From: Myxococcus landrumus
Lineage (GTDB): Bacteria; Myxococcota; Myxococcia; Myxococcales; Myxococcaceae
Assembly: GCF_017301635.1 (NCBI RefSeq)
Contig: NZ_CP071091.1
Location: forward strand, 3,980,001 to 4,044,000
Direction of reading: 5' to 3'
Length of the DNA: 64,000 nt
Part shown: in pieces, positions 1-64,000 of the stretch
Layout: every line of letters starts with the position of its first letter
Numbering within the stretch: the stretch's first letter is position 1
The notes under the pieces: model-generated
The model's input: the letters and a program-made list of their open reading frames with translations, nothing else
Told to the model about the DNA's origin: nothing
Database searches by the model: none
Position numbers and translations under genes: made by a program

Positions 1-30
1 CGCGAGCTGGCCGGGCGTTATAACGGGCCC

Positions 31-834
31 ATGCACCTCATCGCCGCCGCCCAGATGGTGTCCACCGCGGACAAGGCCCACAACGTGGAAGCCGCCACCC
101 GCCTTGTCCAGCGCGCCAGTGAGCTGGGCGCCCGGCTGGTGGGCCTGCCCGAGAACTTCGCCTGGATGGGACCAGAGCCGGAGCGTCAGGGCGCGGCCGA
201 AGGGCTGGACGGCCCCACCCTCTCCCGGATGGCCGAGCTGGCGCGCGAGCGGAAGGTGACCCTGCTGGCCGGCAGCGTCCTGGAGGCAGGAGCCCCGGGC
301 GGGAGGCTCTACAACACCAGCGTCCTCTTCGGCCCCGACGGCGAGCGCCTGGCCGTCTACCGGAAGATGCACCTGTTCGACGTCGACGTAGGTGATGGTG
401 CGACCTATCAGGAATCCGCGGCGGTGGCGCCCGGGACGGAGGTCGTGGCGGCGGACACGGCGGTGGGACGGCTGGGGATGTCGGTCTGCTACGACCTGAG
501 ATTTCCGGAGCTGTACCGGCGACTGTCGAAGGACGGCGCGACGCTGCTGGCGGTGCCGGCGGCCTTCACGATGATGACGGGCAAGGACCACTGGGAGGTG
601 CTGCTGCGGGCCCGCGCCATCGAGAACCAGGCGTACGTGCTGGCTCCCGCGCAAGGGGGGCGGCACTCGGCCCAGCGCCAGACGTATGGCCACGCGATGG
701 TGGTGGACCCCTGGGGACTGGTGACGGCGCGAGCCTCCGAAGGCGAGGGCCTGGCCTTGGCCCCCGTGGACCCGGCGCTCCAGGCGCGCATTCGCCGCGA
801 CCTGCCCTGCCTGCGACACCGCCGATTGGATTAG
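31..834 (+). CDS. Carbon-nitrogen hydrolase (nitrilase superfamily amidase)
   Basis: A 267-aa cytoplasmic amidase of the nitrilase superfamily. The Glu-Lys-Cys triad is visible: E41 in LPENF, K112 in YRKMHLF and C153 in SVCYDLRFPELYRR. The YDLRFPELYR context and the length resemble the Nit1 / omega-amidase branch, which repairs deaminated glutathione or hydrolyses 2-oxo acid amides. The substrate cannot be fixed from sequence. The ATG at 31 gives the usual MxLIAAAQM family start, although the frame stays open to the window edge and no clear Shine-Dalgarno is present. In another frame a TAA at 21-23 could end an upstream gene lying outside the window. Confidence 0.9.
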   Translation: MHLIAAAQMVSTADKAHNVEAATRLVQRASELGARLVGLPENFAWMGPEPERQGAAEGLDGPTLSRMAELARERKVTLLAGSVLEAGAPGGRLYNTSVLFGPDGERLAVYRKMHLFDVDVGDGATYQESAAVAPGTEVVAADTAVGRLGMSVCYDLRFPELYRRLSKDGATLLAVPAAFTMMTGKDHWEVLLRARAIENQAYVLAPAQGGRHSAQRQTYGHAMVVDPWGLVTARASEGEGLALAPVDPALQARIRRDLPCLRHRRLD

Positions 835-870
835 CCTGGGGCCCTTGGACCTCCAGGCGGACCCCCTCTC

Positions 871-1344
871 GTGAATCGTCGACGCTGGCTCCCCATGCTG
901 CTCGTGCTCGCGCTCTCGGCTTCGCCACTCGGCTGCACCGCCGAGGACGCGCCCACCGTGGCCACGACGTCGACCACGCCGCATCCCTCGCCTCGAGCAC
1001 ACCTACGCGGGCTGAAGGGGAACGTCCAAATCAAGCGCGCCACCGCCGACGAGTGGAGCACCGCCAGCGAGGGCGTGCCCCTGTTCGAGAACGACAAGGT
1101 GCGCACCGTCGCCGGCGCCGGCGCGGACCTCGTCTTCAGCGGCAACGGCAGCACCGTGCACCTGGGCGGAGACTCGCTCATCGGCATCGCGGAGACCCGG
1201 CCAAGGCCCGGGCGTCAGCGCACGGACCTGACGGTGCTGCGCGGCCGCATCGACGCGGAGCTGGAGCAGCCCTCGACCCAATCGCTCTCGGTCACCACGC
1301 CGGCGGCCACCATCCAGGCGGGAAGGGAGATTGTCTTCCAATGA
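871..1344 (+). CDS. FecR-domain lipoprotein
   Basis: 157 aa, GTG start. The signal peptide ends in a lipobox (SPLGC), so the protein should be lipid-anchored and face the periplasm. Residues about 45-157 form a FecR-type fold: an LRGLKGNVQIKR opening, an NDKVRT turn, a glycine-rich VFSGNGSTVHLGG strand pair and a final TTPAATIQAGREIVF strand. FecR domains sense or transmit signals across the envelope or act as scaffolds. No iron-uptake genes are nearby. The stop overlaps the next start (ATGA), so it is translationally coupled to a LysM protein and, further on, an HD-GYP enzyme. Role is inferred from context. Confidence 0.8.
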   Translation: MNRRRWLPMLLVLALSASPLGCTAEDAPTVATTSTTPHPSPRAHLRGLKGNVQIKRATADEWSTASEGVPLFENDKVRTVAGAGADLVFSGNGSTVHLGGDSLIGIAETRPRPGRQRTDLTVLRGRIDAELEQPSTQSLSVTTPAATIQAGREIVFQ

Positions 1345-2243
1345 GGACACCCTTGCTCCTGCTCGCATGGCTGAGTGCCGCGCATCCAGACCCCTCGACG
1401 GTGGTGGGTCCCCAGGAGTCCCTGAAGGACGTGGCGGTCCGCGTGCTGGGTGACGCCAATGCCACGGAGGAGCTGCGCGCACTCAATGCGCTTCCGTCCG
1501 ATTCAGTGCCTCCTGGAACCCGGCTGAAGCTGCCCGGACAGGAGCGGGCGCTGGCCCTCAAGGCGCTCGAGACGGCGCGCACACTCGTGTCCCAGGCCAA
1601 GGACGTGGGAGGTCCCACGGAGGCCGAGACACGGCTGCGCGAAGCCGAGGTCCACTTCCGCACCGCGCGTTACGCCCTCGCCTCCGAGGCCGCCAACGCC
1701 GCCGGTGCGCTGGTGACGGCCGCGCGCCCACCCTCCTCTTCCGCCTTCAGCGTGCGGGTGGAGCCGGACGCGGGCACCACCACCGTCACCGTCGTGCGAG
1801 GCCCGCCCGTCCGCGTGGAGGCCGAGGGCGTCACCCAACCCGTGGAACCTGGGGAGACGGTGCTCGTGGAGAAGGGCCGTCCGCCCACGCGTCCTCCGCC
1901 GCCGCTCGCGCCGCCCCAGCAGGACCGGCCCGAGGAGGGCGCGGTGCTCAAGCGGCGTGCGGACGGCAAGGGGCTGCTCGGTCCGGTGAAGCTGTCCTGG
2001 ACGGCGCAGCCTGGGGCGGAGCGTTATGAAGTCGAGGTCGCACGGGACATCCAGGGCGCGGCCGTGCTCACGCAGACGGCATCCTCCCCGGAGCTGCAAT
2101 TGCCCGTGTTGCCCGCGGGGCGGTACTGGTGGACGGTGAGGGCGGTGGGGCTCACGGGCCGTTCGGAGCCATCGGGAGTCCGCCGGTTCGAGCTGGTCCC
2201 CGAGCGACTCAAACTCGAAGTCCAGAAGGGCCAGTGGCAGTAG
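1341..2243 (+). CDS. Exported LysM-like / fibronectin-III-like protein
   Basis: 300 aa. I chose the ATG at 1341 because it overlaps the previous stop (ATGA) and begins a short signal peptide (MRTPLLLLAWLSAAH). The reading frame opens earlier, but that part is antisense to normal codon use. Residues about 25-75 look like a LysM module (ESLKDVAVRVLGD, then NALPSDSVPPGTRLKLPG), which binds peptidoglycan in known families. A helical stretch follows, then a proline-rich linker near 180-200 and a C-terminal FN3-like beta sandwich (VKLSWTAQPGAERYEVEVARD to RRFELVPE). It sits between a FecR lipoprotein and an HD-GYP enzyme, and probably forms the wall-bound sensing part of the operon. Confidence 0.75.
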   Translation: MRTPLLLLAWLSAAHPDPSTVVGPQESLKDVAVRVLGDANATEELRALNALPSDSVPPGTRLKLPGQERALALKALETARTLVSQAKDVGGPTEAETRLREAEVHFRTARYALASEAANAAGALVTAARPPSSSAFSVRVEPDAGTTTVTVVRGPPVRVEAEGVTQPVEPGETVLVEKGRPPTRPPPPLAPPQQDRPEEGAVLKRRADGKGLLGPVKLSWTAQPGAERYEVEVARDIQGAAVLTQTASSPELQLPVLPAGRYWWTVRAVGLTGRSEPSGVRRFELVPERLKLEVQKGQWQ

Positions 2244-2262
2244 TCCCTGGAGGAGCCGCCCC

Positions 2263-3969
2263 GTGCGTCTGTTCAAAGCCATCCTCCTGTTGATGCTGCT
2301 GGTCAGCATCGTCCCCACGCTGATGGTGGGGTGGCTGTCCGTCTCGCACACGCGCGAGCTCCTGGTGCGCGACGCGCAGGAGCTGGCCCAGGAGCGCGTG
2401 AAGCAGTTGCGGCTCAAGGCCGAAATCTTCCTGGGCGAGCCCACCGAGGCCGTCATGGGACTGGCCCGGGTCCCGAACTTCTTCGCGCTCCCCCTGCCCG
2501 CGCAGCAGACGCACCTGGCCTCGGTGCTCTCCCAGCGGCGCGAGGTGCTGGCCATCACCGTCTTCGGCCCCGACGCCAGGCGACTGCCGGGGCTCCAGGC
2601 CTTCTCCCGCCACGACGTGTCCCCCACCGACCTGGCCTCGCATGAGGAGCGCAGCCGCTTGCTGCTCGAGGGCGGCATGGAGGGGCCTCGCTATTCGAAC
2701 GCGGTGCCGGTGAGCGGCGGAGGTCCCGTCGTGACGCTGGCCTTCCCCGTGGGCGAACCCATCAAGGGCTTCATCGCCGCGGACCTGTCGCTCGCGGGAC
2801 TGCGCCACATGCTGGAGCAGGAGCGCGTGGGCAGCACGGGCTTCGCGTATCTGGCGGACCCCCGGGGACATCTCGTCGTCGGTGGAGGCGGCGTGGCGTC
2901 GCTGGGCGGCGATGTGTCCCAGCGCAGCCCCGTGGCGCACCTGCTGCGGCAGCTGGCCTCCACGCCCAACGCGGAGCTGTTCCACGTGGGCAACTTCGGC
3001 GAGGGCCGCGACGCGGTGGTCGCCGCGTACACGGTGCTGCCCGAGACGGGCTGGGCCATCCTCTCCGAACAACCGGTGGAGCACGCCTACCGACAAGTGG
3101 AGACGATGGAGCAGCGCATCCTCGTGGGCCTGGGCGCGGCCATCCTCGTCGCGCTGGTGATGGCGGCCCTCTTTTCCCGCAACCTCACCCGCCCCCTCAA
3201 GGTCTTCACCGACGGCGCGCTGGAGCTGGCGCGCGGCAAGTTCGGCGTGGAGGTGAAGATTCCGCAGCGGAACGAGCTGGGCGAACTGGCCCAGACCTTC
3301 AACTACATGAGCAAGCAGTTGCTCGCGTACGACATGGAGAACCGGGGCCTCTACGAGAGCCTGGAGAAGGGCTACCTGGAGACCATCGTCGCGCTGGCCA
3401 ACTCCATCGACTCGAAGGACGCCTACACGCGGGGCCACAGCCAGCGGGTGGGCGACGTGGCGGTGGAGATTGGCCGCGAGCTGAACCTCACCGAGCGCGA
3501 GCTGCGTCAGCTCCAGTACGGCGGCATCCTCCACGACATCGGCAAGATTGGCATCGTCGAGTCCATCCTCTGCAAGCAGTCGAAGCTGACGGACCAGGAG
3601 ATGGCCATCATGCGCGAGCACCCCGCCATCGGTGACGCCATCATCGGTCCCGTCAGCTTCCTGGGCGCGGTGCGCGCGTGCGTGCGCCATCACCACGAGC
3701 GATGGGACGGAACGGGCTATCCGGACCGGCTGCGCGGCGAGGACATTCCGCTGCTCGCGCGCATCGTCGCCTGCGCGGACACGTTCGACGCCTGCACCTC
3801 CACGCGGCCGTACCAGAAGGCCATGCCGCTGGAGAAGGCCATGGAGATTCTCGACGCCCTCACCGGCGCGCAGCTGGACCCGCAGGTGGTGGCGGCCCTG
3901 CGGAGGGTGCTGGCCAAGAAGGGCGTGCGCCTGGAAGGCCACCGGCTGCCCGTCAAGCTGGCCTCGTGA
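2263..3969 (+). CDS. Membrane HD-GYP cyclic-di-GMP phosphodiesterase with Cache sensor
   Basis: 568 aa, GTG start 8 nt after a TGGAGGAG ribosome site. Order: TM1 (5-25), a periplasmic double-Cache-like sensor (about 30-285), TM2 (about 286-304), HAMP (305-360) and HD-GYP (370-550). Metal and signature motifs are intact: LHDIGKIG with H424/D425, and HHERWDGTGYPDRL. In the known family this domain hydrolyses cyclic-di-GMP. It lies 19 nt after the LysM gene in an operon with FecR and LysM proteins. An envelope signal controlling c-di-GMP is therefore the simplest reading. The ligand is unknown. Confidence 0.92.
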   Translation: MRLFKAILLLMLLVSIVPTLMVGWLSVSHTRELLVRDAQELAQERVKQLRLKAEIFLGEPTEAVMGLARVPNFFALPLPAQQTHLASVLSQRREVLAITVFGPDARRLPGLQAFSRHDVSPTDLASHEERSRLLLEGGMEGPRYSNAVPVSGGGPVVTLAFPVGEPIKGFIAADLSLAGLRHMLEQERVGSTGFAYLADPRGHLVVGGGGVASLGGDVSQRSPVAHLLRQLASTPNAELFHVGNFGEGRDAVVAAYTVLPETGWAILSEQPVEHAYRQVETMEQRILVGLGAAILVALVMAALFSRNLTRPLKVFTDGALELARGKFGVEVKIPQRNELGELAQTFNYMSKQLLAYDMENRGLYESLEKGYLETIVALANSIDSKDAYTRGHSQRVGDVAVEIGRELNLTERELRQLQYGGILHDIGKIGIVESILCKQSKLTDQEMAIMREHPAIGDAIIGPVSFLGAVRACVRHHHERWDGTGYPDRLRGEDIPLLARIVACADTFDACTSTRPYQKAMPLEKAMEILDALTGAQLDPQVVAALRRVLAKKGVRLEGHRLPVKLAS

Positions 3970-4039
3970 TGTCCGCGCCGGCGCGCACGAAGAATGTTAG
4001 GGAAGGCGCCTCGCTGCCGAGATCTGGAAAGGTGCAACG

Positions 4040-4378
4040 TTGAGCTTCTGGGACCGCATCAAGCCCTCGACCCCCTCCGCCACCGCGACGGACGCACGCC
4101 TGTCATCGGATGGCTCCCGTCTGGAGCTGACCTGGGATGACGGGGCGAAGACGACCGCTACCGCGCAGGCACTTCGCCAACACTGCCCCTGCGCCGGCTG
4201 CGTGGACGAGTGGACCAACCAGCGCACGCTGGACACCACCAAGGTCCCCGCGGACCTGCGGGTGAATCAGGTGCACCCGGTGGGCAACTACGCGCTGACG
4301 TTCGCCTTCAGCGACGGCCACACCACCGGCATCTACCCCTGGAAGCTGCTGCGCGAACTCACCCAGCCCATCAACTGA
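4040..4378 (+). CDS. DUF971 domain protein
   Basis: 112 aa, read from a TTG at 4040 with GGAAAGG upstream. The core matches DUF971 (gamma-butyrobetaine hydroxylase-like N-terminal domain): LELTWDDGAKTTATAQALRQHCPCAGC, then VGNYALTFAFSDGHTTGIYPWKLLREL. The CPCAGC cysteines with a downstream histidine could bind zinc or iron. In several bacteria and eukaryotes stand-alone DUF971 proteins are associated with Fe-S cluster handling. No such genes adjoin it here, so function is open. It ends 22 nt before the Ser/Thr kinase start. Confidence 0.8.
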   Translation: MSFWDRIKPSTPSATATDARLSSDGSRLELTWDDGAKTTATAQALRQHCPCAGCVDEWTNQRTLDTTKVPADLRVNQVHPVGNYALTFAFSDGHTTGIYPWKLLRELTQPIN

Positions 4379-4400
4379 AGCATCTGCCCGGAGCTTCGCC

Positions 4401-6302
4401 GTGAATGAACGCTATCGGCTCATCAAGCCCCTGGCTTCTGGAGGCATGGCGGAGCTCTTCCTCGGAGTGGCGCGCGGTGCGGAAGGTTTCGAGCGCACCG
4501 TCGCCATCAAGCGCATCCTGCCGCACCTGGCGAAAGAGCCGGACATCGCCCGGATGTTCCTGGCCGAGGCCCGGCTCGCCACCCAGCTTCAACACCAGAA
4601 CATCGCCACGGTGTTCGACGTGGGCGAAGACGCATCGGGCCTCTTCCTGGTGATGGAGCTGGTGGACGGGTGGGACCTGGGCGTGCTGCTGCGGCTCGCC
4701 GCCAGACAAGGGCAGCGCTTTCCTCCCCATCTCGCGGCATTCATCACGCTCCAGTCACTCGCGGGACTGCACCACGCCTACCGCAAGACGCATGAGGGAC
4801 GGCCCGTGATGGTCGCCCATCGCGACGTCTCACCGTCCAACATCCTCGTGTCCCGTGAGGGCGAGGTGAAGGTGACGGACTTCGGCATCGCCCGGCTGAG
4901 CGGCGCGTCCTTCACCGAGCCTGGACTCTTCAAGGGCAAGGAGGCCTACAGCGCTCCCGAGGTCCTTCAAGGCGCCCCCGCTACGGAGCTGAGCGACCAG
5001 TTCTCCCTGGGGCTCGTCTTCCACGAGCTGCTCACGGGTGCGCATCCCTTCGCCGGCATCACGGCATCGGGCTCGGTCGCGGTGGCCATCGTCTCGCGCG
5101 ACGTGCCGCCCCTGCCCCCGGAGATTCCCGCCTCCCTCGCCGATGCGGTCCGCCGCATGCTGGCCCGTGCGCCCGAGGCCCGGTTCCCCTCGGCACAGGC
5201 CGTGGGGGAAGTGCTCGCACGATGGCTGTCGCAGTCCGGCGAGCCCGCGAGCGCCGACGCCCTCACCACCTTCCTGTCGACCCTGGCCCCACCTCCCACG
5301 CTGAAGGAGCAGGGTGAGGCGGCCTCGGACAAAGCACCCCTGGCACCACCGCCCGTCGCGCCCGCGTCCAGCATCTGGGCGAGCACGGAGGAGGAAGAGG
5401 AGGAGCCCTCGGAGCTGGCGGGCATCGAGATGAGCTCCAGCGGACGGCTCATTCACCGCTGCGCGCGCTGCAGCACCCCGCTGTCCGCGCCCCGTGCGCC
5501 GTGTGCCGTCTGCAATCCGGAGCTCGCGTCCCCTGCTCCCAGTGCCTTCGCGCCGCATGCCCACGGGATGGCTTCCGCGAGCATCCAGACCGCGGACGAT
5601 GGTGGACGCAGTGGAGCGAACCGTGCGCCGGCCGCGCATGTCGCTGAGCGGTCCCATGGCCTCGGTGAGGGTCGACCGGCCGCGACCGCGGGCACTCGTT
5701 CAGCGGGCTCCTCACCGGGTGGCGCGCCCCATGGTGCCTCCGGAGTCAGGACGCCGCCCAGCGTGGGTGCGCGCCCCGGCCCGGCGTCGCCCTCGCCCGA
5801 GACAGGCTCCGGCACCCTGAGCCTCGCCGACAGCGTCGAGTTCGCGCATCGCCGTCCCTCCGCGCCCAGCGTGCTTCGCGCGGGCGCTGATGCCCTGGAG
5901 CTCGAGGAGCGTGCGCCTCGGCCGCCGAGCGACTGGGAGGAGCGCCCCGAGCCCGCCGCGCCTCCGAGACGCTGGGGGCGCTTCGTCATCGCGCTCCTGG
6001 GCATCGCGTTCGCCGTGGGTGCCAGCATGTGGCTGTGGCCTCAGCGCACCCGAGTCTCGGGGCGGCTCATGGCCAGCATGGACCGGCCCATGGCGCCCGC
6101 CGTGCTCATGCTCATGAGCGAGCCCTCCGGCGCCACCGTGCTGGTTGACGACAAGCCCGTGGGGACGACGCCCCTCGCACTCGACAACCTCTACCCCGAG
6201 GGTCCCATCAATGTTCAGGTCCGTCACAAGGGCTATCGGACCTGGAAGGGCACCTTCCCCGGCGGCGAAGCAGCGCAGCTCGAGGTGAAGCTCCAGCGCT
6301 GA
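4401..6302 (+). CDS. Transmembrane Ser/Thr protein kinase with zinc ribbon and PEGA domain
   Basis: 633 aa, GTG start. Hanks-type kinase at residues 1-275: glycine loop LASGGMAELFLG, K37 in VAIKRI, HRDVSPSN (D142) and DFG (D160). The usual Lys of HRDLKPxN is Ser, as often in myxobacterial kinases. An acidic linker is followed by CARC...CAVC (about 350-372), a possible zinc ribbon. A long Pro/Ala/Ser linker, one TM helix (about 525-545) and a C-terminal PEGA domain (565-633, GATVLVDDKPVGTTPLALDNL) follow. The topology puts the kinase in the cytoplasm and PEGA in the periplasm. Substrate unknown. Confidence 0.92.
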   Translation: MNERYRLIKPLASGGMAELFLGVARGAEGFERTVAIKRILPHLAKEPDIARMFLAEARLATQLQHQNIATVFDVGEDASGLFLVMELVDGWDLGVLLRLAARQGQRFPPHLAAFITLQSLAGLHHAYRKTHEGRPVMVAHRDVSPSNILVSREGEVKVTDFGIARLSGASFTEPGLFKGKEAYSAPEVLQGAPATELSDQFSLGLVFHELLTGAHPFAGITASGSVAVAIVSRDVPPLPPEIPASLADAVRRMLARAPEARFPSAQAVGEVLARWLSQSGEPASADALTTFLSTLAPPPTLKEQGEAASDKAPLAPPPVAPASSIWASTEEEEEEPSELAGIEMSSSGRLIHRCARCSTPLSAPRAPCAVCNPELASPAPSAFAPHAHGMASASIQTADDGGRSGANRAPAAHVAERSHGLGEGRPAATAGTRSAGSSPGGAPHGASGVRTPPSVGARPGPASPSPETGSGTLSLADSVEFAHRRPSAPSVLRAGADALELEERAPRPPSDWEERPEPAAPPRRWGRFVIALLGIAFAVGASMWLWPQRTRVSGRLMASMDRPMAPAVLMLMSEPSGATVLVDDKPVGTTPLALDNLYPEGPINVQVRHKGYRTWKGTFPGGEAAQLEVKLQR

Positions 6303-6397
6303 GCGCCCACCCGATGCCACGGCCGCACCGAAGCCGCGCGGTGTGCCGCACGGCCTCGATGCGATGAGCGGTTACGCGGGCCTGCCCGCACGGACGG

Positions 6398-6420
6398 AGG
6401 GGCGCACGACCCGCGCCCTT
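6398..6420. terminator. Hairpin between convergent genes
   Basis: AGGGGCGC pairs with GCGCCCTT across a 7-nt loop, with one G-T pair. It lies between the kinase stop and the sspB stop, so it could end transcription both ways. There is a short TT on the plus strand but no long T run. Confidence 0.5.
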
Positions 6421-6427
6421 CCGAGAC

Positions 6428-6952
6428 TCACTTCACCAGGCGCAGATGCCCCCGGCGAGGCGGCGGTGCATCGTCCTTGGGCCCTTCCGGCGGGACTTCC
6501 GCCGCGGCGGCTGCCACGGGAGGTGGCTCATCCACCGGCTCCGCGGGAACCTCTCGCAGGAAGGTGCGTGGGCGCTCAGCGGCGACTGGCACCGGCTGCG
6601 GCGAAGGACGCGGCGCCACCGGCTGCTGAAGCAGCTCCGGCGGCATGTCCTCCATGTACATCCACGACTCCTTCGTCACGTGGCTGGCAATGGCGAACAA
6701 CGCCGACCAGGGCACCGCCACCTTGAAGCGAGACCCCGAGAAGCTCAGCGTACAACGCACGCCCCACTCGCCCACCGTCAGGTCTGGTGGGTCAAAGCGA
6801 TACGACAGGTTGAGACGCAGGTGCGCCTCTCCCCGCAGAGAAACGGGAACGAGCACACCCGGCCGGCGCGCATCCAGGTGGATCATCACCATCCCCTGGT
6901 CCAACGCGGCGAGCAGTCGCTCCTTCTTGTCCAAATCCTTCGAGTCTTCCAT
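6428..6952 (-). CDS. sspB: ClpXP adaptor SspB
   Basis: 174 aa from the ATG at 6952. The body is SspB-like: KKERLLAALDQGMVMIHLDARRPGVLVP, LNLSYRF, then a beta core ending in VPWSALFAIAS. In the family this fold binds the ssrA degradation tag, and a C-terminal tail docks on ClpX. Here the tail is long and rich in Pro/Ala/Glu and ends in a short basic-hydrophobic motif (HLRLVK), which resembles a ClpX-docking end. It is the last gene of a five-gene minus-strand run directly after smpB, so tagging and tag delivery are encoded together. Confidence 0.87.
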   Translation of the reverse strand: MEDSKDLDKKERLLAALDQGMVMIHLDARRPGVLVPVSLRGEAHLRLNLSYRFDPPDLTVGEWGVRCTLSFSGSRFKVAVPWSALFAIASHVTKESWMYMEDMPPELLQQPVAPRPSPQPVPVAAERPRTFLREVPAEPVDEPPPVAAAAAEVPPEGPKDDAPPPRRGHLRLVK

Positions 6953-6986
6953 CCGGTGTACGGCGGTAGAAATTCGGGAGCGCCCC

Positions 6987-7478
6987 TCAACGTCGGCGCA
7001 CAGCCCGGTCCATCTCCCGCTTCGTCTCCCGTTCCTTGATGTCTTGGCGCCGGTCCTCGTGTGTCTTGCCCCGACAGAGCCCCAGCTCCACCTTGGCGCG
7101 CCCTTTCTTGAAATACAGCACAAGCGGGATGATGGAATAACCACGCTCCCGCACCTTGGTGACCCAACGGTCAATCTCCGCCCGGTGCATCAGCAGCTTC
7201 CGGCCGCGCGTGGGCAGATGGTCGAACACGCTGGCGGACTTGTAGGAGCCAATGTGGGCATTGAGCAAGAACAGCTCGCTGCCCTTGGGAAGCGCATAGG
7301 CGTCCGAGAGGTTGGCCACCCCTTCTCGCAACGACTTCACCTCGCTTCCCGTCAGCTCCAGGCCCGCCTCCACTTTCTCATCGACGGTGTAGTCGAAGCG
7401 CGCACGCCGATTCTCGGCGACCACCTTGATTGCCTGCTCGCCGCCCGCCGGCCCCTTCGACTTTCCGCCCGATGCCAT
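6987..7478 (-). CDS. smpB: SsrA-binding protein SmpB
   Basis: 163 aa from the ATG at 7478. It contains the conserved SmpB body: ENRRARFDYTVDEKVEAGLELTGSEVKSLR, DAYALPKGSELFLLNAHIG, and the basic tail KGKTHEDRRQDIKERETKREMDRAVRRR-type end. It binds tmRNA and carries it to stalled ribosomes for trans-translation. The tmRNA gene itself is not recognisable in this window. panC ends 16 nt upstream and sspB starts 34 nt downstream. Confidence 0.96.
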   Translation of the reverse strand: MASGGKSKGPAGGEQAIKVVAENRRARFDYTVDEKVEAGLELTGSEVKSLREGVANLSDAYALPKGSELFLLNAHIGSYKSASVFDHLPTRGRKLLMHRAEIDRWVTKVRERGYSIIPLVLYFKKGRAKVELGLCRGKTHEDRRQDIKERETKREMDRAVRRR

Positions 7479-7494
7479 ACGTGTCTGGGGTCTC

Positions 7495-8352
7495 CTAACC
7501 GCCCAATGCCATGTTGTCGATGAGCCGTGTCGTGCCGCTGAAAGCCGCCACAAGCAAGCGAGCAGCCTGTCCAGGAGCCACGGAGTCGAGCGGCGTGAGG
7601 CGCTCGGCATCCACCAGCTCCACGTAGTCCTCGCGCAGCCCGGCCGCCGCCAGCTCGTGCCGGACGGCACCTGTCAGCGCCACCGCGTCCCGAGTATCTC
7701 CCTGCAGCAACGTGAGCGCCGCCCTCAGTCCTCGCGACAGAGACAGCGCGCGCTGCCTCTCTTCTGGGGACAAGTAGGCATTTCGGCTGCTCATCGCCAG
7801 CCCGTCGGGCTCGCGAATCGTCGGCATCCCGACGATGTCCGCTCCCAGGTGCAGGTCGCGGTTCAACGCCCGGATGACCTGCAGCTGCTGGTAGTCCTTC
7901 TCGCCGAAGAGCGCGGCCTCCGGACGGAAGAGCGTCAAAAGCTGGGTGACGATGGTGGCCACGCCCCGGAAGTGACCCGGACGTCGGGCACCACACAGCC
8001 CCTGGCTGACGTCCGTCACCTCGACGTACGTCTGGTAGCCGGGGGGATACATGGCCTCGGGGCCGGGCGCGAAGACGACATCCGCACCCGCGGCGCCACA
8101 CTTCGCCAGGTCCCCATCGAAGTCTCGCGGGTAGCGCGAGAGGTCCTCCCGAGGCCCGAACTGGGTCGGATTGACGAAGATGGAGACGGCCACCACGTCG
8201 GCGCGACGGCGCCCCTCGCGAATGAGCGAGAGGTGCCCTTCATGCAGGTAGCCCATGGTGGGCACCAGCGCGAGCCGGCGCCCCTCACGGCGCAAGCCCG
8301 CCGCCCACGTCTTCACTTCTTCCACGGTGCGCAGGACGGCGGGCGTCGTCAT
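7495..8352 (-). CDS. panC: Pantothenate synthetase
   Basis: 285 aa. It joins pantoate and beta-alanine using ATP, the last step of pantothenate (CoA precursor) synthesis. Signatures are the nucleotide-binding PTMGYLHEGHLSL (H37, H40), VSIFVNPTQFGP, FGEKDYQQLQVI and the KMSKS-like IREPDGLAMSSRN. The length is normal for the family. Its ATG lies 2 nt after the panB stop, so the pair is one transcript. No aspartate decarboxylase (panD) is in view. Confidence 0.98.
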   Translation of the reverse strand: MTTPAVLRTVEEVKTWAAGLRREGRRLALVPTMGYLHEGHLSLIREGRRRADVVAVSIFVNPTQFGPREDLSRYPRDFDGDLAKCGAAGADVVFAPGPEAMYPPGYQTYVEVTDVSQGLCGARRPGHFRGVATIVTQLLTLFRPEAALFGEKDYQQLQVIRALNRDLHLGADIVGMPTIREPDGLAMSSRNAYLSPEERQRALSLSRGLRAALTLLQGDTRDAVALTGAVRHELAAAGLREDYVELVDAERLTPLDSVAPGQAARLLVAAFSGTTRLIDNMALGG

Positions 8353-8354
8353 GG

Positions 8355-9287
8355 TTACACCGGGATTCCGTAGACGGGGCCGACCTTCTCTTCACCACCC
8401 TCGGCGGTGACCTGGGTCTCCCCTTGCGGCGGAGCACCCGCGCCCATCGCTGGAGCAGCCGTCACCGCGCGCAGGCCCTTGCTCGCCTTGAACGAGTGTT
8501 CGTCGTCCGGGAACACACCCTCCCGAATCTCGGAGAAGAAGGCGCCCGCGGCGTCGGAGATGGCCCCGTGCAGGTTGGCGTAGTGCTTGACGAACTTGGG
8601 CTTGAAGTCCGGGTTCATCCCCAAGAGGTCGTAGCAGACGAGCACCTGTCCATCGCAGTACTTGCCCGCGCCAATGCCGATGACGGGGATGGAGAGCCGC
8701 TGCGTAATCGTGCGCGCCAGGTCTAGAGGCACGCCCTCCAGGACGAGCGAATAGGCACCCGCGGCCTCCAGGGCCAGCGCGTCGTCGAGAATCTTGCGGC
8801 CCTGCTCCTCGTCGCGTCCCTGGACGACATAGCCGCCCATCTTGTGGACCGACTGCGGCGTCAGCCCCAGGTGCCCCATCACCGGGATGCTGGCCCGGAC
8901 GATGGCGCGCACCGTGTCGGCGAACTCGGCGCCACCCTCCAGCTTCACGCTGCCCACTCCGCCCTCCGTCACCAGCCGCCCCGCGTTGCGGACCGCGTCC
9001 TGCGGGGACACCTGGTAGCTCATGAAGGGCATGTCGCCCACCACGTGCGCGCGCCGCGTGCTCCGGGTGACCGCCGCCGAGTGGTAGACCATCTGGTCCA
9101 TCGTCACCGGCAGCGTGGAGTCATGTCCCTGGACCACCATTCCGAGGGAGTCGCCCACGAGCAGGACGTCCGCTCCCGACTGGTCGAAGATGCGGGCAAA
9201 CGTGGCGTCGTATGCGGTGACCATGCAGATCTTCTGGCCGATCTGCTTCAGGCGCTTCAGCGTATGGATGGTGACCTTGTCCTTCAC
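8355..9287 (-). CDS. panB: 3-methyl-2-oxobutanoate hydroxymethyltransferase
   Basis: 310 aa, GTG start preceded by a near-perfect AGGAGGTG ribosome site. It makes ketopantoate from 2-oxoisovalerate and methylene-tetrahydrofolate. Motifs: [29 protein letters not shown], the metal-site region [21 protein letters not shown], and [14 protein letters not shown]. The C-terminus runs about 40 residues past the usual end in a Gly/Ala-rich tail of unknown use. It leads the panB-panC pair. Confidence 0.98.
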
Positions 9288-9451
9288 GGTTCACCTCCTA
9301 TGGGGTGAGAGTGGGTACGGCATGTGCCGACCCCGCTCCCCTCGCCGTCCTTGTGGGATCGCCGGGGGCCTCGAAGTCGACCCCCGCAGTGTAACGCCCC
9401 CGAAAGCGCCGTGGGGCGCCTTCGAGCGTACAACCCGCCGGGAGCCCGGAA

Positions 9452-10096
9452 TCAGGCCCGCCTGGACGCCTTGGGCAGATAGTGCTGGGTGCCCGTCTTC
9501 GCCTTCTCGATGACCGCGAGCAGGTCTTCCCGGTCAAACTCGTTATTCACGAAGTCGATGTCCGAGGTGTCCACCACGAGCAGCGGCGTCTCGGTGTAGT
9601 GCGAGAAGAAGTTGTTGTAGGCGTGGACGAGGCCTTCCAGGTACGCGGAGTCGAACTTGCGCTCGAACTCACGGCCGCGCTTCTTGATTCGCTGCAACAG
9701 CACGTCGAGCCGGGCCTGGAGATAGACGACGAGGTCGGGCTTGGTGACGCGGGGCCCGAGCGCCTCGAAGACCCGCTCGTAGAGGGCGAGCTCGTGCGCG
9801 TCCAGGTTGAGGTGCGCGAAGATCCGGTCCTTGGCGAACAGGTAGTCGCTGACCGTGACGGAGCGGAAGAGGTCCTGTTGAAACAACTCCTGCTGCTGCC
9901 GGAAGCGCGACAGGAGGAAGAAAATCTGGGTCTGGAACCCGAACTTCTGCCGGTCCGTATAGAAGTTCGAGAGGAAGGGGTTCTCCTCCACGACCTCCAG
10001 GACGCGACGCGCGCTCAAGCGCTCCGAAAGGATGTTGGAGAGGCTCGTCTTGCCGACGCCAATGGGCCCCTCGACCACGATGTACCGGTAGTCCAT
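9452..10096 (-). CDS. Deoxynucleoside kinase family protein
   Basis: 214 aa from the ATG at 10096, which has a GGGAGG ribosome site. The reading frame opens further upstream, but the added residues are Arg/Pro-rich and unlike the family. It begins YIVVEGPIGVGKTSLSNIL (Walker A, residues 10-18). The DRIFAHLNLDAHELALYERVF and LVVYLQARLDVLLQRIKKRGREFE segments are typical of dNK/dGK-type kinases. It phosphorylates deoxynucleosides for dNTP salvage; the base preference is not clear. It precedes panB by 164 nt, a neighbourhood I recall from other deltaproteobacteria. Confidence 0.9.
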   Translation of the reverse strand: MDYRYIVVEGPIGVGKTSLSNILSERLSARRVLEVVEENPFLSNFYTDRQKFGFQTQIFFLLSRFRQQQELFQQDLFRSVTVSDYLFAKDRIFAHLNLDAHELALYERVFEALGPRVTKPDLVVYLQARLDVLLQRIKKRGREFERKFDSAYLEGLVHAYNNFFSHYTETPLLVVDTSDIDFVNNEFDREDLLAVIEKAKTGTQHYLPKASRRA

Positions 10097-10326
10097 CCGC
10101 CCAAGGCCTCCCGACCCGGAATGCACGGAAGCGGCCCGAGGAGACCTCATGAAACGAGGACGCGGGGCCACGCGTGGGGGCGCGGATAACACAACCTGGC
10201 CGCCGTCTTCCCACAATTTTCCAAGGCCGAGGCGACGACGCTGGCACCAGGGTTGGCTTGACGCTGTGGGTGGCATCCCCTACGGTCCGCCGATTCCATG
10301 GCGTGTGAGCGGGGTGCCCTTCGGTC

Positions 10327-10605
10327 ATGAGTGGGAGGCAGCGGGCGAAGACGGTGGTGCATCTGGAGGAGGCCCGCCAGAGCACGCCGCCCAAGGCTTC
10401 GACTCCACCTCCCGTGGAGACGGACCCGCTCTATGGCGTGGTGCTGCTGAAGACCGCCCTGGAGCTCAAGCGGCGCAAGGACGGCACCGTGGAGGACATC
10501 CTCCGCGACGTCCTGGCCCGCATGCGCATCCCCGAGCATGAGTTCCGCGCCTTCCTCGAGCAGCAAGGCGGACTGGGCCAGCTGCTCGGCATGCGCGGCC
10601 CGTAG
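10327..10605 (+). CDS. Small conserved-looking hypothetical protein
   Basis: 92 aa. I do not recognise it. A basic, Pro-rich N-terminus (to about residue 33) is followed by a predicted helical part: DPLYGVVLLKTALELKRRKDGTVEDILRDVLARMRIPEHEFRAFLEQQGGL. There is no signal peptide or cysteine pair. The codon pattern is GC-rich at third positions as in its neighbours. It stands alone, divergent from dNK and convergent with rsmA. A short regulatory or adaptor protein is possible but unsupported. Confidence 0.6.
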   Translation: MSGRQRAKTVVHLEEARQSTPPKASTPPPVETDPLYGVVLLKTALELKRRKDGTVEDILRDVLARMRIPEHEFRAFLEQQGGLGQLLGMRGP

Positions 10606-10622
10606 GCCCGTCGCAGCGGGCC
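10605..10622. terminator. Hairpin between small ORF and rsmA
   Basis: GGCCCG / CGGGCC, 6 bp with a 6-nt loop, in the 31-nt convergent gap. It begins at the last base of the plus-strand stop codon. No T run. Confidence 0.4.
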
Positions 10623-10636
10623 CGGGGCTCAAACCC

Positions 10637-11533
10637 CTACTCTTCCGACTCCGACGAGGACAGGTCTGCGGGAGGCTTCACCGTGCCCGGAGCCACGGGG
10701 CCCAGCGCACGCTCCAGGGCGGCGAACTCCTCTGGCGCGAGTGTCTCGGCGCGGCGCTGCGGGTCGATGCCCGCCGTCTCCAGCGCGGCGACCCACGCGT
10801 CGTGCGAGGCCAGCGACTTGTCGGACTTGAGCGAGTTGAGCAGCGTCTTGCGGCGCTGGGCGAAGGCGGCCTTCACCACGCGGGTGAAGCGGGCCTCGTC
10901 GATGATGGGCGCCCGAGGTGCCGCGCGGCGCGTGAGCGACAGCACCGCGGAGTCCACCTTCGGAGGCGGATGGAAGCGCCAGGCCTCCAGCGTGAGCACG
11001 TTCTCCGCGTCGAAGTGCAGGCCCAGGAGCACGGTGAGCAGACCGTAGTCTCGTGAGCCGGGCTCCGCGGCGAGCCGCTCCACCACTTCCTTCTGGAGCG
11101 TGAAGACGGCACGAGAGACCTGCGCGCGCTGCTCCAGCACCTGGAACAAGATGGAGCTGGTGAGGTGATACGGCAGGTTGCCCGCGACGGCGACGTCGGG
11201 CGCGCCGGCCACCTCGGCGAAGTTCACCGTGGCGGCGTTGCCAGCCACCACGCGAACCCCGGGAATGGCCTCCTTCTCCAGCACCGTCACCATGTCCCGG
11301 TCACGCTCGACGGCCGTGACCTTCGCGCCGGTGGCGGCGAGGAAGCGCGTGAGGTGGCCCAGGCCCGGGCCCAGCTCGACGACGGGCTCACCTTCGCGCA
11401 GATGAAGCGCGTCGGCGATGGCGCTCAGGGCGTCCTCGTCTCCGAGGAAGTTCTGGCCCCAGCTGTACTTGGCGCGCAGGCCATGGCGCTTGAGAATGTC
11501 TCGCGGCGATTCCACCTGGGCGTCCCTCGTCAC
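10637..11533 (-). CDS. rsmA: 16S rRNA (A1518/A1519-N6)-dimethyltransferase
   Basis: 298 aa. I chose the GTG at 11533 because it overlaps the tsaD stop as GTGA; an ATG 19 codons upstream would lie inside tsaD. SAM motif VVELGPGLGHLTRFLA and catalytic NLPYHLTSSIL (NLPY) are intact, and the protein opens with KYSWGQNFLGD as the family does. It dimethylates two adjacent adenines near the 3' end of 16S rRNA; loss gives kasugamycin resistance in known bacteria. The C-terminus adds a short acidic Ser/Glu tail. Confidence 0.97.
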   Translation of the reverse strand: MTRDAQVESPRDILKRHGLRAKYSWGQNFLGDEDALSAIADALHLREGEPVVELGPGLGHLTRFLAATGAKVTAVERDRDMVTVLEKEAIPGVRVVAGNAATVNFAEVAGAPDVAVAGNLPYHLTSSILFQVLEQRAQVSRAVFTLQKEVVERLAAEPGSRDYGLLTVLLGLHFDAENVLTLEAWRFHPPPKVDSAVLSLTRRAAPRAPIIDEARFTRVVKAAFAQRRKTLLNSLKSDKSLASHDAWVAALETAGIDPQRRAETLAPEEFAALERALGPVAPGTVKPPADLSSSESEE

Positions 11534-12525
11534 ATGCGCCAGGCGGGGTCGGCCGCCAGACGGAAATCTCCGCGCAGACCGCGGCGCCACGCCTCATATC
11601 CCGCGACGGCGATCATCGCACCATTGTCCGTGCACAACCGCACCGGGGGCAGGAACATGCGCAGCCCTCGCTCCTGGGCGCGCTGCTGACACAGCGCCCG
11701 AAGCCGCGAGTTGGCGGCCACGCCTCCACACAACACGAGCTGCTTGTGGCCCAGCCTGCGCGCGGCGGCCACCAGCTTCTTCGACAGCACGTCCGCCACC
11801 GCCTCCTGGAAGGACGCGCACAAGTCCGAGAGCGCCTGTCCCTCGGGAACGCCGTGCTTCTGCACGTGGTGGAGCACCGCGGTCTTCAGGCCGGAGAAGG
11901 AGACATCGAAGTTGTCTCCCGGCAGCGCGCGCGGGAAGCGGATGGCCTCCGGGTTCCCTTTCTGCGCGAGCTGGTCGATGGGAAGGCCCCCGGGGTACGG
12001 CAGCCCGAGGATGCGCGCCGTCTTGTCGTACGCCTCCCCCGCGGCGTCGTCGCGCGTGCTACCCACCAGCCGGTAGTGGCCGAAGTCCTTCACCTCATAG
12101 AGGCTGGTGTGCCCCCCCGAGACGACAAGCCCGAGGAACGGCGGCTCCGGTGCATCCTCGAGCAGCCGGATGGCGAGCAGGTGGCCCTCCAGATGGTTGG
12201 CGCCGACGAAGGGCTTTCCCGTGGCGAGGCTCAACCCCTTGGCCACCTGGAGCCCCACCAGCAGCGCGCCAATCAGTCCCGGGCCCGAGGTGACGGCGAT
12301 GAGGTCCACGTCGTCGAGCGTCTTCTCCGCCCGGGTGAGCGCCTCGTGCACCACCGGCATCACCTGGACGATGTGGTTGCGCGACGCCAGCTCCGGCACC
12401 ACGCCCCCCCAGCGGCGGTGGATGTCCACCTGGGTGGAGACGACGTCCGACAACACCCGCCGGCCGTCTTCGACGACGGCGGCGGCGGTCTCATCACAAG
12501 AGGTTTCCAGGCCGAGGACGAGCAA
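11530..12525 (-). CDS. tsaD: tRNA N6-adenosine threonylcarbamoyltransferase
   Basis: 331 aa, TTG start. It transfers threonylcarbamoyl to A37 of ANN-decoding tRNAs together with TsaB and TsaE, which are not in this window. The metal-binding motif HLEGH is present (H111, H115). ETSCDETAAAVV, SGGHTSLYEV, GEAYDKTARILGLPYPGG and CGGVAANSRLR are also present. The length is standard. It overlaps rsmA by 4 nt, so both RNA-modifying enzymes are translationally coupled. Confidence 0.97.
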   Translation of the reverse strand: MLVLGLETSCDETAAAVVEDGRRVLSDVVSTQVDIHRRWGGVVPELASRNHIVQVMPVVHEALTRAEKTLDDVDLIAVTSGPGLIGALLVGLQVAKGLSLATGKPFVGANHLEGHLLAIRLLEDAPEPPFLGLVVSGGHTSLYEVKDFGHYRLVGSTRDDAAGEAYDKTARILGLPYPGGLPIDQLAQKGNPEAIRFPRALPGDNFDVSFSGLKTAVLHHVQKHGVPEGQALSDLCASFQEAVADVLSKKLVAAARRLGHKQLVLCGGVAANSRLRALCQQRAQERGLRMFLPPVRLCTDNGAMIAVAGYEAWRRGLRGDFRLAADPAWRM

Positions 12526-12578
12526 GGCGACTCACTTCACTTCCAGCAGGCGGGGTTGCCAGCAGGTCCGCCGCCCGC

Positions 12579-15263
12579 TCAGTTGCCAAGCGTCTTGAGC
12601 ATGGTGCGGACCTCGTTGGCGGACGCCCCCGAGGGTTCCAGCATCAAATACTTCTTGTAGGCCTCGGCTGCCTGGGAATTCTTGCCGATGGACTGGTAGG
12701 CCATGCCCAGCGACAGCCAGGCGCGGGAGTTCTTGCTGTCCTCGCTGACGACGTCCACCAGCAGCTTGGTGGCCTCGCGGAAGGCGGACTCGGACTCGAA
12801 GCCGTTGACCAGCGCAATGCCCAGTCCAGCCTTCGCCTCGGTCGAGGATGGCTTGATGGCCAGGGCCTTGCGGAACTGAGCCGCCGCGGACTTGAAGCGC
12901 TGGCTGACGATGGCCGCACGGGCCTGCTTGATGTGCCCGGCGAACTCGGCCTCCGGGTCCGCGGCCTGCGGGGGCGTCGTTCCAGCGTCTTCCGAGGCCG
13001 GAGGGGCCTCCACGACGACGGTGCCCGAATCGCCCTGCGCCTCCACCACGGCCGCTCCCGCGTCTTCCACGGCCACGGGGGGCGGAGACTCCACGACGGC
13101 GGTGCCCGAATCACCCTTCGCGTCCACGGGCGCGGACGGAACGACTTCCGAGGGCCCCGGCGCGGGCGGCTTCTCCTGGGGCTGGACCGTCTCCACCTTG
13201 GGCGGCTCCGGAGGCGGCGTGTCTCGCCCGCCCATCACCACCACCGCGGCCACCGCGCCCAGAAGGAAGAGCGCTCCGGCCACATAGAGCCCCGTGCGCT
13301 TGGAGCGGACCGCCGCCACATCCTCCACCGGCGAGGGGCTGGGCGTGGGCGTCGCAGCCACAGTGGGCGGAGTCGTCGTCGACGAGGGAGTCGCCGGCGT
13401 CACCGTGGGCGACGGCGTCACCGGGGTGACGAGCGTCGGAGGAGGCGCGACGGGCGTCGGCGGCTCCTCCGGAATGGAGGGCGCGGGCGCGCGCTCAGGG
13501 GCGCCGTGCCCTGGGTACGGAGGCAACGCGAGCTGAGGCTGCGGCTGCGCGGGGACCTCCTCCACCTCCGCGATGGTGTCGACATCGACGGGCGCGGCGT
13601 CGTTGCCGCTCACCAGCGTCACCTCGGACGAAGGCGGCGCGGGCGTCGGCGGAGGCACGGGTGGGAACGGATGCGGCCCCACCGCCGCGCCGCCAAAGAT
13701 GGGCGCTCGCGGCGGCTGCGCGGGCTCGGCGACAGGAGTCGTCGACGCCATCGGCGGCGCCATTCCCGAGTTCCCCTGCGCGGCATAGGACCGAGGCCCT
13801 GGCGCCCACACGGAGGACGGCCCCCAGGTCGTGGGCGCGCTGATGCCCTCGGTGTCGACGCGGCTCCAGTCGAGCAACAGGCTGCGGTGCGCGTGCTCCA
13901 CGGCGCGGTGCGCGGGCGGCGGCTCCACGAGGAAGGACGACCCCTCCGCCACGGCCGGCGGCAGCGTGGGCGCTTCGCCATCCACTTCCTCGCCCACGGG
14001 CTCCAGGCGCTTGGGCTTCGCGGGGAAGATGACCACGTTGGCCGGCACCGTGGGCACCGGAGCCAGGCGCTCCTCGGGCGGAGCCGTGACAGGCTCTTCT
14101 TCGACGCCCGCGGGCGGCGCGAGCACGCTGGGCGGCATCGCGCGCGCAACGGGCACCTCCGGGGGCGTCGCGAGGGGCGGCACCGGGAGCGGCTCGGGCG
14201 TCGCGGGCGTGACAATCTGGGGCGGCGGCGAGGGCTCGACGGAGGGGGCGCTCGGCGGAGGAGCGGCGTTGAGCCACTGCTCGATGCCCGGCTTGCTGCT
14301 CTGCACCGGTTCCAGCGGCGCGTTGCCCAGCTCCCGGATGAGCCCTTCGAAGTACAGCTTGCTGATGATGCCCAGCGCGGCCAGGTCCTCGAAGTCCGAG
14401 TCCTCCACCACGCGGCTCAGCGCGCGCTTGCCGTCGAACAGGCGCAACAGCCCGTTCACCTCGTCCGGAATCTCCGATAGCCGGTCGGCGAGTTGGTGGT
14501 AGTCAATCTCGAACACCGTCTCCAGCGGCGGGAGCTGCTCGAGCATGCGCCCCCACTCGTCGAGGCGCCGCATGCCCTCCATCAACAGGCCCTGCGTGGA
14601 GATTTCGATTCGCTCGGGCCGGTCCAACGAGGTGAACTGGACGTCGAACTGCCCCTCGAAGGTGTTGAGCAGCCGGTAGAAGGCGTTCTCGCCCTTGAGC
14701 CGGCCCAGCTCCGCGTCGATGACGCGGCCCTCCTTGAAGTAGACGGTGCCCGTGCGCTCGCCCTGGATGGAGATGACGCCGGTCTTGCGGCCAATCTCGA
14801 ACGTCTGGACCAGGTCCACCACGCCCATGTCCGCGAGGCTGCCGGCGAAGCCACCCTTCGTCGTCTCGCGCTTTTCGATCCTCTCCTTCTCCGCCTTCTG
14901 GAGGATCATCTTCACGCGGGTGACGATCTCTTTGATGTAGATCGGCTTCGTCAGGTAGTCGTCGCCACCCAGCTCCAGCCCGCGCACCTTGAACTCGACC
15001 GACTTCTGACTCGTCAGGAAGACGAACGGGATGAACTTGAAGCGCTCGTCGGACTTGAGCGCCTTGCACAGCTCGAAGCCGTCCATCTCCGGCATCTTGG
15101 TGTCCGCGAGCACCAGATCCGGCGGGCTGATCTGCACCTTCTCGATTGCATCCTTGCCGTGGATGGCCGTCGTCACGGAGAAGCCCGCCTTCTTCAGGCT
15201 GACCTCCATCACGCGGAGACTCTTGGCGTCTCCATCCACGAGGAGCAGGTGCTGCTTGGCCAC
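12579..15263 (-). CDS. Receiver-DUF4388 protein with TM helix and TPR tail
   Basis: 894 aa, GTG start. Order: CheY-like receiver (5-125; phospho-acceptor D54 in [13 protein letters not shown], with FLTSQ and TKP), a DUF4388/PATAN domain (140-250, [15 protein letters not shown] and [16 protein letters not shown]), and a second DUF4388-tail-like part to about 330. A Pro/Ala-rich linker of about 300 residues, one TM helix (about 655-680) and TPR repeats (780-894) follow. If the helix spans the inner membrane, the receiver faces the cytoplasm and the TPRs the periplasm. Its 3' neighbour also starts with DUF4388 and ends in TPRs, suggesting partners. No cognate kinase is adjacent. Confidence 0.88.
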
Positions 15264-15397
15264 GTTAACTGCCTTTCATCACGGAGGAGGAGTCGCGGAA
15301 GGACCCGGCGCGGGGAGCATCCTGCCCGCTTTCCAGGCATGTCAATGGGTTGGAGGGAAGGGGCGCCGCTGGAGTGGCCTGTGAGCGGGCGGCTGGG

Positions 15398-18300
15398 TCA
15401 GCGGAAGAAGCCCCCCTTCTTGGGTGGGTTCTTCTTCCGCATGTCGATCAGCCGCAGCTCCTGGTTGGCCTCCAGGTGCTTGGAGTTGGCGCGCACCGCT
15501 TCCCGGAAGTGGCGCTCGGCCCGGTCCATGTCCCCCTCGACCCGGGCGATGACCCCTAGCTGATAGTGGGCCCGGTCGCAGTTCGGATCCGCGCGGACCG
15601 CATCCATCATCATCTGCTTGGCCTTGGGCATGTCCGCCTTGCGCGAAGGGTCCATGTAGATGGCCCAGCCTCGCGCGGCCAGGTAGGTCGCCTTGGGGTC
15701 CAGCGCGTAGGCCCGGTCGTAGTGGTCCGACGCGGTGACGAAGTCGCGCTTGCGGAAATAGACCTCGCCCATCTTGTACAGGTCGTCCGGGCTGCTCTCC
15801 GGCCGGCCGGCCGTGGGACGAGCCCCCGTCGCCGAGCCCCCCTGCGTGGCGGCCTTTGGCATCGCCTGCTGGGTCTGGAGCGACTGGAGGTAGGTCTTGC
15901 GCCGGGCGTCGTCGTAGAGGACCTCGTACGCCTCGCGGATGGCCTCGAAGACGGAGGTGATCTTCTGCGCGAGGTGCGGAAGCGTCGGCGGGAGGCGGTC
16001 GGGGTGGAAGACCTTGGCCAGGCTGAGGAAGGCCGCCTTCACCTGATCCCGGCTGGCGTCCTGGGAGACTCCGAGGACGTAGAAGTGGTCGCGGCGGGCC
16101 TGGACGTCGGCGTAGCGCTGCTCGATTTGCTGGGCGTGCCGAGCCTCATCCGGCTTGGGGGGCTCAGAAGGGGCGGCGGGCGTGGCGGTCGCAGTGTCGG
16201 TGACGGGGACACCCGTCGGAGCCGCCGGCGTCCCTCGCCCCCCCAGCACGCCCATGTTCTCCATGGCACGGCGAAGCAGGCGCTGGCGCCGGAGCTTTGC
16301 TGCCTCGTCGGGGTTGGAGGGGTCTGCCGCCACGTCGTCCTCGTCGAAATCCCAGTCGTCCAGATCACCCGACGGCTCGGTCCAATCAGTCTCGCCAGTT
16401 GGGCCGGTATTGTCACCGGGGAAGGTCTCGAAGCCTGATTCGATGGTTGCTTCGACAATGGCTTCGACGGGGGGCTCGTCCCCGCCGACATTCGCCTGAT
16501 TGACATCCGAGCGGACGAGCGTCTCCAGGTGAGCATCCACCTGTTGAAGGGCCGCCTCGAAGGAGGCCGTCAGCGTTTCGGCGGCCTCGTCCTTGTCGAA
16601 GGAGACAATGCGCCAGAGGTCGTCCTCGCTGGCCCTGCCGCTCTTGGCCGTGGGGCCCAGGCGCAAGGGCGGGGGCGCGGCCACGGGGGCCGGGCGGGAG
16701 GCCCACAGGCTGTCGTCGACCTCCCTCGGGGCCGGCTCGTCGGGGGGCTCCACGGGCGAGAGGACCGGAGGCGCCGGGTTGGCGGAGGGAGTCAGGACCG
16801 GGGGGCCGGGAGGCGCGAAGGGCCGAGGGGTGGGCAGCGGCTCGGCGGCGAGGGTGGCGTCGGCCCAGAGCTCGGGTTCGGGCTCGGCTTCGAGCAGCGG
16901 GAGTTCCGCTTCGGGCTCGGAGCTGGAGTCGAGGAGGGTCTCCTTGGCGCGCCAGGACTCGTCCTGGACGGGGACCTGGTCTCTCGTGCGCGTGGGGGGG
17001 ACGGTGCGGGGCGGCTCGTCGGCGAGCCAGGCTTCGACGGGCTGCGGCTTCGAGCGGCGCAGGGCCTCCTCCATGTCGTGGAGGAGCTCTGCCTGGGCGC
17101 GATCTCTCGCGGAACGCAGGGCTTCGCGGCTCTCCGCGTGGAGAGGGAGCCCGGACTGGGACGCGGACGCGAGCGGCGGGACGTTGGTGGCGCGGGACGA
17201 GGAGGTCGGGAGCGGAGACGGCTCGGAGTCGTCCGCGGGGATGATGTCTCCGACGTCGAGGGTCAGGGCCTCGATGTCGTCGACCGCGAGTTCCTCGATG
17301 GAGGTGGGAGGAGGACGCTGGAGGGCTTCGGCGGCAGCGAGCCGGGCCTCCTCCGCGAGGCGGGATTCCTCGGCGACACGCGCGAGCTCGGCGAGGTGGG
17401 CTTCTTGCGCCTGTTGAGCCGCTTCGGCGAGGCGCTGTTCTTCAGCGAGTCGAGCTTGTTCGGCATGGCGTGCTTCCTTCGCACGGCGCACGGCATCGGC
17501 ACGGCGACGCTCGACTTCGAGGCGGACTTCCTCCGCGTGCCGAGCCTCCTCGGCGAGACGAGCGGCTTCCGCGTTGCGAGCTTCTTCAGCGAGGCGAGCC
17601 TCTTCGGCGACACGAGCTTCCTCCGCGAGGCGGGCCTCTTCGGCGACGCGGGCCGCCTCAGCGAGGCGGGCCTCTTCGGCGACGCGGGCCTCTTCGACGA
17701 GGCGGGCCTCTTCGGCGACACGAGCCTCTTCAGCGAGTCGAGCCTCCTCAGCGAGACGAGCCTCTTCAGCGAGACGAGCCTCCTCAGCGAGACGAGCCTC
17801 TTCAGCGGCGCGGGCCTCTTCAGCGAGACGAGCCTCTTCGGCGACACGAGCCTCTTCGGCGAGGCGGGCCTCCTCAGCGACACGAGCCTCTTCGGCGAGG
17901 CGAGCCTCCTCAGCGAGACGAGCCTCTTCAGCTGCGCGGGCCTCTTCAGCGACACGAGCCTCTTCAGCGGCGCGAGATTCCTCAGCGAGACGAGCCTCTT
18001 CAGCTGCGCGGGCCTCTTCGGCGAGACGGGCCTCTTCAGCGAGACGGGCCTCTTCAGCGAGGCGGGCCTCCTCAGCGAGGCGGGCCTCCTCAGCGAGGCG
18101 GGCCTCCTCAGCGAGTCGAGCCTCTTCGGCGAGTCGAGCCTCTTCAGCGAAGCGGGCCTCCTCAGCGAGTCGAGCCTCTTCGACGAATCGAGCCTCTTCA
18201 GCGAGGCGCACCTCCTCTGCGCGCCGCTCTTCTTCCGCACGGAGTCGAGCCTCTTCCGCAACCCGTGCCGCTTCGGCGACGCGCGCATCCTCAGCAAGCC

Positions 18301-21022
18301 GAGCCTCCTCTGCACGGCGCTCTTCCTCTGCACGAATCCGCGACTCTTCAGCTAGGCGCTCTTCCTCTGCACGAATCCGCGACTCTTCAGCTAGGCGCTC
18401 TTCCTCTGCTCGGAGCCGGGCCTCTTCAGCAAGTCGAGCCTCCTCAGCGAGTCGAGCCTCCTCAGCGAGGCGGGCCTCCTCAGCGAGACGCGCCTCCTCA
18501 GCGAGTCGAGCCTCTTCGGCGAGTCGAGCCTCTTCAGCGAGTCGAGCCTCCTCAGCGAGTCGAGCCTCTTCGGCGAGTCGAGCCTCCTCAACGAGTCGAG
18601 CCTCTTCAGCGAGTCGAGCCTCTTCAGCGAGTCGAGCCTCCTCAGCGAGACGGGCCTCTTCGGCGACACGAGCCTCTTCAGCGAGACGCGCCTCCTCCGC
18701 GGCGCGGGCCTCTTCAGCGAGACGCGCCTCCTCCGCGGCGCGGGCCTCTTCAGCGAGTCGAGCCTCCTCAGCCAGACGGGCCTCTTCGGCGACACGAGCC
18801 TCTTCAGCGAGACGCGCCTCCTCCGCGGCGCGGGCCTCTTCGGCGAGTCGAGCCTCCTCAACGAGTCGAGCCTCCTCAACGAGTCGAGCCTCCTCAACGA
18901 GTCGAGCCTCTTCAGCGAGTCGAGCCTCCTCAGCGGCGCGGGCCTCTTCAGCGAGTCGAGCCTCCTCAGCGAGTCGAGCCTCCTCAGCGAGTCGAGCCTC
19001 CTCAGCGAGGCGGGCCTCCTCAGCGAGGCGGGCCTCCTCAGCGAGGCGGGCCTCCTCAGCGAGGCGGGCCTCTTCGGCGACACGAGCCTCTTCAGCGAGT
19101 CGAGCCTCTTCAGCGAGACGGGCCTCCTCAGCCAGACGGGCCTCTTCGGCGAGTCGGGCCTCATCGGCGACACGAGCCTCTTCAGCGAGACGCGCCTCCT
19201 CCGCGGCGCGGGCCTCTTCAGCGAGTCGAGCCTCCTCAGCGAGGCGAGCCTCTTCGGCGAGGCGGGCCTCCTCAGCGAGGCGAGCCTCTTCGGCGAGGCG
19301 GGCCTCTTCAGCGAGGCGGGCCTCCTCAGCGAGGCGGGCCTCCTCGGCGAGGCGAGCCTCTTCAGCGAGGCGAGCCTCCTCAGCGAGGCGGGCCTCTTCG
19401 GCGACACGAGCCTCTTCAGCGAGTCGAGCCTCCTCAGCGAGACGGGCCTCTTCGGCGACACGAGCCTCTTCGGCGACACGAGCCTCTTCAGCGAGTCGAG
19501 CCTCCTCAGCGAGACGAGCCTCCTCAGCGAGACGAGCCTCCTCAGCGAGGCGGGCCTCTTCGGCGACACGAGCCTCTTCAGCGAGTCGAGCCTCCTCAGC
19601 GAGACGGGCCTCTTCGGCGACACGAGCCTCTTCAGCGAGTCGAGCCTCCTCAGCGAGACGGGCCTCTTCGGCGACACGAGCCTCTTCAGCGAGACGCGCC
19701 TCCTCCGCGGCGCGGGCCTCTTCAGCGAGTCGAGTCTCCTCAGCCAGACGGGCCTCTTCGGCGAGGCGGGCCTCCTCAGCGAGGCGAGCCTCTTCGGCGA
19801 GGCGGGCCTCCTCAGCGAGGCGGGCCTCTTCAGCGAGGCGGGCCTCTTCAGCGAGTCGAGCCTCTTCAGCAGCGAGGCGGGCCTCCTCAGCGAGGCGGGC
19901 CTCTTCAGCGAGTCGAGCCTCTTCAGCGAGACGGGCCTCTTCAGCGAGTCGGGCCTCTTCAGCGAGTCGGGCCTCTTCAGCGAGTCGGGCCTCTTCAGCG
20001 AGTCGGGCCTCTTCAGCGAGTCGGGCCTCTTCAGCGAGTCGAGCCTCTTCAGCGAGTCGAGCCTCTTCAGCGAGACGAGCCTCTTCCGCAAGGCGCATCT
20101 CCTCCGCCAACCGTGCCACTTCAGCGAGACGCATCTCCTCAGCGCGTCGCTCTTCTTCCGCACGAATCCGCGCCACTTCCGCCAGGCGTTCTTCCTCTGC
20201 TCGGATCCGGGCTTCTTCAGCGAGGCGAACTTCCTCCGCCCGCCGCTCTTCTTCCGCACGGAGTCGAGCCTCTTCTGCCCGTCGCGCCTCTTCGGCAACC
20301 CGGGCCGCTTCCGCAACCCGAGCCTCCTCCGCGCGGCGCGCCTCCTCCGCCAGCCGCTCCTCCTCCCGTCGCCGGGCCTCCTCCCGCGCCTCCCACTCCT
20401 CCACCGACAGCGCCTCGACGCCCCCCTCGCGCTCGAGCACGAGCAACAGCGCCTCACGCGCGGGAGTCAACGCCTCCGGCGCCCGGAACTCTCCCAGCGT
20501 CTCCAGCAGCTCCCGCTCGGACGCATCCGTAATCCACGGCTCGCAAACCGAAACATCCGCGCACCGGAACACGCGCCCCTTCGCCCCACCCGCCCCCGTC
20601 CGCTCCAGGGCCGCTCGCACCACCCTCACACCGGAGATGGGCTGGAACTCCGCCTCCACACTCCCCGGCTCGAAGGCCGCGCGCTCCGCCAACTCACTCA
20701 GCCGCCGGACATGGGCGAGCACCTGCTGCTCCACCACCGCGTCCGACTCCAGCCCGTACTCCTCCAACAACTCCTCGTCCGCCGCCCCCGCCCCACCCCG
20801 CGCCCACAGCGCATCCAGCGCCTCCGCGCTCAACAGTCCACTCTGCAACAACGCCTGCGCCGGGCTCTGGTACCCGAACCCCAGCCGAGTACCCACGAGG
20901 TCTCCCTCGCGCAGCATCAGCCGCGACTCGCGGCCTCCCGCGGACAGCGTCAGCCATCCGGTGGCTCGGTTCTTGTGGGCGGAATACAGCGCTTCAGCGG
21001 CCTGCGACGAGTTCATCCTCAC
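15398..21022 (-). CDS. Giant DUF4388 / hexapeptide-repeat helix / J-domain / TPR protein
   Basis: 1874 aa, GTG at 21022 (an ATG two codons on is equally possible). Residues 1-110 resemble a DUF4388 domain ([27 protein letters not shown]). From about 205 to 1230 the protein is almost only hexapeptides of the LAEEAR type, with variants ([18 protein letters not shown]). A Pro-rich acidic linker follows, then a J domain (about 1640-1710, HPD intact in KVFHPDRL) and TPRs (1745-1874). A six-residue period does not form a continuous hydrophobic stripe, so a long charged single helix is more likely than a classical coiled coil. The HPD predicts Hsp70 activation. I do not recognise a named homologue. 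Confidence 0.9.
17325..20410. repeat. 18-bp tandem repeat array coding for LAEEAR hexapeptides
   Basis: Nearly 3 kb of 18-bp units of the form GCGAGNCGNGCCTCNTC(A/G), in frame inside the giant gene. The core (about 17,740-20,090) is almost uninterrupted, roughly 130 units. The two ends hold diverged units and longer RLRAEEER-type variants. Units differ mainly at two or three positions, and blocks of several units recur, giving higher-order repeats. All six frames lack stops here, so large opposite-strand reading frames are artefacts. Confidence 0.95.
18317..18394. repeat. Exact 39-bp tandem duplication inside the repeat array
   Basis: Two identical 39-bp copies (18317-18355 and 18356-18394) encode a 13-residue [13 protein letters not shown]-like unit. 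A longer flanking block resembles the array's N-terminal end near 20,170-20,330, which points to segmental duplication within the gene. Confidence 0.85.
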
Positions 21023-21049
21023 CGCACTCTAGTCCCTCCGCACCGCCCC

Positions 21050-21553
21050 TCAACTTGCCGAGGGGGCCCGCCTGCCCGCCCCAGTGAAACGGACCTGTCG
21101 CAGGGCCTCGTACGTCCCCACCCCCACCGCCGTGGACAGGTTCATGCTCCGCCGCCCCTCCAGCATGGGAATCCCCAGCGCCGTCCCCGTCCCCCCCTCC
21201 ATCACCTCCGGCAACAGCCCCGTCACCTCCGAGCCGAACACCAGGTGGTCCCCCTCCTCGAAGCGGGCCTCATACAGAGACTGCTCCGCCCGGGCCGAGA
21301 ACAACCACCGCCGGGCCTCCGGGTACGCCTCCACGTAGGCCTCGTAGGTGGGGTACAGCCGTAGAAATACCTTGTCCCAGTAGTCCAGCCCCGCCCGCTT
21401 CAGCTGGCGGTCATCAATGGAAAAACCCAGGGGCTCCACCAGGATGAGGCGGCAGCCCGTCACCGCGCACAGCCGGGCGACGTTGCCCGTGTTGGGGGGA
21501 ATCTGCGGTGAGACAAGAACCAGGTGGAGAGGACGCGCCAGGGGCTCGAGCAT
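21050..21553 (-). CDS. trmL: tRNA (cytidine(34)-2'-O)-methyltransferase
   Basis: 167 aa from the ATG at 21553. This is a SPOUT (SpoU-class) enzyme: LVLVSPQIPPNTGNVARLC, LVEPLGFSIDDRQLKRAGLDYW, FGSEVTGLLPEV and the knot GIPMLEGRRSMNLSTAVG. These match TrmL, which methylates the wobble ribose of tRNA-Leu isoacceptors. The reading frame opens further upstream, but those codons run across the divergent gene's start. It is divergent from the DUF192 gene with 17 nt between start codons. Confidence 0.93.
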   Translation of the reverse strand: MLEPLARPLHLVLVSPQIPPNTGNVARLCAVTGCRLILVEPLGFSIDDRQLKRAGLDYWDKVFLRLYPTYEAYVEAYPEARRWLFSARAEQSLYEARFEEGDHLVFGSEVTGLLPEVMEGGTGTALGIPMLEGRRSMNLSTAVGVGTYEALRQVRFTGAGRRAPSAS

Positions 21554-21570
21554 GGGGTAGAACGCGCTAC

Positions 21571-21948
21571 ATGCGCTGGAAGGTGACCAACGAGACGCGG
21601 CAACGGCCGCTGGCGGACCGGGCCGAGAAGGCAACGAACTTCGTCCAGCGTTTCAAGGGGCTGATGGGCCGCGCCGAGCTCGCCGTGGGCGAGGGCCTCC
21701 ACATCCAGCCCTGCAACTCCATCCACACGTTCTTCATGCGCATCCCCATTGACGTCGCCTTCCTGGACGCCCAGGGGCGCATCGTCAAGCAGATGCTTGC
21801 ACTCCCCCCATGGCGTGCGACATCGGTGTACTTCCAAGCACGCTCCGTCCTGGAGCTTCCCGCGGGGGTCCTGGCCGCCAGCGGCACCCAGGAGGGGGAC
21901 CGACTGAGCTTCGAGCCTGCCTCCCCAGCCCCGGTGTCCCCTGCCTGA
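21571..21948 (+). CDS. DUF192 family protein
   Basis: 125 aa from the ATG at 21571. It has the DUF192 core: ATNFVQRFKGLMGRAELAVGEGLHIQPCNSIHTFFMRIPIDVAFLD, then VLELPAGVLAASGTQEGD. Solved members are small beta barrels of unknown function, often exported; this copy has no signal peptide. It precedes the PP2C gene by 90 nt on the same strand. Its start region is shared with trmL, so the two divergent promoters must overlap the genes themselves. Confidence 0.85.
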   Translation: MRWKVTNETRQRPLADRAEKATNFVQRFKGLMGRAELAVGEGLHIQPCNSIHTFFMRIPIDVAFLDAQGRIVKQMLALPPWRATSVYFQARSVLELPAGVLAASGTQEGDRLSFEPASPAPVSPA

Positions 21949-21968
21949 CCTGCGGGAGAGCACGTCTT

Positions 21969-21997
21969 TTGACCGTTTTCCGAGCGCTTTGTTAACG
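21969..21997 (+). promoter_or_regulatory. Possible promoter of the PP2C gene
   Basis: TTGACC (5 of 6 to the -35 consensus), a 17-nt spacer, then TTAACG, in an unusually AT-rich stretch about 45 nt before the chosen start. The -10 match is poor. Confidence 0.3.
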
Positions 21998-22038
21998 TGC
22001 GCCGCCAGTTTCTCGTCCCCTTAGAAGAGTCCCCGCGC

Positions 22039-22803
22039 ATGCGCATCGAGGTAGCCGGCAGCACCCACGTCGGGATGAAGCGGAACCACAACGAGGACAA
22101 CTTCCTCATGTTGCCCGACGAGTACCTCTTCATCGTCGCGGACGGCATGGGAGGTCACTCCTCGGGCGAAATCGCCAGCCGCATCGCCGTGGACGAGCTG
22201 GGTGAGTTTTACAAGATGACGTCCAAGGACCAGGACAGCACCTGGCCCTTCAAGATGGACAAGCAGCGCAACTATGACGAGAACCGGTTGGCCACCGGTA
22301 TCAAGCTCGCCAATGCGCGCATCTTCGAGAAGGCCAGCAGCGAGTCGAAGTACAAGGGCATGGGCACGACCATCGTCAGCGTGCACTTCGCCAGCGACGT
22401 CGCGTACGTCGGCCACGTGGGCGACAGCCGCGTGTACTTCTTCCGCTCGGGCGTCCTCAAGCAAATCACCGAGGACCACTCCCTTCTCAACGACTACCTC
22501 AAGGCGAAGAAGCTCTCGCCCGAGGAAGTGGAGAACTTCCCGCACAAGAACGTCATCGTCCGCGCCCTCGGCATGAAGGAGGCCGTCCAGGTCGACGTCT
22601 CCCGCGTGGAGCCGCAGCCCGGCGACGTCTTCCTGCTCTGCTCCGACGGCCTGAGCGGCATGGTGACGGACCCGCAGATGCAGGAGATTCTCGGGCGCAC
22701 CCCGGAGCTGGACAAGGCGTGCTCCCAGCTCATCGACATGGCGAACGCCGCGGGCGGCAACGACAACGTCACCTGCGTGCTGGCCCGCTACCACCCGGCC
22801 TGA
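22039..22803 (+). CDS. PP2C-type Ser/Thr protein phosphatase
   Basis: 254 aa from the ATG at 22039; a GTG 14 codons upstream is possible but adds residues unlike the family. Motifs in order: RNHNEDN (15-21), VADGMGGHSSGEIAS (33-47), GMGTTIVS, HVGDSRVY, TEDHSLLNDY, LLCSDGLSGMV and GGNDNVTCVLARY. These are the metal-binding acidic residues of PPM/PP2C enzymes. The length equals that reported for M. xanthus Pph1, as I recall; it may be that orthologue. It would oppose Ser/Thr kinases such as the one at 4.4-6.3 kb. Confidence 0.95.
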   Translation: MRIEVAGSTHVGMKRNHNEDNFLMLPDEYLFIVADGMGGHSSGEIASRIAVDELGEFYKMTSKDQDSTWPFKMDKQRNYDENRLATGIKLANARIFEKASSESKYKGMGTTIVSVHFASDVAYVGHVGDSRVYFFRSGVLKQITEDHSLLNDYLKAKKLSPEEVENFPHKNVIVRALGMKEAVQVDVSRVEPQPGDVFLLCSDGLSGMVTDPQMQEILGRTPELDKACSQLIDMANAAGGNDNVTCVLARYHPA

Positions 22804-22816
22804 GCCCCAGCCTCAC

Positions 22817-22843
22817 GCGCCGCGCGGAGGACTCGCGCGGCGC
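22817..22843. terminator. Bidirectional hairpin between PP2C and murU
   Basis: GCGCCGCGCG / CGCGCGGCGC, a perfect 10-bp stem with a 7-nt loop in the convergent gap. All-GC stem, no T run. Confidence 0.55.
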
Positions 22844-22908
22844 TTGGGTCCGCAGCAGCTCTCTCGACAGCTGGACACCTCGCGCCGCGAACGCGCGAGG
22901 CCCCGCCG

Positions 22909-23940
22909 TCAGCGTCCCGTCAGCGGAGCGGGAATCCGGTGCTCCCGCCACGCGAGCACCTCGGTGAGCGTCTCGCCCGAGGCAATCTCGGTCTGCTCGA
23001 AGACGGCGGTGCTCTGAAGCCGAGCCCCCGGGCTCACCTTCGCGCCCGTCCCCAGCGACACGGACGTGCCCACGAAGGCACCGTCGGCGACCCGGGCACC
23101 CCGGCCGAAGTACGCGGGGCCCTCCACCGTCGCGCCACAGACGTGGGCATCCGGATGCGCCCACGACGTGCCGGGCCCTCGCACCGTGCCCGCCAGCGGC
23201 GAGTCCGCGCCCAGCCACTCCAGCCGCACCCGACCCGCGAGCACGTCCCGCACCGTGGCCAGGTAGCGCGACGGAGTCCCCAGGTCGGACCAGTACCCAT
23301 CCACGCGCACGCCCCGCACCACCTGCCCCGCCTCCATCGCGCGCGCGAAGACCTCCCGGAAGATGTCCTCGGCCCCTTGCGGACTCATGAAGTCGAAGAC
23401 GCGCGGGGACATGACGTGAACGCCGGTGAAGTGCCACGGCATCAGCCCCTCGCCGCCCAGCCCCTTGCCCGCGATGCGCCGCACGCGCCCCGCCGAGTCC
23501 ATCTCCACCGACGCGTACTTCTCGCCCTCCGGCATGGGCAACAACACCATGGTGGCCATGGCCCCCGAGGCCTGGTGCATGGCCACCACCGGCCGCAGGT
23601 CCACCGGGTAGAGGATGTCTCCGTTGTAGACGATGAAGTCCCCGTCGGAGAGGAAGTCCCGCAGGCCCCGGATGCCGCCGCCCGTGCCCTGGATGACGGG
23701 CTCGCGCACCACGTGCAACGGCAGACGGGCGCGCTCACACTCCTCGCGAGCCACCGCCTCCATCGTCTCCGGCAGGTGGTGCGTGTTGATGCCCACCGCC
23801 GTCACCCCGGCGGCCTTCAGCACCGCCAGGTGGTAGCGCAGGAGCGGCTGCCCCAGGAATGGAAGCGCCGGCTTGGGCCAGCGCTCCGTCAACGGACGCA
23901 GCCGGGTGCCCAGACCCGCGCAGAGGACCATCGCCTTCAT
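22909..23940 (-). CDS. murU: N-acetylmuramate-1-phosphate uridylyltransferase-like nucleotidyltransferase
   Basis: 343 aa from the ATG at 23940. The catalytic half begins MKAMVLCAGLGTRLRPLTERWPKPALP and has NTHHLPE, VYNGDILYPVDL and GYWSDLGTPSRYL. This is the sugar-1-phosphate nucleotidyltransferase fold seen in MurU and GDP-mannose pyrophosphorylases. The C-terminal 100 residues read as left-handed beta-helix turns (HPDAHVCGATVEGPAYFG, GAKVSPGA), which the shorter Pseudomonas MurU lacks. The MurU call rests on its position 28 nt after amgK: AmgK makes MurNAc-1-phosphate and MurU makes UDP-MurNAc. A GDP- or other NDP-sugar enzyme cannot be excluded. Confidence 0.8.
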   Translation of the reverse strand: MKAMVLCAGLGTRLRPLTERWPKPALPFLGQPLLRYHLAVLKAAGVTAVGINTHHLPETMEAVAREECERARLPLHVVREPVIQGTGGGIRGLRDFLSDGDFIVYNGDILYPVDLRPVVAMHQASGAMATMVLLPMPEGEKYASVEMDSAGRVRRIAGKGLGGEGLMPWHFTGVHVMSPRVFDFMSPQGAEDIFREVFARAMEAGQVVRGVRVDGYWSDLGTPSRYLATVRDVLAGRVRLEWLGADSPLAGTVRGPGTSWAHPDAHVCGATVEGPAYFGRGARVADGAFVGTSVSLGTGAKVSPGARLQSTAVFEQTEIASGETLTEVLAWREHRIPAPLTGR

Positions 23941-23968
23941 CGTCGACTCCCCTCCTGGGGTGAGTGGC

Positions 23969-25009
23969 TCAGGGAGCCAGCTCGGGGACGTACTTCGCCA
24001 CCAGCGTCTGCAGCCCTCGCAGCTCCGGCCGCTGACGGAACGCATCGCGCACGTAGCGCAGCGACGCGGGGATGGAGACGAGGAAGCCCGGGTTGCCCTT
24101 CACGCGGTGGATGAACTCGAAGCGGCCCGCGTCCTTCAGCTTGCGCTGCACGGTGAGCAGGTCGAAGAACGCCTTGAAATCCACCGCGTCGATTCGCTCG
24201 CCGCTCGCCTCCTGGAACGTCGCGATGTAGCGGTCCAGCATGGCGTCCACGAACGGCCGCTCCAGCTCCACGTAGCTGTCTCGCAGCAGCGCGACCAGGT
24301 CGTACTGGCGCGGGCCCTGGAGCGCGTCCTGGAAGTCGATGACCACCAGCTCGCCCTCCTTCACCATGATGTTGCGGCTCTGGTAGTCGCGGTGGGTGAA
24401 GCCTCGGGGCGCGGCGGCCAGCTGCTTCGCGATGGAGCGGAAGGTGCTGTCCAGCTCCGCGCGCTCGGCGGGCGTGGGCTGCTTTCCGCTCCACGCCTCC
24501 AGGCCCCACTCGCGGAAGTGGTGCAGCTCCCAGTCGTACAGGTCCTCGTCGAAGGAGCGCGTGAAGGCCAGGCAGTCGGGGTCCTGGTGCTGCTCCGCCT
24601 TCGCGCGCAGCCGCGCCAGCAGGTCGATGGCGCGGGTGTAGAGCGCCTCGTGGTGCTTGCCGCCCTCCAGCGCGGACTCGAAGGTGATGTCGCTCAGGTC
24701 CTCCAACACCATCATCCCCGCGGGCTCGTCGTAGCGCAGGATGTGGGGCACACGGACCTCCAGCTTCTGGAGGTAGCGGTGGACGTTGACGAAGGGCAGC
24801 TCCTTCGGCGGCTCACCCTTGGTGGCCTCCTCGCTCTTCTTCGTCGCGTTGAGCGGCATCTCCATCACCACCCAGCTTTCGGGCGGGGCACCCACGCGGT
24901 AGTACGAGCGATTGCTCGCGTCTCCCTTCAACTTCTTGATGGGAGCCATGGGCACGGGACGGCCAATGGCCTGTCCCACCTGGTCGCGCAGGGCGGCCTC
25001 GAGTTCCAT
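23969..25009 (-). CDS. amgK: Anomeric MurNAc/GlcNAc kinase AmgK (APH-fold)
   Basis: 346 aa from the ATG at 25009; a TTG six codons upstream is an alternative without a ribosome site. It is an aminoglycoside-phosphotransferase-fold kinase: KKLKGDASNRSYYRV nucleotide loop, MMVLEDLSD hinge, catalytic FTHRDYQSRNIMV and metal DFQDALQGPRQYDL. These motifs are those of AmgK, which phosphorylates MurNAc at the anomeric carbon in peptidoglycan recycling. The next gene is a MurU-like uridylyltransferase, so salvage to UDP-MurNAc can bypass the fosfomycin-sensitive MurA step. Confidence 0.87.
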   Translation of the reverse strand: MELEAALRDQVGQAIGRPVPMAPIKKLKGDASNRSYYRVGAPPESWVVMEMPLNATKKSEEATKGEPPKELPFVNVHRYLQKLEVRVPHILRYDEPAGMMVLEDLSDITFESALEGGKHHEALYTRAIDLLARLRAKAEQHQDPDCLAFTRSFDEDLYDWELHHFREWGLEAWSGKQPTPAERAELDSTFRSIAKQLAAAPRGFTHRDYQSRNIMVKEGELVVIDFQDALQGPRQYDLVALLRDSYVELERPFVDAMLDRYIATFQEASGERIDAVDFKAFFDLLTVQRKLKDAGRFEFIHRVKGNPGFLVSIPASLRYVRDAFRQRPELRGLQTLVAKYVPELAP

Positions 25010-25261
25010 ATCGACGGGGTTCTCCAAGGGGGTAGTGGCGCCAGAGTATCGGAGGGGCGTCGGTGCGCGTCAAAGGCCCCGCGAGGGGAATGCCCCCAAG
25101 CCCCCTCGCCTGTCGCGCAGGCAACGGCGACAAAGCCGCCCACCGGACTCAAGTCGCGGCGCGTCGCGAGCCCCCGTCCGCCCGGCCCCTGGACGGCCCC
25201 CTCTGGAAAATCTCCCCGGTGAACACTGTTACCCCTCGACACGGGAGCCCTTCTCCTGCTG

Positions 25262-25290
25262 TCGACCGGGCCTCGCCGGCGGCATATAAG
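25262..25290 (+). promoter_or_regulatory. Likely sigma-70-type promoter of the cystathionine beta-synthase gene
   Basis: TCGACC, exactly 17 nt, then TATAAG (5 of 6 to TATAAT), 36 nt before the ATG at 25326. It lies in the 316-nt divergent gap between amgK and this gene; I see nothing else definite in that gap. Confidence 0.55.
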
Positions 25291-25325
25291 ACGCGCCGCG
25301 AACCCCTCTTTTTCTGGAAGCCGCG

Positions 25326-26696
25326 ATGGACATCCACGACAACATCCTCAACGCCATTGGCAACACGCCCCTGGTCAAGCTCAACAAGCTCGTTGGCCCC
25401 AACGACGCGACCGTGCTGGTCAAGTGCGAGTTCATGAACCCGGGCGCGTCCATCAAGGACCGCATGGCGCTGTACATCATCGAGAAGGCCGAGAAGGAGG
25501 GGAAGCTCAAGCCCGGCGGCACCATCGTCGAGAACACCTCCGGCAACACCGGCATGGGCGTGGCGCTGGCGGCGGCGGTGAAGGGCTACAAGTGCATCTT
25601 CACGATGCCGGACAAGATGTCGCTGGAGAAGATCAACCGCCTGAAGGCGCTGGGCGCCCAGGTGGTGGTGACGCCCACGAACGTCCCGGCCGAGGACCCG
25701 CGCAGCTACTACGAGACGGCCAAGCGCCTGCACCGCGAGACGCCGGGCGCGTTCATGCTCAACCAGTACCACAACCCGGACAACATCGCGGCGCACTACG
25801 CCCTCACGGGTCCGGAGATTCACGAGCAGACGAGCGGCAAGATTGACTACTTCGTCTCCGGCCTGGGCACCGGCGGGACGATGAGCGGCGCGGGCAAGTA
25901 CCTCAAGGAGAAGATTCCGGGCCTGAAGAACGTGGGCGTGGACCCGGTGGGCTCCGTGTACGAGGGCTACTTCAAGACGGGCAAGATGACCGAGCCGCAC
26001 GTCTACAAGGTGGAAGGTATCGGCGAGGACATGCTGTGCGGCGCCATGGACTTCAAGGTCGTGGACGACGTGCGCCAGGTCGATGACCGCCAGTGCTTCA
26101 TCGCGGCGCGGCGGCTGGCTCGCGAGGAGGGCATCTTCGCGGGTGGCTCCTCCGGCGCGGCGGTGCACGTGGCCGTGCAGCTGGCGAAGGAAGTGGGCAA
26201 GGGCAAGACCATCGTCGTCGTGCTCCCCGACTCCGGCAGCAGCTACATCAGCAAGTTCCACTCGGACGAGTGGATGCGCGACAACGGCTTCATGGAGGAC
26301 AAGGGCACGGGCACCGTGCGCGACATCATCGGCGCCAAGCAGCGCGACGTGAAGACGGCGCGCAAGGGCGACCGCGTGGACCAGGTGGTGGAGACGATGC
26401 GCGGCCACGGCATCAGCCAGATGCCCGTGGTGTCCGAGGACGGCCGCGCGGTGGGCATGGTGCACGAGTATGACCTGCTCAACGCGCTGGTCGCCGGGAA
26501 GGTGAAGTTCGCCGACGCCATCGACTCCATCGTCGCCCCGCTCCAGGGCGCACTGTCGATGGACACCAGCATCGCCCGCCTGCGGGAAATCTTCGCGATG
26601 GACAACGTCGCCGTCGTGAAGGAGGGCGAGAAGGTCGTCGCCATCGTCACGAAGATCGACCTCATCGACTTCCTGCACCGCACGACGGCGACCTAG
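25326..26696 (+). CDS. Cystathionine beta-synthase with CBS pair
   Basis: 456 aa. The PLP fold-type II part (1-320) has the Schiff-base lysine K44 in NPGASIKDRMA, the substrate loop ENTSGNTGMGVALA and the phosphate loop SGLGTGGTMSG. The C-terminal CBS-domain pair (about 330-450) has VVETMRGHGISQMPVVSEDG and VAIVTKIDLIDFL. Full-length architecture is that of cystathionine beta-synthase (serine + homocysteine) rather than cysteine synthase, which lacks the CBS pair. CBS pairs usually bind adenosyl ligands for regulation. The partner cystathionine gamma-lyase/synthase is 7 kb away. Confidence 0.92.
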   Translation: MDIHDNILNAIGNTPLVKLNKLVGPNDATVLVKCEFMNPGASIKDRMALYIIEKAEKEGKLKPGGTIVENTSGNTGMGVALAAAVKGYKCIFTMPDKMSLEKINRLKALGAQVVVTPTNVPAEDPRSYYETAKRLHRETPGAFMLNQYHNPDNIAAHYALTGPEIHEQTSGKIDYFVSGLGTGGTMSGAGKYLKEKIPGLKNVGVDPVGSVYEGYFKTGKMTEPHVYKVEGIGEDMLCGAMDFKVVDDVRQVDDRQCFIAARRLAREEGIFAGGSSGAAVHVAVQLAKEVGKGKTIVVVLPDSGSSYISKFHSDEWMRDNGFMEDKGTGTVRDIIGAKQRDVKTARKGDRVDQVVETMRGHGISQMPVVSEDGRAVGMVHEYDLLNALVAGKVKFADAIDSIVAPLQGALSMDTSIARLREIFAMDNVAVVKEGEKVVAIVTKIDLIDFLHRTTAT

Positions 26697-26726
26697 CCGT
26701 CGTCCCGTCCGTCCGTTGATTCACGC

Positions 26727-26757
26727 AAGGGCCTCTCACCTCGGGTGGGGGGCCCTT
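26727..26757 (+). terminator. Terminator hairpin after cystathionine beta-synthase
   Basis: A 14-bp stem with a 3-nt loop (AAGGGCCTCTCACC / GGTGGGGGGCCCTT, two G-T pairs), 30 nt after the stop. No T run follows. Confidence 0.6.
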
Positions 26758-26841
26758 CGCGTTCGTAGGCGGTGCGAGGGCGCCGCCATTCATGTCCGAA
26801 AACCGCGAGCGCGGGCAGCGCCTCGGTGACACTGTTCCGGC

Positions 26842-28362
26842 ATGGACCTGCTCGATTCCGACGCCTGCTATCGCGCGCTTCAGACGCGGGATGCCCGCTT
26901 CGACGGCCGGCTCTTCGTCGGAGTGACGTCGACCGGCATCTACTGCCGCCCCATCTGTCCGGCCCGCACGCCCAAGCGGGAGAACTGCACCTTCCACGCG
27001 TCCGCCGCCGCCGCGCAGGAGGAGGGCTTCCGCCCCTGTCTGCGCTGCCGCCCCGAGACGGCGCCGGACCTGGCCTCGTGGCGAGGCACCTCCAACACCG
27101 TGTCGCGCGCGCTGGCCCTCATCGCGGAAGGTGCCTTGGATGGAGGCGAGGCGGGAGTCGAAGCGCTGGGCGAGCGGCTGGGCGTGGGCGAGCGCCAGCT
27201 GCGCCGCCTCTTCAAGCAGCACCTGGGAGCCACGCCCGTGGCCGTCGCGCAGACGCGCCGCGTGCTGTTCGCCAAGCAGCTCATCCAGGAGACGCGGATG
27301 CCGCTGGCGGAGGTGGCGCTCGCGTCGGGGTTCGGCAGCGTGCGGCGCTTCAACGAGACATTCCAGGGCCTCTACCAACGCCCCCCCAGCGCGCTGCGCC
27401 GCAAGCACCTGGCCTCGGCGGAGGAGTCCTCCAGCGCCGTGGCGGAGGCGGGCGTGACGCTGCGGCTGCGCTACCGGCCTCCGTATGACTGGACATCGAT
27501 GCTCGAGTACCTCTCCGCGCGCGCCATCGACGGCGTGGAGCAGGTCTCTCGCACGGGCTACCGGCGCATGGTGTCCCAGGACGGCGGCGTGGGCACGGTG
27601 GAGGTGTCTCACGAGCCGGCGCGCAACAACCTGGTGGTGACGATTCGCTTCCCGCGTGTGGCGTCGCTGCCCGCCATCGTCGCGCGCATGCGACGGGTGT
27701 TCGACGTAGGCGCGGACATCGAGGTGATTGGTGCCCACCTCTCCAAGGACCCGTTCCTCGCGCCCCTCGTCGCCCTGCGGCCCGGGCTGCGAGCGCCGGG
27801 CGGCTGGGACGGCTTCGAGCTGGCGGTGCGAGCGATTCTGGGCCAGCAGGTGACGGTGGAGGCCGCGCGAAAGCTCGCGGGCCATCTCGTCGCCCTGTGT
27901 GGAGAAGGACTCCCGCCGCCGGAAGGACTCCCCTCGGGACTGGGCCGGACCTTCCCCTCACCCGAGCGCGTCGCGAGCACGGACCTGTCCGCGCTGGGGA
28001 TGCCCTCCGCGCGCAAGGCCACGCTGAAGGCGCTGGCGGACGCGGCGCTGGCGGACCCGCTCCTCTTCCATCCGTTCGGCACCGTCGAGGAGGGCATCGC
28101 CCGGCTGCGCTCCATCCGAGGCGTGGGCGAGTGGACCGCGCAGTACATCGCGCTGCGCGCCCTGCGAGAAACGGACGCCTTCCCGGCCAGCGACGTCGCG
28201 CTGCTGCGGAGCGCGGCGACCGATGAGGGAGCACGTCCCTCCCCCGAGGACCTGCTGCAACGCGCGGAACCCTGGAGGCCCTGGCGGGCCTATGCCGCGC
28301 AACACCTGTGGGCCGCGGACCCGGGCCCACGCACACGACTTCCGGAGGCACGTCATGGCTGA
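26842..28362 (+). CDS. Ada-AlkA fusion: methyl-phosphotriester sensor and 3-methyladenine glycosylase
   Basis: 506 aa. N-terminal Ada zinc domain (1-75): ligands C35, C39, C66 and C69 in YCRPICPAR and CLRCRPE. C35 is the expected methyl acceptor from DNA phosphotriesters. An AraC-type HTH follows (about 80-190, LGVGERQLRRLFKQHLG, LASGFGSVRRFNETF). The AlkA N-domain (200-300) and HhH-GPD glycosylase (310-490) come next, with RGVGEWTAQYIALRAL and catalytic D451 in FPASDVALLRS. The enzyme excises alkylated bases and probably induces its own operon. The stop overlaps the ogt start by 8 nt. Confidence 0.96.
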   Translation: MDLLDSDACYRALQTRDARFDGRLFVGVTSTGIYCRPICPARTPKRENCTFHASAAAAQEEGFRPCLRCRPETAPDLASWRGTSNTVSRALALIAEGALDGGEAGVEALGERLGVGERQLRRLFKQHLGATPVAVAQTRRVLFAKQLIQETRMPLAEVALASGFGSVRRFNETFQGLYQRPPSALRRKHLASAEESSSAVAEAGVTLRLRYRPPYDWTSMLEYLSARAIDGVEQVSRTGYRRMVSQDGGVGTVEVSHEPARNNLVVTIRFPRVASLPAIVARMRRVFDVGADIEVIGAHLSKDPFLAPLVALRPGLRAPGGWDGFELAVRAILGQQVTVEAARKLAGHLVALCGEGLPPPEGLPSGLGRTFPSPERVASTDLSALGMPSARKATLKALADAALADPLLFHPFGTVEEGIARLRSIRGVGEWTAQYIALRALRETDAFPASDVALLRSAATDEGARPSPEDLLQRAEPWRPWRAYAAQHLWAADPGPRTRLPEARHG

Positions 28363-28891
28363 GACGCTTCGCTTCATCATCGACAAGACGGACACACCCA
28401 TCGGCGAGCTCATCGTCGTCGCGGACCCCGAGGGCCACCTGCGCGCGGTGGACTGGACGGAGCACGCAGGGCGCATGCGGCAGTTGCTGCGGCTGCACTA
28501 TGGCGAGAAGGGCTACGTGCTCGAGGAGGGAAAGAACCCTGGCGGCCTCACCGAGATGATGCGGGCGTACTTCGCGGGGAAGCTGGACGCCATCGACAGC
28601 CTGCCCTCCCGCACCGCGGGCACCGCGTTCCAGCGCGAGGTGTGGGCGGCGCTGCGCGAAATCCCCTGCGGGGACACCGTCTCGTACTCGGCGCTGGCCC
28701 AGCGCATCGGCCGGCCCGCGGCGGTGCGCGCGGTGGGGATGGCCAATGGCGCCAATCCCGTGGGCATCGTCGTCCCGTGTCATCGCGTGGTGGGCGCGAA
28801 TGGCTCGCTCACGGGCTACGGTGGCGGCATCGAGCGAAAGCGCTGGCTGCTCGCGCACGAAGCGAAGGCCCGTGCTTCTTCCGCTGCCTGA
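28355..28891 (+). CDS. ogt: Methylated-DNA-[protein]-cysteine S-methyltransferase
   Basis: 178 aa from the ATG at 28355, overlapping the Ada-AlkA stop. Active-site PCHRVVG with C142 as methyl acceptor from O6-methylguanine; helix-turn-helix part TVSYSALAQRIGRPAAVRAVGMANGANP. It lacks Ada's N-terminal domains, so it is an Ogt-type suicide enzyme. With the preceding fusion it divides E. coli Ada's functions over two coupled genes. No separate Ada regulator is seen. Confidence 0.96.
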   Translation: MAETLRFIIDKTDTPIGELIVVADPEGHLRAVDWTEHAGRMRQLLRLHYGEKGYVLEEGKNPGGLTEMMRAYFAGKLDAIDSLPSRTAGTAFQREVWAALREIPCGDTVSYSALAQRIGRPAAVRAVGMANGANPVGIVVPCHRVVGANGSLTGYGGGIERKRWLLAHEAKARASSAA

Positions 28892-28951
28892 AATCCTCCC
28901 CGCGATTATTCAGTCGCCCCGACGTCCCCCACTCCACAGAGGCCCCTTTCC

Positions 28952-29767
28952 ATGCCCATCGCTCCGCCGAGTTCCATCCGCGAGTTTCGCCAGCTCCACC
29001 AGTCCGGACTGCTGTTGCTGGTCAATGCGTGGGACGCCGGCAGCGCCCGCGTCATGGAGAGCCTGGGAGCCAAGGCCATCGCCACGACGAGCGCCGGCCT
29101 GGCCTGGTCCCAGGGCTACCCCGATGGAGACCTGCTCCCGGTGAGCCGGCTCCTGGACGCCGTGGCCTCCATCGCCCGGGTGGTGAAGGTGCCGCTGACG
29201 GTGGACATGGAGGGGGGCTACTCGAACGAGCCGCACGCGGTGGGGGAGCTGGCCGCGGGCGTCCTGGACGCGGGCGCCGTCGGCATCAACCTGGAGGACG
29301 GCACGGGCACGGTGGACCTGCTGTGCGCGAAGATTGAAGCCGTGAAGCTCGCCGCGGCGCGCAAGAGCGTGGACCTGTTCGTGAACGCGCGCACGGATGT
29401 GTTCCTGCGCGGAATCGGCCCCGCGGAGCGTCGCGTCGAGGAGACGCTGGCGCGAGCCCGCCGCCTGCGGGACGCGGGCGCGGACGGCCTCTTCGTCCCT
29501 GGCGTGAAGGCCCCCGCCGACATCAAGGCCATCGCCTCCGAGGCGGGCCTGCCCCTGAACGTCATGGCGATGGTGGGCATGTCCCATGCCTCGGAGCTGG
29601 AGGCGCTGGGAGCGCGCCGCCTCAGCTCGGGCGCGAACATCGCCACGGCCACCCTGGGACGCGTGGCGGCGCTCACCACGGAGTTCCTGCGCAATGGCGG
29701 CGCGGTGTCCCCGCCGGAAGCGGGCATCACCTACCCCGCCATCAACGCCCTGCTGACGCGCCCCTGA
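28952..29767 (+). CDS. Isocitrate lyase / PEP mutase family protein
   Basis: 271 aa TIM barrel of the ICL/PEPM superfamily: LLLVNAWDAGSARVMESLGAKAIATTSAGLAW, metal-site VPLTVDMEGGYS, GINLEDGTG and VNARTDVFL. It lacks the KKCGH catalytic motif of isocitrate lyase. It probably acts in C-C or P-C bond cleavage such as oxaloacetate, carboxy-PEP or methylisocitrate-like substrates; the exact reaction is not readable. It stands alone behind ogt. Confidence 0.88.
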   Translation: MPIAPPSSIREFRQLHQSGLLLLVNAWDAGSARVMESLGAKAIATTSAGLAWSQGYPDGDLLPVSRLLDAVASIARVVKVPLTVDMEGGYSNEPHAVGELAAGVLDAGAVGINLEDGTGTVDLLCAKIEAVKLAAARKSVDLFVNARTDVFLRGIGPAERRVEETLARARRLRDAGADGLFVPGVKAPADIKAIASEAGLPLNVMAMVGMSHASELEALGARRLSSGANIATATLGRVAALTTEFLRNGGAVSPPEAGITYPAINALLTRP

Positions 29768-29789
29768 GCCGCTTCATCCAGGGGCATGT

Positions 29790-29815
29790 GGCGGCTCGCA
29801 TCTCCGCGAGCCGCC
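29790..29815. terminator. Bidirectional hairpin between the PEP-mutase-like and MaoC genes
   Basis: GGCGGCTCGC / GCGAGCCGCC, a perfect 10-bp stem with a 6-nt loop in the convergent gap. Confidence 0.6.
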
Positions 29816-29835
29816 CTCCCTGAGGCACAGGCGCG

Positions 29836-30285
29836 CTACTTCGCCTCGGGGCGCCGCGCGAAGAGCGCGTTGGCGATTTCAGTCATCACCACCTCGCCGG
29901 CCTGATTGCGGACCTCGAAGCGGAACTTGATGGCGCCTCGGTCCGCCTTGCTTCGCGAGGGCGTCAGCGAGATGACCTCGAACCGCGCGGTCAGCGCGTC
30001 GCCGGGCCGCACCGGACGCAGCCACTTCAGCTCGTCCAGCCCGGGAGACCCCAGGCTCGCGGAGCCCTTCAACAGGTTCTCCACCACGAGCTTGTGGCAG
30101 ATGGACGCGGTGTGCCATCCGCTCGCGATGATGCCGCCGAAGATGCCCTCGCGCCCTCCTTCATCACTCAGGTGGAAGGGCTGCGGGTCGAACTGCTTCG
30201 CGAAGGCGATGATCTCCTCCCGCGAGATGACGTAGGGCCCGGCCTCACTCGCCTCGCCGGGCTGAAAGTCTTCAAAGTAGCGCAT
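29836..30285 (-). CDS. MaoC-like (R)-hydratase
   Basis: 149 aa from the ATG at 30285, preceded by GAGAGGAG; upstream in-frame codons are atypical. Single hot-dog domain with the hydratase-2 dyad region FAKQFDPQPFHL and GWHTASICHKL. The family hydrates enoyl-CoA to (R)-3-hydroxyacyl-CoA, or acts as a mesaconyl/nodulation-type dehydratase. No fatty-acid genes adjoin it, so the substrate is unassigned. Confidence 0.9.
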   Translation of the reverse strand: MRYFEDFQPGEASEAGPYVISREEIIAFAKQFDPQPFHLSDEGGREGIFGGIIASGWHTASICHKLVVENLLKGSASLGSPGLDELKWLRPVRPGDALTARFEVISLTPSRSKADRGAIKFRFEVRNQAGEVVMTEIANALFARRPEAK

Positions 30286-30445
30286 GAAACTCCTCTCCCG
30301 GCCTTCCATAGGCCGCTTGAGGGAGCGAGGCAACGGATTGAAACCGCCGTCACGACAGGCGACCACATTTCCCCGTCTTTCTCGCTTCATTCCACTCATG
30401 ACAAGATGAGCGAGTCGCACCCGACATGCATCACCAGGAGACACC

Positions 30446-30712
30446 ATGTTCGCGAAGCTCAAGAGCCAGCGGTCCATGTTGCTGTCCATGTCCATGTTGC
30501 TCGTGCTGGGATTCGCCGCCCTGTCGGTCGGAGAGTCTCCCGCCGCGCTCTCCGAGGAGGAAGATGATGCCCTGTGCAGCGAGGTGGTGAGCACGCCACC
30601 GCCCAGCATGGTGCTCGCCGACAGCGAATACTCCGCCGCGGCGTGCCGGCCCACGTGTGTGGGACCGTGCTGGATTTGCGTCATCGGTGTCTGTGAAAAC
30701 CGCTGTATGTGA
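30446..30712 (+). CDS. Small exported Cys-rich protein
   Basis: 88 aa with an AGGAG ribosome site before the ATG. Signal peptide about 1-29 (MSMLLVLGFAALSVG), an acidic middle (SEEEDDALC), and a C-terminal cluster of cysteines (CRPTCVGPCWICVIGVC...C). Seven cysteines lie after the signal peptide. It is possibly a disulfide-rich secreted peptide. I find no protease, radical-SAM or transporter gene beside it, so a modified-peptide role is unsupported. It has its own strong terminator. Confidence 0.7.
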   Translation: MFAKLKSQRSMLLSMSMLLVLGFAALSVGESPAALSEEEDDALCSEVVSTPPPSMVLADSEYSAAACRPTCVGPCWICVIGVCENRCM

Positions 30713-30723
30713 TTCCTCGCCGA

Positions 30724-30751
30724 ACGCCGGACACATGGGTGTGTCCGGCGT
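30724..30751 (+). terminator. Terminator of the small Cys-rich gene
   Basis: Perfect 12-bp stem (ACGCCGGACACA / TGTGTCCGGCGT) with a 4-nt loop, 12 nt after the stop. Confidence 0.65.
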
Positions 30752-30811
30752 CAGCCAGCCACACCCTGGACGTCCAGGCCCCCGCGACCTTCAACCCCTT
30801 GCGGAGGCCCC

Positions 30812-31822
30812 ATGACGACCATCCGAGTGAATCGAGTGCAGTGCGCCGTCTGTGACAGCGTGAGTGAGCAGCGAAGCTTGGGCAGCACCTCGACCTTCGG
30901 CCATCCCGACCTGGATGGGAGACCGGACCTGCTCGCACGCACGACCCTGCGGTTCTGGGTCCAGACGTGTCCCGCGTGCGGGTACTGCGCGACCAGCCTG
31001 GACGACGCTCCCGCCGGTGCGTCCGAAGTCGTCCACTCGGAGGCCTATCTCGCCCAGTTGCATCAAGCGAACACCCCGGCCCTCGCCAACGAGTTCCTGT
31101 GCCAGGCCCTTCTCCTCGAGTCCTCCGGTGACAAGCGAGGCGCCGCCGCGGCCCGGCTGCATGCGGCGTGGACCGCCGATGACTCCCGCGACGAGGGGCT
31201 TGCCCATCGCTGCCGCACCCAGGCGGCGGACCTGCTCCTCGCCGCCCCGCCACGGCCTGAATCGAACGCACACGAAGACCTCGGCTGGCGAGGCTGGAGC
31301 GGCGTCCAGGAGGTGGACCTGTATCGCCGGGCGGGCCGGAGCGATGACGCGCGGAGGGAGGCGGAGCGTGTGCGCAGGGGAGGCGTCTCCATCCTCGTGG
31401 AGCAGCTGTTGACGTATGAGCTGGAGGCCCTCGAGCGCGGCGACACCGCGCGTCACACAGTGGGCGAAGCACTCGGCCAGCCGTCGGACACAACAGTGGG
31501 CGGAACCATCGAGGACCCGCTCCTCGGGTACCTGCTGCGTCACTATGGGCAGTTCGCCACGAAGGCGGAGCATCAAGCCGCCCGGATGAACACCTTCAAG
31601 ACGAAGGACGGAACCCGGTGGGCCACGGAGCAGCCCGAGCTGCTCGCGTTGCTCGCGGAGGGCAAGGCGGGGTTGGGCCGCATGCTGGAGCGAAGGTTCC
31701 TGGCCGAGCATCCCCACGAGGTGGTCCTCAACCGCTGCCCGCAGTGTGGCGCACTCGCGCGGACACCCCTGGCCCGCCAGTGCCGGGCCTGCCCTCATAC
31801 ATGGCGGGAGTCCGCCCGTTGA
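30812..31822 (+). CDS. Zinc-ribbon protein with helical repeat body
   Basis: 336 aa, GGAGG ribosome site. An N-terminal metal site is formed by VQCAVC (11-14) and CPACGYC (about 53-59), similar to DUF2225-type proteins. The middle (70-290) is Ala/Leu/Arg-rich and helical, TPR-like (LLAGDPxxA-type spacing is weak). The C-terminus is a rubredoxin-like ribbon (CPQCGALARTPLARQCRAC). Two zinc sites flanking a helical body suggest a protein or nucleic-acid adaptor. No catalytic motif is visible; function unknown. Confidence 0.75.
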   Translation: MTTIRVNRVQCAVCDSVSEQRSLGSTSTFGHPDLDGRPDLLARTTLRFWVQTCPACGYCATSLDDAPAGASEVVHSEAYLAQLHQANTPALANEFLCQALLLESSGDKRGAAAARLHAAWTADDSRDEGLAHRCRTQAADLLLAAPPRPESNAHEDLGWRGWSGVQEVDLYRRAGRSDDARREAERVRRGGVSILVEQLLTYELEALERGDTARHTVGEALGQPSDTTVGGTIEDPLLGYLLRHYGQFATKAEHQAARMNTFKTKDGTRWATEQPELLALLAEGKAGLGRMLERRFLAEHPHEVVLNRCPQCGALARTPLARQCRACPHTWRESAR

Positions 31823-31935
31823 GCCGTCTCACCGACCAGCCGCCAACGGGTGCGACACCACGGGTGCATCAACACCCAGGAAGACCTGGCGCGTAGGGCG
31901 CTAAGCTCCGGGCCCTGTTTCCAGGAGGAATCGAA

Positions 31936-33303
31936 ATGAGTGTCAAAACGTGGCTGGTCGCGATGGGGCTCGCGGCCGCGGGGCTCGGCTGCAGTGGAGA
32001 CGACGGTGCAACGGGGTCCCAAGGTCTCCAGGGCAGCCAAGGTACGCCCGGCCCGCAGGGAGAGCGAGGCCCCGCGGGGCCACCCGGGCAATCGTGGCAG
32101 GTCGGCACGGGGCTGGCGCTGAGCAACAACGTCCTCAACCTCCGGTTCGGAACCGGGGCGGAGTTTCCCGTCTCCGACAATGACTTGCGCCTCTCCAACC
32201 CGCGCGAGCCCTTGCCCGACAGCGCCAGCTACATCCAGAACAAGGCCAACGGCGACACCCAGACGGCCTCGTTCCGCATCTCTGGACCGGGCATCGTCCA
32301 GGAGCGCCTGGCGACGAACACCGAGCTGATCGTCGACACGTCGAAGGGAATCCCCAACACGCCCCCCTCCCCCAGCGACCCTTCCAACACGCTCCTGAGG
32401 CTCCAGAACACGCTCAACACCGGCGTGAAGTGGACCCAGTTCCCCCTGCTCACCGTGGACTCGGCGGGCAGCATCCTCGCGCGGGGCGAGGCGGGCCAGG
32501 GACCGATTCCCATGACGGGCCAAGGCGTGCGCCTCATGTGGTGGCCGCGACAGGGAGCCTTCCGCGCGGGCTATGCGGACGCCCAATGGGACAGCGCCAG
32601 CGTGGGCCTGTACTCCTGGGCCGGCGGCAACCAGACCCTCGCCAGCGGACAGGGCGCCTTCGCCATGGGCGAGCGCTGCACCGCGGGCGGCCGCAACTCC
32701 GTGTGCATGGGCAACAACAGCAGCGCCACGAGCGACTCCAGCGTCGCGCTGGGCTATCGCGTGTCGACCGGCAACTTCCCCGGCTCCTTCGTCTTCGGCG
32801 ACCAGTCGAGCCTCGACATCCACACCGTCTCCGCCCCCAACCAGTTCCTCGTCCGTGCCTCCGGTGGCATCCGACTGCGCACCAGCTCCAACCTCAACCT
32901 GGGCTGTGACGTGCCTTCCGACACCTCCGAGCTGCGGTGCACGTCCGACCGCAACGAGAAGGACGACTTCCGGAACGTCGACGGCGAGGCCCTGCTCGGC
33001 AAGGTGGCCAACCTCCCCATCTCCACCTGGCGCTACAAGCGCGAGCAGGCCGACGTGCGCCACATGGGCCCCGTCGCGCAGGACTTCCGCGCCACGTTTG
33101 GTCTCGGCACGGACAACAAGAGCATTGGCTTGCTCGACATCTCCGGCGTGAATCTCGCGGCCATCCAGGCGCTCGAGGTCCGCACCCGCGAGCTGCGTGA
33201 GAAGAGCGCCGAGGTCGACGCCCTCAAGTCCGAGATGGCCGAGCTCAAGCGCACCATGTCCCGGCTCGAGGCCGCGGTCCTCGCGAAGGACGCGCGCCCG
33301 TAG
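31936..33303 (+). CDS. Collagen-like lipoprotein with S74 self-cleaving chaperone domain
   Basis: 455 aa, AGGAGG ribosome site. Lipobox GLGC (C19) is followed at once by about ten Gly-X-Y triplets (21-52). A beta-rich middle has YadA/Hia head-like repeats near 215-275 (ASGQGAFAMG, TAGGRNSVCMG, SSVALGY). From about 335 comes a peptidase S74 / intramolecular chaperone domain: S337 and K342 in CTSDRNEKDDF form the expected Ser-Lys self-cleavage dyad, then HMGPVAQDFRATFG. A C-terminal helix with heptads (425-450) ends it. S74 domains trimerise phage tailspikes and then release themselves. Here the product would be a trimeric, lipid-anchored surface fibre. Confidence 0.85.
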   Translation: MSVKTWLVAMGLAAAGLGCSGDDGATGSQGLQGSQGTPGPQGERGPAGPPGQSWQVGTGLALSNNVLNLRFGTGAEFPVSDNDLRLSNPREPLPDSASYIQNKANGDTQTASFRISGPGIVQERLATNTELIVDTSKGIPNTPPSPSDPSNTLLRLQNTLNTGVKWTQFPLLTVDSAGSILARGEAGQGPIPMTGQGVRLMWWPRQGAFRAGYADAQWDSASVGLYSWAGGNQTLASGQGAFAMGERCTAGGRNSVCMGNNSSATSDSSVALGYRVSTGNFPGSFVFGDQSSLDIHTVSAPNQFLVRASGGIRLRTSSNLNLGCDVPSDTSELRCTSDRNEKDDFRNVDGEALLGKVANLPISTWRYKREQADVRHMGPVAQDFRATFGLGTDNKSIGLLDISGVNLAAIQALEVRTRELREKSAEVDALKSEMAELKRTMSRLEAAVLAKDARP

Positions 33304-33317
33304 CCTCCTGATGGACG

Positions 33318-33361
33318 AAGGGCCTTCGCGCATCCCACCCATGGGGAGCACGAAGGCCCTT
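33318..33361. terminator. Bidirectional hairpin after the S74 lipoprotein and the gamma-lyase
   Basis: AAGGGCCTTCG / CGAAGGCCCTT, a perfect 11-bp stem with a 22-nt loop containing its own CCCATGGG, in the convergent gap. Confidence 0.55.
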
Positions 33362-33388
33362 GAGCCTCCGGACGACGGAAGCCGCGGA

Positions 33389-34534
33389 CTACTTCACCGC
33401 GTCGAGCGCCTGCGCCAGGTCGTCGATGAGGTCCTGCGAGTCCTCGATGCCCACGGACAAGCGGATGAAGCCGTCCGCGATGCCCAGCTTCTCACGCGTC
33501 TCCTTCGGCACGGACGCGTGCGTCATGATGGCCGGGTGCTCGATGAGGGACTCGACGCCGCCGAGCGACTCGGCGCACGCGAACACCTTCGTCGTCTTGA
33601 GGAAGCGGCGCGCCGCCTCCAGGCCGCCGTGGATGTCGAACGTCAGCATGCCGCCGAAGCCCTTCATCTGCTGCTTGGCGAGCGCGTGCTGCGGATGCGT
33701 CTCCAGGCCCGGGTAGGTGACCTTCTTCACCTTCGGGTGCGTGGCGAGGAACTGGGACACCTTCATCGCGTTGAGCGCGTGCCGGTCCATGCGGACGTGG
33801 AGCGTCTTCACGCCGCGCAGCACGAGGAAGCTGTCGAACGCGCCGGACACACCGCCCACGGCGTTCTGGAGGAAGTACATCCGCTCGGCCACGTCCTCGC
33901 GGCTGGTGCAGACGAAGCCGCCCACCACGTCGCTGTGCCCGTTGAGGTACTTGGTCGTGGAGTGCGTCACCACGTCGAAGCCGAGGTCCAGCGGACGCTG
34001 GAAGTACGGCGTCATGAAGGTGTTGTCCGCGATGGCCAGGATGCCGCGCTTCTTGGCGACCTCGGCGATGCGCGCCAGGTCGATGAGCTTGAGCATCGGG
34101 TTGGTGGGCGACTCCACCCACACCATCTTCGTCTTGGGCGTGATGGCCGCCTCGAAGGCGCCCGGCTGGGACAGGTCGACGAAGGAGAAGTTCAGGCCGC
34201 TGCGCTTGAAGACCTTGTCGAAGATGCGGAAGGTGCCGCCGTACACATCGTCGGAGACGACGACGTGGTCACCGGCGTCCAGCATGTGCATCAACATGTC
34301 CGTGGCCGCCAGGCCCGAGGCGAAGGCGGCGCCGTGCTTCGCACCCTCGAGCGCGGCCAGACAATCCTGGAGCGCCTTGCGCGTGGGATTGTGCGTCCGG
34401 CTGTACTCGTAGCCCTTGTGCTCCCCAGGCCCGTCCTGGACGTAGGTGGAACTCAGGTAGACGGGGGTCATGATGGCGCCCGTCGTGGGGTCCGGCTCCT
34501 GGCCGGCATGAATCGCGAGGGTGTCGAAGCGCAT
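33389..34534 (-). CDS. Cystathionine gamma-lyase / gamma-synthase
   Basis: 381 aa PLP enzyme of the Cys/Met metabolism family: LAIHAGQEPDPTTGAI opening, YEYSRTHNPTRKALQ, FASGLAATDML, ADNTFMTPYFQRPLDLG and the PLP lysine in THSTTKYLNGHSD. Lyase and synthase cannot be separated by eye. The GVESLIEHPAIMTHAS end fits either. With the CBS-domain cystathionine beta-synthase in the same window, a lyase completing reverse transsulfuration (homocysteine to cysteine) is the more economical reading. Confidence 0.93.
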   Translation of the reverse strand: MRFDTLAIHAGQEPDPTTGAIMTPVYLSSTYVQDGPGEHKGYEYSRTHNPTRKALQDCLAALEGAKHGAAFASGLAATDMLMHMLDAGDHVVVSDDVYGGTFRIFDKVFKRSGLNFSFVDLSQPGAFEAAITPKTKMVWVESPTNPMLKLIDLARIAEVAKKRGILAIADNTFMTPYFQRPLDLGFDVVTHSTTKYLNGHSDVVGGFVCTSREDVAERMYFLQNAVGGVSGAFDSFLVLRGVKTLHVRMDRHALNAMKVSQFLATHPKVKKVTYPGLETHPQHALAKQQMKGFGGMLTFDIHGGLEAARRFLKTTKVFACAESLGGVESLIEHPAIMTHASVPKETREKLGIADGFIRLSVGIEDSQDLIDDLAQALDAVK

Positions 34535-34582
34535 GGGCGGGGACTAACACAGCCCCCTCGGCCGCGCATCAGCCCGACTGCT

Positions 34583-35344
34583 CTACTCGAACGTCCCGTG
34601 CCGACCCGCCCCCTTCGCGAACCGGGTGGCCCCCGCGATGGACTCACTCTCCAGCACCTTCACCCCACCCAGGAACTCCTGACGCAGCGCTTCCTCCAAC
34701 CCCTGCCCCGCCTGCGCATAGGCCGAAGCCCGGTCCGCGTTCATGCAAGCCTGCGGAAACGCGGCCACTTCCCGGGCGAGCGCCTCGGCCGCCTCCCGCG
34801 CCTGTCCTCTGGCAACCACCCGGTTGACCAACCCCATGGCCAGCGCCTCGTGCGCGGGCACCGGGCGGCCCGTGAGGATGAGGTCCATGGCCCGAGAGAG
34901 GCCGATGAGCCGGGGGAGCCGCACCGTGCCCCCGTCGATGAGCGGCACGCCCCAGCGCCGGCAGAAGACCCCCAGCACCGCGTCCTCCTCCACCACGCGC
35001 AGGTCACACCACAGCGCCAGCTCCAGCCCTCCCGCCACCGCATGCCCGCTGATGGCCGCGATGACGGGCTTGCCCAGCCTCATGCGCGAGGGCCCCATGG
35101 GCCCGTCCCCATCGACCTCGAGCCGAGGCAGGCGCCGCTCCGACACGGCCTTGAGGTCCGCGCCCGCGCAGAACGTCCCGCCGTCTCCGTACAGCACGCC
35201 CACGCGAGCCTCGGTGTCGGCGTCGAAGGCGCGGAACGCGTCGGCCAGGGCCTGGGCGGTGACCCCATCCACCGCGTTGCGCACCTCGGGGCGGTGGAGG
35301 ATGACGGTGGTGACGGGGCCCTGCTTCTCGACGCGCACGCTCAT
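34583..35344 (-). CDS. Enoyl-CoA hydratase/isomerase family (crotonase)
   Basis: 253 aa from the ATG at 35344; upstream in-frame sequence is not coding-like. Crotonase fold: VTTVILHRPEVRNAVDG, oxyanion-hole FCAGADLKAV and SGHAVAGGLELALWCDLRV, then LIDGGTVRLPRLIGLSRAMDLILTG. The usual catalytic Glu pair is not evident: the second position reads GVFCRRWGVPLIDGG, so hydration activity is uncertain. It is a lone gene, divergent from the methyltransferase. Confidence 0.9.
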   Translation of the reverse strand: MSVRVEKQGPVTTVILHRPEVRNAVDGVTAQALADAFRAFDADTEARVGVLYGDGGTFCAGADLKAVSERRLPRLEVDGDGPMGPSRMRLGKPVIAAISGHAVAGGLELALWCDLRVVEEDAVLGVFCRRWGVPLIDGGTVRLPRLIGLSRAMDLILTGRPVPAHEALAMGLVNRVVARGQAREAAEALAREVAAFPQACMNADRASAYAQAGQGLEEALRQEFLGGVKVLESESIAGATRFAKGAGRHGTFE

Positions 35345-35533
35345 GGCCGGAAGTCTTCCTCCCCGTGACAGCCGCCGCAATGCTCCTCGAGAGGCCGGGC
35401 GCCCCTCCCCGTGCTTCGAGGAACGGACACACCCGCCCCTCGGCGAGGCCCCGGTCGCCTCTCGGAGCTTGTTGTTCGAGGGAGAGTCGGGGATGAGTGG
35501 GGCTCGGCGGTCTGGATGGAAGGACGCGTGAGC

Positions 35534-36517
35534 ATGGCTGCACCCGAAGGCACTCAAGGCAACGGCGGCGACGAGGCCGGCATGTTCGCCAATCGGCTCC
35601 GCAAGGGCGCGAAGCACTTCCGCAAGTGGGCCCGCGCCCAGGGGCTGACGGCCTTCCGCGTCTATGACCGGGACATTCCCGAGTACCCCTTCGCCATCGA
35701 CTGCTACGGCGACTGCGTCCACGTCACGGAGTACCCGCGCCGCCGCGCGCTCAAGTCCGGCACCGCGGAGACGCAGCGGACCGAGGTGCTCGACGCCGTG
35801 GCCTCGGTGCTGGAGGTCCCCACCGAGCGCATCTTCGTGAAGACGCACACGCCCCAGCCCTGGGGCCGCGCGCAGTACGGCCGGGTGGGCGAGGGCAGCG
35901 GGCGGCTCGTCGTGGAGGAGCGAGGGCTGAAGTTCTGGGTCAACCTGGGCGACTACCTGGACACCGGCCTCTTCATGGACCACCGCGACACCCGGCAGCG
36001 GGTCCGCGAGGAAGCCAAGGGCAAGCGCTTCCTCAACCTCTTCGCGTACACGGGCGCCTTCACCGTCTACGCCGCGGCGGGGGGTGCCGCGAAGACGGTG
36101 ACGGTGGACCTGTCCAACACCTACCTGGACTGGGCCGAGGACAACCTGGACCTGAACGGCCTGGCGAACTCACGCCACGAGCTCATCCGCGCGGACGCGA
36201 AGGCGTGGGTGGAGGCCCAGGCGGAGGGAACGGAGCGCTATGACCTCATCGTCTGCGACCCGCCCTCGTTCTCCACGTCGAAGAAGATGACGGGCTCGTT
36301 CAACGTGCAGCGAGACCACGTGCGGCTCTTGGATGCGCTCCGGGCGTTGCTCGCGCCCGGAGGAGTCCTCTACTTCTCCAACAACTTCCTCGGCTTCCAG
36401 CTCGACGCCAAGGCCGCGCGCGGCTGGAAGTCCGTGGAAGAGCTCACGCCCGCCTCCATCCCCGAGGACTTCCAACGCAAGGACATCCACCGCTGCTGGC
36501 GGATGGTGGCGCCCTGA
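35534..36517 (+). CDS. RlmK-like 23S rRNA methyltransferase
   Basis: 327 aa from the ATG at 35534, which has GGAAGG upstream; ATGs at 35516 and 35582 are alternatives. PUA-less class I methyltransferase close to the C-terminal half of E. coli RlmKL: FANRLRKGAKHFRKWARAQGLTAFRVYDRDIPEYPFAID, LDTGLFMDHRDTR, NLFAYTGAFTVYAA, VDLSNTYLDWAEDNLDLN and CDPPSFSTSKKM. RlmK makes m7G2069 in 23S rRNA. The RlmL half is not attached or nearby. Confidence 0.88.
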   Translation: MAAPEGTQGNGGDEAGMFANRLRKGAKHFRKWARAQGLTAFRVYDRDIPEYPFAIDCYGDCVHVTEYPRRRALKSGTAETQRTEVLDAVASVLEVPTERIFVKTHTPQPWGRAQYGRVGEGSGRLVVEERGLKFWVNLGDYLDTGLFMDHRDTRQRVREEAKGKRFLNLFAYTGAFTVYAAAGGAAKTVTVDLSNTYLDWAEDNLDLNGLANSRHELIRADAKAWVEAQAEGTERYDLIVCDPPSFSTSKKMTGSFNVQRDHVRLLDALRALLAPGGVLYFSNNFLGFQLDAKAARGWKSVEELTPASIPEDFQRKDIHRCWRMVAP

Positions 36518-36535
36518 GCCCTCCCGGGCGCCACC
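36505..36535. terminator. Hairpin spanning the methyltransferase stop codon
   Basis: GGTGGCGCCC / GGGCGCCACC, a perfect 10-bp stem with an 11-nt loop that contains the TGA stop, in the convergent gap with the Cys-rich gene. Confidence 0.5.
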
Positions 36536-36544
36536 GCTCACCGA

Positions 36545-37699
36545 CTACCGCCAGCAGGCGTTGTTGACGCAGCGCTCGCCCGCGGGGCACTCGCAGTTCG
36601 CAAGGCACGCATTGCCGCTGCCCTGGGGCCTGCAGGCGCCCTCGGTGCACACCTGCGACGCGGGGCACTCGCAGTTGGCGCGGCACACCGTGCCCGCGTC
36701 AGGCGAGGGCGGAGGCAGTTGGCAGGCGCCATTGGTGCAGACCTGACCGGAGGGGCACTCGCAGTTGGCCGTGCACGCGGGACCGGGGCCCGCGTCCGGA
36801 GGAGGCGGCGGCGCGCGGCAGTATCCCTCCGTGCACACCTCACCCGAGGGGCAGTCGCAGTTGGCCTGGCACGCCTTGCCCGGGTCCGGCTGCGAGGGGC
36901 GGCACTGGCCATTCGCGCAGACCTGGCCGGAGGGGCAGTCGCAGTTCGCGCGGCACTCGCCACCGTGGGGAATGGGCTGGCAGTAGCCAATCTCGCAGGT
37001 GTGGTCCGCGGAGCACTCGGTGGTGGACGAGCACTGCGCGCGGCACTGGCCATTCACGCAATCCTTGCCCCCCGTGCAGTCCGCCGCCGAGTAGCACGCG
37101 TTGGGGTCCCTGGGACGCGGGCGGCAGACATTGGCGCTGCACGTCTCGGTGCTGGAGCACTGTCCATCCGTGGTGCAGCCGCGGTGGCACTGGTTGTTGA
37201 TGCAGTAGTTCCCCGCGCCACAATCCTTGTTCACCCAGCACTGCGGAGGCGGTCCCGCGTCGCCGGTCGGCGGATGCCCGCCATCCGGGCGAGGGCCGCC
37301 GTCGGGGCGCGGGCCGCCATCCGGACGCGGGCCCCCATCGGCGGTGCCACCATCCCTCGACGGAGGCGTGCTGGGGGCGCAGAAGCCCGCTTCACACCGG
37401 CCCCCTTCGCCGCAATCGCCAGCACGCGTGCAGGGCTGGAGGCAGACCGAGTTGATGCAGACCTCGGAGCGACCACAGTCAACGGACGAGAAGCAATCTC
37501 GAGCATTCGGCGAGCGGTCCCGACAGTAACCGGCACGGCAGAACTGGTCCGACTCACAGTCGCTGCTCGAGACGCAGGCGCAGAGTTCGTCTTCATCCAT
37601 CCAGCCGTCGTCGTTCTCGTGGATGATGCAGCCTTGTAGGAAGGCCAACAGCAAGACGAGCGGCGTCAGCAAACCGCGTACGACGGGGGGATGCCTCAT
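36545..37699 (-). CDS. Modular Cys-rich lipoprotein
   Basis: 384 aa from the ATG at 37699. Lipobox FLQGC (C24). The mature part is a chain of 8-10 small disulfide modules of the type C-x2-DC-x5-C-x4-C, e.g. SSDCESDQFCRAGYC. A (DGGPRP)n linker near 130-155 separates them from five near-identical C-terminal copies of ANCDCPSGQVCANGQC. Such EGF/Dickkopf-like arrays are common on myxobacterial surfaces; binding partner unknown. It is divergent from the sigma-factor gene across an AT-rich palindrome. Confidence 0.85.
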   Translation of the reverse strand: MRHPPVVRGLLTPLVLLLAFLQGCIIHENDDGWMDEDELCACVSSSDCESDQFCRAGYCRDRSPNARDCFSSVDCGRSEVCINSVCLQPCTRAGDCGEGGRCEAGFCAPSTPPSRDGGTADGGPRPDGGPRPDGGPRPDGGHPPTGDAGPPPQCWVNKDCGAGNYCINNQCHRGCTTDGQCSSTETCSANVCRPRPRDPNACYSAADCTGGKDCVNGQCRAQCSSTTECSADHTCEIGYCQPIPHGGECRANCDCPSGQVCANGQCRPSQPDPGKACQANCDCPSGEVCTEGYCRAPPPPPDAGPGPACTANCECPSGQVCTNGACQLPPPSPDAGTVCRANCECPASQVCTEGACRPQGSGNACLANCECPAGERCVNNACWR

Positions 37700-37789
37700 G
37701 GGCGGGGACTCCGAGCTTTCGGGAACCGGTCCGGCCACCGGGTGGGTTGTCCGGTTTCACCCGCGTTCGTCTCCAAGGCGCTGACGGAT

Positions 37790-37810
37790 GATCAAAAATC
37801 TTTTTTGATC
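37790..37810. promoter_or_regulatory. AT-rich inverted repeat between Cys-rich lipoprotein and sigma-factor genes
   Basis: GATCAAAAA and TTTTTGATC, perfect 9-nt arms around a TCT spacer, placed 91 nt from one start and 126 nt from the other. In about 70% GC DNA this stands out. It may be an operator shared by both genes. An intrinsic terminator is unlikely because transcription diverges here. Confidence 0.45.
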
Positions 37811-37935
37811 GTTCGCTGTCGCGGCGGCGACCCAGGGGGCGCGGAGGTAGTGTGCTGACCTGGACCTTTCACATGGACGGCGGGGAGTTCCTCCAGGGGG
37901 GGACCTCATGGCGCGTCCCGGAGGGAGAGCGTCCG

Positions 37936-38601
37936 GTGATTTTCCGTGAAGCCCAGGCGCTGTCAGCGACGGTGGCGCCCGAGGAGCGCCCGGGGCCCGA
38001 TTCCTCGTCACCTCTCACGTCGGATGACCAGCAGCTCCACCTGCTGGTGCGCCGGCTCCAGGAAGGGGACCTCACGGCCTTCGACCACATCTACGAATTG
38101 ACCCGGGTGGATGCCGCACGCACCTTGCGGCACCTGGTGGGCAATCGCGTCGACGTGGAGGACCTGCTCCAGGAGACGTACCTGCGGCTGCTGACGGCCG
38201 TGAAGGGTTACCGGGGCGAGTCGCGCTTCCGCACGTTCTTCTACCGGGTGTGCTCCAACGTCGCGCTCTCGCACCTGCGCTGGAAGCGGCGAAGGCCCGA
38301 GGACTCCGTCGCGGAGCCACCAGAGTGCGAGGCGCCAGGAGAGGACCCGGAGCGCGCCGCGGCCCGGCGGCAGGCGGCCCGGCTGGTGGAGGTGGCGTTG
38401 GAGCGGCTCAAGCCCAAGAAGCGAATCGTCTTCGTGTACTACGAGCTGTGCGGCATGAGCCCGGATGAAATCGCCGAGGCCGTGGGAAGCTCCCCCAACA
38501 CCGTCCGCAGCCGCCTCCACCACGCGCGACTGGAGTTCCACGAGGCCATGCAGCGACTGCTCGTCACCCGCCGCCCCGGAGGCGACCATGGCGCACCTTG
38601 A
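37936..38601 (+). CDS. ECF-type RNA polymerase sigma factor
   Basis: 221 aa. I chose the GTG at 37936 because GGAGGGAG lies 8 nt before it; the frame opens 28 codons earlier without a ribosome site. Region 2: LVRRLQEGDLTAFDHIYELT, DVEDLLQETYLRLLTAVKGYRGESRFRTFFYRVCSN. Region 4: LKPKKRIVFVYYELCGMSPDEIAEAVGSSPNTVRSRLHHARLEF. There is no extended domain. It overlaps the next gene, a zinc anti-sigma protein, by 14 nt, so it should be held inactive at the membrane until a signal arrives. Confidence 0.93.
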   Translation: MIFREAQALSATVAPEERPGPDSSSPLTSDDQQLHLLVRRLQEGDLTAFDHIYELTRVDAARTLRHLVGNRVDVEDLLQETYLRLLTAVKGYRGESRFRTFFYRVCSNVALSHLRWKRRRPEDSVAEPPECEAPGEDPERAAARRQAARLVEVALERLKPKKRIVFVYYELCGMSPDEIAEAVGSSPNTVRSRLHHARLEFHEAMQRLLVTRRPGGDHGAP

Positions 38602-40300
38602 GACCCGGGCGCTGTGGGCGCTGGCGGCCAACGAATCGAGCGCCGAGGAGACGACCCGCGCCCAGGCCCACCTGGGCCAATGCGCGAAGTGCACGGAGGA
38701 ACTGGAGCGCGTGCGGACGACACGCGCGATGTTGCAGGAGGCTCGGGCGGAGCAGCCTTCGGTGCCTTGGGATGCGCTGGGGACGAAGCTGCGGAGCCAG
38801 GCGGCGGCGCGGTTGGCGGCGGATGCATCACGGTGGCGCTGGCCCCGGATGCCGGTGGTGCAGTGGCCCTGGGGGCTCGCGCTCGCGGGCGCCGTCGCGG
38901 CGATGGTGGCCTTCTGGGTCGCGATTCCGAGGGAGCCTTCGACGCAAGCGAGCCCCGCGGACACGATGATTGCGGAGCAGCGCCCCACGGCGTCAGGGGC
39001 ACAGGTCGCGGAGACGGGGGCAACATCGTCGCGGGACAGCGACACCGCGCATGCGGAGAGCACCACGGGCGCGATGCTGAAGGAACGCGGGGGTGAGCTG
39101 CGTGAGCTTCGTGCCGGGATGCGCTTGGGCTCGGGCACGGCGGTCCAGACTCCGGCGCGAGCATCGGCGATGTTGCGGCTGCCGGACGCGAGTCGGGCGA
39201 AGCTCTCGGCGGAGTCGGAGGTGGAGCTGTCTCGCGCGGAGGCTCGAGATGTTCACCTCACGGTGCGTCAGGGTCGGTTGTCGGTGAAGGCCTCGCACAC
39301 CGAGCGACGCGGCTTCCGAGTGGACGTCGCGGACCTGCGCGTCTGGGTGGTGGGCACCGTGTTCACGGTGGAGAGAACGGCCGAAGGGGCCTCGGTCGCG
39401 GTGGCCGAGGGCCGCGTGCGAGTGGAGAGCGATGGCCGGCCGCCACGGATGGTGGGCGCTGGAGAGCGCATCGAACTGCGCGAGCGCGACAGGGACCTGA
39501 AACAAGAGCCCCTGTCCGGGGCAGACCGTGAAGCGCTGGACGCGGTGAACCAGGCTCCAGAGCCCGCGCTGCCGGAAGCCGGGCTCACCGTGCCCACGGC
39601 CGCGAACACGCCGGAGTCAGCCCAGGCCGTGCGCCCCGCCGTGGCTCATGCGCCGTCCACGGTGAAGCCGGCGCTCGCGACCACTCCGTCGACACAGCCG
39701 GAGCCCAGGTCGAAAGTCATGTCCGCGTCCATGGCGATGAAGCACGACAAGCCGCAGAGCCCTTCGTCCTCCGCGCCGCGCGCTGCGCCGGAGACGACGG
39801 TCCCTGAAGAGCCTCGGCCCACGACTGCCGTGGCGAAAGCAGGCAGTCCGTCAACGCCCTCGGGGAATCCAGAGCAGGAGTTCGCGCCCTACCCCGCGCC
39901 CTCGGTGGCGGAGTCGCTGCCGCCTCCTCCTGTGTCAAACGCGCCAGCCGTACCGCCTCCCGCGCCGCCGGTTCAGGTGGCACAGACGCCTCCGCCCAAG
40001 AGGAAGTCAGAGGGCCTCATCCCCATGTCGCTCCTGTCGAAGGACTCGGACGAGCGGTTCCTCGGCTATGCACGTCTCCAGATGGGGCCTCGGACGTGTG
40101 AGAACTTCCTCGCGGGACTGGAGGAGATTGCGGACAGAAGTCCTCGCACGGACCATCGCGAGCAGGCGCGCTATCTCCGTGCGCGCTGCTTCGAGGAACG
40201 GCTCCAGGGCCAGGACGCGAAGATGGAGTACCGCCAATACCTCAACGAGTTCCCACGCGGCCGCTACGTGCGCGAGGCAGGGGCCGCCATCCTTCCCTGA
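38588..40300 (+). CDS. Membrane anti-sigma factor with FecR domain and TPR-like tail
   Basis: 570 aa from the ATG at 38588. Residues 1-50 hold a zinc anti-sigma motif (H28, C32, C35 in AHLGQCAKC). One TM helix (about 94-114) is followed by a periplasmic FecR domain (about 175-300: LRAGMRLGSGTAVQTPARASAMLRLPD, VVGTVFTVE, VAVAEGRVRVES). A Pro/Ala/Ser linker of about 190 residues and a C-terminal TPR-like helix pair (495-570, HREQARYLRARCFEERLQG) follow. Fusing the anti-sigma and FecR parts in one chain couples an envelope signal to the sigma factor. No TonB receptor is adjacent. Confidence 0.88.
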   Translation: MAHLETRALWALAANESSAEETTRAQAHLGQCAKCTEELERVRTTRAMLQEARAEQPSVPWDALGTKLRSQAAARLAADASRWRWPRMPVVQWPWGLALAGAVAAMVAFWVAIPREPSTQASPADTMIAEQRPTASGAQVAETGATSSRDSDTAHAESTTGAMLKERGGELRELRAGMRLGSGTAVQTPARASAMLRLPDASRAKLSAESEVELSRAEARDVHLTVRQGRLSVKASHTERRGFRVDVADLRVWVVGTVFTVERTAEGASVAVAEGRVRVESDGRPPRMVGAGERIELRERDRDLKQEPLSGADREALDAVNQAPEPALPEAGLTVPTAANTPESAQAVRPAVAHAPSTVKPALATTPSTQPEPRSKVMSASMAMKHDKPQSPSSSAPRAAPETTVPEEPRPTTAVAKAGSPSTPSGNPEQEFAPYPAPSVAESLPPPPVSNAPAVPPPAPPVQVAQTPPPKRKSEGLIPMSLLSKDSDERFLGYARLQMGPRTCENFLAGLEEIADRSPRTDHREQARYLRARCFEERLQGQDAKMEYRQYLNEFPRGRYVREAGAAILP

Positions 40301-40513
40301 GACCGACTCACGCACCTCACGATGCCAGAGCGGGCGCAGGCTTCGTCCACCACGGTGCATACCCACCAGGCCACGACAAGGCGCGCTCCTCCCGCGTCCA
40401 TGCCGTTGGCCTGGGGGAGCAAACGGAGGCTTCAAGCACTTCGTCGCCTCACGCATGCGCAGCACGAAGTTTGGCGTGCGCGTGTGCCGCCCCCTCCACC
40501 TCGATGATGCGAG

Positions 40514-41704
40514 TCAGCCCTGGACGGCTTCGGGCTGCTTCACGCGCTTCATCGGCTCGCGCGCGTTGCCTCTGTCGACGAGCACACGCAGCACGGACTC
40601 CAGCGCGCGGATGCGAACTCCCGCGCGCCCAGGTGCCCAGAGCGGCACATCCGGACCACTCAAGAGCGCCATCGCGTGCTCCACGCTCCCAGCCTTCCCC
40701 TCCAGTGCCCTCGCCGTGGCGAGCCGCACGTTCCGCGCGGGCCTGCGGCTCACACCGCCCTCCCACAACAAATCCAGCGCGAACGACGTCCACACCGCCA
40801 GCTCATCACTCGGGCGCAGGAACCGCTCGAACCGCGCGAGCGCCTCGCTCCGAGGCTCCCCCGCCCTCAACACGTCCTCGGACAGCTCCACATGCAGCGG
40901 CGTGCTGCGAGCCAGTGGCTGCTCGGGAGCAATGACCGCCTCGAAGCGCTCGCCCGAGGCAGGCCTGCTCGCCACCAGATGCACCAGCTCCGCGGGAATG
41001 TCCGCTCCCGTCGGGTGCGCGTTCGCCTCGCCGTAGAACACGACCAGGTTCTCGAAGCTCTCCGCCAGCTCGCGCAGCTCCAGCGGCGGGCGCCATGGGC
41101 CGTAGTGGATGCGGCGCCGATTGGGCGACGTCCGCGTCGACTGTCGCCCCAACTGCGTGTCCACCATGTACTCGAACGCGCGCAGCATCGTGTCGAAGCG
41201 CTCGGGCTCGCCCTCCAGCAGCCCGAGGATCTCCACCACCGCCTCGATGGTCGAGACGCAGTGGTCCGCGGGCTCCGCGCGAATGCGGTAGTTGCTCGGA
41301 CGTCGCGGCACGAAGCCGATGCGGGGCAGCCCGGCGAGCACCGGGTTGCGGCTGACGACCTTCTTCGCCTGCGGCCACGTGCCGTCCACGACGATGAGCG
41401 TCTCTGGCGGACGCATCCGCGCCTGCTCCACGGAGATGGCTTCCTCCCCCGGGAAGAGCACCGCGACGGACTCGGGCCGCGCGGCCAGTTCCTCCAGCCG
41501 CGCATGTCCGGTGAAGTCCACCCCCTGGTGCAGCTCGGAGTTCGCCAGCGCCAGGTGCGCCATGCGCGCCGTACCAATGGCCACGCGCCGCTCACGCGGG
41601 TGCTGGAGGAAGACGACGCGGGTGCGCGTGTCCAACCGGGGCGGCAGTTGCGAGCAGTAGCAAGCGCTCTCGGGGCGGCGGCAGCGAAGACAAAGGGAAC
41701 GCAC
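40514..41704 (-). CDS. DTW-domain tRNA-uridine aminocarboxypropyltransferase
   Basis: 396 aa. Zinc cysteines C5, C8, C15 and C17 (CLRCRRPESACYC) and the DTW signature VVDGTWPQAKKV (D107-W110), then LPRIGF and YRIRAEPADHCVSTIEAV. These define TapT/YfiP-type enzymes that add acp3 to U47 of tRNA. Residues about 200-396 extend well past the DTW domain with a helical part unknown to me. A 213-nt spacer separates it from the anti-sigma gene; I see no gene in it. Confidence 0.88.
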   Translation of the reverse strand: MRSLCLRCRRPESACYCSQLPPRLDTRTRVVFLQHPRERRVAIGTARMAHLALANSELHQGVDFTGHARLEELAARPESVAVLFPGEEAISVEQARMRPPETLIVVDGTWPQAKKVVSRNPVLAGLPRIGFVPRRPSNYRIRAEPADHCVSTIEAVVEILGLLEGEPERFDTMLRAFEYMVDTQLGRQSTRTSPNRRRIHYGPWRPPLELRELAESFENLVVFYGEANAHPTGADIPAELVHLVASRPASGERFEAVIAPEQPLARSTPLHVELSEDVLRAGEPRSEALARFERFLRPSDELAVWTSFALDLLWEGGVSRRPARNVRLATARALEGKAGSVEHAMALLSGPDVPLWAPGRAGVRIRALESVLRVLVDRGNAREPMKRVKQPEAVQG

Positions 41705-41843
41705 AGCCCGGCTTTACGGCACGGCCCGGGGCCGGGCAAGCACTGCCGGTGGAGGACCCCACAGCCCGCCTGGCGCTCCAGCGCCTGCCCCCGCCGGGAA
41801 GAAGCCCCCCACCGCCCCCTGAAGGCGGGGTACACAGCCCCTC

Positions 41844-42608
41844 GTGAACCTGCTGCTGCTCTTCGACGAGGACTTCCTGCCGGACGGAACCGCGCGCCTC
41901 ACCGGCCGCCGAGCCCAGCACGCTCGAGAGGTCCTCCGCGCCGAACCCGGCGAATCCCTGCGCGTCGGCCGCCTGGGGGGCCTCATCGGCACGGGCGAGG
42001 TGATGGAGAACAGCCCCGGCCTCCTCCACCTCCGCGTCACCCTCACCGAGCCCCCTCCCCCCCGAGCGGGCATCGACCTGCTGCTCGCCATTCCCCGGCC
42101 CAAGGCCCTCAAGAAGGTCCTCCCCGCCCTGGCCTCCCTCGGCGTGGACCGCATCGTCCTGGTCAACGCCGCCCGCGTGGAGAAGAGCTACTTCGACTCC
42201 AAGGTCCTCGACGGCGCCTTCGTCCGGGACCTCCTGCTCCAGGGCCTGGAACAGGCACGTGACACCCACCTCCCGGAAGTCCTCGTCCGCGAGCGCTTCC
42301 GCCCCTTCGTCGAGGACGAGCTCGACTCCGTGTTTCCCACCAGCGCCGCCCGCCTGCTCCCCCACCCTCCGGCGACCCAGCCCCTGCGCGCCGTGGCCGC
42401 GGCGGCCGGCCAGCGCTCCGTCCTCGCCATCGGTCCGGATGGGGGTTGGGTGTCTTTCGAGGCGCAACTGTTGGAATCCCACGGTTTCCGCCCCTTCTCG
42501 CTGGGGCCTCGAATCCTCCGGGTAGAGACGGCGGTTCCCGTGCTCGTCGGGCAAGTGGCCCTTCTCGCGGAAGACAATGCTCCGCGTCAGGATGCATCTC
42601 GGGCTTGA
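41844..42608 (+). CDS. rsmE: 16S rRNA (U1498-N3)-methyltransferase
   Basis: 254 aa, GTG start. N-terminal PUA-like part (ARLTGRRAQHAREVLRAEPGESLRVG) and a SPOUT knot with LAIGPDGGWVSFEAQLL and LGPRILRVETA, the RsmE signatures. The lysine-rich LLAIPRPKALKKVLP segment also fits. It methylates N3 of U1498 in 16S rRNA. It is the first gene of a plus-strand pair with the aminopeptidase. Confidence 0.95.
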   Translation: MNLLLLFDEDFLPDGTARLTGRRAQHAREVLRAEPGESLRVGRLGGLIGTGEVMENSPGLLHLRVTLTEPPPPRAGIDLLLAIPRPKALKKVLPALASLGVDRIVLVNAARVEKSYFDSKVLDGAFVRDLLLQGLEQARDTHLPEVLVRERFRPFVEDELDSVFPTSAARLLPHPPATQPLRAVAAAAGQRSVLAIGPDGGWVSFEAQLLESHGFRPFSLGPRILRVETAVPVLVGQVALLAEDNAPRQDASRA

Positions 42609-42641
42609 AGGGCCCTGGCCGCTGTTCAAGAGTTCCGCGCC

Positions 42642-44270
42642 ATGGCCACGTCCATCCCGTCGTCCTCGGTCGCTTCCGACAGCACGCAGCCCGCTATCGG
42701 TGAGCAGCAGCCCCTCGTCACGTCCGAGCCCCAGGCTCCGGCGGCGAAGCCCGCCAGCCACGACTCGGTACCGCCCCCTGCGCTGTTGGACTTCATGCTG
42801 AAGAGCTGGAAGCCCTCCGCGCAGAAGCTCCCTCCGAAAATCAAGTACGCCGAGGCCTTCAAGGCGCGCCGCCAGGCGCTGTCGAAGGCCTACCCCGGTG
42901 AGACGCTCGTCATCCCCACCGGCCACGAGAAGGTGCGCGCCAACGACACCTACTACCGCTTCCGGCCGGGCACGGACTTCTACTACCTCACCGGCAACCT
43001 GGAGCCGGACTGCGTGCTGGTGCTCGAGCCGAAGGACGGCGGCGGGCACACGGACATCCTCTTCGTGGAGCCCAACCCGGGCCGCTCCGACGCGACGTTC
43101 TACACGGACCGCGTGAAGGGTGAGCTGTGGGTGGGCCCGCGCCTGGGCGTGCCGGAGAGCCGCGCGCGGCATGACGTGGACGAGGCACGCGGCCTCGACA
43201 CGCTGGCCGACTACCTGAAGGGGCTCAAGGCGACGTCGGCGCGCGTGCTGCGAGGCCACTCGGCGAAGGTGGATGGCGCGGTGGCCGAGGGCGGCGAGCG
43301 CGACAAGTCCCTGGCCACGACGCTGTCGGAGATGCGCCTCATCAAGGACGCGCAGGAGCTGCGTGAGCTCCAAACCTCCATCGACGCCACGCAGCGCGGG
43401 TTCGAGGACGTCATCCGCAGCATGAAGGCGGACGCCAAGAGCGAGCGCTACGTAGAGGGTGTCTTCAACCTGCGCGCCCGCGTGGAAGGCAACGACGTCG
43501 GCTACAACACCATCGCCGCCAGCGGCTCTCACGCGTGCGTGCTGCACTGGACGCGCAACGACGGCCCGCTCGTCCCGGGCGAGCTGCTGCTCCTGGACGC
43601 GGGCGTCGAGGGCCACACGCTCTACACCGCGGACATCACCCGCACGCTGCCCATCACCGGCCGCTTCTCGCCGGAGCAGAAGGCCATCTACGACCTCGTC
43701 TATGCCTCGCAGGAGGCGGCCTTCGCCGCGGTGAAGCCGGGCAACGACTTCATGGAGCCCAACCGCGCCGCCATGAAGGTGCTGGCCGAGGGCCTGGAGA
43801 AGCTGGGCATCCTCGAGGACGCCGCCGAGGCGCTCAAGGACGAGCACCAGTTCTACAAGCGCTACTCGCTGCACAACGTCAGCCACATGCTCGGCCTGGA
43901 TGTGCACGACTGCGCGCAGGCGCGGCAGGAGGCGTACAAGTACGGCAAGCTCCAGGCGGGCATGGTGCTCACGGTGGAGCCGGGCCTGTACTTCCAGAAG
44001 GACGACCTCACGGTGCCCGCGCGCTACCGCGGCATCGGCGTGCGCATCGAGGACGACCTCGTCGTCACCGCGCGCGGCTGCAAGGTGCTCTCCGGCAACA
44101 TCCCGCGCACGGTGAAGGACATCGAGGCGTGGATGAGCGGCGTGTGGAACGCCGACAAGGCCCCCGCGAAGTCGCAGGGCAAGAAGGCCGCCTCGAAGAA
44201 GCAGGACAAGTCCCCCGCGAAGGCGAAGGACAAGAAGGCGAAGAAGGCCAAGGCCGGCAAGCGCAAGTAG
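42642..44270 (+). CDS. Xaa-Pro aminopeptidase (aminopeptidase P, M24B)
   Basis: 542 aa. The N-terminal aminopeptidase-P domain has YYRFRPGTDFYYLTGNLEPD. The pita-bread fold carries the two-metal ligands: Asp in LLLDAGVEG and TADITRTLP, His in HNVSHMLGLDVHD, Glu in LTVEPGLYF and VRIEDDLVVT. It removes N-terminal residues that precede proline. The last 35 residues are an almost pure Lys/Ala/Ser tail (KKAASKKQ, KAKDKKAKKAKAGKRK), resembling nucleic-acid-binding tails and unusual for the family. The first 40 residues are Pro/Ala/Ser-rich and disordered-looking. Confidence 0.95.
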   Translation: MATSIPSSSVASDSTQPAIGEQQPLVTSEPQAPAAKPASHDSVPPPALLDFMLKSWKPSAQKLPPKIKYAEAFKARRQALSKAYPGETLVIPTGHEKVRANDTYYRFRPGTDFYYLTGNLEPDCVLVLEPKDGGGHTDILFVEPNPGRSDATFYTDRVKGELWVGPRLGVPESRARHDVDEARGLDTLADYLKGLKATSARVLRGHSAKVDGAVAEGGERDKSLATTLSEMRLIKDAQELRELQTSIDATQRGFEDVIRSMKADAKSERYVEGVFNLRARVEGNDVGYNTIAASGSHACVLHWTRNDGPLVPGELLLLDAGVEGHTLYTADITRTLPITGRFSPEQKAIYDLVYASQEAAFAAVKPGNDFMEPNRAAMKVLAEGLEKLGILEDAAEALKDEHQFYKRYSLHNVSHMLGLDVHDCAQARQEAYKYGKLQAGMVLTVEPGLYFQKDDLTVPARYRGIGVRIEDDLVVTARGCKVLSGNIPRTVKDIEAWMSGVWNADKAPAKSQGKKAASKKQDKSPAKAKDKKAKKAKAGKRK

Positions 44271-44297
44271 GTCGCGCGCCATCCGCCTGGAGCAGAC

Positions 44298-44325
44298 GGC
44301 CCGGAGCCCTTGAGCGCTCCGGGCC
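44298..44325. terminator. Bidirectional hairpin between aminopeptidase and AlkZ-like genes
   Basis: GGCCCGGAGC / GCTCCGGGCC, a perfect 10-bp stem with an 8-nt loop in the convergent gap. Confidence 0.6.
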
Positions 44326-44338
44326 ACTTCCGCTCGCG

Positions 44339-45490
44339 TCAGGACACTGGCGCGAAGTGGACGTCGTGGGACGCGACGTCGGAGGCCACGCAGGACAGCA
44401 GCCGCATCCCCTCTTCCGTGAGCGCGGTGCGGTCCTCGCGAGACAGCCGGGCGAAGGGTTCGACTCGCAGCGTGACGCTCCCCTTCGCGCGCTCCAGCTT
44501 CCACATCCCTCGCACGAAGCCATCCACCAGCACCGTCGGACGGATGATGCCGTTGACGGTGAAGACCCGCTTGCGGTGGGGCTCCGAGATGATGCGCGTG
44601 CGGTCCGCATGGGACAGCAGCAGGTTGTCGAACTCGGGAATGAAGCGCACGGGGACGGGCGTGTCCCCATCCGGCCGAGGCGCATCCGGCACGTCGAAGA
44701 GCTCCACGCCCTGCTCATCGCGGAAGGTCCGCAGTTGGGGGCGAAGCTGGTCGAAGACCTCTCCCAGGTGAATCATCCCGGACCAGTGCTGCATGTCCTT
44801 CACGCTCGCCGGGCCGAAGGCGCCCAGGTAGCGCAGGACCAGGTCCTCGCGGGACAACGCGGGCCGCTGGCAGGGGCCCAGCCACGACTCGGACGGAGTG
44901 AACTCCACCTCTCCGCCCACGCCCCACGTTCCGAACGGCGGCACGGTGATGAGTGACTCCGCCATCCGGACCACCATGCTCAACGCTTGTCCATCCCGGT
45001 CGGGCCACTTCTCCTGGAGACGCCGCCCCAGTTCCACCGCGCTCAGGGGCTGCTTCGAGAGCAACCGGCGCCCCTCCGCGAACACCGGCCCCATGTCCAA
45101 CCCCGCAAGCTCTCGCGGGTAGGCGCTGTGTTTGATCATCCGGTCCAACACCGGCTGAAGCACGGGACGGAGGACCGGGTAGTCGCGCGCGGTGACCAGG
45201 TGCTGGGTGGAGCGCAGCGTCGACCCGCGCACCACGCTCCGGTTCTCGTAGCACCGGGTCAGGTCCTGGAGCTGGAAGTGCTCCATCCGCGTCCAGAGGC
45301 CCACATACGGGGGATTCGAGGCCTGGGCTTGGAGCGCAATCAGGTGCTCGATGACCTCCAGGAGCGGGCGCCGGGTCCGGCTCACCAAGAACTGCCGCTG
45401 GAGCAGCGCCCGGTTCAGCTCCCGGGTGGACAGCACACGCGCCAGTCCGCCCTTCCCTTCCCGGCGCGGACTTCGAACTTCCTGGGTCAT
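44339..45490 (-). CDS. AlkZ-like winged-helix DNA glycosylase (HTH_42 family)
   Basis: 383 aa from the ATG at 45490. Family body: VLSTRELNRALLQRQFL, LIALQAQASNPPYVGLWTRM, GSTLRSTQHLV, LRYLGAFGPASVKDMQHWSG, FIPEFDNLLLSHADRTRI and a C-terminal winged part. The Q-x-Q pair (Q54, Q56) is the catalytic signature of the AlkZ-like branch, whereas YcaQ-like members have Q-x-D. AlkZ removes azinomycin interstrand crosslinks and other N7-alkyl adducts in Streptomyces. It may protect against a self-made or encountered alkylator. No biosynthetic genes adjoin it. Confidence 0.85.
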   Translation of the reverse strand: MTQEVRSPRREGKGGLARVLSTRELNRALLQRQFLVSRTRRPLLEVIEHLIALQAQASNPPYVGLWTRMEHFQLQDLTRCYENRSVVRGSTLRSTQHLVTARDYPVLRPVLQPVLDRMIKHSAYPRELAGLDMGPVFAEGRRLLSKQPLSAVELGRRLQEKWPDRDGQALSMVVRMAESLITVPPFGTWGVGGEVEFTPSESWLGPCQRPALSREDLVLRYLGAFGPASVKDMQHWSGMIHLGEVFDQLRPQLRTFRDEQGVELFDVPDAPRPDGDTPVPVRFIPEFDNLLLSHADRTRIISEPHRKRVFTVNGIIRPTVLVDGFVRGMWKLERAKGSVTLRVEPFARLSREDRTALTEEGMRLLSCVASDVASHDVHFAPVS

Positions 45491-45693
45491 GCGGGGACGC
45501 TTTCCTGTTCTCTTCGCGCCTGTCGCCTTGGAGCGCCCCTCCTCAACCGAAATGAAGGGAAAGGGCAACATCATCAAGGAGATGGGAATCATGGGGGAGC
45601 CTGGGGTCCTACGAGTCCGGAGCGACTCGACGACTTGACGGGCCCCACCATGACGGGCAGGCGTGACAGCGATATGTCAGGTATCACCGGGCC

Positions 45694-47121
45694 TCACTGC
45701 GCCGGTGAGTCCTCCATGGGCGCGGCAGGCTCGGCGGCCGGAGCAGGCGCGGGCGCGGCGGGCTCCGCAGGCCCTGTTCCCGTGGGCTTGCGCGTCTTCT
45801 CGAAGGCCTCCGCCGACAGGGGGATGACCTCCTTGAGCGTGGAGTACTCCACCTTGAGCTCCCGAGGCTCGGTGCGCTCGTCGGTGCCCGCGGTGAAGGA
45901 CAGGCGGTTGATTTCGTGCCCGGCCTCCGTCTCCAGCACCACGCGCCAGTTGCCCGGCTTCAGGTTGGACGTGGTGGCGTAGTAGCGGTAACCGCCATCC
46001 GTCCCGTTGCTGCTGACGTTGGCGATGAAGCCGTTGCCGTTGGTCGTCCAGCCCTTCTCGGGGTGGTCGTAGAACCAGCGCACGCGCACCTTGTAGGGCG
46101 CGAAGTTCTTCGGCGCGAAGATGCGGAAGAAGTAGTACGGCTTGTCGCCGGGCCGAATCACGAAGTCCGGGCCGAACCACGTCCACGGCTTGTACCAGAT
46201 GGAGTCATCCACCGACGTGAGCTGGTACACGCCAGGGCTGACGCGCTTCACCTCGTGGTAGATGCCCGCGTACTGCACGGCCAGGGGCACGGGCGGGATG
46301 ACGCCCACCAGGTAGCAGACCAGGAGCGCGGCCTGCACCCCGAAGCCCGGCACCGCCACGTTGCGCACCACGTAGGCCATGTCCGTGCGCCAGCGCGCCA
46401 TCAACCGCATCAGCCCGTACATGCTCGCGCTGCCCAGCGTCACGGCCAGCAGGAACACCCAGAAGCCGATGCGGCCAATCAGCACGGGCAGCAGGCACGC
46501 GAAGTACATCGTCACGCAGAGGCTGAGCAGCGACACGCGGACGACGGGGCCCATCTGCCGGAAGCGCGGGAGCTCGTTGGCCACCAGCAGCCCGAAGAGG
46601 GCCACGACGAACAGGTAGGGCATGAAGCCCGACGTGCTCTTGAACAAGAGCAACATGAAGACGCTGATGAGGCTGCCGAAGAAGAAGTGGACCGCGTCCT
46701 CCCTCCAGCGCCACACCTTCGCCAGCAACGCCGGGGGCTCGGTGCCCTCCGGGTAGCGCTGCTCCAGGAGCAGCAGCGACGCCAGGATGAGCAGGTAGCC
46801 GAAGCTCTGCACCATCGTGAGCCGGTCGTCGATGCGGCTCAGCGAGACGATGTCGTAGAGGAAGCCGCCGAAGAAGAAGGCGGCCATCTCCCACTTCTCA
46901 TGGCGGGTACGGAACGCCTGCACCTTCTGCATCAAGGTGGGCGTCTTCTCCGTGGCCACCAGGTCGTCGGGGTCCACCGCCGCGGGCGAGGTGCCCGGCG
47001 GGGTGTCCGTCAGCGCGACGGCGGCATTCGTGGGAGCAGAGGGGACCGGCGTCGGGTTGGCCGACGGGCCGGCGGTCTCTTCGTTCTTCTCGGAGCTGTT
47101 GGGCGGAGTGGCGGTGACCAC
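45694..47121 (-). CDS. DUF2914 multi-pass membrane protein
   Basis: 475 aa. A Pro/Thr-rich cytoplasmic-looking start (1-70) is followed by about eight TM helices (80-285; FFFGGFLYDIVSLSRIDDRL, GYLLILASLLLLEQ, AVHFFFGSLISVFMLLLF). A C-terminal DUF2914 beta domain (300-430) has SIWYKPWTWFGPDFVI, YYFFRIFAPKNFAPYKVRVRWFYDHPEKGW and GNWRVVLETEAGHEINRLSF. DUF2914 proteins are widespread in Proteobacteria without known function. A Pro/Ala tail ends it. Confidence 0.85.
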   Translation of the reverse strand: MVTATPPNSSEKNEETAGPSANPTPVPSAPTNAAVALTDTPPGTSPAAVDPDDLVATEKTPTLMQKVQAFRTRHEKWEMAAFFFGGFLYDIVSLSRIDDRLTMVQSFGYLLILASLLLLEQRYPEGTEPPALLAKVWRWREDAVHFFFGSLISVFMLLLFKSTSGFMPYLFVVALFGLLVANELPRFRQMGPVVRVSLLSLCVTMYFACLLPVLIGRIGFWVFLLAVTLGSASMYGLMRLMARWRTDMAYVVRNVAVPGFGVQAALLVCYLVGVIPPVPLAVQYAGIYHEVKRVSPGVYQLTSVDDSIWYKPWTWFGPDFVIRPGDKPYYFFRIFAPKNFAPYKVRVRWFYDHPEKGWTTNGNGFIANVSSNGTDGGYRYYATTSNLKPGNWRVVLETEAGHEINRLSFTAGTDERTEPRELKVEYSTLKEVIPLSAEAFEKTRKPTGTGPAEPAAPAPAPAAEPAAPMEDSPAQ

Positions 47122-47161
47122 GGAGATTCCTCGCGGTTGCGGCCGCCCATTCTAGCCGCGG

Positions 47162-47191
47162 ACGTGGGGGCGGGTCTTCCCTCCCCCACGT
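47162..47191 (-). terminator. Hairpin after grxD
   Basis: ACGTGGGGG / CCCCCACGT, a perfect 9-bp stem with a 12-nt loop, 13 nt past the grxD stop. Confidence 0.5.
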
Positions 47192-47204
47192 TTGAGCCGG
47201 AATC

Positions 47205-47525
47205 TCAGGCCGGCGGCTTGCCGGCGACCAGGTCAGCCAGCTCACCCCGCTCGGCCAGCTCGGTCAGGATGTCCGAGCCGCCGATGAACTGCCCGCGGAT
47301 GAAGATCTGCGGAATGGTGGGCCAGTTCGTGTAGTCCTTGATGCCCTGGCGCACCTCGGGGTCGGCCAGCACGTCCACCGTGAAGACCTCACCGTGGGGC
47401 TGGAGCAGCGACAGCGCCCGCGCGGAGAAGCCGCACTGGGGGAACAGGGCATTGCCCTTCATGAAGAGGACGATGGGGTGCGACTGCGTAATCTGGTCGA
47501 ACCGGGCCTTGAGCTCTGGGGTCAT
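47205..47525 (-). CDS. grxD: Monothiol glutaredoxin (Grx4 type)
   Basis: 106 aa from the ATG at 47525. CGFS active site (C31) in LFPQCGFSARAL, plus VLFMKGN, NWPTIPQIFIRGQFIGGSDIL. Monothiol CGFS glutaredoxins carry [2Fe-2S] clusters and act with BolA proteins. The bolA gene lies 17 nt upstream, so both are one transcript. The length is that of a single-domain Grx. Confidence 0.96.
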   Translation of the reverse strand: MTPELKARFDQITQSHPIVLFMKGNALFPQCGFSARALSLLQPHGEVFTVDVLADPEVRQGIKDYTNWPTIPQIFIRGQFIGGSDILTELAERGELADLVAGKPPA

Positions 47526-47542
47526 GGCAAAGGTCTCTTTCT

Positions 47543-47800
47543 CTAGCGATTCCCGAGCTTCTTCCACTGCTCGGGCGAGTACGTCTTGAGGGCGAGTGCG
47601 TGCAGCTCGCCGGTCTGCAACCACGTCTGAAGCGGCGCATACACGAGCTTGTGCTGCTGGACCATCATCTTGCCGGCGAAGTCGGGGCTGATGACACGCG
47701 CCTCGAAGTGGTCTCCCGTCCCCGTGGTATCCCGCACCTCCACCTCGGAGCCCGGCAGGGCCTCCAGGATGCGGCTGCGGATGAAGTCTGCGTCGAGCAT
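47543..47800 (-). CDS. bolA: BolA family protein
   Basis: 85 aa from the ATG at 47800, which overlaps the yqgE stop by one base (TGATG). BolA fold: IRSRILEALPGSEVEVRDTTGTGDHFEARVISPDFAGKMMVQQHKLVYAPL and LHALALKTYSPEQW. The conserved invariant His of the family is present in QQHKLVY. It probably binds a Fe-S cluster jointly with the downstream CGFS glutaredoxin. It is closer to short BolA/IbaG proteins than to long E. coli BolA. Confidence 0.95.
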   Translation of the reverse strand: MLDADFIRSRILEALPGSEVEVRDTTGTGDHFEARVISPDFAGKMMVQQHKLVYAPLQTWLQTGELHALALKTYSPEQWKKLGNR

Positions 47801-48345
47801 CAGTTCATTCCCCTTCCCATGACCAACATGGCCGGGTCCACGCCCATGCCACGTAACGTGGTCTCCCACAATTTGCCGGGCTCCTGGCCCAGCACCGCCT
47901 CCGCGGTGGCCTCCGTGAAGAGCCACGAGCCCGCCGCGATTTCACTCTCCAACTGCCGGGGGCCCCAGCCCGCATAGCCCAGGCAGAAGCGCAGCCGGGG
48001 CGAGGCCCGCTCCAACAAGGGGCCCAACGCGTCCAGCGTCACGCTGAGGAACAGGCCCGGCAGCACCGAGTGCTTCTCGAGCAGCTCGTCATCGTCGTGC
48101 AGCACGAAGCCCCGCTGGGGCTCCACGGGCCCGCCGACGAAGACGGGGTGGCTGGAGCGGTCCGTGTGGATGTCCAGCTTCTGCCCTCGCGCCAGCTCCC
48201 CCAGGGTCAGCGCCGCGCCCCGGTTCACGACGAGCCCCATGGAGCCGGACTCCCCATGCTCAATCATCAGGATGACGGAGCGGTAGAAGTTCGGGTCCCC
48301 GAGCTGAGGCATGGCCAGCAGGAAGCCGGGAGCGAGGTTCTTCAC
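47800..48345 (-). CDS. YqgE/AlgH family protein
   Basis: 181 aa, GTG start. UPF0301/DUF179 signatures: APGFLLAMPQLGDPNFYRSVILMIEHGESGSMGLVVNR, VFVGGPVEPQRGFVLH and CLGYAGWGPRQLESEIAAGSWL. The biochemical role of the family is unknown; some members affect alginate or stress regulons. It leads the yqgE-bolA-grxD run. Confidence 0.94.
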   Translation of the reverse strand: MKNLAPGFLLAMPQLGDPNFYRSVILMIEHGESGSMGLVVNRGAALTLGELARGQKLDIHTDRSSHPVFVGGPVEPQRGFVLHDDDELLEKHSVLPGLFLSVTLDALGPLLERASPRLRFCLGYAGWGPRQLESEIAAGSWLFTEATAEAVLGQEPGKLWETTLRGMGVDPAMLVMGRGMN

Positions 48346-48429
48346 GGAGCGAGCATCAACCGTTCGAGCGGGCGGCGCAACCGGAACCGCCCCGCTCGTG
48401 GGATTGGGCGCCCTCGGCGTGGCCGGGGC

Positions 48430-48891
48430 TCAGTGCCAGCTGGTGTGCTTGGACTGAAGCGCCTCGGAGAGCCGCTCCGGGTTCAGGGGCTTGCCGATGA
48501 AGAGGTCCGCGCCCAGGCCCTTGCACTTGCGCGCCATGGCCGAGTCGCTCATCGCGCTCACGCCGATGAGCACCGCTTGAGGGAAGCGCTCGCGCAACCG
48601 TGACATCAGCGTGGCGCCGCTCCGGCCGGGGAGGAACACGTCGACGATGGCGGCGTCCATGCGCTTGTTGCGCACCGCGAACTCCGCTTCCTCGGCGCTC
48701 CCCACGGGCATCGGCTCGTAGCCCCAGCCCGCGAGCATCTCCACCAGAATCTCGCGGTGCGCCGGGTCGTCCTCCACGACGAGCACGGCACTGCGCACGG
48801 GCTCCAGCTTCAGCGCGTCGTCGCGCTCGGTGCGCTGCTTGGCTTCGCCGTCGAGCACGGGGATCAACTCTTCGGTGGTGGGCAGGGACAT
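48430..48891 (-). CDS. Single-domain response regulator
   Basis: 153 aa from the ATG at 48891. CheY-like receiver (about 35-145): acidic pair in AVLVVEDDPAHREILVEML, phospho-acceptor Asp in AAIVDVFLPGRSG, VSAMSD and the KP lysine in FIGKPLNPERL. The N-terminal 30 residues are acidic and charged. No output domain is present, so it acts by protein contact. No histidine kinase is adjacent. Confidence 0.85.
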   Translation of the reverse strand: MSLPTTEELIPVLDGEAKQRTERDDALKLEPVRSAVLVVEDDPAHREILVEMLAGWGYEPMPVGSAEEAEFAVRNKRMDAAIVDVFLPGRSGATLMSRLRERFPQAVLIGVSAMSDSAMARKCKGLGADLFIGKPLNPERLSEALQSKHTSWH

Positions 48892-48983
48892 GAGGGTCAC
48901 CGGTGGGCAAAAAGGTTCCGTGTGATGGGAACCCACATTTCCACGGTGGGAATTCCTTGCACCCCGCAGGGAAGGGCCGAGGC

Positions 48984-49796
48984 TCAGGTGACCTTGCGAG
49001 GGCTCGCCGAAAGCGCCTGGGAAGCGAGCGATGCGCCGAGCACCAGGAGGACCAGGAGCGCCCAGGCGGGGAGGACGACGCGCGAGCCGCCCTCGTAGAT
49101 GAGGGCCGCGTAGCTGGTGCCCAGATAGCGGCCCAGCGACATGGGCTCCATCCGGGCGATGCCGAAGAAGCTCACCGTGGACTCGGTGAGGATGGCGGTG
49201 GGCAGGCGGCTGAGGAACACGGCCAGCGCGAAGGGGCGCAGCGCGGGCCACAGGTGGACGCGAAGGATGTGAGTCCCTCCCCCTCCGAGAGCACGGGCCG
49301 CGGCGACGAACTCCTGCCCCTCGAGGGTGGCCAGCCGGTTGCGGAATATGCGCGCCGGCCCCGCCCAGCCCACCAGCGCGAGCGAAGCAACCATCAACCC
49401 GAAAGGCCCCAGGCCCCCGCTGTGTCCCGCGTCCGCGAGCGACTGGCCCGCGAGCTGGAGCACCATCACCACGAGCACGTCAGGCAGGGCGAAGACGGCA
49501 TCGACGCCGCGGAGAATCGTCTGCTCCCATGCGCCGCCCAGCAGTCGAGCCACGGCCGCGACCAACAAGCCGATGAGCGTGCCCAGTCCGCCAGCGCAGA
49601 GTCCCACGGCGAGGGAGACCCAGAGCCCACCGAAGGCCAGCTCGCAGACGGTGCGGTCGGGGCGCATCGGGTCGACGCCCAGCGGACAGGCGCTGGCGAG
49701 CTGCTCCGGAAAGAGGCGCCCGGCCACGAGGCTCAGGACACCGAGGCCCACGAGCAACACCAGTCCCCAACGAGCGCGAGAGGGAACAGCACTCAT
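48984..49796 (-). CDS. Peptide/nickel-type ABC transporter permease (OppC/DppC-like)
   Basis: 270 aa with about six TM helices and the permease EAA-like loop FRNRLATLEGQEFVAAARALGGGGTHILRVHLWPALRP. It would form the membrane channel with the upstream OppB-like protein. The ATG overlaps the previous stop (ATGA). The loop carries a Gly4 run and the periplasmic segment is short; it is more diverged than typical OppC. Confidence 0.87.
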   Translation of the reverse strand: MSAVPSRARWGLVLLVGLGVLSLVAGRLFPEQLASACPLGVDPMRPDRTVCELAFGGLWVSLAVGLCAGGLGTLIGLLVAAVARLLGGAWEQTILRGVDAVFALPDVLVVMVLQLAGQSLADAGHSGGLGPFGLMVASLALVGWAGPARIFRNRLATLEGQEFVAAARALGGGGTHILRVHLWPALRPFALAVFLSRLPTAILTESTVSFFGIARMEPMSLGRYLGTSYAALIYEGGSRVVLPAWALLVLLVLGASLASQALSASPRKVT

Positions 49797-50677
49797 GCGC
49801 GAGCCTCCCGCGAGCGAGGGTCCACCACATGACGCAGCACTTCGACCCCGAGGCTGACGATGACGAGCAGCGAAGCGAACGTGGTGGTCGCGACGACAAC
49901 GACGGCGACCTGCTTGTTGAGGACGGCGAGCACGTAGAGCTGACCGAAGTAAGGGAGCCCCAGCACCCGCTCGGCGGCGAACGAGCCCGCGAGCAGCGTG
50001 GTGGCGACCGGGCCCACCGCATCGAGCAGCGCGGGCAGCACATTGGGCAGCACGTGACGGCGCAGGACGGTGCCGGGGGCCAGCCCCTTGCCCAGCGCGG
50101 TCCGCACATAGTCGCGCGAGAGCTCCGTCTCCAGGGCGTCACCGACGAGGGTGCCCAGGAAGATGCCGGGCCAGATGGAGGTCACCAGGGCCGCGGTCAG
50201 CTCCGGCAGCATGTGTCCACGCTCCACCACGGCGGGAGCGAACAGCAGCGCGGGGATGAACACGGGAGTGCCGAAGGCGAGCGCCGGAACGATGTCACCC
50301 AGCGCGGCCCACCGCCCCTTGCGCCACTGGGTCCGCACCAGCGCGAAGCCCAGCGCCCAGGCCAGCGCCAACGGGAGCGCCATCATGCCTACGCCGACAC
50401 TGCCGGACAGCTTGCGCGCGAGCTCATCACCCGTGATGCCCTGTGCACTCGTGCCGAGCCGCTCGCCGCGCCACAGCTTCTCCCAAGGCCGCAGGAACCC
50501 GAGCGGCTCACCGATGCCCAGGTCCCGCTTGTACGAAGCCGCGAGCTCTGGAGACACCTGCCGCTTCGCATCGCTCTCGGTGGTGAGCGGCAACATGGCC
50601 ATGAGGAAGTACGAGGCCACCGCCACCACGGGCACCAGCACGAGCTGCCGTCCCAGCTTCTGGAGCAGGGTTCTCAC
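49793..50677 (-). CDS. Peptide/nickel-type ABC transporter permease (OppB/DppB-like)
   Basis: 294 aa, GTG start. First helix VLVPVVAVASYFLMAMLP, then LGIGEPLGFLRPWEKLWRGERLGTS (the OppB periplasmic signature region), and the ATPase-contact loop LETELSRDYVRTALGKGLAPGTVLRRHVLPNVLPALLDAVG. Paired with the OppC-like gene. The substrate-binding gene lies 600 nt upstream across a non-coding stretch, and no OppD/OppF ATPase is present. Confidence 0.88.
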   Translation of the reverse strand: MRTLLQKLGRQLVLVPVVAVASYFLMAMLPLTTESDAKRQVSPELAASYKRDLGIGEPLGFLRPWEKLWRGERLGTSAQGITGDELARKLSGSVGVGMMALPLALAWALGFALVRTQWRKGRWAALGDIVPALAFGTPVFIPALLFAPAVVERGHMLPELTAALVTSIWPGIFLGTLVGDALETELSRDYVRTALGKGLAPGTVLRRHVLPNVLPALLDAVGPVATTLLAGSFAAERVLGLPYFGQLYVLAVLNKQVAVVVVATTTFASLLVIVSLGVEVLRHVVDPRSREARA

Positions 50678-51280
50678 GAGGCCACCTCACGCGGCGAAGA
50701 GCCTGTGCGGCGGTGCGTCACTGAACTCGAGCGCGCCGACACACGCCGGCGAGGCGCTACGTCGAGCTGAGCGCTCACGGGAAGCGCTGCGTCGGATGCG
50801 GCGTCGATGCCACCACCCGTCCCCGAGCGAAGTGCACGAAGGGACACCGCCACCTCGCGGGACTCGGGCACACACCGCCTCGACATCGACACCACGCCGA
50901 GCGGAACAGTCGCGGAGCCCATCCCATCCTCGTCGCACGCAGCACCCGGAAGCACGTCACTCCACATCAAGGCGCAGCCACGAACCGCCGCACCCACCTC
51001 AGGAGCAGAGGGCTTGCGACGCCCCCCAGTGCTCACGGATGAATCCACATCCCATCGCGCACGGAGCACGCAGCATGACGTCATCATCGCGAAGGACACA
51101 TGCCAGAACGTGGAGTCCCTCGACCCGGGCAAGCTCTTCACGGTGTGCCCTCGGCCCGCTTCGCATCGAGGACGAGCGCCGACAATCGCAGCGCGCGCTG
51201 CGGCACGAGCACGCAGCACAACGTCTTCGCCGCGCTCGCCGCGGGCGCTTCCGTGGAAGTCCTCCGCTTGAGCAAGCTCT
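50678..51280. other. Gene-free 603-nt stretch between oppB- and oppA-like genes, probably decayed
   Basis: No reading frame here has family motifs or steady third-position GC, and GC looks lower than the flanks. The distal part repeats the 3' end of the oppA-like gene (see the 143-bp-spaced repeat). It may be the remnant of a duplicated or deleted transporter gene. Confidence 0.55.
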
Positions 51281-51346
51281 TCACGGCGCGCCCTCGGCCC
51301 GCTTCGCATCGAGGACGGGAGCCGACAGTCGCAGCGTGCGCAGCGC
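51131..51346. repeat. Imperfect direct repeat of the oppA-like 3' end
   Basis: 51131-51203 and 51274-51346 match at about 65 of 73 bases, with starts 143 nt apart. The second copy overlaps the end of the coding region; the first lies in the non-coding spacer. Confidence 0.8.
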
Positions 51347-52987
51347 GAGGAAGTTGAACGGGTCCACATCCAAGCCGCGCAGCGTGTCGCGAGCCCGGAA
51401 GTAGCGGTCCGGGTGGTACACCGGCGCAATCACCGCCTGCTCCCCGACCAGCACCTCCTGGGCCAGCGTGTACAGCGAGCGCGCCTTCGCCTCATCCGCC
51501 TCCCCATCCGCCGCCTCCAGGAGCTGCTCGAAGCGCCCCATGGGCTCACCACCGCCCTGCGTCTCCCATCCTGTCTGGTGATTGCCCGAGCGCTCGAAGA
51601 GCGTGAAGAACGTGTTCGGATGCGCGTAGTCCCCGCCCAGTCGCCGCAGGTACAAGTCGTACGCCCGAGGCCCCTGCGCCGTCCGCCGCGCAATCTCCGC
51701 CGAGAAGTCCGAGCGAGCCTCCAACACCACCTGCACGCCCACCCGCGCGAGCTGCGCCACGATGCGCTCCGCGATGGCCACCTCGGGCACGAAGTTGTCG
51801 CCACTGCGATACACGAGCCGCAGCGGCCGCTCCATCCCCGGCACTCCCGCTAGCTCCGTCTTCGCGCGCTCCGGCTCGAAGTGCGGCAGCCGCGCCGCCT
51901 CCTCCGACGAAGCAGCCCCGGGCAGCTCCGGTGGGAGCAGGACATGTGAAGGCCGAGCCGCCGGCAACAACCCCGACACCAGCGCCTCCCGGTCCAACGC
52001 CCGAGACAGCGCACGGCGAACCTCGGGCCTGTCCAGCGGCGCCCGCTCCGTGTTGAAGGCCAGGTAGTACGTGGACAGGAGCGGCTCGCGCTGCAGGTCC
52101 TCCGGCCGCTTCACCCGAAGCGCCGCGGCGCTGTCCACGAAGACGAAGTCCACCCGCCCCCGCTCATACAGCGCCGGACCAATCTCCGACTTCATCAAGG
52201 TGATGACGGGCACGGGCGACTCGCCCTCGGCCAGAGGCGGAGGAAACGCCGAGCGCGGGTTGTAGACCAGCCGCACCCGTTCCCCCGCGCGGTCCCAGCT
52301 CTCCACGCGATACGGCCCCAGCGCCAACGGTCGTCCATCGCGAGGCCGGTCGAAGTAGTCCCGGACCTCCTCCACCGAGCGCCCCTCCAGGTCCGCCGAG
52401 GGCGCGGGGTAGAAGATGTACACATTCGCCACGCGGGCCAGGAAGTAGCTGCGCGGATGCGCCAGCGTCACCCGCAACGTGTGCGAGTCCACGGCCTCGA
52501 CTCCCACCTTCTCCAGCGCCGCGACGATGTCGGCCTCGGAAGCCATCCGGTCCTGGAGCGCGAGCGCCTCCGCCGCGCCCTCCAGGTCCGCCATCTCCCC
52601 TCGCTCGCGGCCACGCAGCGCGCGCCGCCATCCCACGACGAAGTCGCGCGCCACCAGCGGCGCCCCATCCGACCAGCTCACATCCTGGCGCAGGTGGAAG
52701 ACGTAGACCTCGCGCCCCTGCGCATCGCGAGACCGCTCCCACCGCTCCGCGAGTCCCGGCCGCACCGAGTGGTCCGCGCCCAGCACCGTGAGCCCTCGCT
52801 GGGTCGCCAGCATCACCGGATAGTTGGCCCAGCTGTCCGGGTCCGAGTGGCTCCAGTCCAGCGTGGTGGGCATCGCGGGCACCACCACCTTCACGCCCGC
52901 GTCGGGCTGGAAGCCGCAAGGTCCACAGGCCCCGGTCACCCAGGCCAGCAACAGACACCACCAGGCGAGTCGAGCGCGAGGAGCCAC
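51281..52987 (-). CDS. Extracellular solute-binding lipoprotein (family 5, OppA-like)
   Basis: 568 aa from a GTG at 52987, which gives a normal lipoprotein signal (MAPRARLAWW..VTGAC, C21). A GTG at 53125 has a better ribosome site but yields an overlong leader. SBP_bac_5 features: LTVLGADHSVRPGLAERWERS, VYVFHLRQDVSWSDGAPLVARDFVVGWRRAL, YYLAFNTERAPLDRPEVRRALSRALDREALV and HPNTFFTLFERSGNHQTGW. It would bind peptides or similar ligands for the OppBC-like permeases. A solo role in sensing is possible. Confidence 0.88.
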   Translation of the reverse strand: MAPRARLAWWCLLLAWVTGACGPCGFQPDAGVKVVVPAMPTTLDWSHSDPDSWANYPVMLATQRGLTVLGADHSVRPGLAERWERSRDAQGREVYVFHLRQDVSWSDGAPLVARDFVVGWRRALRGRERGEMADLEGAAEALALQDRMASEADIVAALEKVGVEAVDSHTLRVTLAHPRSYFLARVANVYIFYPAPSADLEGRSVEEVRDYFDRPRDGRPLALGPYRVESWDRAGERVRLVYNPRSAFPPPLAEGESPVPVITLMKSEIGPALYERGRVDFVFVDSAAALRVKRPEDLQREPLLSTYYLAFNTERAPLDRPEVRRALSRALDREALVSGLLPAARPSHVLLPPELPGAASSEEAARLPHFEPERAKTELAGVPGMERPLRLVYRSGDNFVPEVAIAERIVAQLARVGVQVVLEARSDFSAEIARRTAQGPRAYDLYLRRLGGDYAHPNTFFTLFERSGNHQTGWETQGGGEPMGRFEQLLEAADGEADEAKARSLYTLAQEVLVGEQAVIAPVYHPDRYFRARDTLRGLDVDPFNFLALRTLRLSAPVLDAKRAEGAP

Positions 52988-53157
52988 CGGGCCACGTTGT
53001 ACCGCGAAGCACGCACCCGAGGACACAGAAGCCCGTGCCCCCTGGCCGCCCGCCCACCGGCCCCAGAAAGACAGAAGCCAGGGGACCGGCGAATCGCACC
53101 GGCGCCCTGGCTTCGAGTCACTCACGGAAGGCCGAAGCCCTCCGCGTCATCCCAGCC

Positions 53158-55611
<2,454 letters not shown>

Positions 55612-55627
55612 GTATCCGCCACCTGCT

Positions 55628-55648
55628 GGCCTACCGGGGGGGTAGGCC
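55628..55648 (-). promoter_or_regulatory. Hairpin in the lon leader next to the ribosome site
   Basis: GGCCTACC / GGTAGGCC, a perfect 8-bp stem with a 5-nt loop, ending 16 nt before the lon ATG. It could end the upstream transcript or control lon translation. Confidence 0.45.
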
Positions 55649-55809
55649 CCTGAAGAGTTGCCCGGTTGCTCGAACTCCGAGCGCGTACCCGGGGTGAAGC
55701 ACGTCTATAACACGTCGGTTTCAGGTGCCGTTCCCCGCCTCAAGATTGGGAAACGTCCTCCTGCCATCAAGGGAACACCCGCAGCTGCCTTGGGCGTCCG
55801 CCCAGGGTG

Positions 55810-57990
55810 TCAGCGCCCCTGCGCTGCCTCCCCACCCTGGAGCCCACCAACCTCCAACACCTTGAAAAGAAACGCGTACATGTCCGCGGAGGATTCAATG
55901 CTCTTGGCCACCTGGTCCGCGCCACCATGTCCCGCGTTGACTTCGATGCGCAGGAGCGCGGGGGCCTGGTTGCCCGCCGCGTTCTGCACCGCAGCGACGA
56001 ACTTGCGCGCGTGCAGCGGGTCCACCCGGTCGTCGTGGTCCGCGGACATCATCAGCAGCGCGGGGTACCGCACGCCCGCCTGGACATGGTGGTACGGCGA
56101 GTAGGCGTGCAGCGTCTTGAAGTCGTCGGCCTTCTCCGCCGTCCCGTACTCCGTAATCCACGTCCGGCCGCTGCCGAAGAGGTGGTAGCGGACCATGTCC
56201 AGCAAGGGGACCTGGCACACCACCGCCCCGTAGAGCTCCGGGCGCTGAGTCATGGCCGCCCCCACGAGGAGGCCGCCGTTGCTGCCGCCCTGGATGGCCA
56301 GGCGCCGGGCCTGGGTGAACTTCTCGCGCACGAGGTACTCGGCCGCGGCGTGGAAGTCGTCGAAGACGTTCTGCTTGCGAGCCAGCCGCCCGGCCTCGTG
56401 CCAGTCCTTGCCGTACTCGCCGCCCCCGCGCAGGTTGGCCACCGCGTACACCCCGCCGGCGTCCAGCCAGGGCAGGATGCTGGCCCGGAAGCTGGCCTCC
56501 ATGTTCACGTTGAAGCCGCCGTACCCGTACAGGAGCGTGGGCGCGGTGCCGTCGCGCTTCAGTCCCTTGCGGTACACCACGAACATGGGGACGCGGGTGC
56601 CGTCCTTGGACGGGTAGAAGACCTGCTCCACCTGGTAGGTCGCCGGGTCCATGGGCAGCTCCACCTTCGCCCACAGCTCCGACGTGCCGCTCTTCACCGA
56701 CGTCTTGAAGACCTGCTTGGGGGTGGTGAAGGACGTGAAGACGAAGTACGCCTCGTCCTCGTCCTCCAGCCCCGCCAGGTTGGACGCGGCGCCCACACCA
56801 GGCAGCTCCACCTGACGCACGGGGGTGCCCCGCAGCGTCGCCACGCGAACCTGCGTGGTGGCATCCTTCATGTACTCCAGCGCCAGGTGCTCCCCGACGA
56901 TGTTCACCGCCTGGAGCGAGGCCACCGGGTCCTCGGGGACGATTTCCTTCCACGCGGCGCGCTCGGGCTTCGCCGGGTCCACCTCGAAGACGCGCTGACG
57001 GGGCGCACCCTCGTCGGTCGTGACGTAGAAGCGGCCCTTCCAGGCCTGGACGCTGTACTTGGCGCCCTCCCCCTTCACGAGCAGGCGGAAGTCCTTCTCG
57101 CCCGGCCGCTTCCAGTAGACGTCGTTCTCGCTCCAGCCGCGGAGGATGTAGACGAAGAGGAACTTTCCATCGCGGCTCAGGTCGCCGGAGAGGAACGTGG
57201 TCGGGTCGCCCGTGTGCGGGTGCACCAGCGCGTCCGAGCTGGGGCTCTTGCCCAGCACGTGGAAGCGCAGCGAGGTGTAGCCCGGGCGCGCGTCCACGGG
57301 GATGGAGGGGTCCGTGGGCAGCCACTCGTAATAGAAACCCTGGCTGTCCGGCGTCCACCGGGGCTGCGCGTACTTGGCGCCCTCGATGACGTCCACATTG
57401 GACCACTGGCCCGAGTCCACGTCCACCACGTGCAGCACCGCCTCATCGGCCGCGTTGGGCTTGCGCGCGAAGACCACCTTCTTGCCGTCCCAGGACGGCT
57501 CCCAGGTGCCCAGGGAGATGGAGCCATCCGGGCTCCAGCCATTGGGGTCCAGCAGGACCTTCTCCGCGCCCTTCTCTCCGTCACGCCAGTAGAGGACGGC
57601 CTTCTCCTTGTCCTTGTGCGTGCGCGAGTAGAAGTAACGGCCCGAGCGCTTCCGGGGCATGGAAATGGAGTCCACGTAGAACAGCTCGCGGAAGCGCTTC
57701 ACCAGCGAGTCCCGGACGGGCGAGCCCGCCAGCGCCGAGCGCGTGAAGGCATCCTGCGCCTTCATCCACGCCTGCACCTCCGGAGCCTTCTCGTCCTCCA
57801 GCCAGCGGTAGCCGTCCGGCACCTGCACGCCGTGCAGCGTGTCCATCACCGCGTCCACCCGTGTCGCCGGGTATGACATGCGAGCCTGTTCCTCCTGGGC
57901 CTGCGCCTCCGCGGGCGCCTCCCGCACTGCTGGCCCTGAGCCAGCACAAGCGACGAGCATCATCAAAGCAGGCACGGAGAGCTGTCTCAT
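55810..57990 (-). CDS. Prolyl oligopeptidase (S9A) lipoprotein
   Basis: 726 aa from the ATG at 57990. A lipobox (MLVAC, C15) precedes the usual N-terminus (MSYPATRVDAVMDTLHGVQVPDGYRWLEDE). A seven-bladed propeller (about 100-440) caps the alpha/beta hydrolase. Ser570 lies in GGSNGG, the Asp in DHDDRVDP and the His in NAGHGGA. It cleaves short peptides after proline. The body closely resembles the structurally solved M. xanthus enzyme. The lipoprotein signal would place this copy in the envelope. It is inserted between clpX and lon. Confidence 0.95.
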   Translation of the reverse strand: MRQLSVPALMMLVACAGSGPAVREAPAEAQAQEEQARMSYPATRVDAVMDTLHGVQVPDGYRWLEDEKAPEVQAWMKAQDAFTRSALAGSPVRDSLVKRFRELFYVDSISMPRKRSGRYFYSRTHKDKEKAVLYWRDGEKGAEKVLLDPNGWSPDGSISLGTWEPSWDGKKVVFARKPNAADEAVLHVVDVDSGQWSNVDVIEGAKYAQPRWTPDSQGFYYEWLPTDPSIPVDARPGYTSLRFHVLGKSPSSDALVHPHTGDPTTFLSGDLSRDGKFLFVYILRGWSENDVYWKRPGEKDFRLLVKGEGAKYSVQAWKGRFYVTTDEGAPRQRVFEVDPAKPERAAWKEIVPEDPVASLQAVNIVGEHLALEYMKDATTQVRVATLRGTPVRQVELPGVGAASNLAGLEDEDEAYFVFTSFTTPKQVFKTSVKSGTSELWAKVELPMDPATYQVEQVFYPSKDGTRVPMFVVYRKGLKRDGTAPTLLYGYGGFNVNMEASFRASILPWLDAGGVYAVANLRGGGEYGKDWHEAGRLARKQNVFDDFHAAAEYLVREKFTQARRLAIQGGSNGGLLVGAAMTQRPELYGAVVCQVPLLDMVRYHLFGSGRTWITEYGTAEKADDFKTLHAYSPYHHVQAGVRYPALLMMSADHDDRVDPLHARKFVAAVQNAAGNQAPALLRIEVNAGHGGADQVAKSIESSADMYAFLFKVLEVGGLQGGEAAQGR

Positions 57991-58128
57991 GGAGTCAGCA
58001 CATACAGAAAGCCCCCGGCCCGTCCCACAAAAACCGTGGGCCGCGCACGACCGCCCGGCCCCTCCCTGAATGCGAGGGGCGCGTCGGACCTCACATCGGC
58101 CCTTGACGCGCCCCGTCACCTCACCCCA

Positions 58129-58149
58129 GGGGCCCCTTGAAGGGGCCCC
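58129..58149 (-). terminator. Terminator after clpX
   Basis: GGGGCCCCT / AGGGGCCCC, a perfect 9-bp stem with a 3-nt loop, 7 nt past the clpX stop. Confidence 0.6.
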
Positions 58150-58155
58150 GGTGGC

Positions 58156-59439
58156 TCAGGCGGATTCCTTCTTGGGCTCCGCGGGCTCCTTGTCCGTCGC
58201 GGCATGGAGCACGACGGGCTCGCTCTTCTTGAGGATGACCTCCTCGGAGATGAGCACCTCGCGCACCGTCTTGCGGGACGGGATTTCGTACATCACGTCC
58301 AGCATGGCCGACTCCAGGATGGAGCGCAGGCCGCGAGCACCGGCCTTGCGGCGGATGGCCTCGCTGGCGATGGCCTTGAGGGCGCCATCGGTGAACTTCA
58401 GCGTCACGCCGTCCAGTTCGAAGAGCTTGCGGTACTGCTTGGTGAGCGCGTTCTTCGGCTGGTTGAGGATGTTGATGAGCGCGGGCTCATCCAGCTCCTC
58501 CAGCGCGGTGATGATGGGCAGTCGGCCGATGAACTCCGGAATCATGCCGAACTTGAGCAGGTCCTCCGGCTCCACGTGCTTGAGCAGCTCCGTGAGGTTG
58601 CGCTGCTTCTTCGACTGGATGTCCGCGCCGAAGCCCAGGCTGCGCCCGCCCAGGCGCCGCTCAATCACCTGGTCCAGCCCGCCGAAGGCGCCGCCGCAGA
58701 TGAAGAGGATGTTGGTGGTGTCCACCTGCAGGAACTCCTGCTGCGGGTGCTTGCGGCCCCCCTTGGGCGGAACGTTGGCCACCGTGCCTTCGATGATCTT
58801 CAGCAGGGCCTGCTGGACACCCTCGCCGCTGACGTCGCGGGTGATGGAGGGGTTCTCCGACTTGCGGGCAATCTTGTCGATTTCGTCGATGTAGACGATG
58901 CCGCGCTGGGCCCGCTCGATGTCGTGGTCGGCCGCCTGGAGCAGGTTGACGATGATGTTCTCGACGTCCTCGCCCACATAGCCGGCCTCGGTGAGGCACG
59001 TGGCGTCGGCGATGGTGAAGGGGACGTTGAGGATGCGCGCCAAGGTCTGCGCCAGCAGCGTCTTCCCGCTGCCCGTGGGGCCGAGCAGGAGGATGTTGCT
59101 CTTCTGGAGCTCCACGTCCTCCAGGGCGACCTTGGACTCGATGCGCTTGTAGTGGTTGTGCACGGCCACCGACAGCGTCTTCTTCGCGCGCTCCTGGCCG
59201 ATGACGTACTCGTCCAGCACGGCCTTGATTTCAGAGGGCCGGGGGATGCGCAGCTTGGTGTCCTTGGTCTCCTCGCGGTCAATCTCCTCCGCGATGATGT
59301 CGTTGCACAGCCCGATGCACTCGTCGCAGATGTAGACCGTTGGCCCCGCGATGAGCTTCTTCACTTCCTTCTGCGACTTGCCGCAGAAGGAGCAGCAGAG
59401 GGTCTGGTTGTCTCGCTTCTCCACGTTCTTGCCCGCCAT
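58156..59439 (-). CDS. clpX: ATP-dependent Clp protease ATP-binding subunit ClpX
   Basis: 427 aa. Zinc-binding domain (C-x2-C...C-x2-[22 protein letters not shown]) at 14-50, Walker [13 protein letters not shown], Walker [11 protein letters not shown], pore loop region and RIGFG-like loops ([13 protein letters not shown]), and sensor 2 in [16 protein letters not shown]. It unfolds substrates for ClpP, including ssrA-tagged proteins delivered by SspB, whose gene is also in this window. 216 nt separate it from clpP. Confidence 0.98.
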
Positions 59440-59587
59440 GAAATCCCTCGCCGCGTCTTGAAAGCCGCCGCCCTGGCTTACGCCACCCGCCTTGGCCTCA
59501 AGGCAATCTAGTCAGCCCCTGTCTGGGACGTCCACGCGCCTTCCCGGTACTTAACAAGGGGGAGGGGGTCGGCGCAGAAAGCAGAAA

Positions 59588-59623
59588 GCCGGAGGCACGG
59601 GGGCGAATTCCCGCGTCTCCGGC
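59588..59623 (-). terminator. Hairpin between clpP and clpX
   Basis: GCCGGAG / CTCCGGC outer stem with an inner CGGG / CCCG, 33 nt past the clpP stop. It could reduce read-through so that clpX needs its own promoter in the 216-nt gap. Confidence 0.45.
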
Positions 59624-59655
59624 CACCCGCCGAGGCGTCAAGCCCCGGCGACCGC

Positions 59656-60276
59656 TTACTTCTTGTCGTCCTTGCCCAGCCCCACGACCTTCCGCGGGTT
59701 CTGGATTTCGTCGACGATTCCGTACGCCTTCGCCTCCGTCGCACCCATGAAGTAGTCGCGGTCCGTGTCCTTCTCCACCCGCTCGATGGACTGCCCGGTG
59801 TGCTTGACGATGAGCTCGTTGAGCTTCGCCTTCATGCGGAGGATTTCCCGGGCCTGGATTTCGATATCCGTGGCCTGTCCCCGCACCCCGCCCAGCGGCT
59901 GGTGAATCATGATGCGACTGGAGGGCAAGGCATACCGCTTGCCCTTCGTCCCGGCCAGCAGGAGCACGGCCCCCATCGACGCCGCCTGGCCCACGCAGAT
60001 GGTGGACACCGGCGGCTTGACGTACTGCATCGTGTCGTAGATGGCCATGCCCGCCGTGACGGACCCACCCGGCGAGTTGATGTAGATGTTGATGTCCTTG
60101 TCCGGGTCCTCGGACTCGAGGAAGAGCAACTGGGCGACAATGACGTTCGCCACGTCATCGTCGATTTCAGTGCCCAGCATGATGATGCGGTCCTTCAGGA
60201 GCCGGCTGTAGATGTCGTACGAGCGCTCACCGCGGTGAGTCTGCTCGATGACGTAGGGAACGGGCATGAAGGGCAT
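59656..60276 (-). CDS. clpP: ATP-dependent Clp protease proteolytic subunit
   Basis: 206 aa. Catalytic triad S100 ([14 protein letters not shown]), H125 ([10 protein letters not shown]) and D174 (DTDRDYFM). N-terminus [30 protein letters not shown] is typical; the first residues may be removed by self-processing. It forms the 14-mer chamber used with ClpX. It lies 33 nt after tig. Confidence 0.98.
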
Positions 60277-60309
60277 GTCGACCTCGAGAGAGAGCTCGGA
60301 AAGGGAACC

Positions 60310-61587
60310 TCAGGAATACTTCGCCCGACCCTTCAGGAATTCAATCGTCTTTTCCTCGCGCAGTCGCAGAGACAACCCGAGGCGCTCGTCCGGACCCTGG
60401 AAGTACTTCTTCACGGCGGCCACGGGCTGACCCGCGTTCGCGGCGAGCTGCTCGATACGAGCCTCGATGTCCGCGTCGCTCGCCTGGATGCCCTCCTTGA
60501 GAGCGATGGACTCCAGGAGCAGGGTCCCCTTCACTTCCTGGACAGCCTTCTCGCGCATCTCCTCGCGCAGCCGGTTGAAGTCCAGGTTGAGACGGCTGGG
60601 GTCCACGCCCGAGCGCTGCAGCTGCTGCAGGGCGCCACGCAGCATGGAGTCCATGGCGCGCTCCACCATGGCGCGCGGCACCTCGAAGGTGTTGCGCTCG
60701 ACGAGCAGCTTCGTCACCGCCTCGCGCTCGTCGTTGTCCGCTTGCGAACGGCGCGCGCGCTCCATGTCGGTGCGGACCTTGGTGCGCAGCTCGTCCATGG
60801 ACTGGGCGATGCCCGTCTCCTTGGCGAACTCGTCGTTCAGCTCAGGGCTGATTTCCTTCTTGAGGGCCTTGAGGGTGATGTGGAACCGACCCGTCTTCCC
60901 CCGCACGTCCTCCACCCGGTAGTCGGCCGGGAAGGCGTAGTCGATGTCCTTGGACTCGCCCACCTTCACGCCCTCCAGGGCGGCAATCTTGGACTCGACC
61001 AGCTCACCGGGCTGCACCTGGACGGTGATGCCCTCGGCCTTGCTGCCGGGGAACGGGTTGCCGTCCACCGTGGCGTCGAAGTCCACCGTCGCGTAGTCAC
61101 CGGAAGCGGCGGAGTCGCGGTCCGTCACGGGGTCCAGACGGCCCAGCGACTGGCGCATGCGGTCCAGCTGCTCGTTGATCTGCTCGTCGGTGACGGTGGC
61201 GTCCGCCTTGGTCAGGGGAAGCTCCGCGTACTCCTTCGCCTCGATCTTGGGCTTCACCTCCACCCGGGCCTCGAAGGAGAAGGGCGCGTCGGCCTTGAGG
61301 CCCCCGTTGGTCACCTGCGGGCTGGCGACGACCTCCACGTTGTGCTCGCGCACGGCATCCAGATAGGCGGTCTGCACGACGCGCTGGATGACCTCGTCCT
61401 CGACCTGGTCCTTGAAGCGCTGCTCCAGGATGCGCCGAGGGACCTTGCCCTGGCGGAAGCCCGGCAACTTCACCTGCTGCCCGAGCCTGGAGTATGCGCG
61501 GTTGAGCTCCTCCGCCACGCGGGCTGACTCGACCTCGATGGAGAGCTTCTTCTCGATGGGAGAAAGCTCTTCGACCTGGACCTTCAT
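60310..61587 (-). CDS. tig: Trigger factor (ribosome-bound chaperone/prolyl isomerase)
   Basis: 425 aa. N-terminal ribosome-binding domain with the [16 protein letters not shown] signature, a central FKBP-like domain (about 155-245, [16 protein letters not shown]) and a helical C-terminal arm. It binds nascent chains at the exit tunnel. It starts the tig-clpP-clpX order common in bacteria. Confidence 0.97.
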
Positions 61588-61652
61588 ACGGGCCTCGCTC
61601 GCCGCCGCCTCGGACAGTCGTCCCGAGCGGCGCCGGATAAGTGGGACGTGCG

Positions 61653-61681
61653 CCTTTAGGGGATAGCCACGAACGGGTCAA
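61653..61681 (-). promoter_or_regulatory. Possible promoter of tig
   Basis: On the minus strand TTGACC, a 17-nt spacer, then TAAAGG (3 of 6), ending 65 nt before the tig start and just after tRNA-Leu. The -10 match is modest. Confidence 0.35.
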
Positions 61682-61688
61682 CGCGAAA

Positions 61689-61770
61689 TGGGCGAGGAGG
61701 GACTCGAACCCTCACACCTTGCGGTACCAGATCCTAAGTCTGGTGCGTCTACCAGTTTCGCCACCCGCCC
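61689..61770 (-). tRNA. tRNA-Leu (anticodon UAG)
   Basis: 82 nt. Acceptor GGGCGGG / CTCGCCC with one G-T pair, GGTGGCGAAACTGGTAGACGC D-arm, anticodon loop CTTAGGA, a class II variable arm and TTCGAGTC T-loop. CCA is not encoded. Confidence 0.96.
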
Positions 61771-61879
61771 GGGTGTCTCGCGTGTCGTGCCGTACATACC
61801 GCGAAACGTCCGCTGCATGTCACCGAGCGGACCGCGCCAAAAAAGAAGGGGCCTCTCCATTTCTGGAGAGGCCCCTGAG

Positions 61880-61952
61880 TGAGAGCGGAGGGAATCGAAC
61901 CCACAACCTATGGATTAAGAGTCCATTGCTCTGCCAATTGAGCTACGCTCCC
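61880..61952 (-). tRNA. tRNA-Lys (anticodon CUU)
   Basis: 73 nt. Acceptor GGGAGCG / CGCTCTC, D-arm TAGCTCAATTGGCAGAGCA, anticodon loop ACTCTTAAT and GGTTCGATTCC T-arm. CCA is not encoded. Confidence 0.96.
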
Positions 61953-62328
61953 GGCACTGCCCCGGTCCGTCTGCTGCGTGACGGCGAGGTGGCGCGGTAA
62001 CTACAGAAGCCTGCCGACGCTGTCAAAAAGTATTTTCGTTCCCCGCTGATTTCCCCTCGGAGCGATCAACGCGCGAGGGGTGATTCGCCCGAGCCACTGA
62101 CGTCGTGTTGCTCGCCCAGCGTCCTGGCGACGTCGGCCCCCTCCCCGCGCATGAAACAGTCTCGGCGCCCTCCTGTTGATGGTGGCCACGGCTGCGCTTG
62201 TGGCCAGTCCACGGGAAGAGCGGGTTTGGTTCGCGAACAGTCCGGGACACCCCAAGCGCCGCCGAGGCACAGGCGGGCGGACGGAGGTCGTCCGCCCTTT
62301 TCGCGCAGGACGCATGCAGGAGACGACA
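61953..62328. other. Gene-free 376-nt stretch between tRNA-Lys and the RecT-like gene
   Basis: No convincing gene. It holds one exact 10-bp palindrome, GTTCGCGAAC (62229-62238), about 90 nt before the recombinase start. I found no match to the published M. xanthus LexA box there. Confidence 0.5.
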
Positions 62329-63390
62329 GTGACGGAAGCCAACATGTCCCCCAGGGTGGAAGACGCGGGCTCGACGCTGGGTGGTTGGAGCCGGGAGCGG
62401 ATGGAGCTGATTCGGCGGACCATCTGCCCCCGAGGCATCAGCGAGGACGAGTTCGCCCTCTTCATCGAGCAGTGCAAGCGCAGTGGGCTGGACCCGCTGC
62501 TCAAGGAGGCGTTCTGCGTGGCCCGGCGGCAGAACGTGGGCAACCGGGAGCGTCCCAACTGGGTGACGAAGTACGAATTCCAACCGTCCGAGGCCGGCAT
62601 GTTGGCGCGAGCGGAGCGGTTCCCGGACTTCAAGGGCATCCAGGCCAGCGCGGTGTTCGCGGAGGACGACATCGTGGTGGACCAGGGACGAGGCGAGGTG
62701 GTGCATCGCTTCAATCCGGCCAAGCGCAAGGGCGCGCTGGTGGGGGCCTGGTCCCGAGTGGTGCGGGACGGGAAGCTGCCGGTGGTGGTGTGGCTGGACT
62801 TCAGTGGCTACGTCCAGCAGACGCCCCTGTGGGCGAAGATTCCCACGACGATGATTGAGAAGTGCGCGCGCGTGGCGGCGTTGCGCAAGGCGTACCCCGA
62901 GGCGTTCGGTGGGCTGTATGTCCGCGAGGAGATGCCCGCGGAGGACTTCGAGTCCTCGCAGGCGGAGCCAGCACCGGTGGGAGGCGCCTATGAAGTGTTG
63001 GGCGCGAAGCCCGGGCCCGTGAAGGCATCGTTCCCCGCGCTGCCAACGGTGCCGATGGCCCCGGAGAAGGTCTCGAGGCTGGACGTGGATGTGCCGCTCG
63101 CGCCCCTGCCCTCGAAAGAGGCGGAGCTGGTGGCCGCGCCACAGCTCAAGCCGAGCGCGGTACTGGTGGCGTTCGGTCCCTATAAGGGGAAGACGGCGTC
63201 GGAGCTCTCCGATGAGGAGCTGAGCGAGAGCATCGAGTTGGCGAACGAGAAGCTGATGGAGCAGCCCCGCGCGCGCTGGGCGAAGGCGATGCGGGAGAAC
63301 CTCACCGCGCTGGAGGCGGAGACGGAGCTGCGCTGCCGCGTCCCTACGACAGCGGACAAGGGCGGCAACGGCGCCTCGCACGAGGCGTGA
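62329..63390 (+). CDS. RecT/Bet-family single-strand annealing recombinase
   Basis: 353 aa. I chose the GTG at 62329 because AGGAG lies 6 nt upstream; ATGs at 62314 and 62344 are near. Bet/RecT-like core at about 20-210: WSRERMELIRRTICPRGISEDEFALFIEQCKRSGLDPLLKEAFCVAR, YEFQPSEAGMLARAERFPDFKGIQASAVF, WSRVVRDGKLPVVVWLDFSGY and TTMIEKCARVAALRKAYPEAFGGLY. The C-terminal 140 residues are Pro-rich and end in a helical part (ALVAFGPYKGKTASELSDEEL-like). No exonuclease, SSB or phage gene is adjacent. Confidence 0.87.
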   Translation: MTEANMSPRVEDAGSTLGGWSRERMELIRRTICPRGISEDEFALFIEQCKRSGLDPLLKEAFCVARRQNVGNRERPNWVTKYEFQPSEAGMLARAERFPDFKGIQASAVFAEDDIVVDQGRGEVVHRFNPAKRKGALVGAWSRVVRDGKLPVVVWLDFSGYVQQTPLWAKIPTTMIEKCARVAALRKAYPEAFGGLYVREEMPAEDFESSQAEPAPVGGAYEVLGAKPGPVKASFPALPTVPMAPEKVSRLDVDVPLAPLPSKEAELVAAPQLKPSAVLVAFGPYKGKTASELSDEELSESIELANEKLMEQPRARWAKAMRENLTALEAETELRCRVPTTADKGGNGASHEA

Positions 63391-63419
63391 GGCAGGCCGG
63401 GTTGCTCGTTTGAGGCGGG

Positions 63420-63452
63420 CCTCCACCGAGGGAGAAGAGACTTCGGTGGGGG
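63420..63452 (+). terminator. Hairpin after the RecT-like gene
   Basis: CCTCCACCGA / TCGGTGGGGG, a 10-bp stem with one G-T pair and a 13-nt loop, 30 nt past the stop. Confidence 0.5.
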
Positions 63453-63525
63453 CTGCCCGGCAAGTCCCAGCGGGAGGCTCCGGTCGCGAAGCCAATTCCC
63501 GAGGACTTTCGGGGACTTACTAGAG

Positions 63526-63599
63526 CGCGCTCGGAGGGACTTGAACCCCCAACCCCTGGGTTCGAAGCCCAGTGCTCTATCCAGTTGAGCTACGAGCGC
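63526..63599 (-). tRNA. tRNA-Arg (anticodon UCG)
   Basis: 74 nt. Perfect acceptor GCGCTCG / CGAGCGC, D-arm TAGCTCAACTGGATAGAGC, anticodon loop CTTCGAA in a CTGGG/CCCAG stem, GGTTCAAGTCC T-arm. CCA is not encoded. Confidence 0.96.
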
Positions 63600-63622
63600 A
63601 AACTACTCGGGGGAAGAAAGTG

Positions 63623-63697
63623 GGCGGCCAACCGGGGTCGAACCGGCAACCTCTGGAGTCACAGTCCAGCGCTCTAACCAGTTGAGCTATGGCCGCC
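63623..63697 (-). tRNA. tRNA-His (anticodon GUG)
   Basis: 75 nt including the encoded G-1. Acceptor GCGGCCA / TGGCCGC with G-1 opposite C73, the histidine identity pair. Anticodon loop CTGTGAC, T-arm GCCGGTTCGACC. CCA is not encoded. Confidence 0.96.
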
Positions 63698-64000
63698 GTT
63701 ACCGACACGGCGTTTGAAGCGGCGCTTTCCCTACCGTGGAAGCGAGGGCCAGTTCAAGGCCCAAATGTGAAGCGGGTCGATTGGCGCCCTGAACAGGGGG
63801 CAACCCCAGGCCCCCTGCCCTTCCCAAGCCCGGAGAGCGACACATGGGGCGGTGAGTTCCTGACCGGCCTCCTAACAGTCGGTAGTTCCTCGCTCTTTCC
63901 CCAGGGAGCGAGGGCCAGGAGCCACAGGTCGGCGCGCGGAGCCGGCCCGAGGCCACCCTTCACCAGGGACCATCCGACCGAAGCCCCACCTCCATGGAGG
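63698..64000. other. Gene-free end of window upstream of tRNA-His
   Basis: No gene is supported. One perfect hairpin, CAGGGGGC / GCCCCCTG with an 8-nt loop (63794-63817), may end a transcript coming from beyond the window. A tRNA-His promoter is expected here on the minus strand but I could not place it. Confidence 0.4.

Follow-up and report, generated by a model that had tools for sequence, protein, structure and literature searches.

The gene at positions 31936-33303 of the window (the whole stretch of 64,000 nucleotides of Myxococcus landrumus DNA analysed here) probably produces a cell-encoded, trimer-forming and self-trimming fibre, which is lipidated at its N-terminus, keeps its fibre part and sheds its chaperone. 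A lipoprotein-like start, a collagen run, a YadA head and an S74 (also referred to as ICA) domain had been reported in one chain by the initial annotation; these domains and their order were confirmed, and they are kept in relatives. To our knowledge, self-cleavage by S74/ICA domains has so far been studied in phage tailspikes and MYRF transcription factors. The kind of chaperone is therefore already known, and what would be new is to find this self-cutting device of phages and MYRF on a fibre that is encoded by a cell and predicted to be held by lipid. If the reading is true, cells have put a viral assembly device to an unusual use, and a conserved clade of lipoproteins from predatory, social bacteria would exemplify trimeric fibres made without an autotransporter barrel. 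The case is also compact, comprising one gene, a predicted cut, two putative catalytic residues and a possible disulfide.

The open reading frame called by the initial annotation is exact: it runs from the ATG at 31936 to the stop at 33303 on the forward strand, is preceded by a Shine-Dalgarno sequence and has GC contents of 0.63/0.53/0.91 at the three codon positions, as is typical of real genes in GC-rich genomes (Table 1). No sigma-70-type site was found for this gene in a promoter scan, which is uninformative here. The hairpin that follows the gene is possibly a two-way terminator shared by both convergent genes, and it did not appear in the output of a terminator scan. A protein search of the genus matched 22 of 27 genomes, one of them (G014) by the collagen part only, and the 28 genes studied here (the window gene included) come from 21 of the 27. 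Six of the 27 genomes have no S74 match, and the S74 fibre gene is thus not essential.

Table 1. Features of the S74 fibre gene and its flanks, in window positions
Feature	Positions	Strand	Basis
Shine-Dalgarno sequence AGGAGG	31923..31928	+	Sequence; 7 bases 5' of the ATG
Entire gene, 455 aa	31936..33303	+	ORF, GC3 0.91, homologues
Signal peptide, residues 1-18, K4 followed by a hydrophobic stretch	31936..31989	+	Sequence; looser lipobox rule holds in 28/28 genus genes
Cys19, predicted lipidated +1 residue; +2 Ser, +7 Ala	31990..31992	+	Sequence; strict lipobox mismatched at -3 and -2
Collagen-like stalk, 11 Gly-X-Y triplets, residues 21-53	31996..32094	+	Sequence; Pfam Collagen below cut-off
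Fast-changing fibre domain, residues 54-215	32095..32580	+	dN 0.17-0.25 versus 0.02-0.08 for the S74 part; pLDDT mostly <50
YadA-like head region, residues 216-310 (Pfam match 250-274), with Cys248 and Cys257	32581..32865	+	Pfam, model
Cys324-Cys335 stretch, candidate disulfide just before the predicted cut	32905..32940	+	Both Cys invariant 28/28; disulfide putative
S74/ICA chaperone fragment, residues 337-455 (Ser337, 32944-32946; Lys342, 32959-32961)	32944..33300	+	Pfam, conservation, model
C-terminal helix, residues 399-453, a/d heptads 420-448	33130..33294	+	Model; heptads read from sequence
Hairpin between the S74 gene and the convergent Cys/Met-metabolism gene	33318..33361		20-nt arms, 85% complementary

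The proposed self-trimming rests on the C-terminal domain. Peptidase_S74 (PF13884) matches residues 337-388 (E 8.1e-11, 42.5 bits, above the cut-off of 22) and was also matched in the genome-wide search, and the Ser337/Lys342 dyad and the last 119 residues (337-455) are as the initial annotation had described them. An aspartate (Asp338) follows the serine, and the dyad has the spacing of 5 seen in endoNF and MyRF, where the equivalent pairs are S911/K916 and S587/K592 (PMC8326128). Fifteen sequences from several phyla all keep Ser337, Arg339 and Lys342, and also HMGPVAQD, which served as a search pattern and is therefore built in. Cys324, Cys335, Ser337, Asp338, Arg339 and Lys342 are among the columns that do not vary in the 28 genus proteins, the HMGPVAQDF motif and the start of the last helix are also largely invariant, and the tail after the predicted cut is 113-120 residues long in every case. 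Judging from their position, Cys324 and Cys335, which the initial annotation had missed, may form a disulfide that locks the new C-terminal end after the cut. In the last helix, heptad positions a (Leu420, Val427, Met434, Met441 and Val448) and d (Leu430, Leu437 and Leu444) can be read from the sequence, and the trimer helix of MyRF is described in PMC8326128 as having four heptads of similar make-up.

The predicted fold, which the initial annotation had named as a check of the S74 assignment, resembles solved ICA domains. In a monomer model of the full protein, the S74 part has pLDDT values mostly of 78-98 (with a dip to 50 at residues 391-400), the YadA part is fair and the first 215 residues are poor; the S74 part modelled alone as a monomer with 16 relatives reaches a mean pLDDT of 85.7. 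With the latter model, Foldseek placed three chains of 7dc3 (the ICA domain of MyRF) in the top three ranks (probability 1.00, TM 0.54-0.60, E 2.8e-3 to 4.4e-3), and VIA-align returned 7dc3, 3gw6 (an endosialidase), 4uw8 (the T5 fibre) and 3gud at ranks 1, 2, 4 and 6 (Z from 6.5 down to 5.0), the best ICA match having Z 6.5 and an rmsd of 3.2 over 105 residues; helical look-alikes score Z 5.7 and 5.4 among these ICA entries, so the VIA Z alone is not decisive. The chain of 3gud, which we take to be a piece of GA-1 gp12, is a freed chaperone that begins at residue 620; this is also its first aligned residue, and its partner in the alignment is Ser337 (model residue 37), which a cut before Ser337 would predict. 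A profile search of the PDB with alignment A2 gave a weak result, with 7dc3 (E 0.006) second to spectrin, which led via its helix. When VIA-align was run with the full model, 6fm2 (Z 6.5) and 2b0r (Z 6.1) headed the table with matches to residues 198-323, and these were set aside as beta-helix look-alikes.

A domain of this fold could also act as a trimerisation knob and chaperone only; periplasmic cleavage would then be slow or would not occur, and the tip of the fibre would retain the 119 residues. MyRF cuts only when its ICA domains are trimers (PMC8326128), a state that the window protein may fail to reach. The serine and lysine of the dyad are nevertheless invariant throughout the 28 genus genes and the 15 cross-phyla sequences, a pattern that appears hard to explain without catalysis, and we consider a permanently retained knob unlikely.

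As for the anchor, the start of the protein passes a looser PROSITE-type lipobox rule, and so do the starts of all 28 genus genes; the rule is loose, and for other genera any passing start codon was accepted. In differing sequence contexts, a cysteine closes the hydrophobic stretch in 28/28 genus genes and, elsewhere in the phylum, in 19 of 26 S74 ORFs. In the genus, the count of 27/27 is partly built in, as the start-choice pattern for the alignment demanded Gly/Ala/Ser-Cys, and one gene (L066) was scored with its start moved to an upstream ATG; the alignment column of C19 itself holds Cys in only 7/28, with gaps displacing the cysteine. The lipobox residues -3 to +1 are G-L-G-C, which is degenerate: the canonical form given in PMC3222651 is L-[A/S/T]-[G/A]-C, and both the Leu at -3 and the Ala, Ser or Thr at -2 are missing. 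The lipobox of the initial annotation agrees with the looser rule and with the position of Cys19 after the hydrophobic stretch, and falls short of the strict consensus at -3 and -2. Cys19 is a predicted, putative lipidation site.

An unlipidated Cys19 would give a different product, in which signal peptidase I frees the trimer and disulfides through Cys19 join the three chains at the foot of the collagen. The degenerate GLGC would fit such a protein, as would the 21 of 22 relatives outside the phylum that fail the lipobox rule (three of these ORFs are cut off N-terminally), including a Deinococcus plasmid protein nested in the myxobacterial clade. The recurrence of a cysteine at the end of the hydrophobic stretch in varied contexts, across the genus and in most S74 ORFs counted from the phylum, speaks against it, and this alternative also seems improbable to us. 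Returning to a lipid-anchored protein, the residues after the cysteine offer hints as to its destination. Ala at +7, which PMC3222651 reports for matrix-sorted lipoproteins of M. xanthus, is present in the window protein, in 7/11 syntenic genes in all and in 1/17 other genus genes; in the window protein it could just be the second residue of a Gly-Ala-X triplet, and matrix export is only a lead. Lys at +2, an inner-membrane signal according to that paper, is absent from all 28 genus genes (0/28).

Between anchor and chaperone lies the fibre proper. The Gly-X-Y run claimed by the initial annotation was read directly as 11 unbroken triplets from G21 to S53, and Pfam Collagen matches residues 19-53 at E 1.4e-4 with 22.0 bits, below its cut-off of 27.2. 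Such a run (7-17 triplets) is found in 14/28 genus genes, the other 14 having only 1-2 chance triplets, and it is the least conserved part among the 28 proteins. The YadA-like head is likewise borne out, with YadA_head (PF05658) at 250-274 (E 3.9e-6, 27.5 bits, above the cut-off of 25), and Cys248 and Cys257 are kept in 25/28 and 24/28 genus genes, respectively. A Pfam scan of the 455-aa protein at E up to 1 found no C-terminal beta-barrel membrane anchor.

These parts evolve at different rates. In comparisons with three orthologues (L048, L049 and L050), dN of the S74 part was 0.02, 0.04 and 0.08, that of residues 54-215 was 0.17, 0.25 and 0.25, and that of residues 216-336 was 0.07, 0.14 and 0.36. 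The S74 part thus has the lowest dN in all three comparisons, except for the signal and collagen stretch against L049 (0.054 versus 0.080 for S74), and in most of them the dN of the fibre exceeds that of the chaperone several-fold. A simpler statement, that the domain near the membrane changes fastest, was rejected: residues 54-215 are fastest against L048 and L050, but residues 216-336 are so against L049 (0.363 versus 0.253). Because the S74 fragment is the best-conserved part of the protein, one could suppose that the fibre is a mere carrier and that the shed C-terminal trimer is the active product, serving for example as a signal or capping another protein. A self-cleaving chaperone predicts equal conservation, however, and no Pfam family other than S74 is above its cut-off within the 337-455 fragment, which makes an active shed trimer very unlikely.

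The gene is chromosomal and lies in a single-contig genome of 10.37 Mb, among genes matching Ada/AlkA, a methylguanine methyltransferase, a PEP-mutase-type enzyme, MaoC, a Cys/Met-metabolism enzyme (which we take to be cystathionine gamma-synthase), an enoyl-CoA hydratase and a methyltransferase. Of ten neighbours scanned, nine match families of metabolism, repair or unknown function and one has no match; none (0) matches a phage family. This flank is common to 10/27 fetched genus homologues, which places the site in 11 genomes counting that of the window, and the Cys/Met gene directly adjoins the S74 gene in five of those ten and lies ~2.1 to 2.4 kb off in the other five. The other 17 homologues fall into four further flank groups, and none of the ten window neighbours was found beside them. 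An ORF at 30812-31822 (336 aa, with CxxC motifs and no Pfam match) was rejected as an operon partner; it is not beside the orthologues L048 and L049, and only pieces of it are present in L050.

Beyond the genus, S74 was found in 55/146 genomes of a phylum sample, and named genomes, when scanned, yielded 14 loci, which fall in Bacteroidota, Chloroflexota, Gemmatimonadota, Planctomycetota, Verrucomicrobiota and others. Plasmid records gave 16 matches (the best to a Deinococcus plasmid, E 5e-64, 43% identity) and phage records 23 weaker ones (best E 5e-9); a scan of viral contigs with the window protein found no relatives, and one with alignment A1 found two (L161 and L162). The metabolic neighbours, the synteny in 11 genomes and the nearest relatives, which are plasmid-borne and cellular, rule out that the gene is phage cargo. 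The same three observations, the plasmid matches being far better than those to phage records, together with the signal peptide and a dN/dS of 0.19-0.42 in the S74 part, leave next to no room for a stranded phage or phage-tail-like fibre gene with no cellular role, even though the collagen, YadA and S74 parts match PHROG families that are, among those listed, mostly tail-fibre families.

In the model that we favour for the lipid-anchored fibre, the chain would be exported by Sec and its N-terminal cysteine lipidated. In the periplasm, the S74/ICA domain and the coiled coil would, as in other members of the family, gather three chains and fold the YadA head together with the domain preceding it. 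Once the correct trimer is reached, the conserved Ser337/Lys342 dyad would cut before Ser337 and the 119-residue chaperone would leave. As Sec exports the chain unfolded, the periplasm would be the site of the cut and the compartment into which the 119-residue piece is first released; its exit from the cell would be a further step, which corrects the release described in the initial annotation. We know of no relative with demonstrated periplasmic cleavage. The remaining trimer would sit on three lipid anchors, with the collagen stalk spacing the fibre from the membrane in half of the relatives, and its tip would perhaps be closed by the Cys324-Cys335 disulfide. No partner gene near the S74 gene points to a function; the product is probably an adhesin-like fibre of the outer membrane or the matrix, the fibre domains of which change faster than the chaperone.

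The position of the anchor was compared across S74 proteins. The search of the phylum sample gave 87 S74 matches, from which 40 loci outside the genus (L109-L148) were taken first, leaving out three of four G040 matches and two of three G052 matches. Fourteen of the 40 (L121, L122, L124, L131, L134-L137, L139, L140, L144 and L146-L148) gave no ORF by the motif pattern and were dropped, L136 with a lipobox-like start among them, and 26 were counted; the pattern requires the Ser-Lys spacing, so these 26 ORFs say nothing on the dyad. For L129 the last passing start, a late one, was reported, and a normal start is also present. Twelve further loci, including the second S74 genes of genus genomes and L158, L159 and L160, are uncounted. 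A lipobox-like start is found in 19/26 ORFs, and a cysteine stands two residues before the predicted cut in 18/19 of these versus 0/7 of the others. Among 22 relatives outside the phylum (16 loci and 6 plasmid proteins), one, from Gloeobacter (L168), passes the lipobox rule and has the cysteine before the cut, which is also present in 3 of the 21 that fail the rule, three of the 21 ORFs being cut off at the N-terminus (L037, L040 and L043); the start of L047 is unclear, L035 reaches no stop codon in its contig, and L042 is lipobox-like by an internal cysteine in one reading and fails the rule as applied to the outside proteins. All 28 genus genes have the cysteine, which brings the overall counts to 47/48 lipobox-like proteins versus 3/28 others (76 proteins, many of them close kin). 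As a marker of a lipid anchor it is strong, but it was rejected as an exclusive one, since three proteins that lack a lipobox-like start also carry it, namely L036 (Dehalococcoidia), L041 (Anaerolineales) and the Deinococcus protein.

In a tree of 116 columns, which are few and leave many forks open, 43 lipobox-like proteins group with the Deinococcus plasmid protein (support 99/96), and a second clade (100/100) holds four short proteins that are also lipobox-like; three anchor changes are needed with the labels used, under which the Gloeobacter protein is marked as having no lipobox. The cysteine pattern is, by these clades, largely inherited together with the anchor. The Deinococcus protein (sp. 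QL22, L163:2189-3418) lies within the myxobacterial lipoprotein clade, has a signal peptide without a lipobox and keeps the cysteine before the cut, a possible case of transfer with an anchor swap. The Gloeobacter protein, from a plasmid of G. morelensis (L168:1835-2899), combines a lipobox-like LLGC with this cysteine outside the phylum.

A second type of anchor is indicated by a membrane helix after the C-terminal coiled coil, which was called by hydropathy at a threshold of our own setting and is present in 0/48 lipobox-like proteins and 7/28 others (76 proteins, many close kin and not independent). The seven are L034 (Hymenobacter), L036, L040 (its start cut off) and L041 (Chloroflexota), the Herpetosiphon plasmid protein Haur_5099, L143 of this phylum and the viral contig L162. 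A basic end accompanies the helix after the coiled coil in L034:4740-6002, L036:4227-5795, L040:3-893, L041:2322-5861 and L165:1744-3816 (Hymenobacter and Chloroflexota). In MYRF, the chaperone stays membrane-bound and the trimer is released (PMC8326128, PMC3742443); by analogy, S74 proteins with a C-terminal helix, if they cut themselves, would release the fibre and keep the chaperone. We tentatively suggest, as a generalisation that may well not hold, that bacteria use S74/ICA domains for envelope fibres and that the place of the anchor sets the outcome: with an N-terminal lipid, as in Myxococcaceae, the fibre would stay and the chaperone be shed, with a C-terminal helix, as in some Chloroflexota and others, the reverse would occur in the layout of MYRF, and in the lipid-anchored proteins a disulfide by the cut would seal the tip. 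Two anchor positions around one self-cutting domain offer a natural comparison.

The window protein shares parts with several known systems. Phage tailspikes and fibres (endoNF, the T5 L-shaped fibre and GA-1 gp12) have, like it, a C-terminal S74/ICA domain, a dyad spacing of 5 and a long C-terminal helix, and their structures (3gw6, 4uw8 and 3gud) align with its predicted fold; in contrast to them, it would be exported, has a predicted lipid anchor at the opposite end, is encoded by a cellular gene and carries a collagen stalk, a YadA head and cysteines before the predicted cut. MYRF and MrfA, membrane-tethered self-cleaving transcription factors with a dyad at S587/K592 in MyRF, represent the ICA domain in cellular use, and 7dc3 is the nearest solved fold; MYRF is anchored on the chaperone side and its trimer is released, whereas the window protein would be anchored on the fibre side and its chaperone would leave. 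The 'tail fiber domain-containing' proteins of Deinococcus sp. QL22 (WP_249394982.1, 43% identity over residues 191-444 of the window protein) and Allomeiothermus (WP_013159675.1) share the YadA-like repeats and S74, but their signal peptides fail the lipobox rule, unlike that of the window protein. YadA head repeats are shared with the trimeric autotransporter adhesins of the YadA family, from which the window protein differs in its predicted N-terminal anchor and in a C-terminus of S74 and a long helix, where no beta-barrel was found. Legionella Lcl and the streptococcal Scl1/Scl2 adhesins have the Gly-X-Y stalk of a surface protein in common with it, whereas the window protein has a predicted trimerisation domain of the self-cleaving S74 type and a lipobox-like start; its NCBIfam matches to bacterial collagen-like adhesins are weak and far below cut-off. 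Polinton-like viruses are known to have fusions of collagen with S74 (PMC12220804), and among the titles listed in searches of open-access literature, none reports a lipoprotein of this kind.

Two further S74 genes are present in the same genome. One (L158:10598-12343; C1 1218097-1219842), in which no signal peptide was seen, lies in a cluster that resembles a phage tail locus, with genes for Baseplate_J and DUF6046 proteins, and the other (L003:1441-2709; C1 about 9695000) is the weakest match of the three. Elsewhere in the window, positions 36545-37738 encode a cysteine-rich repeat protein with a lipoprotein-like start and DUF7107 repeats.
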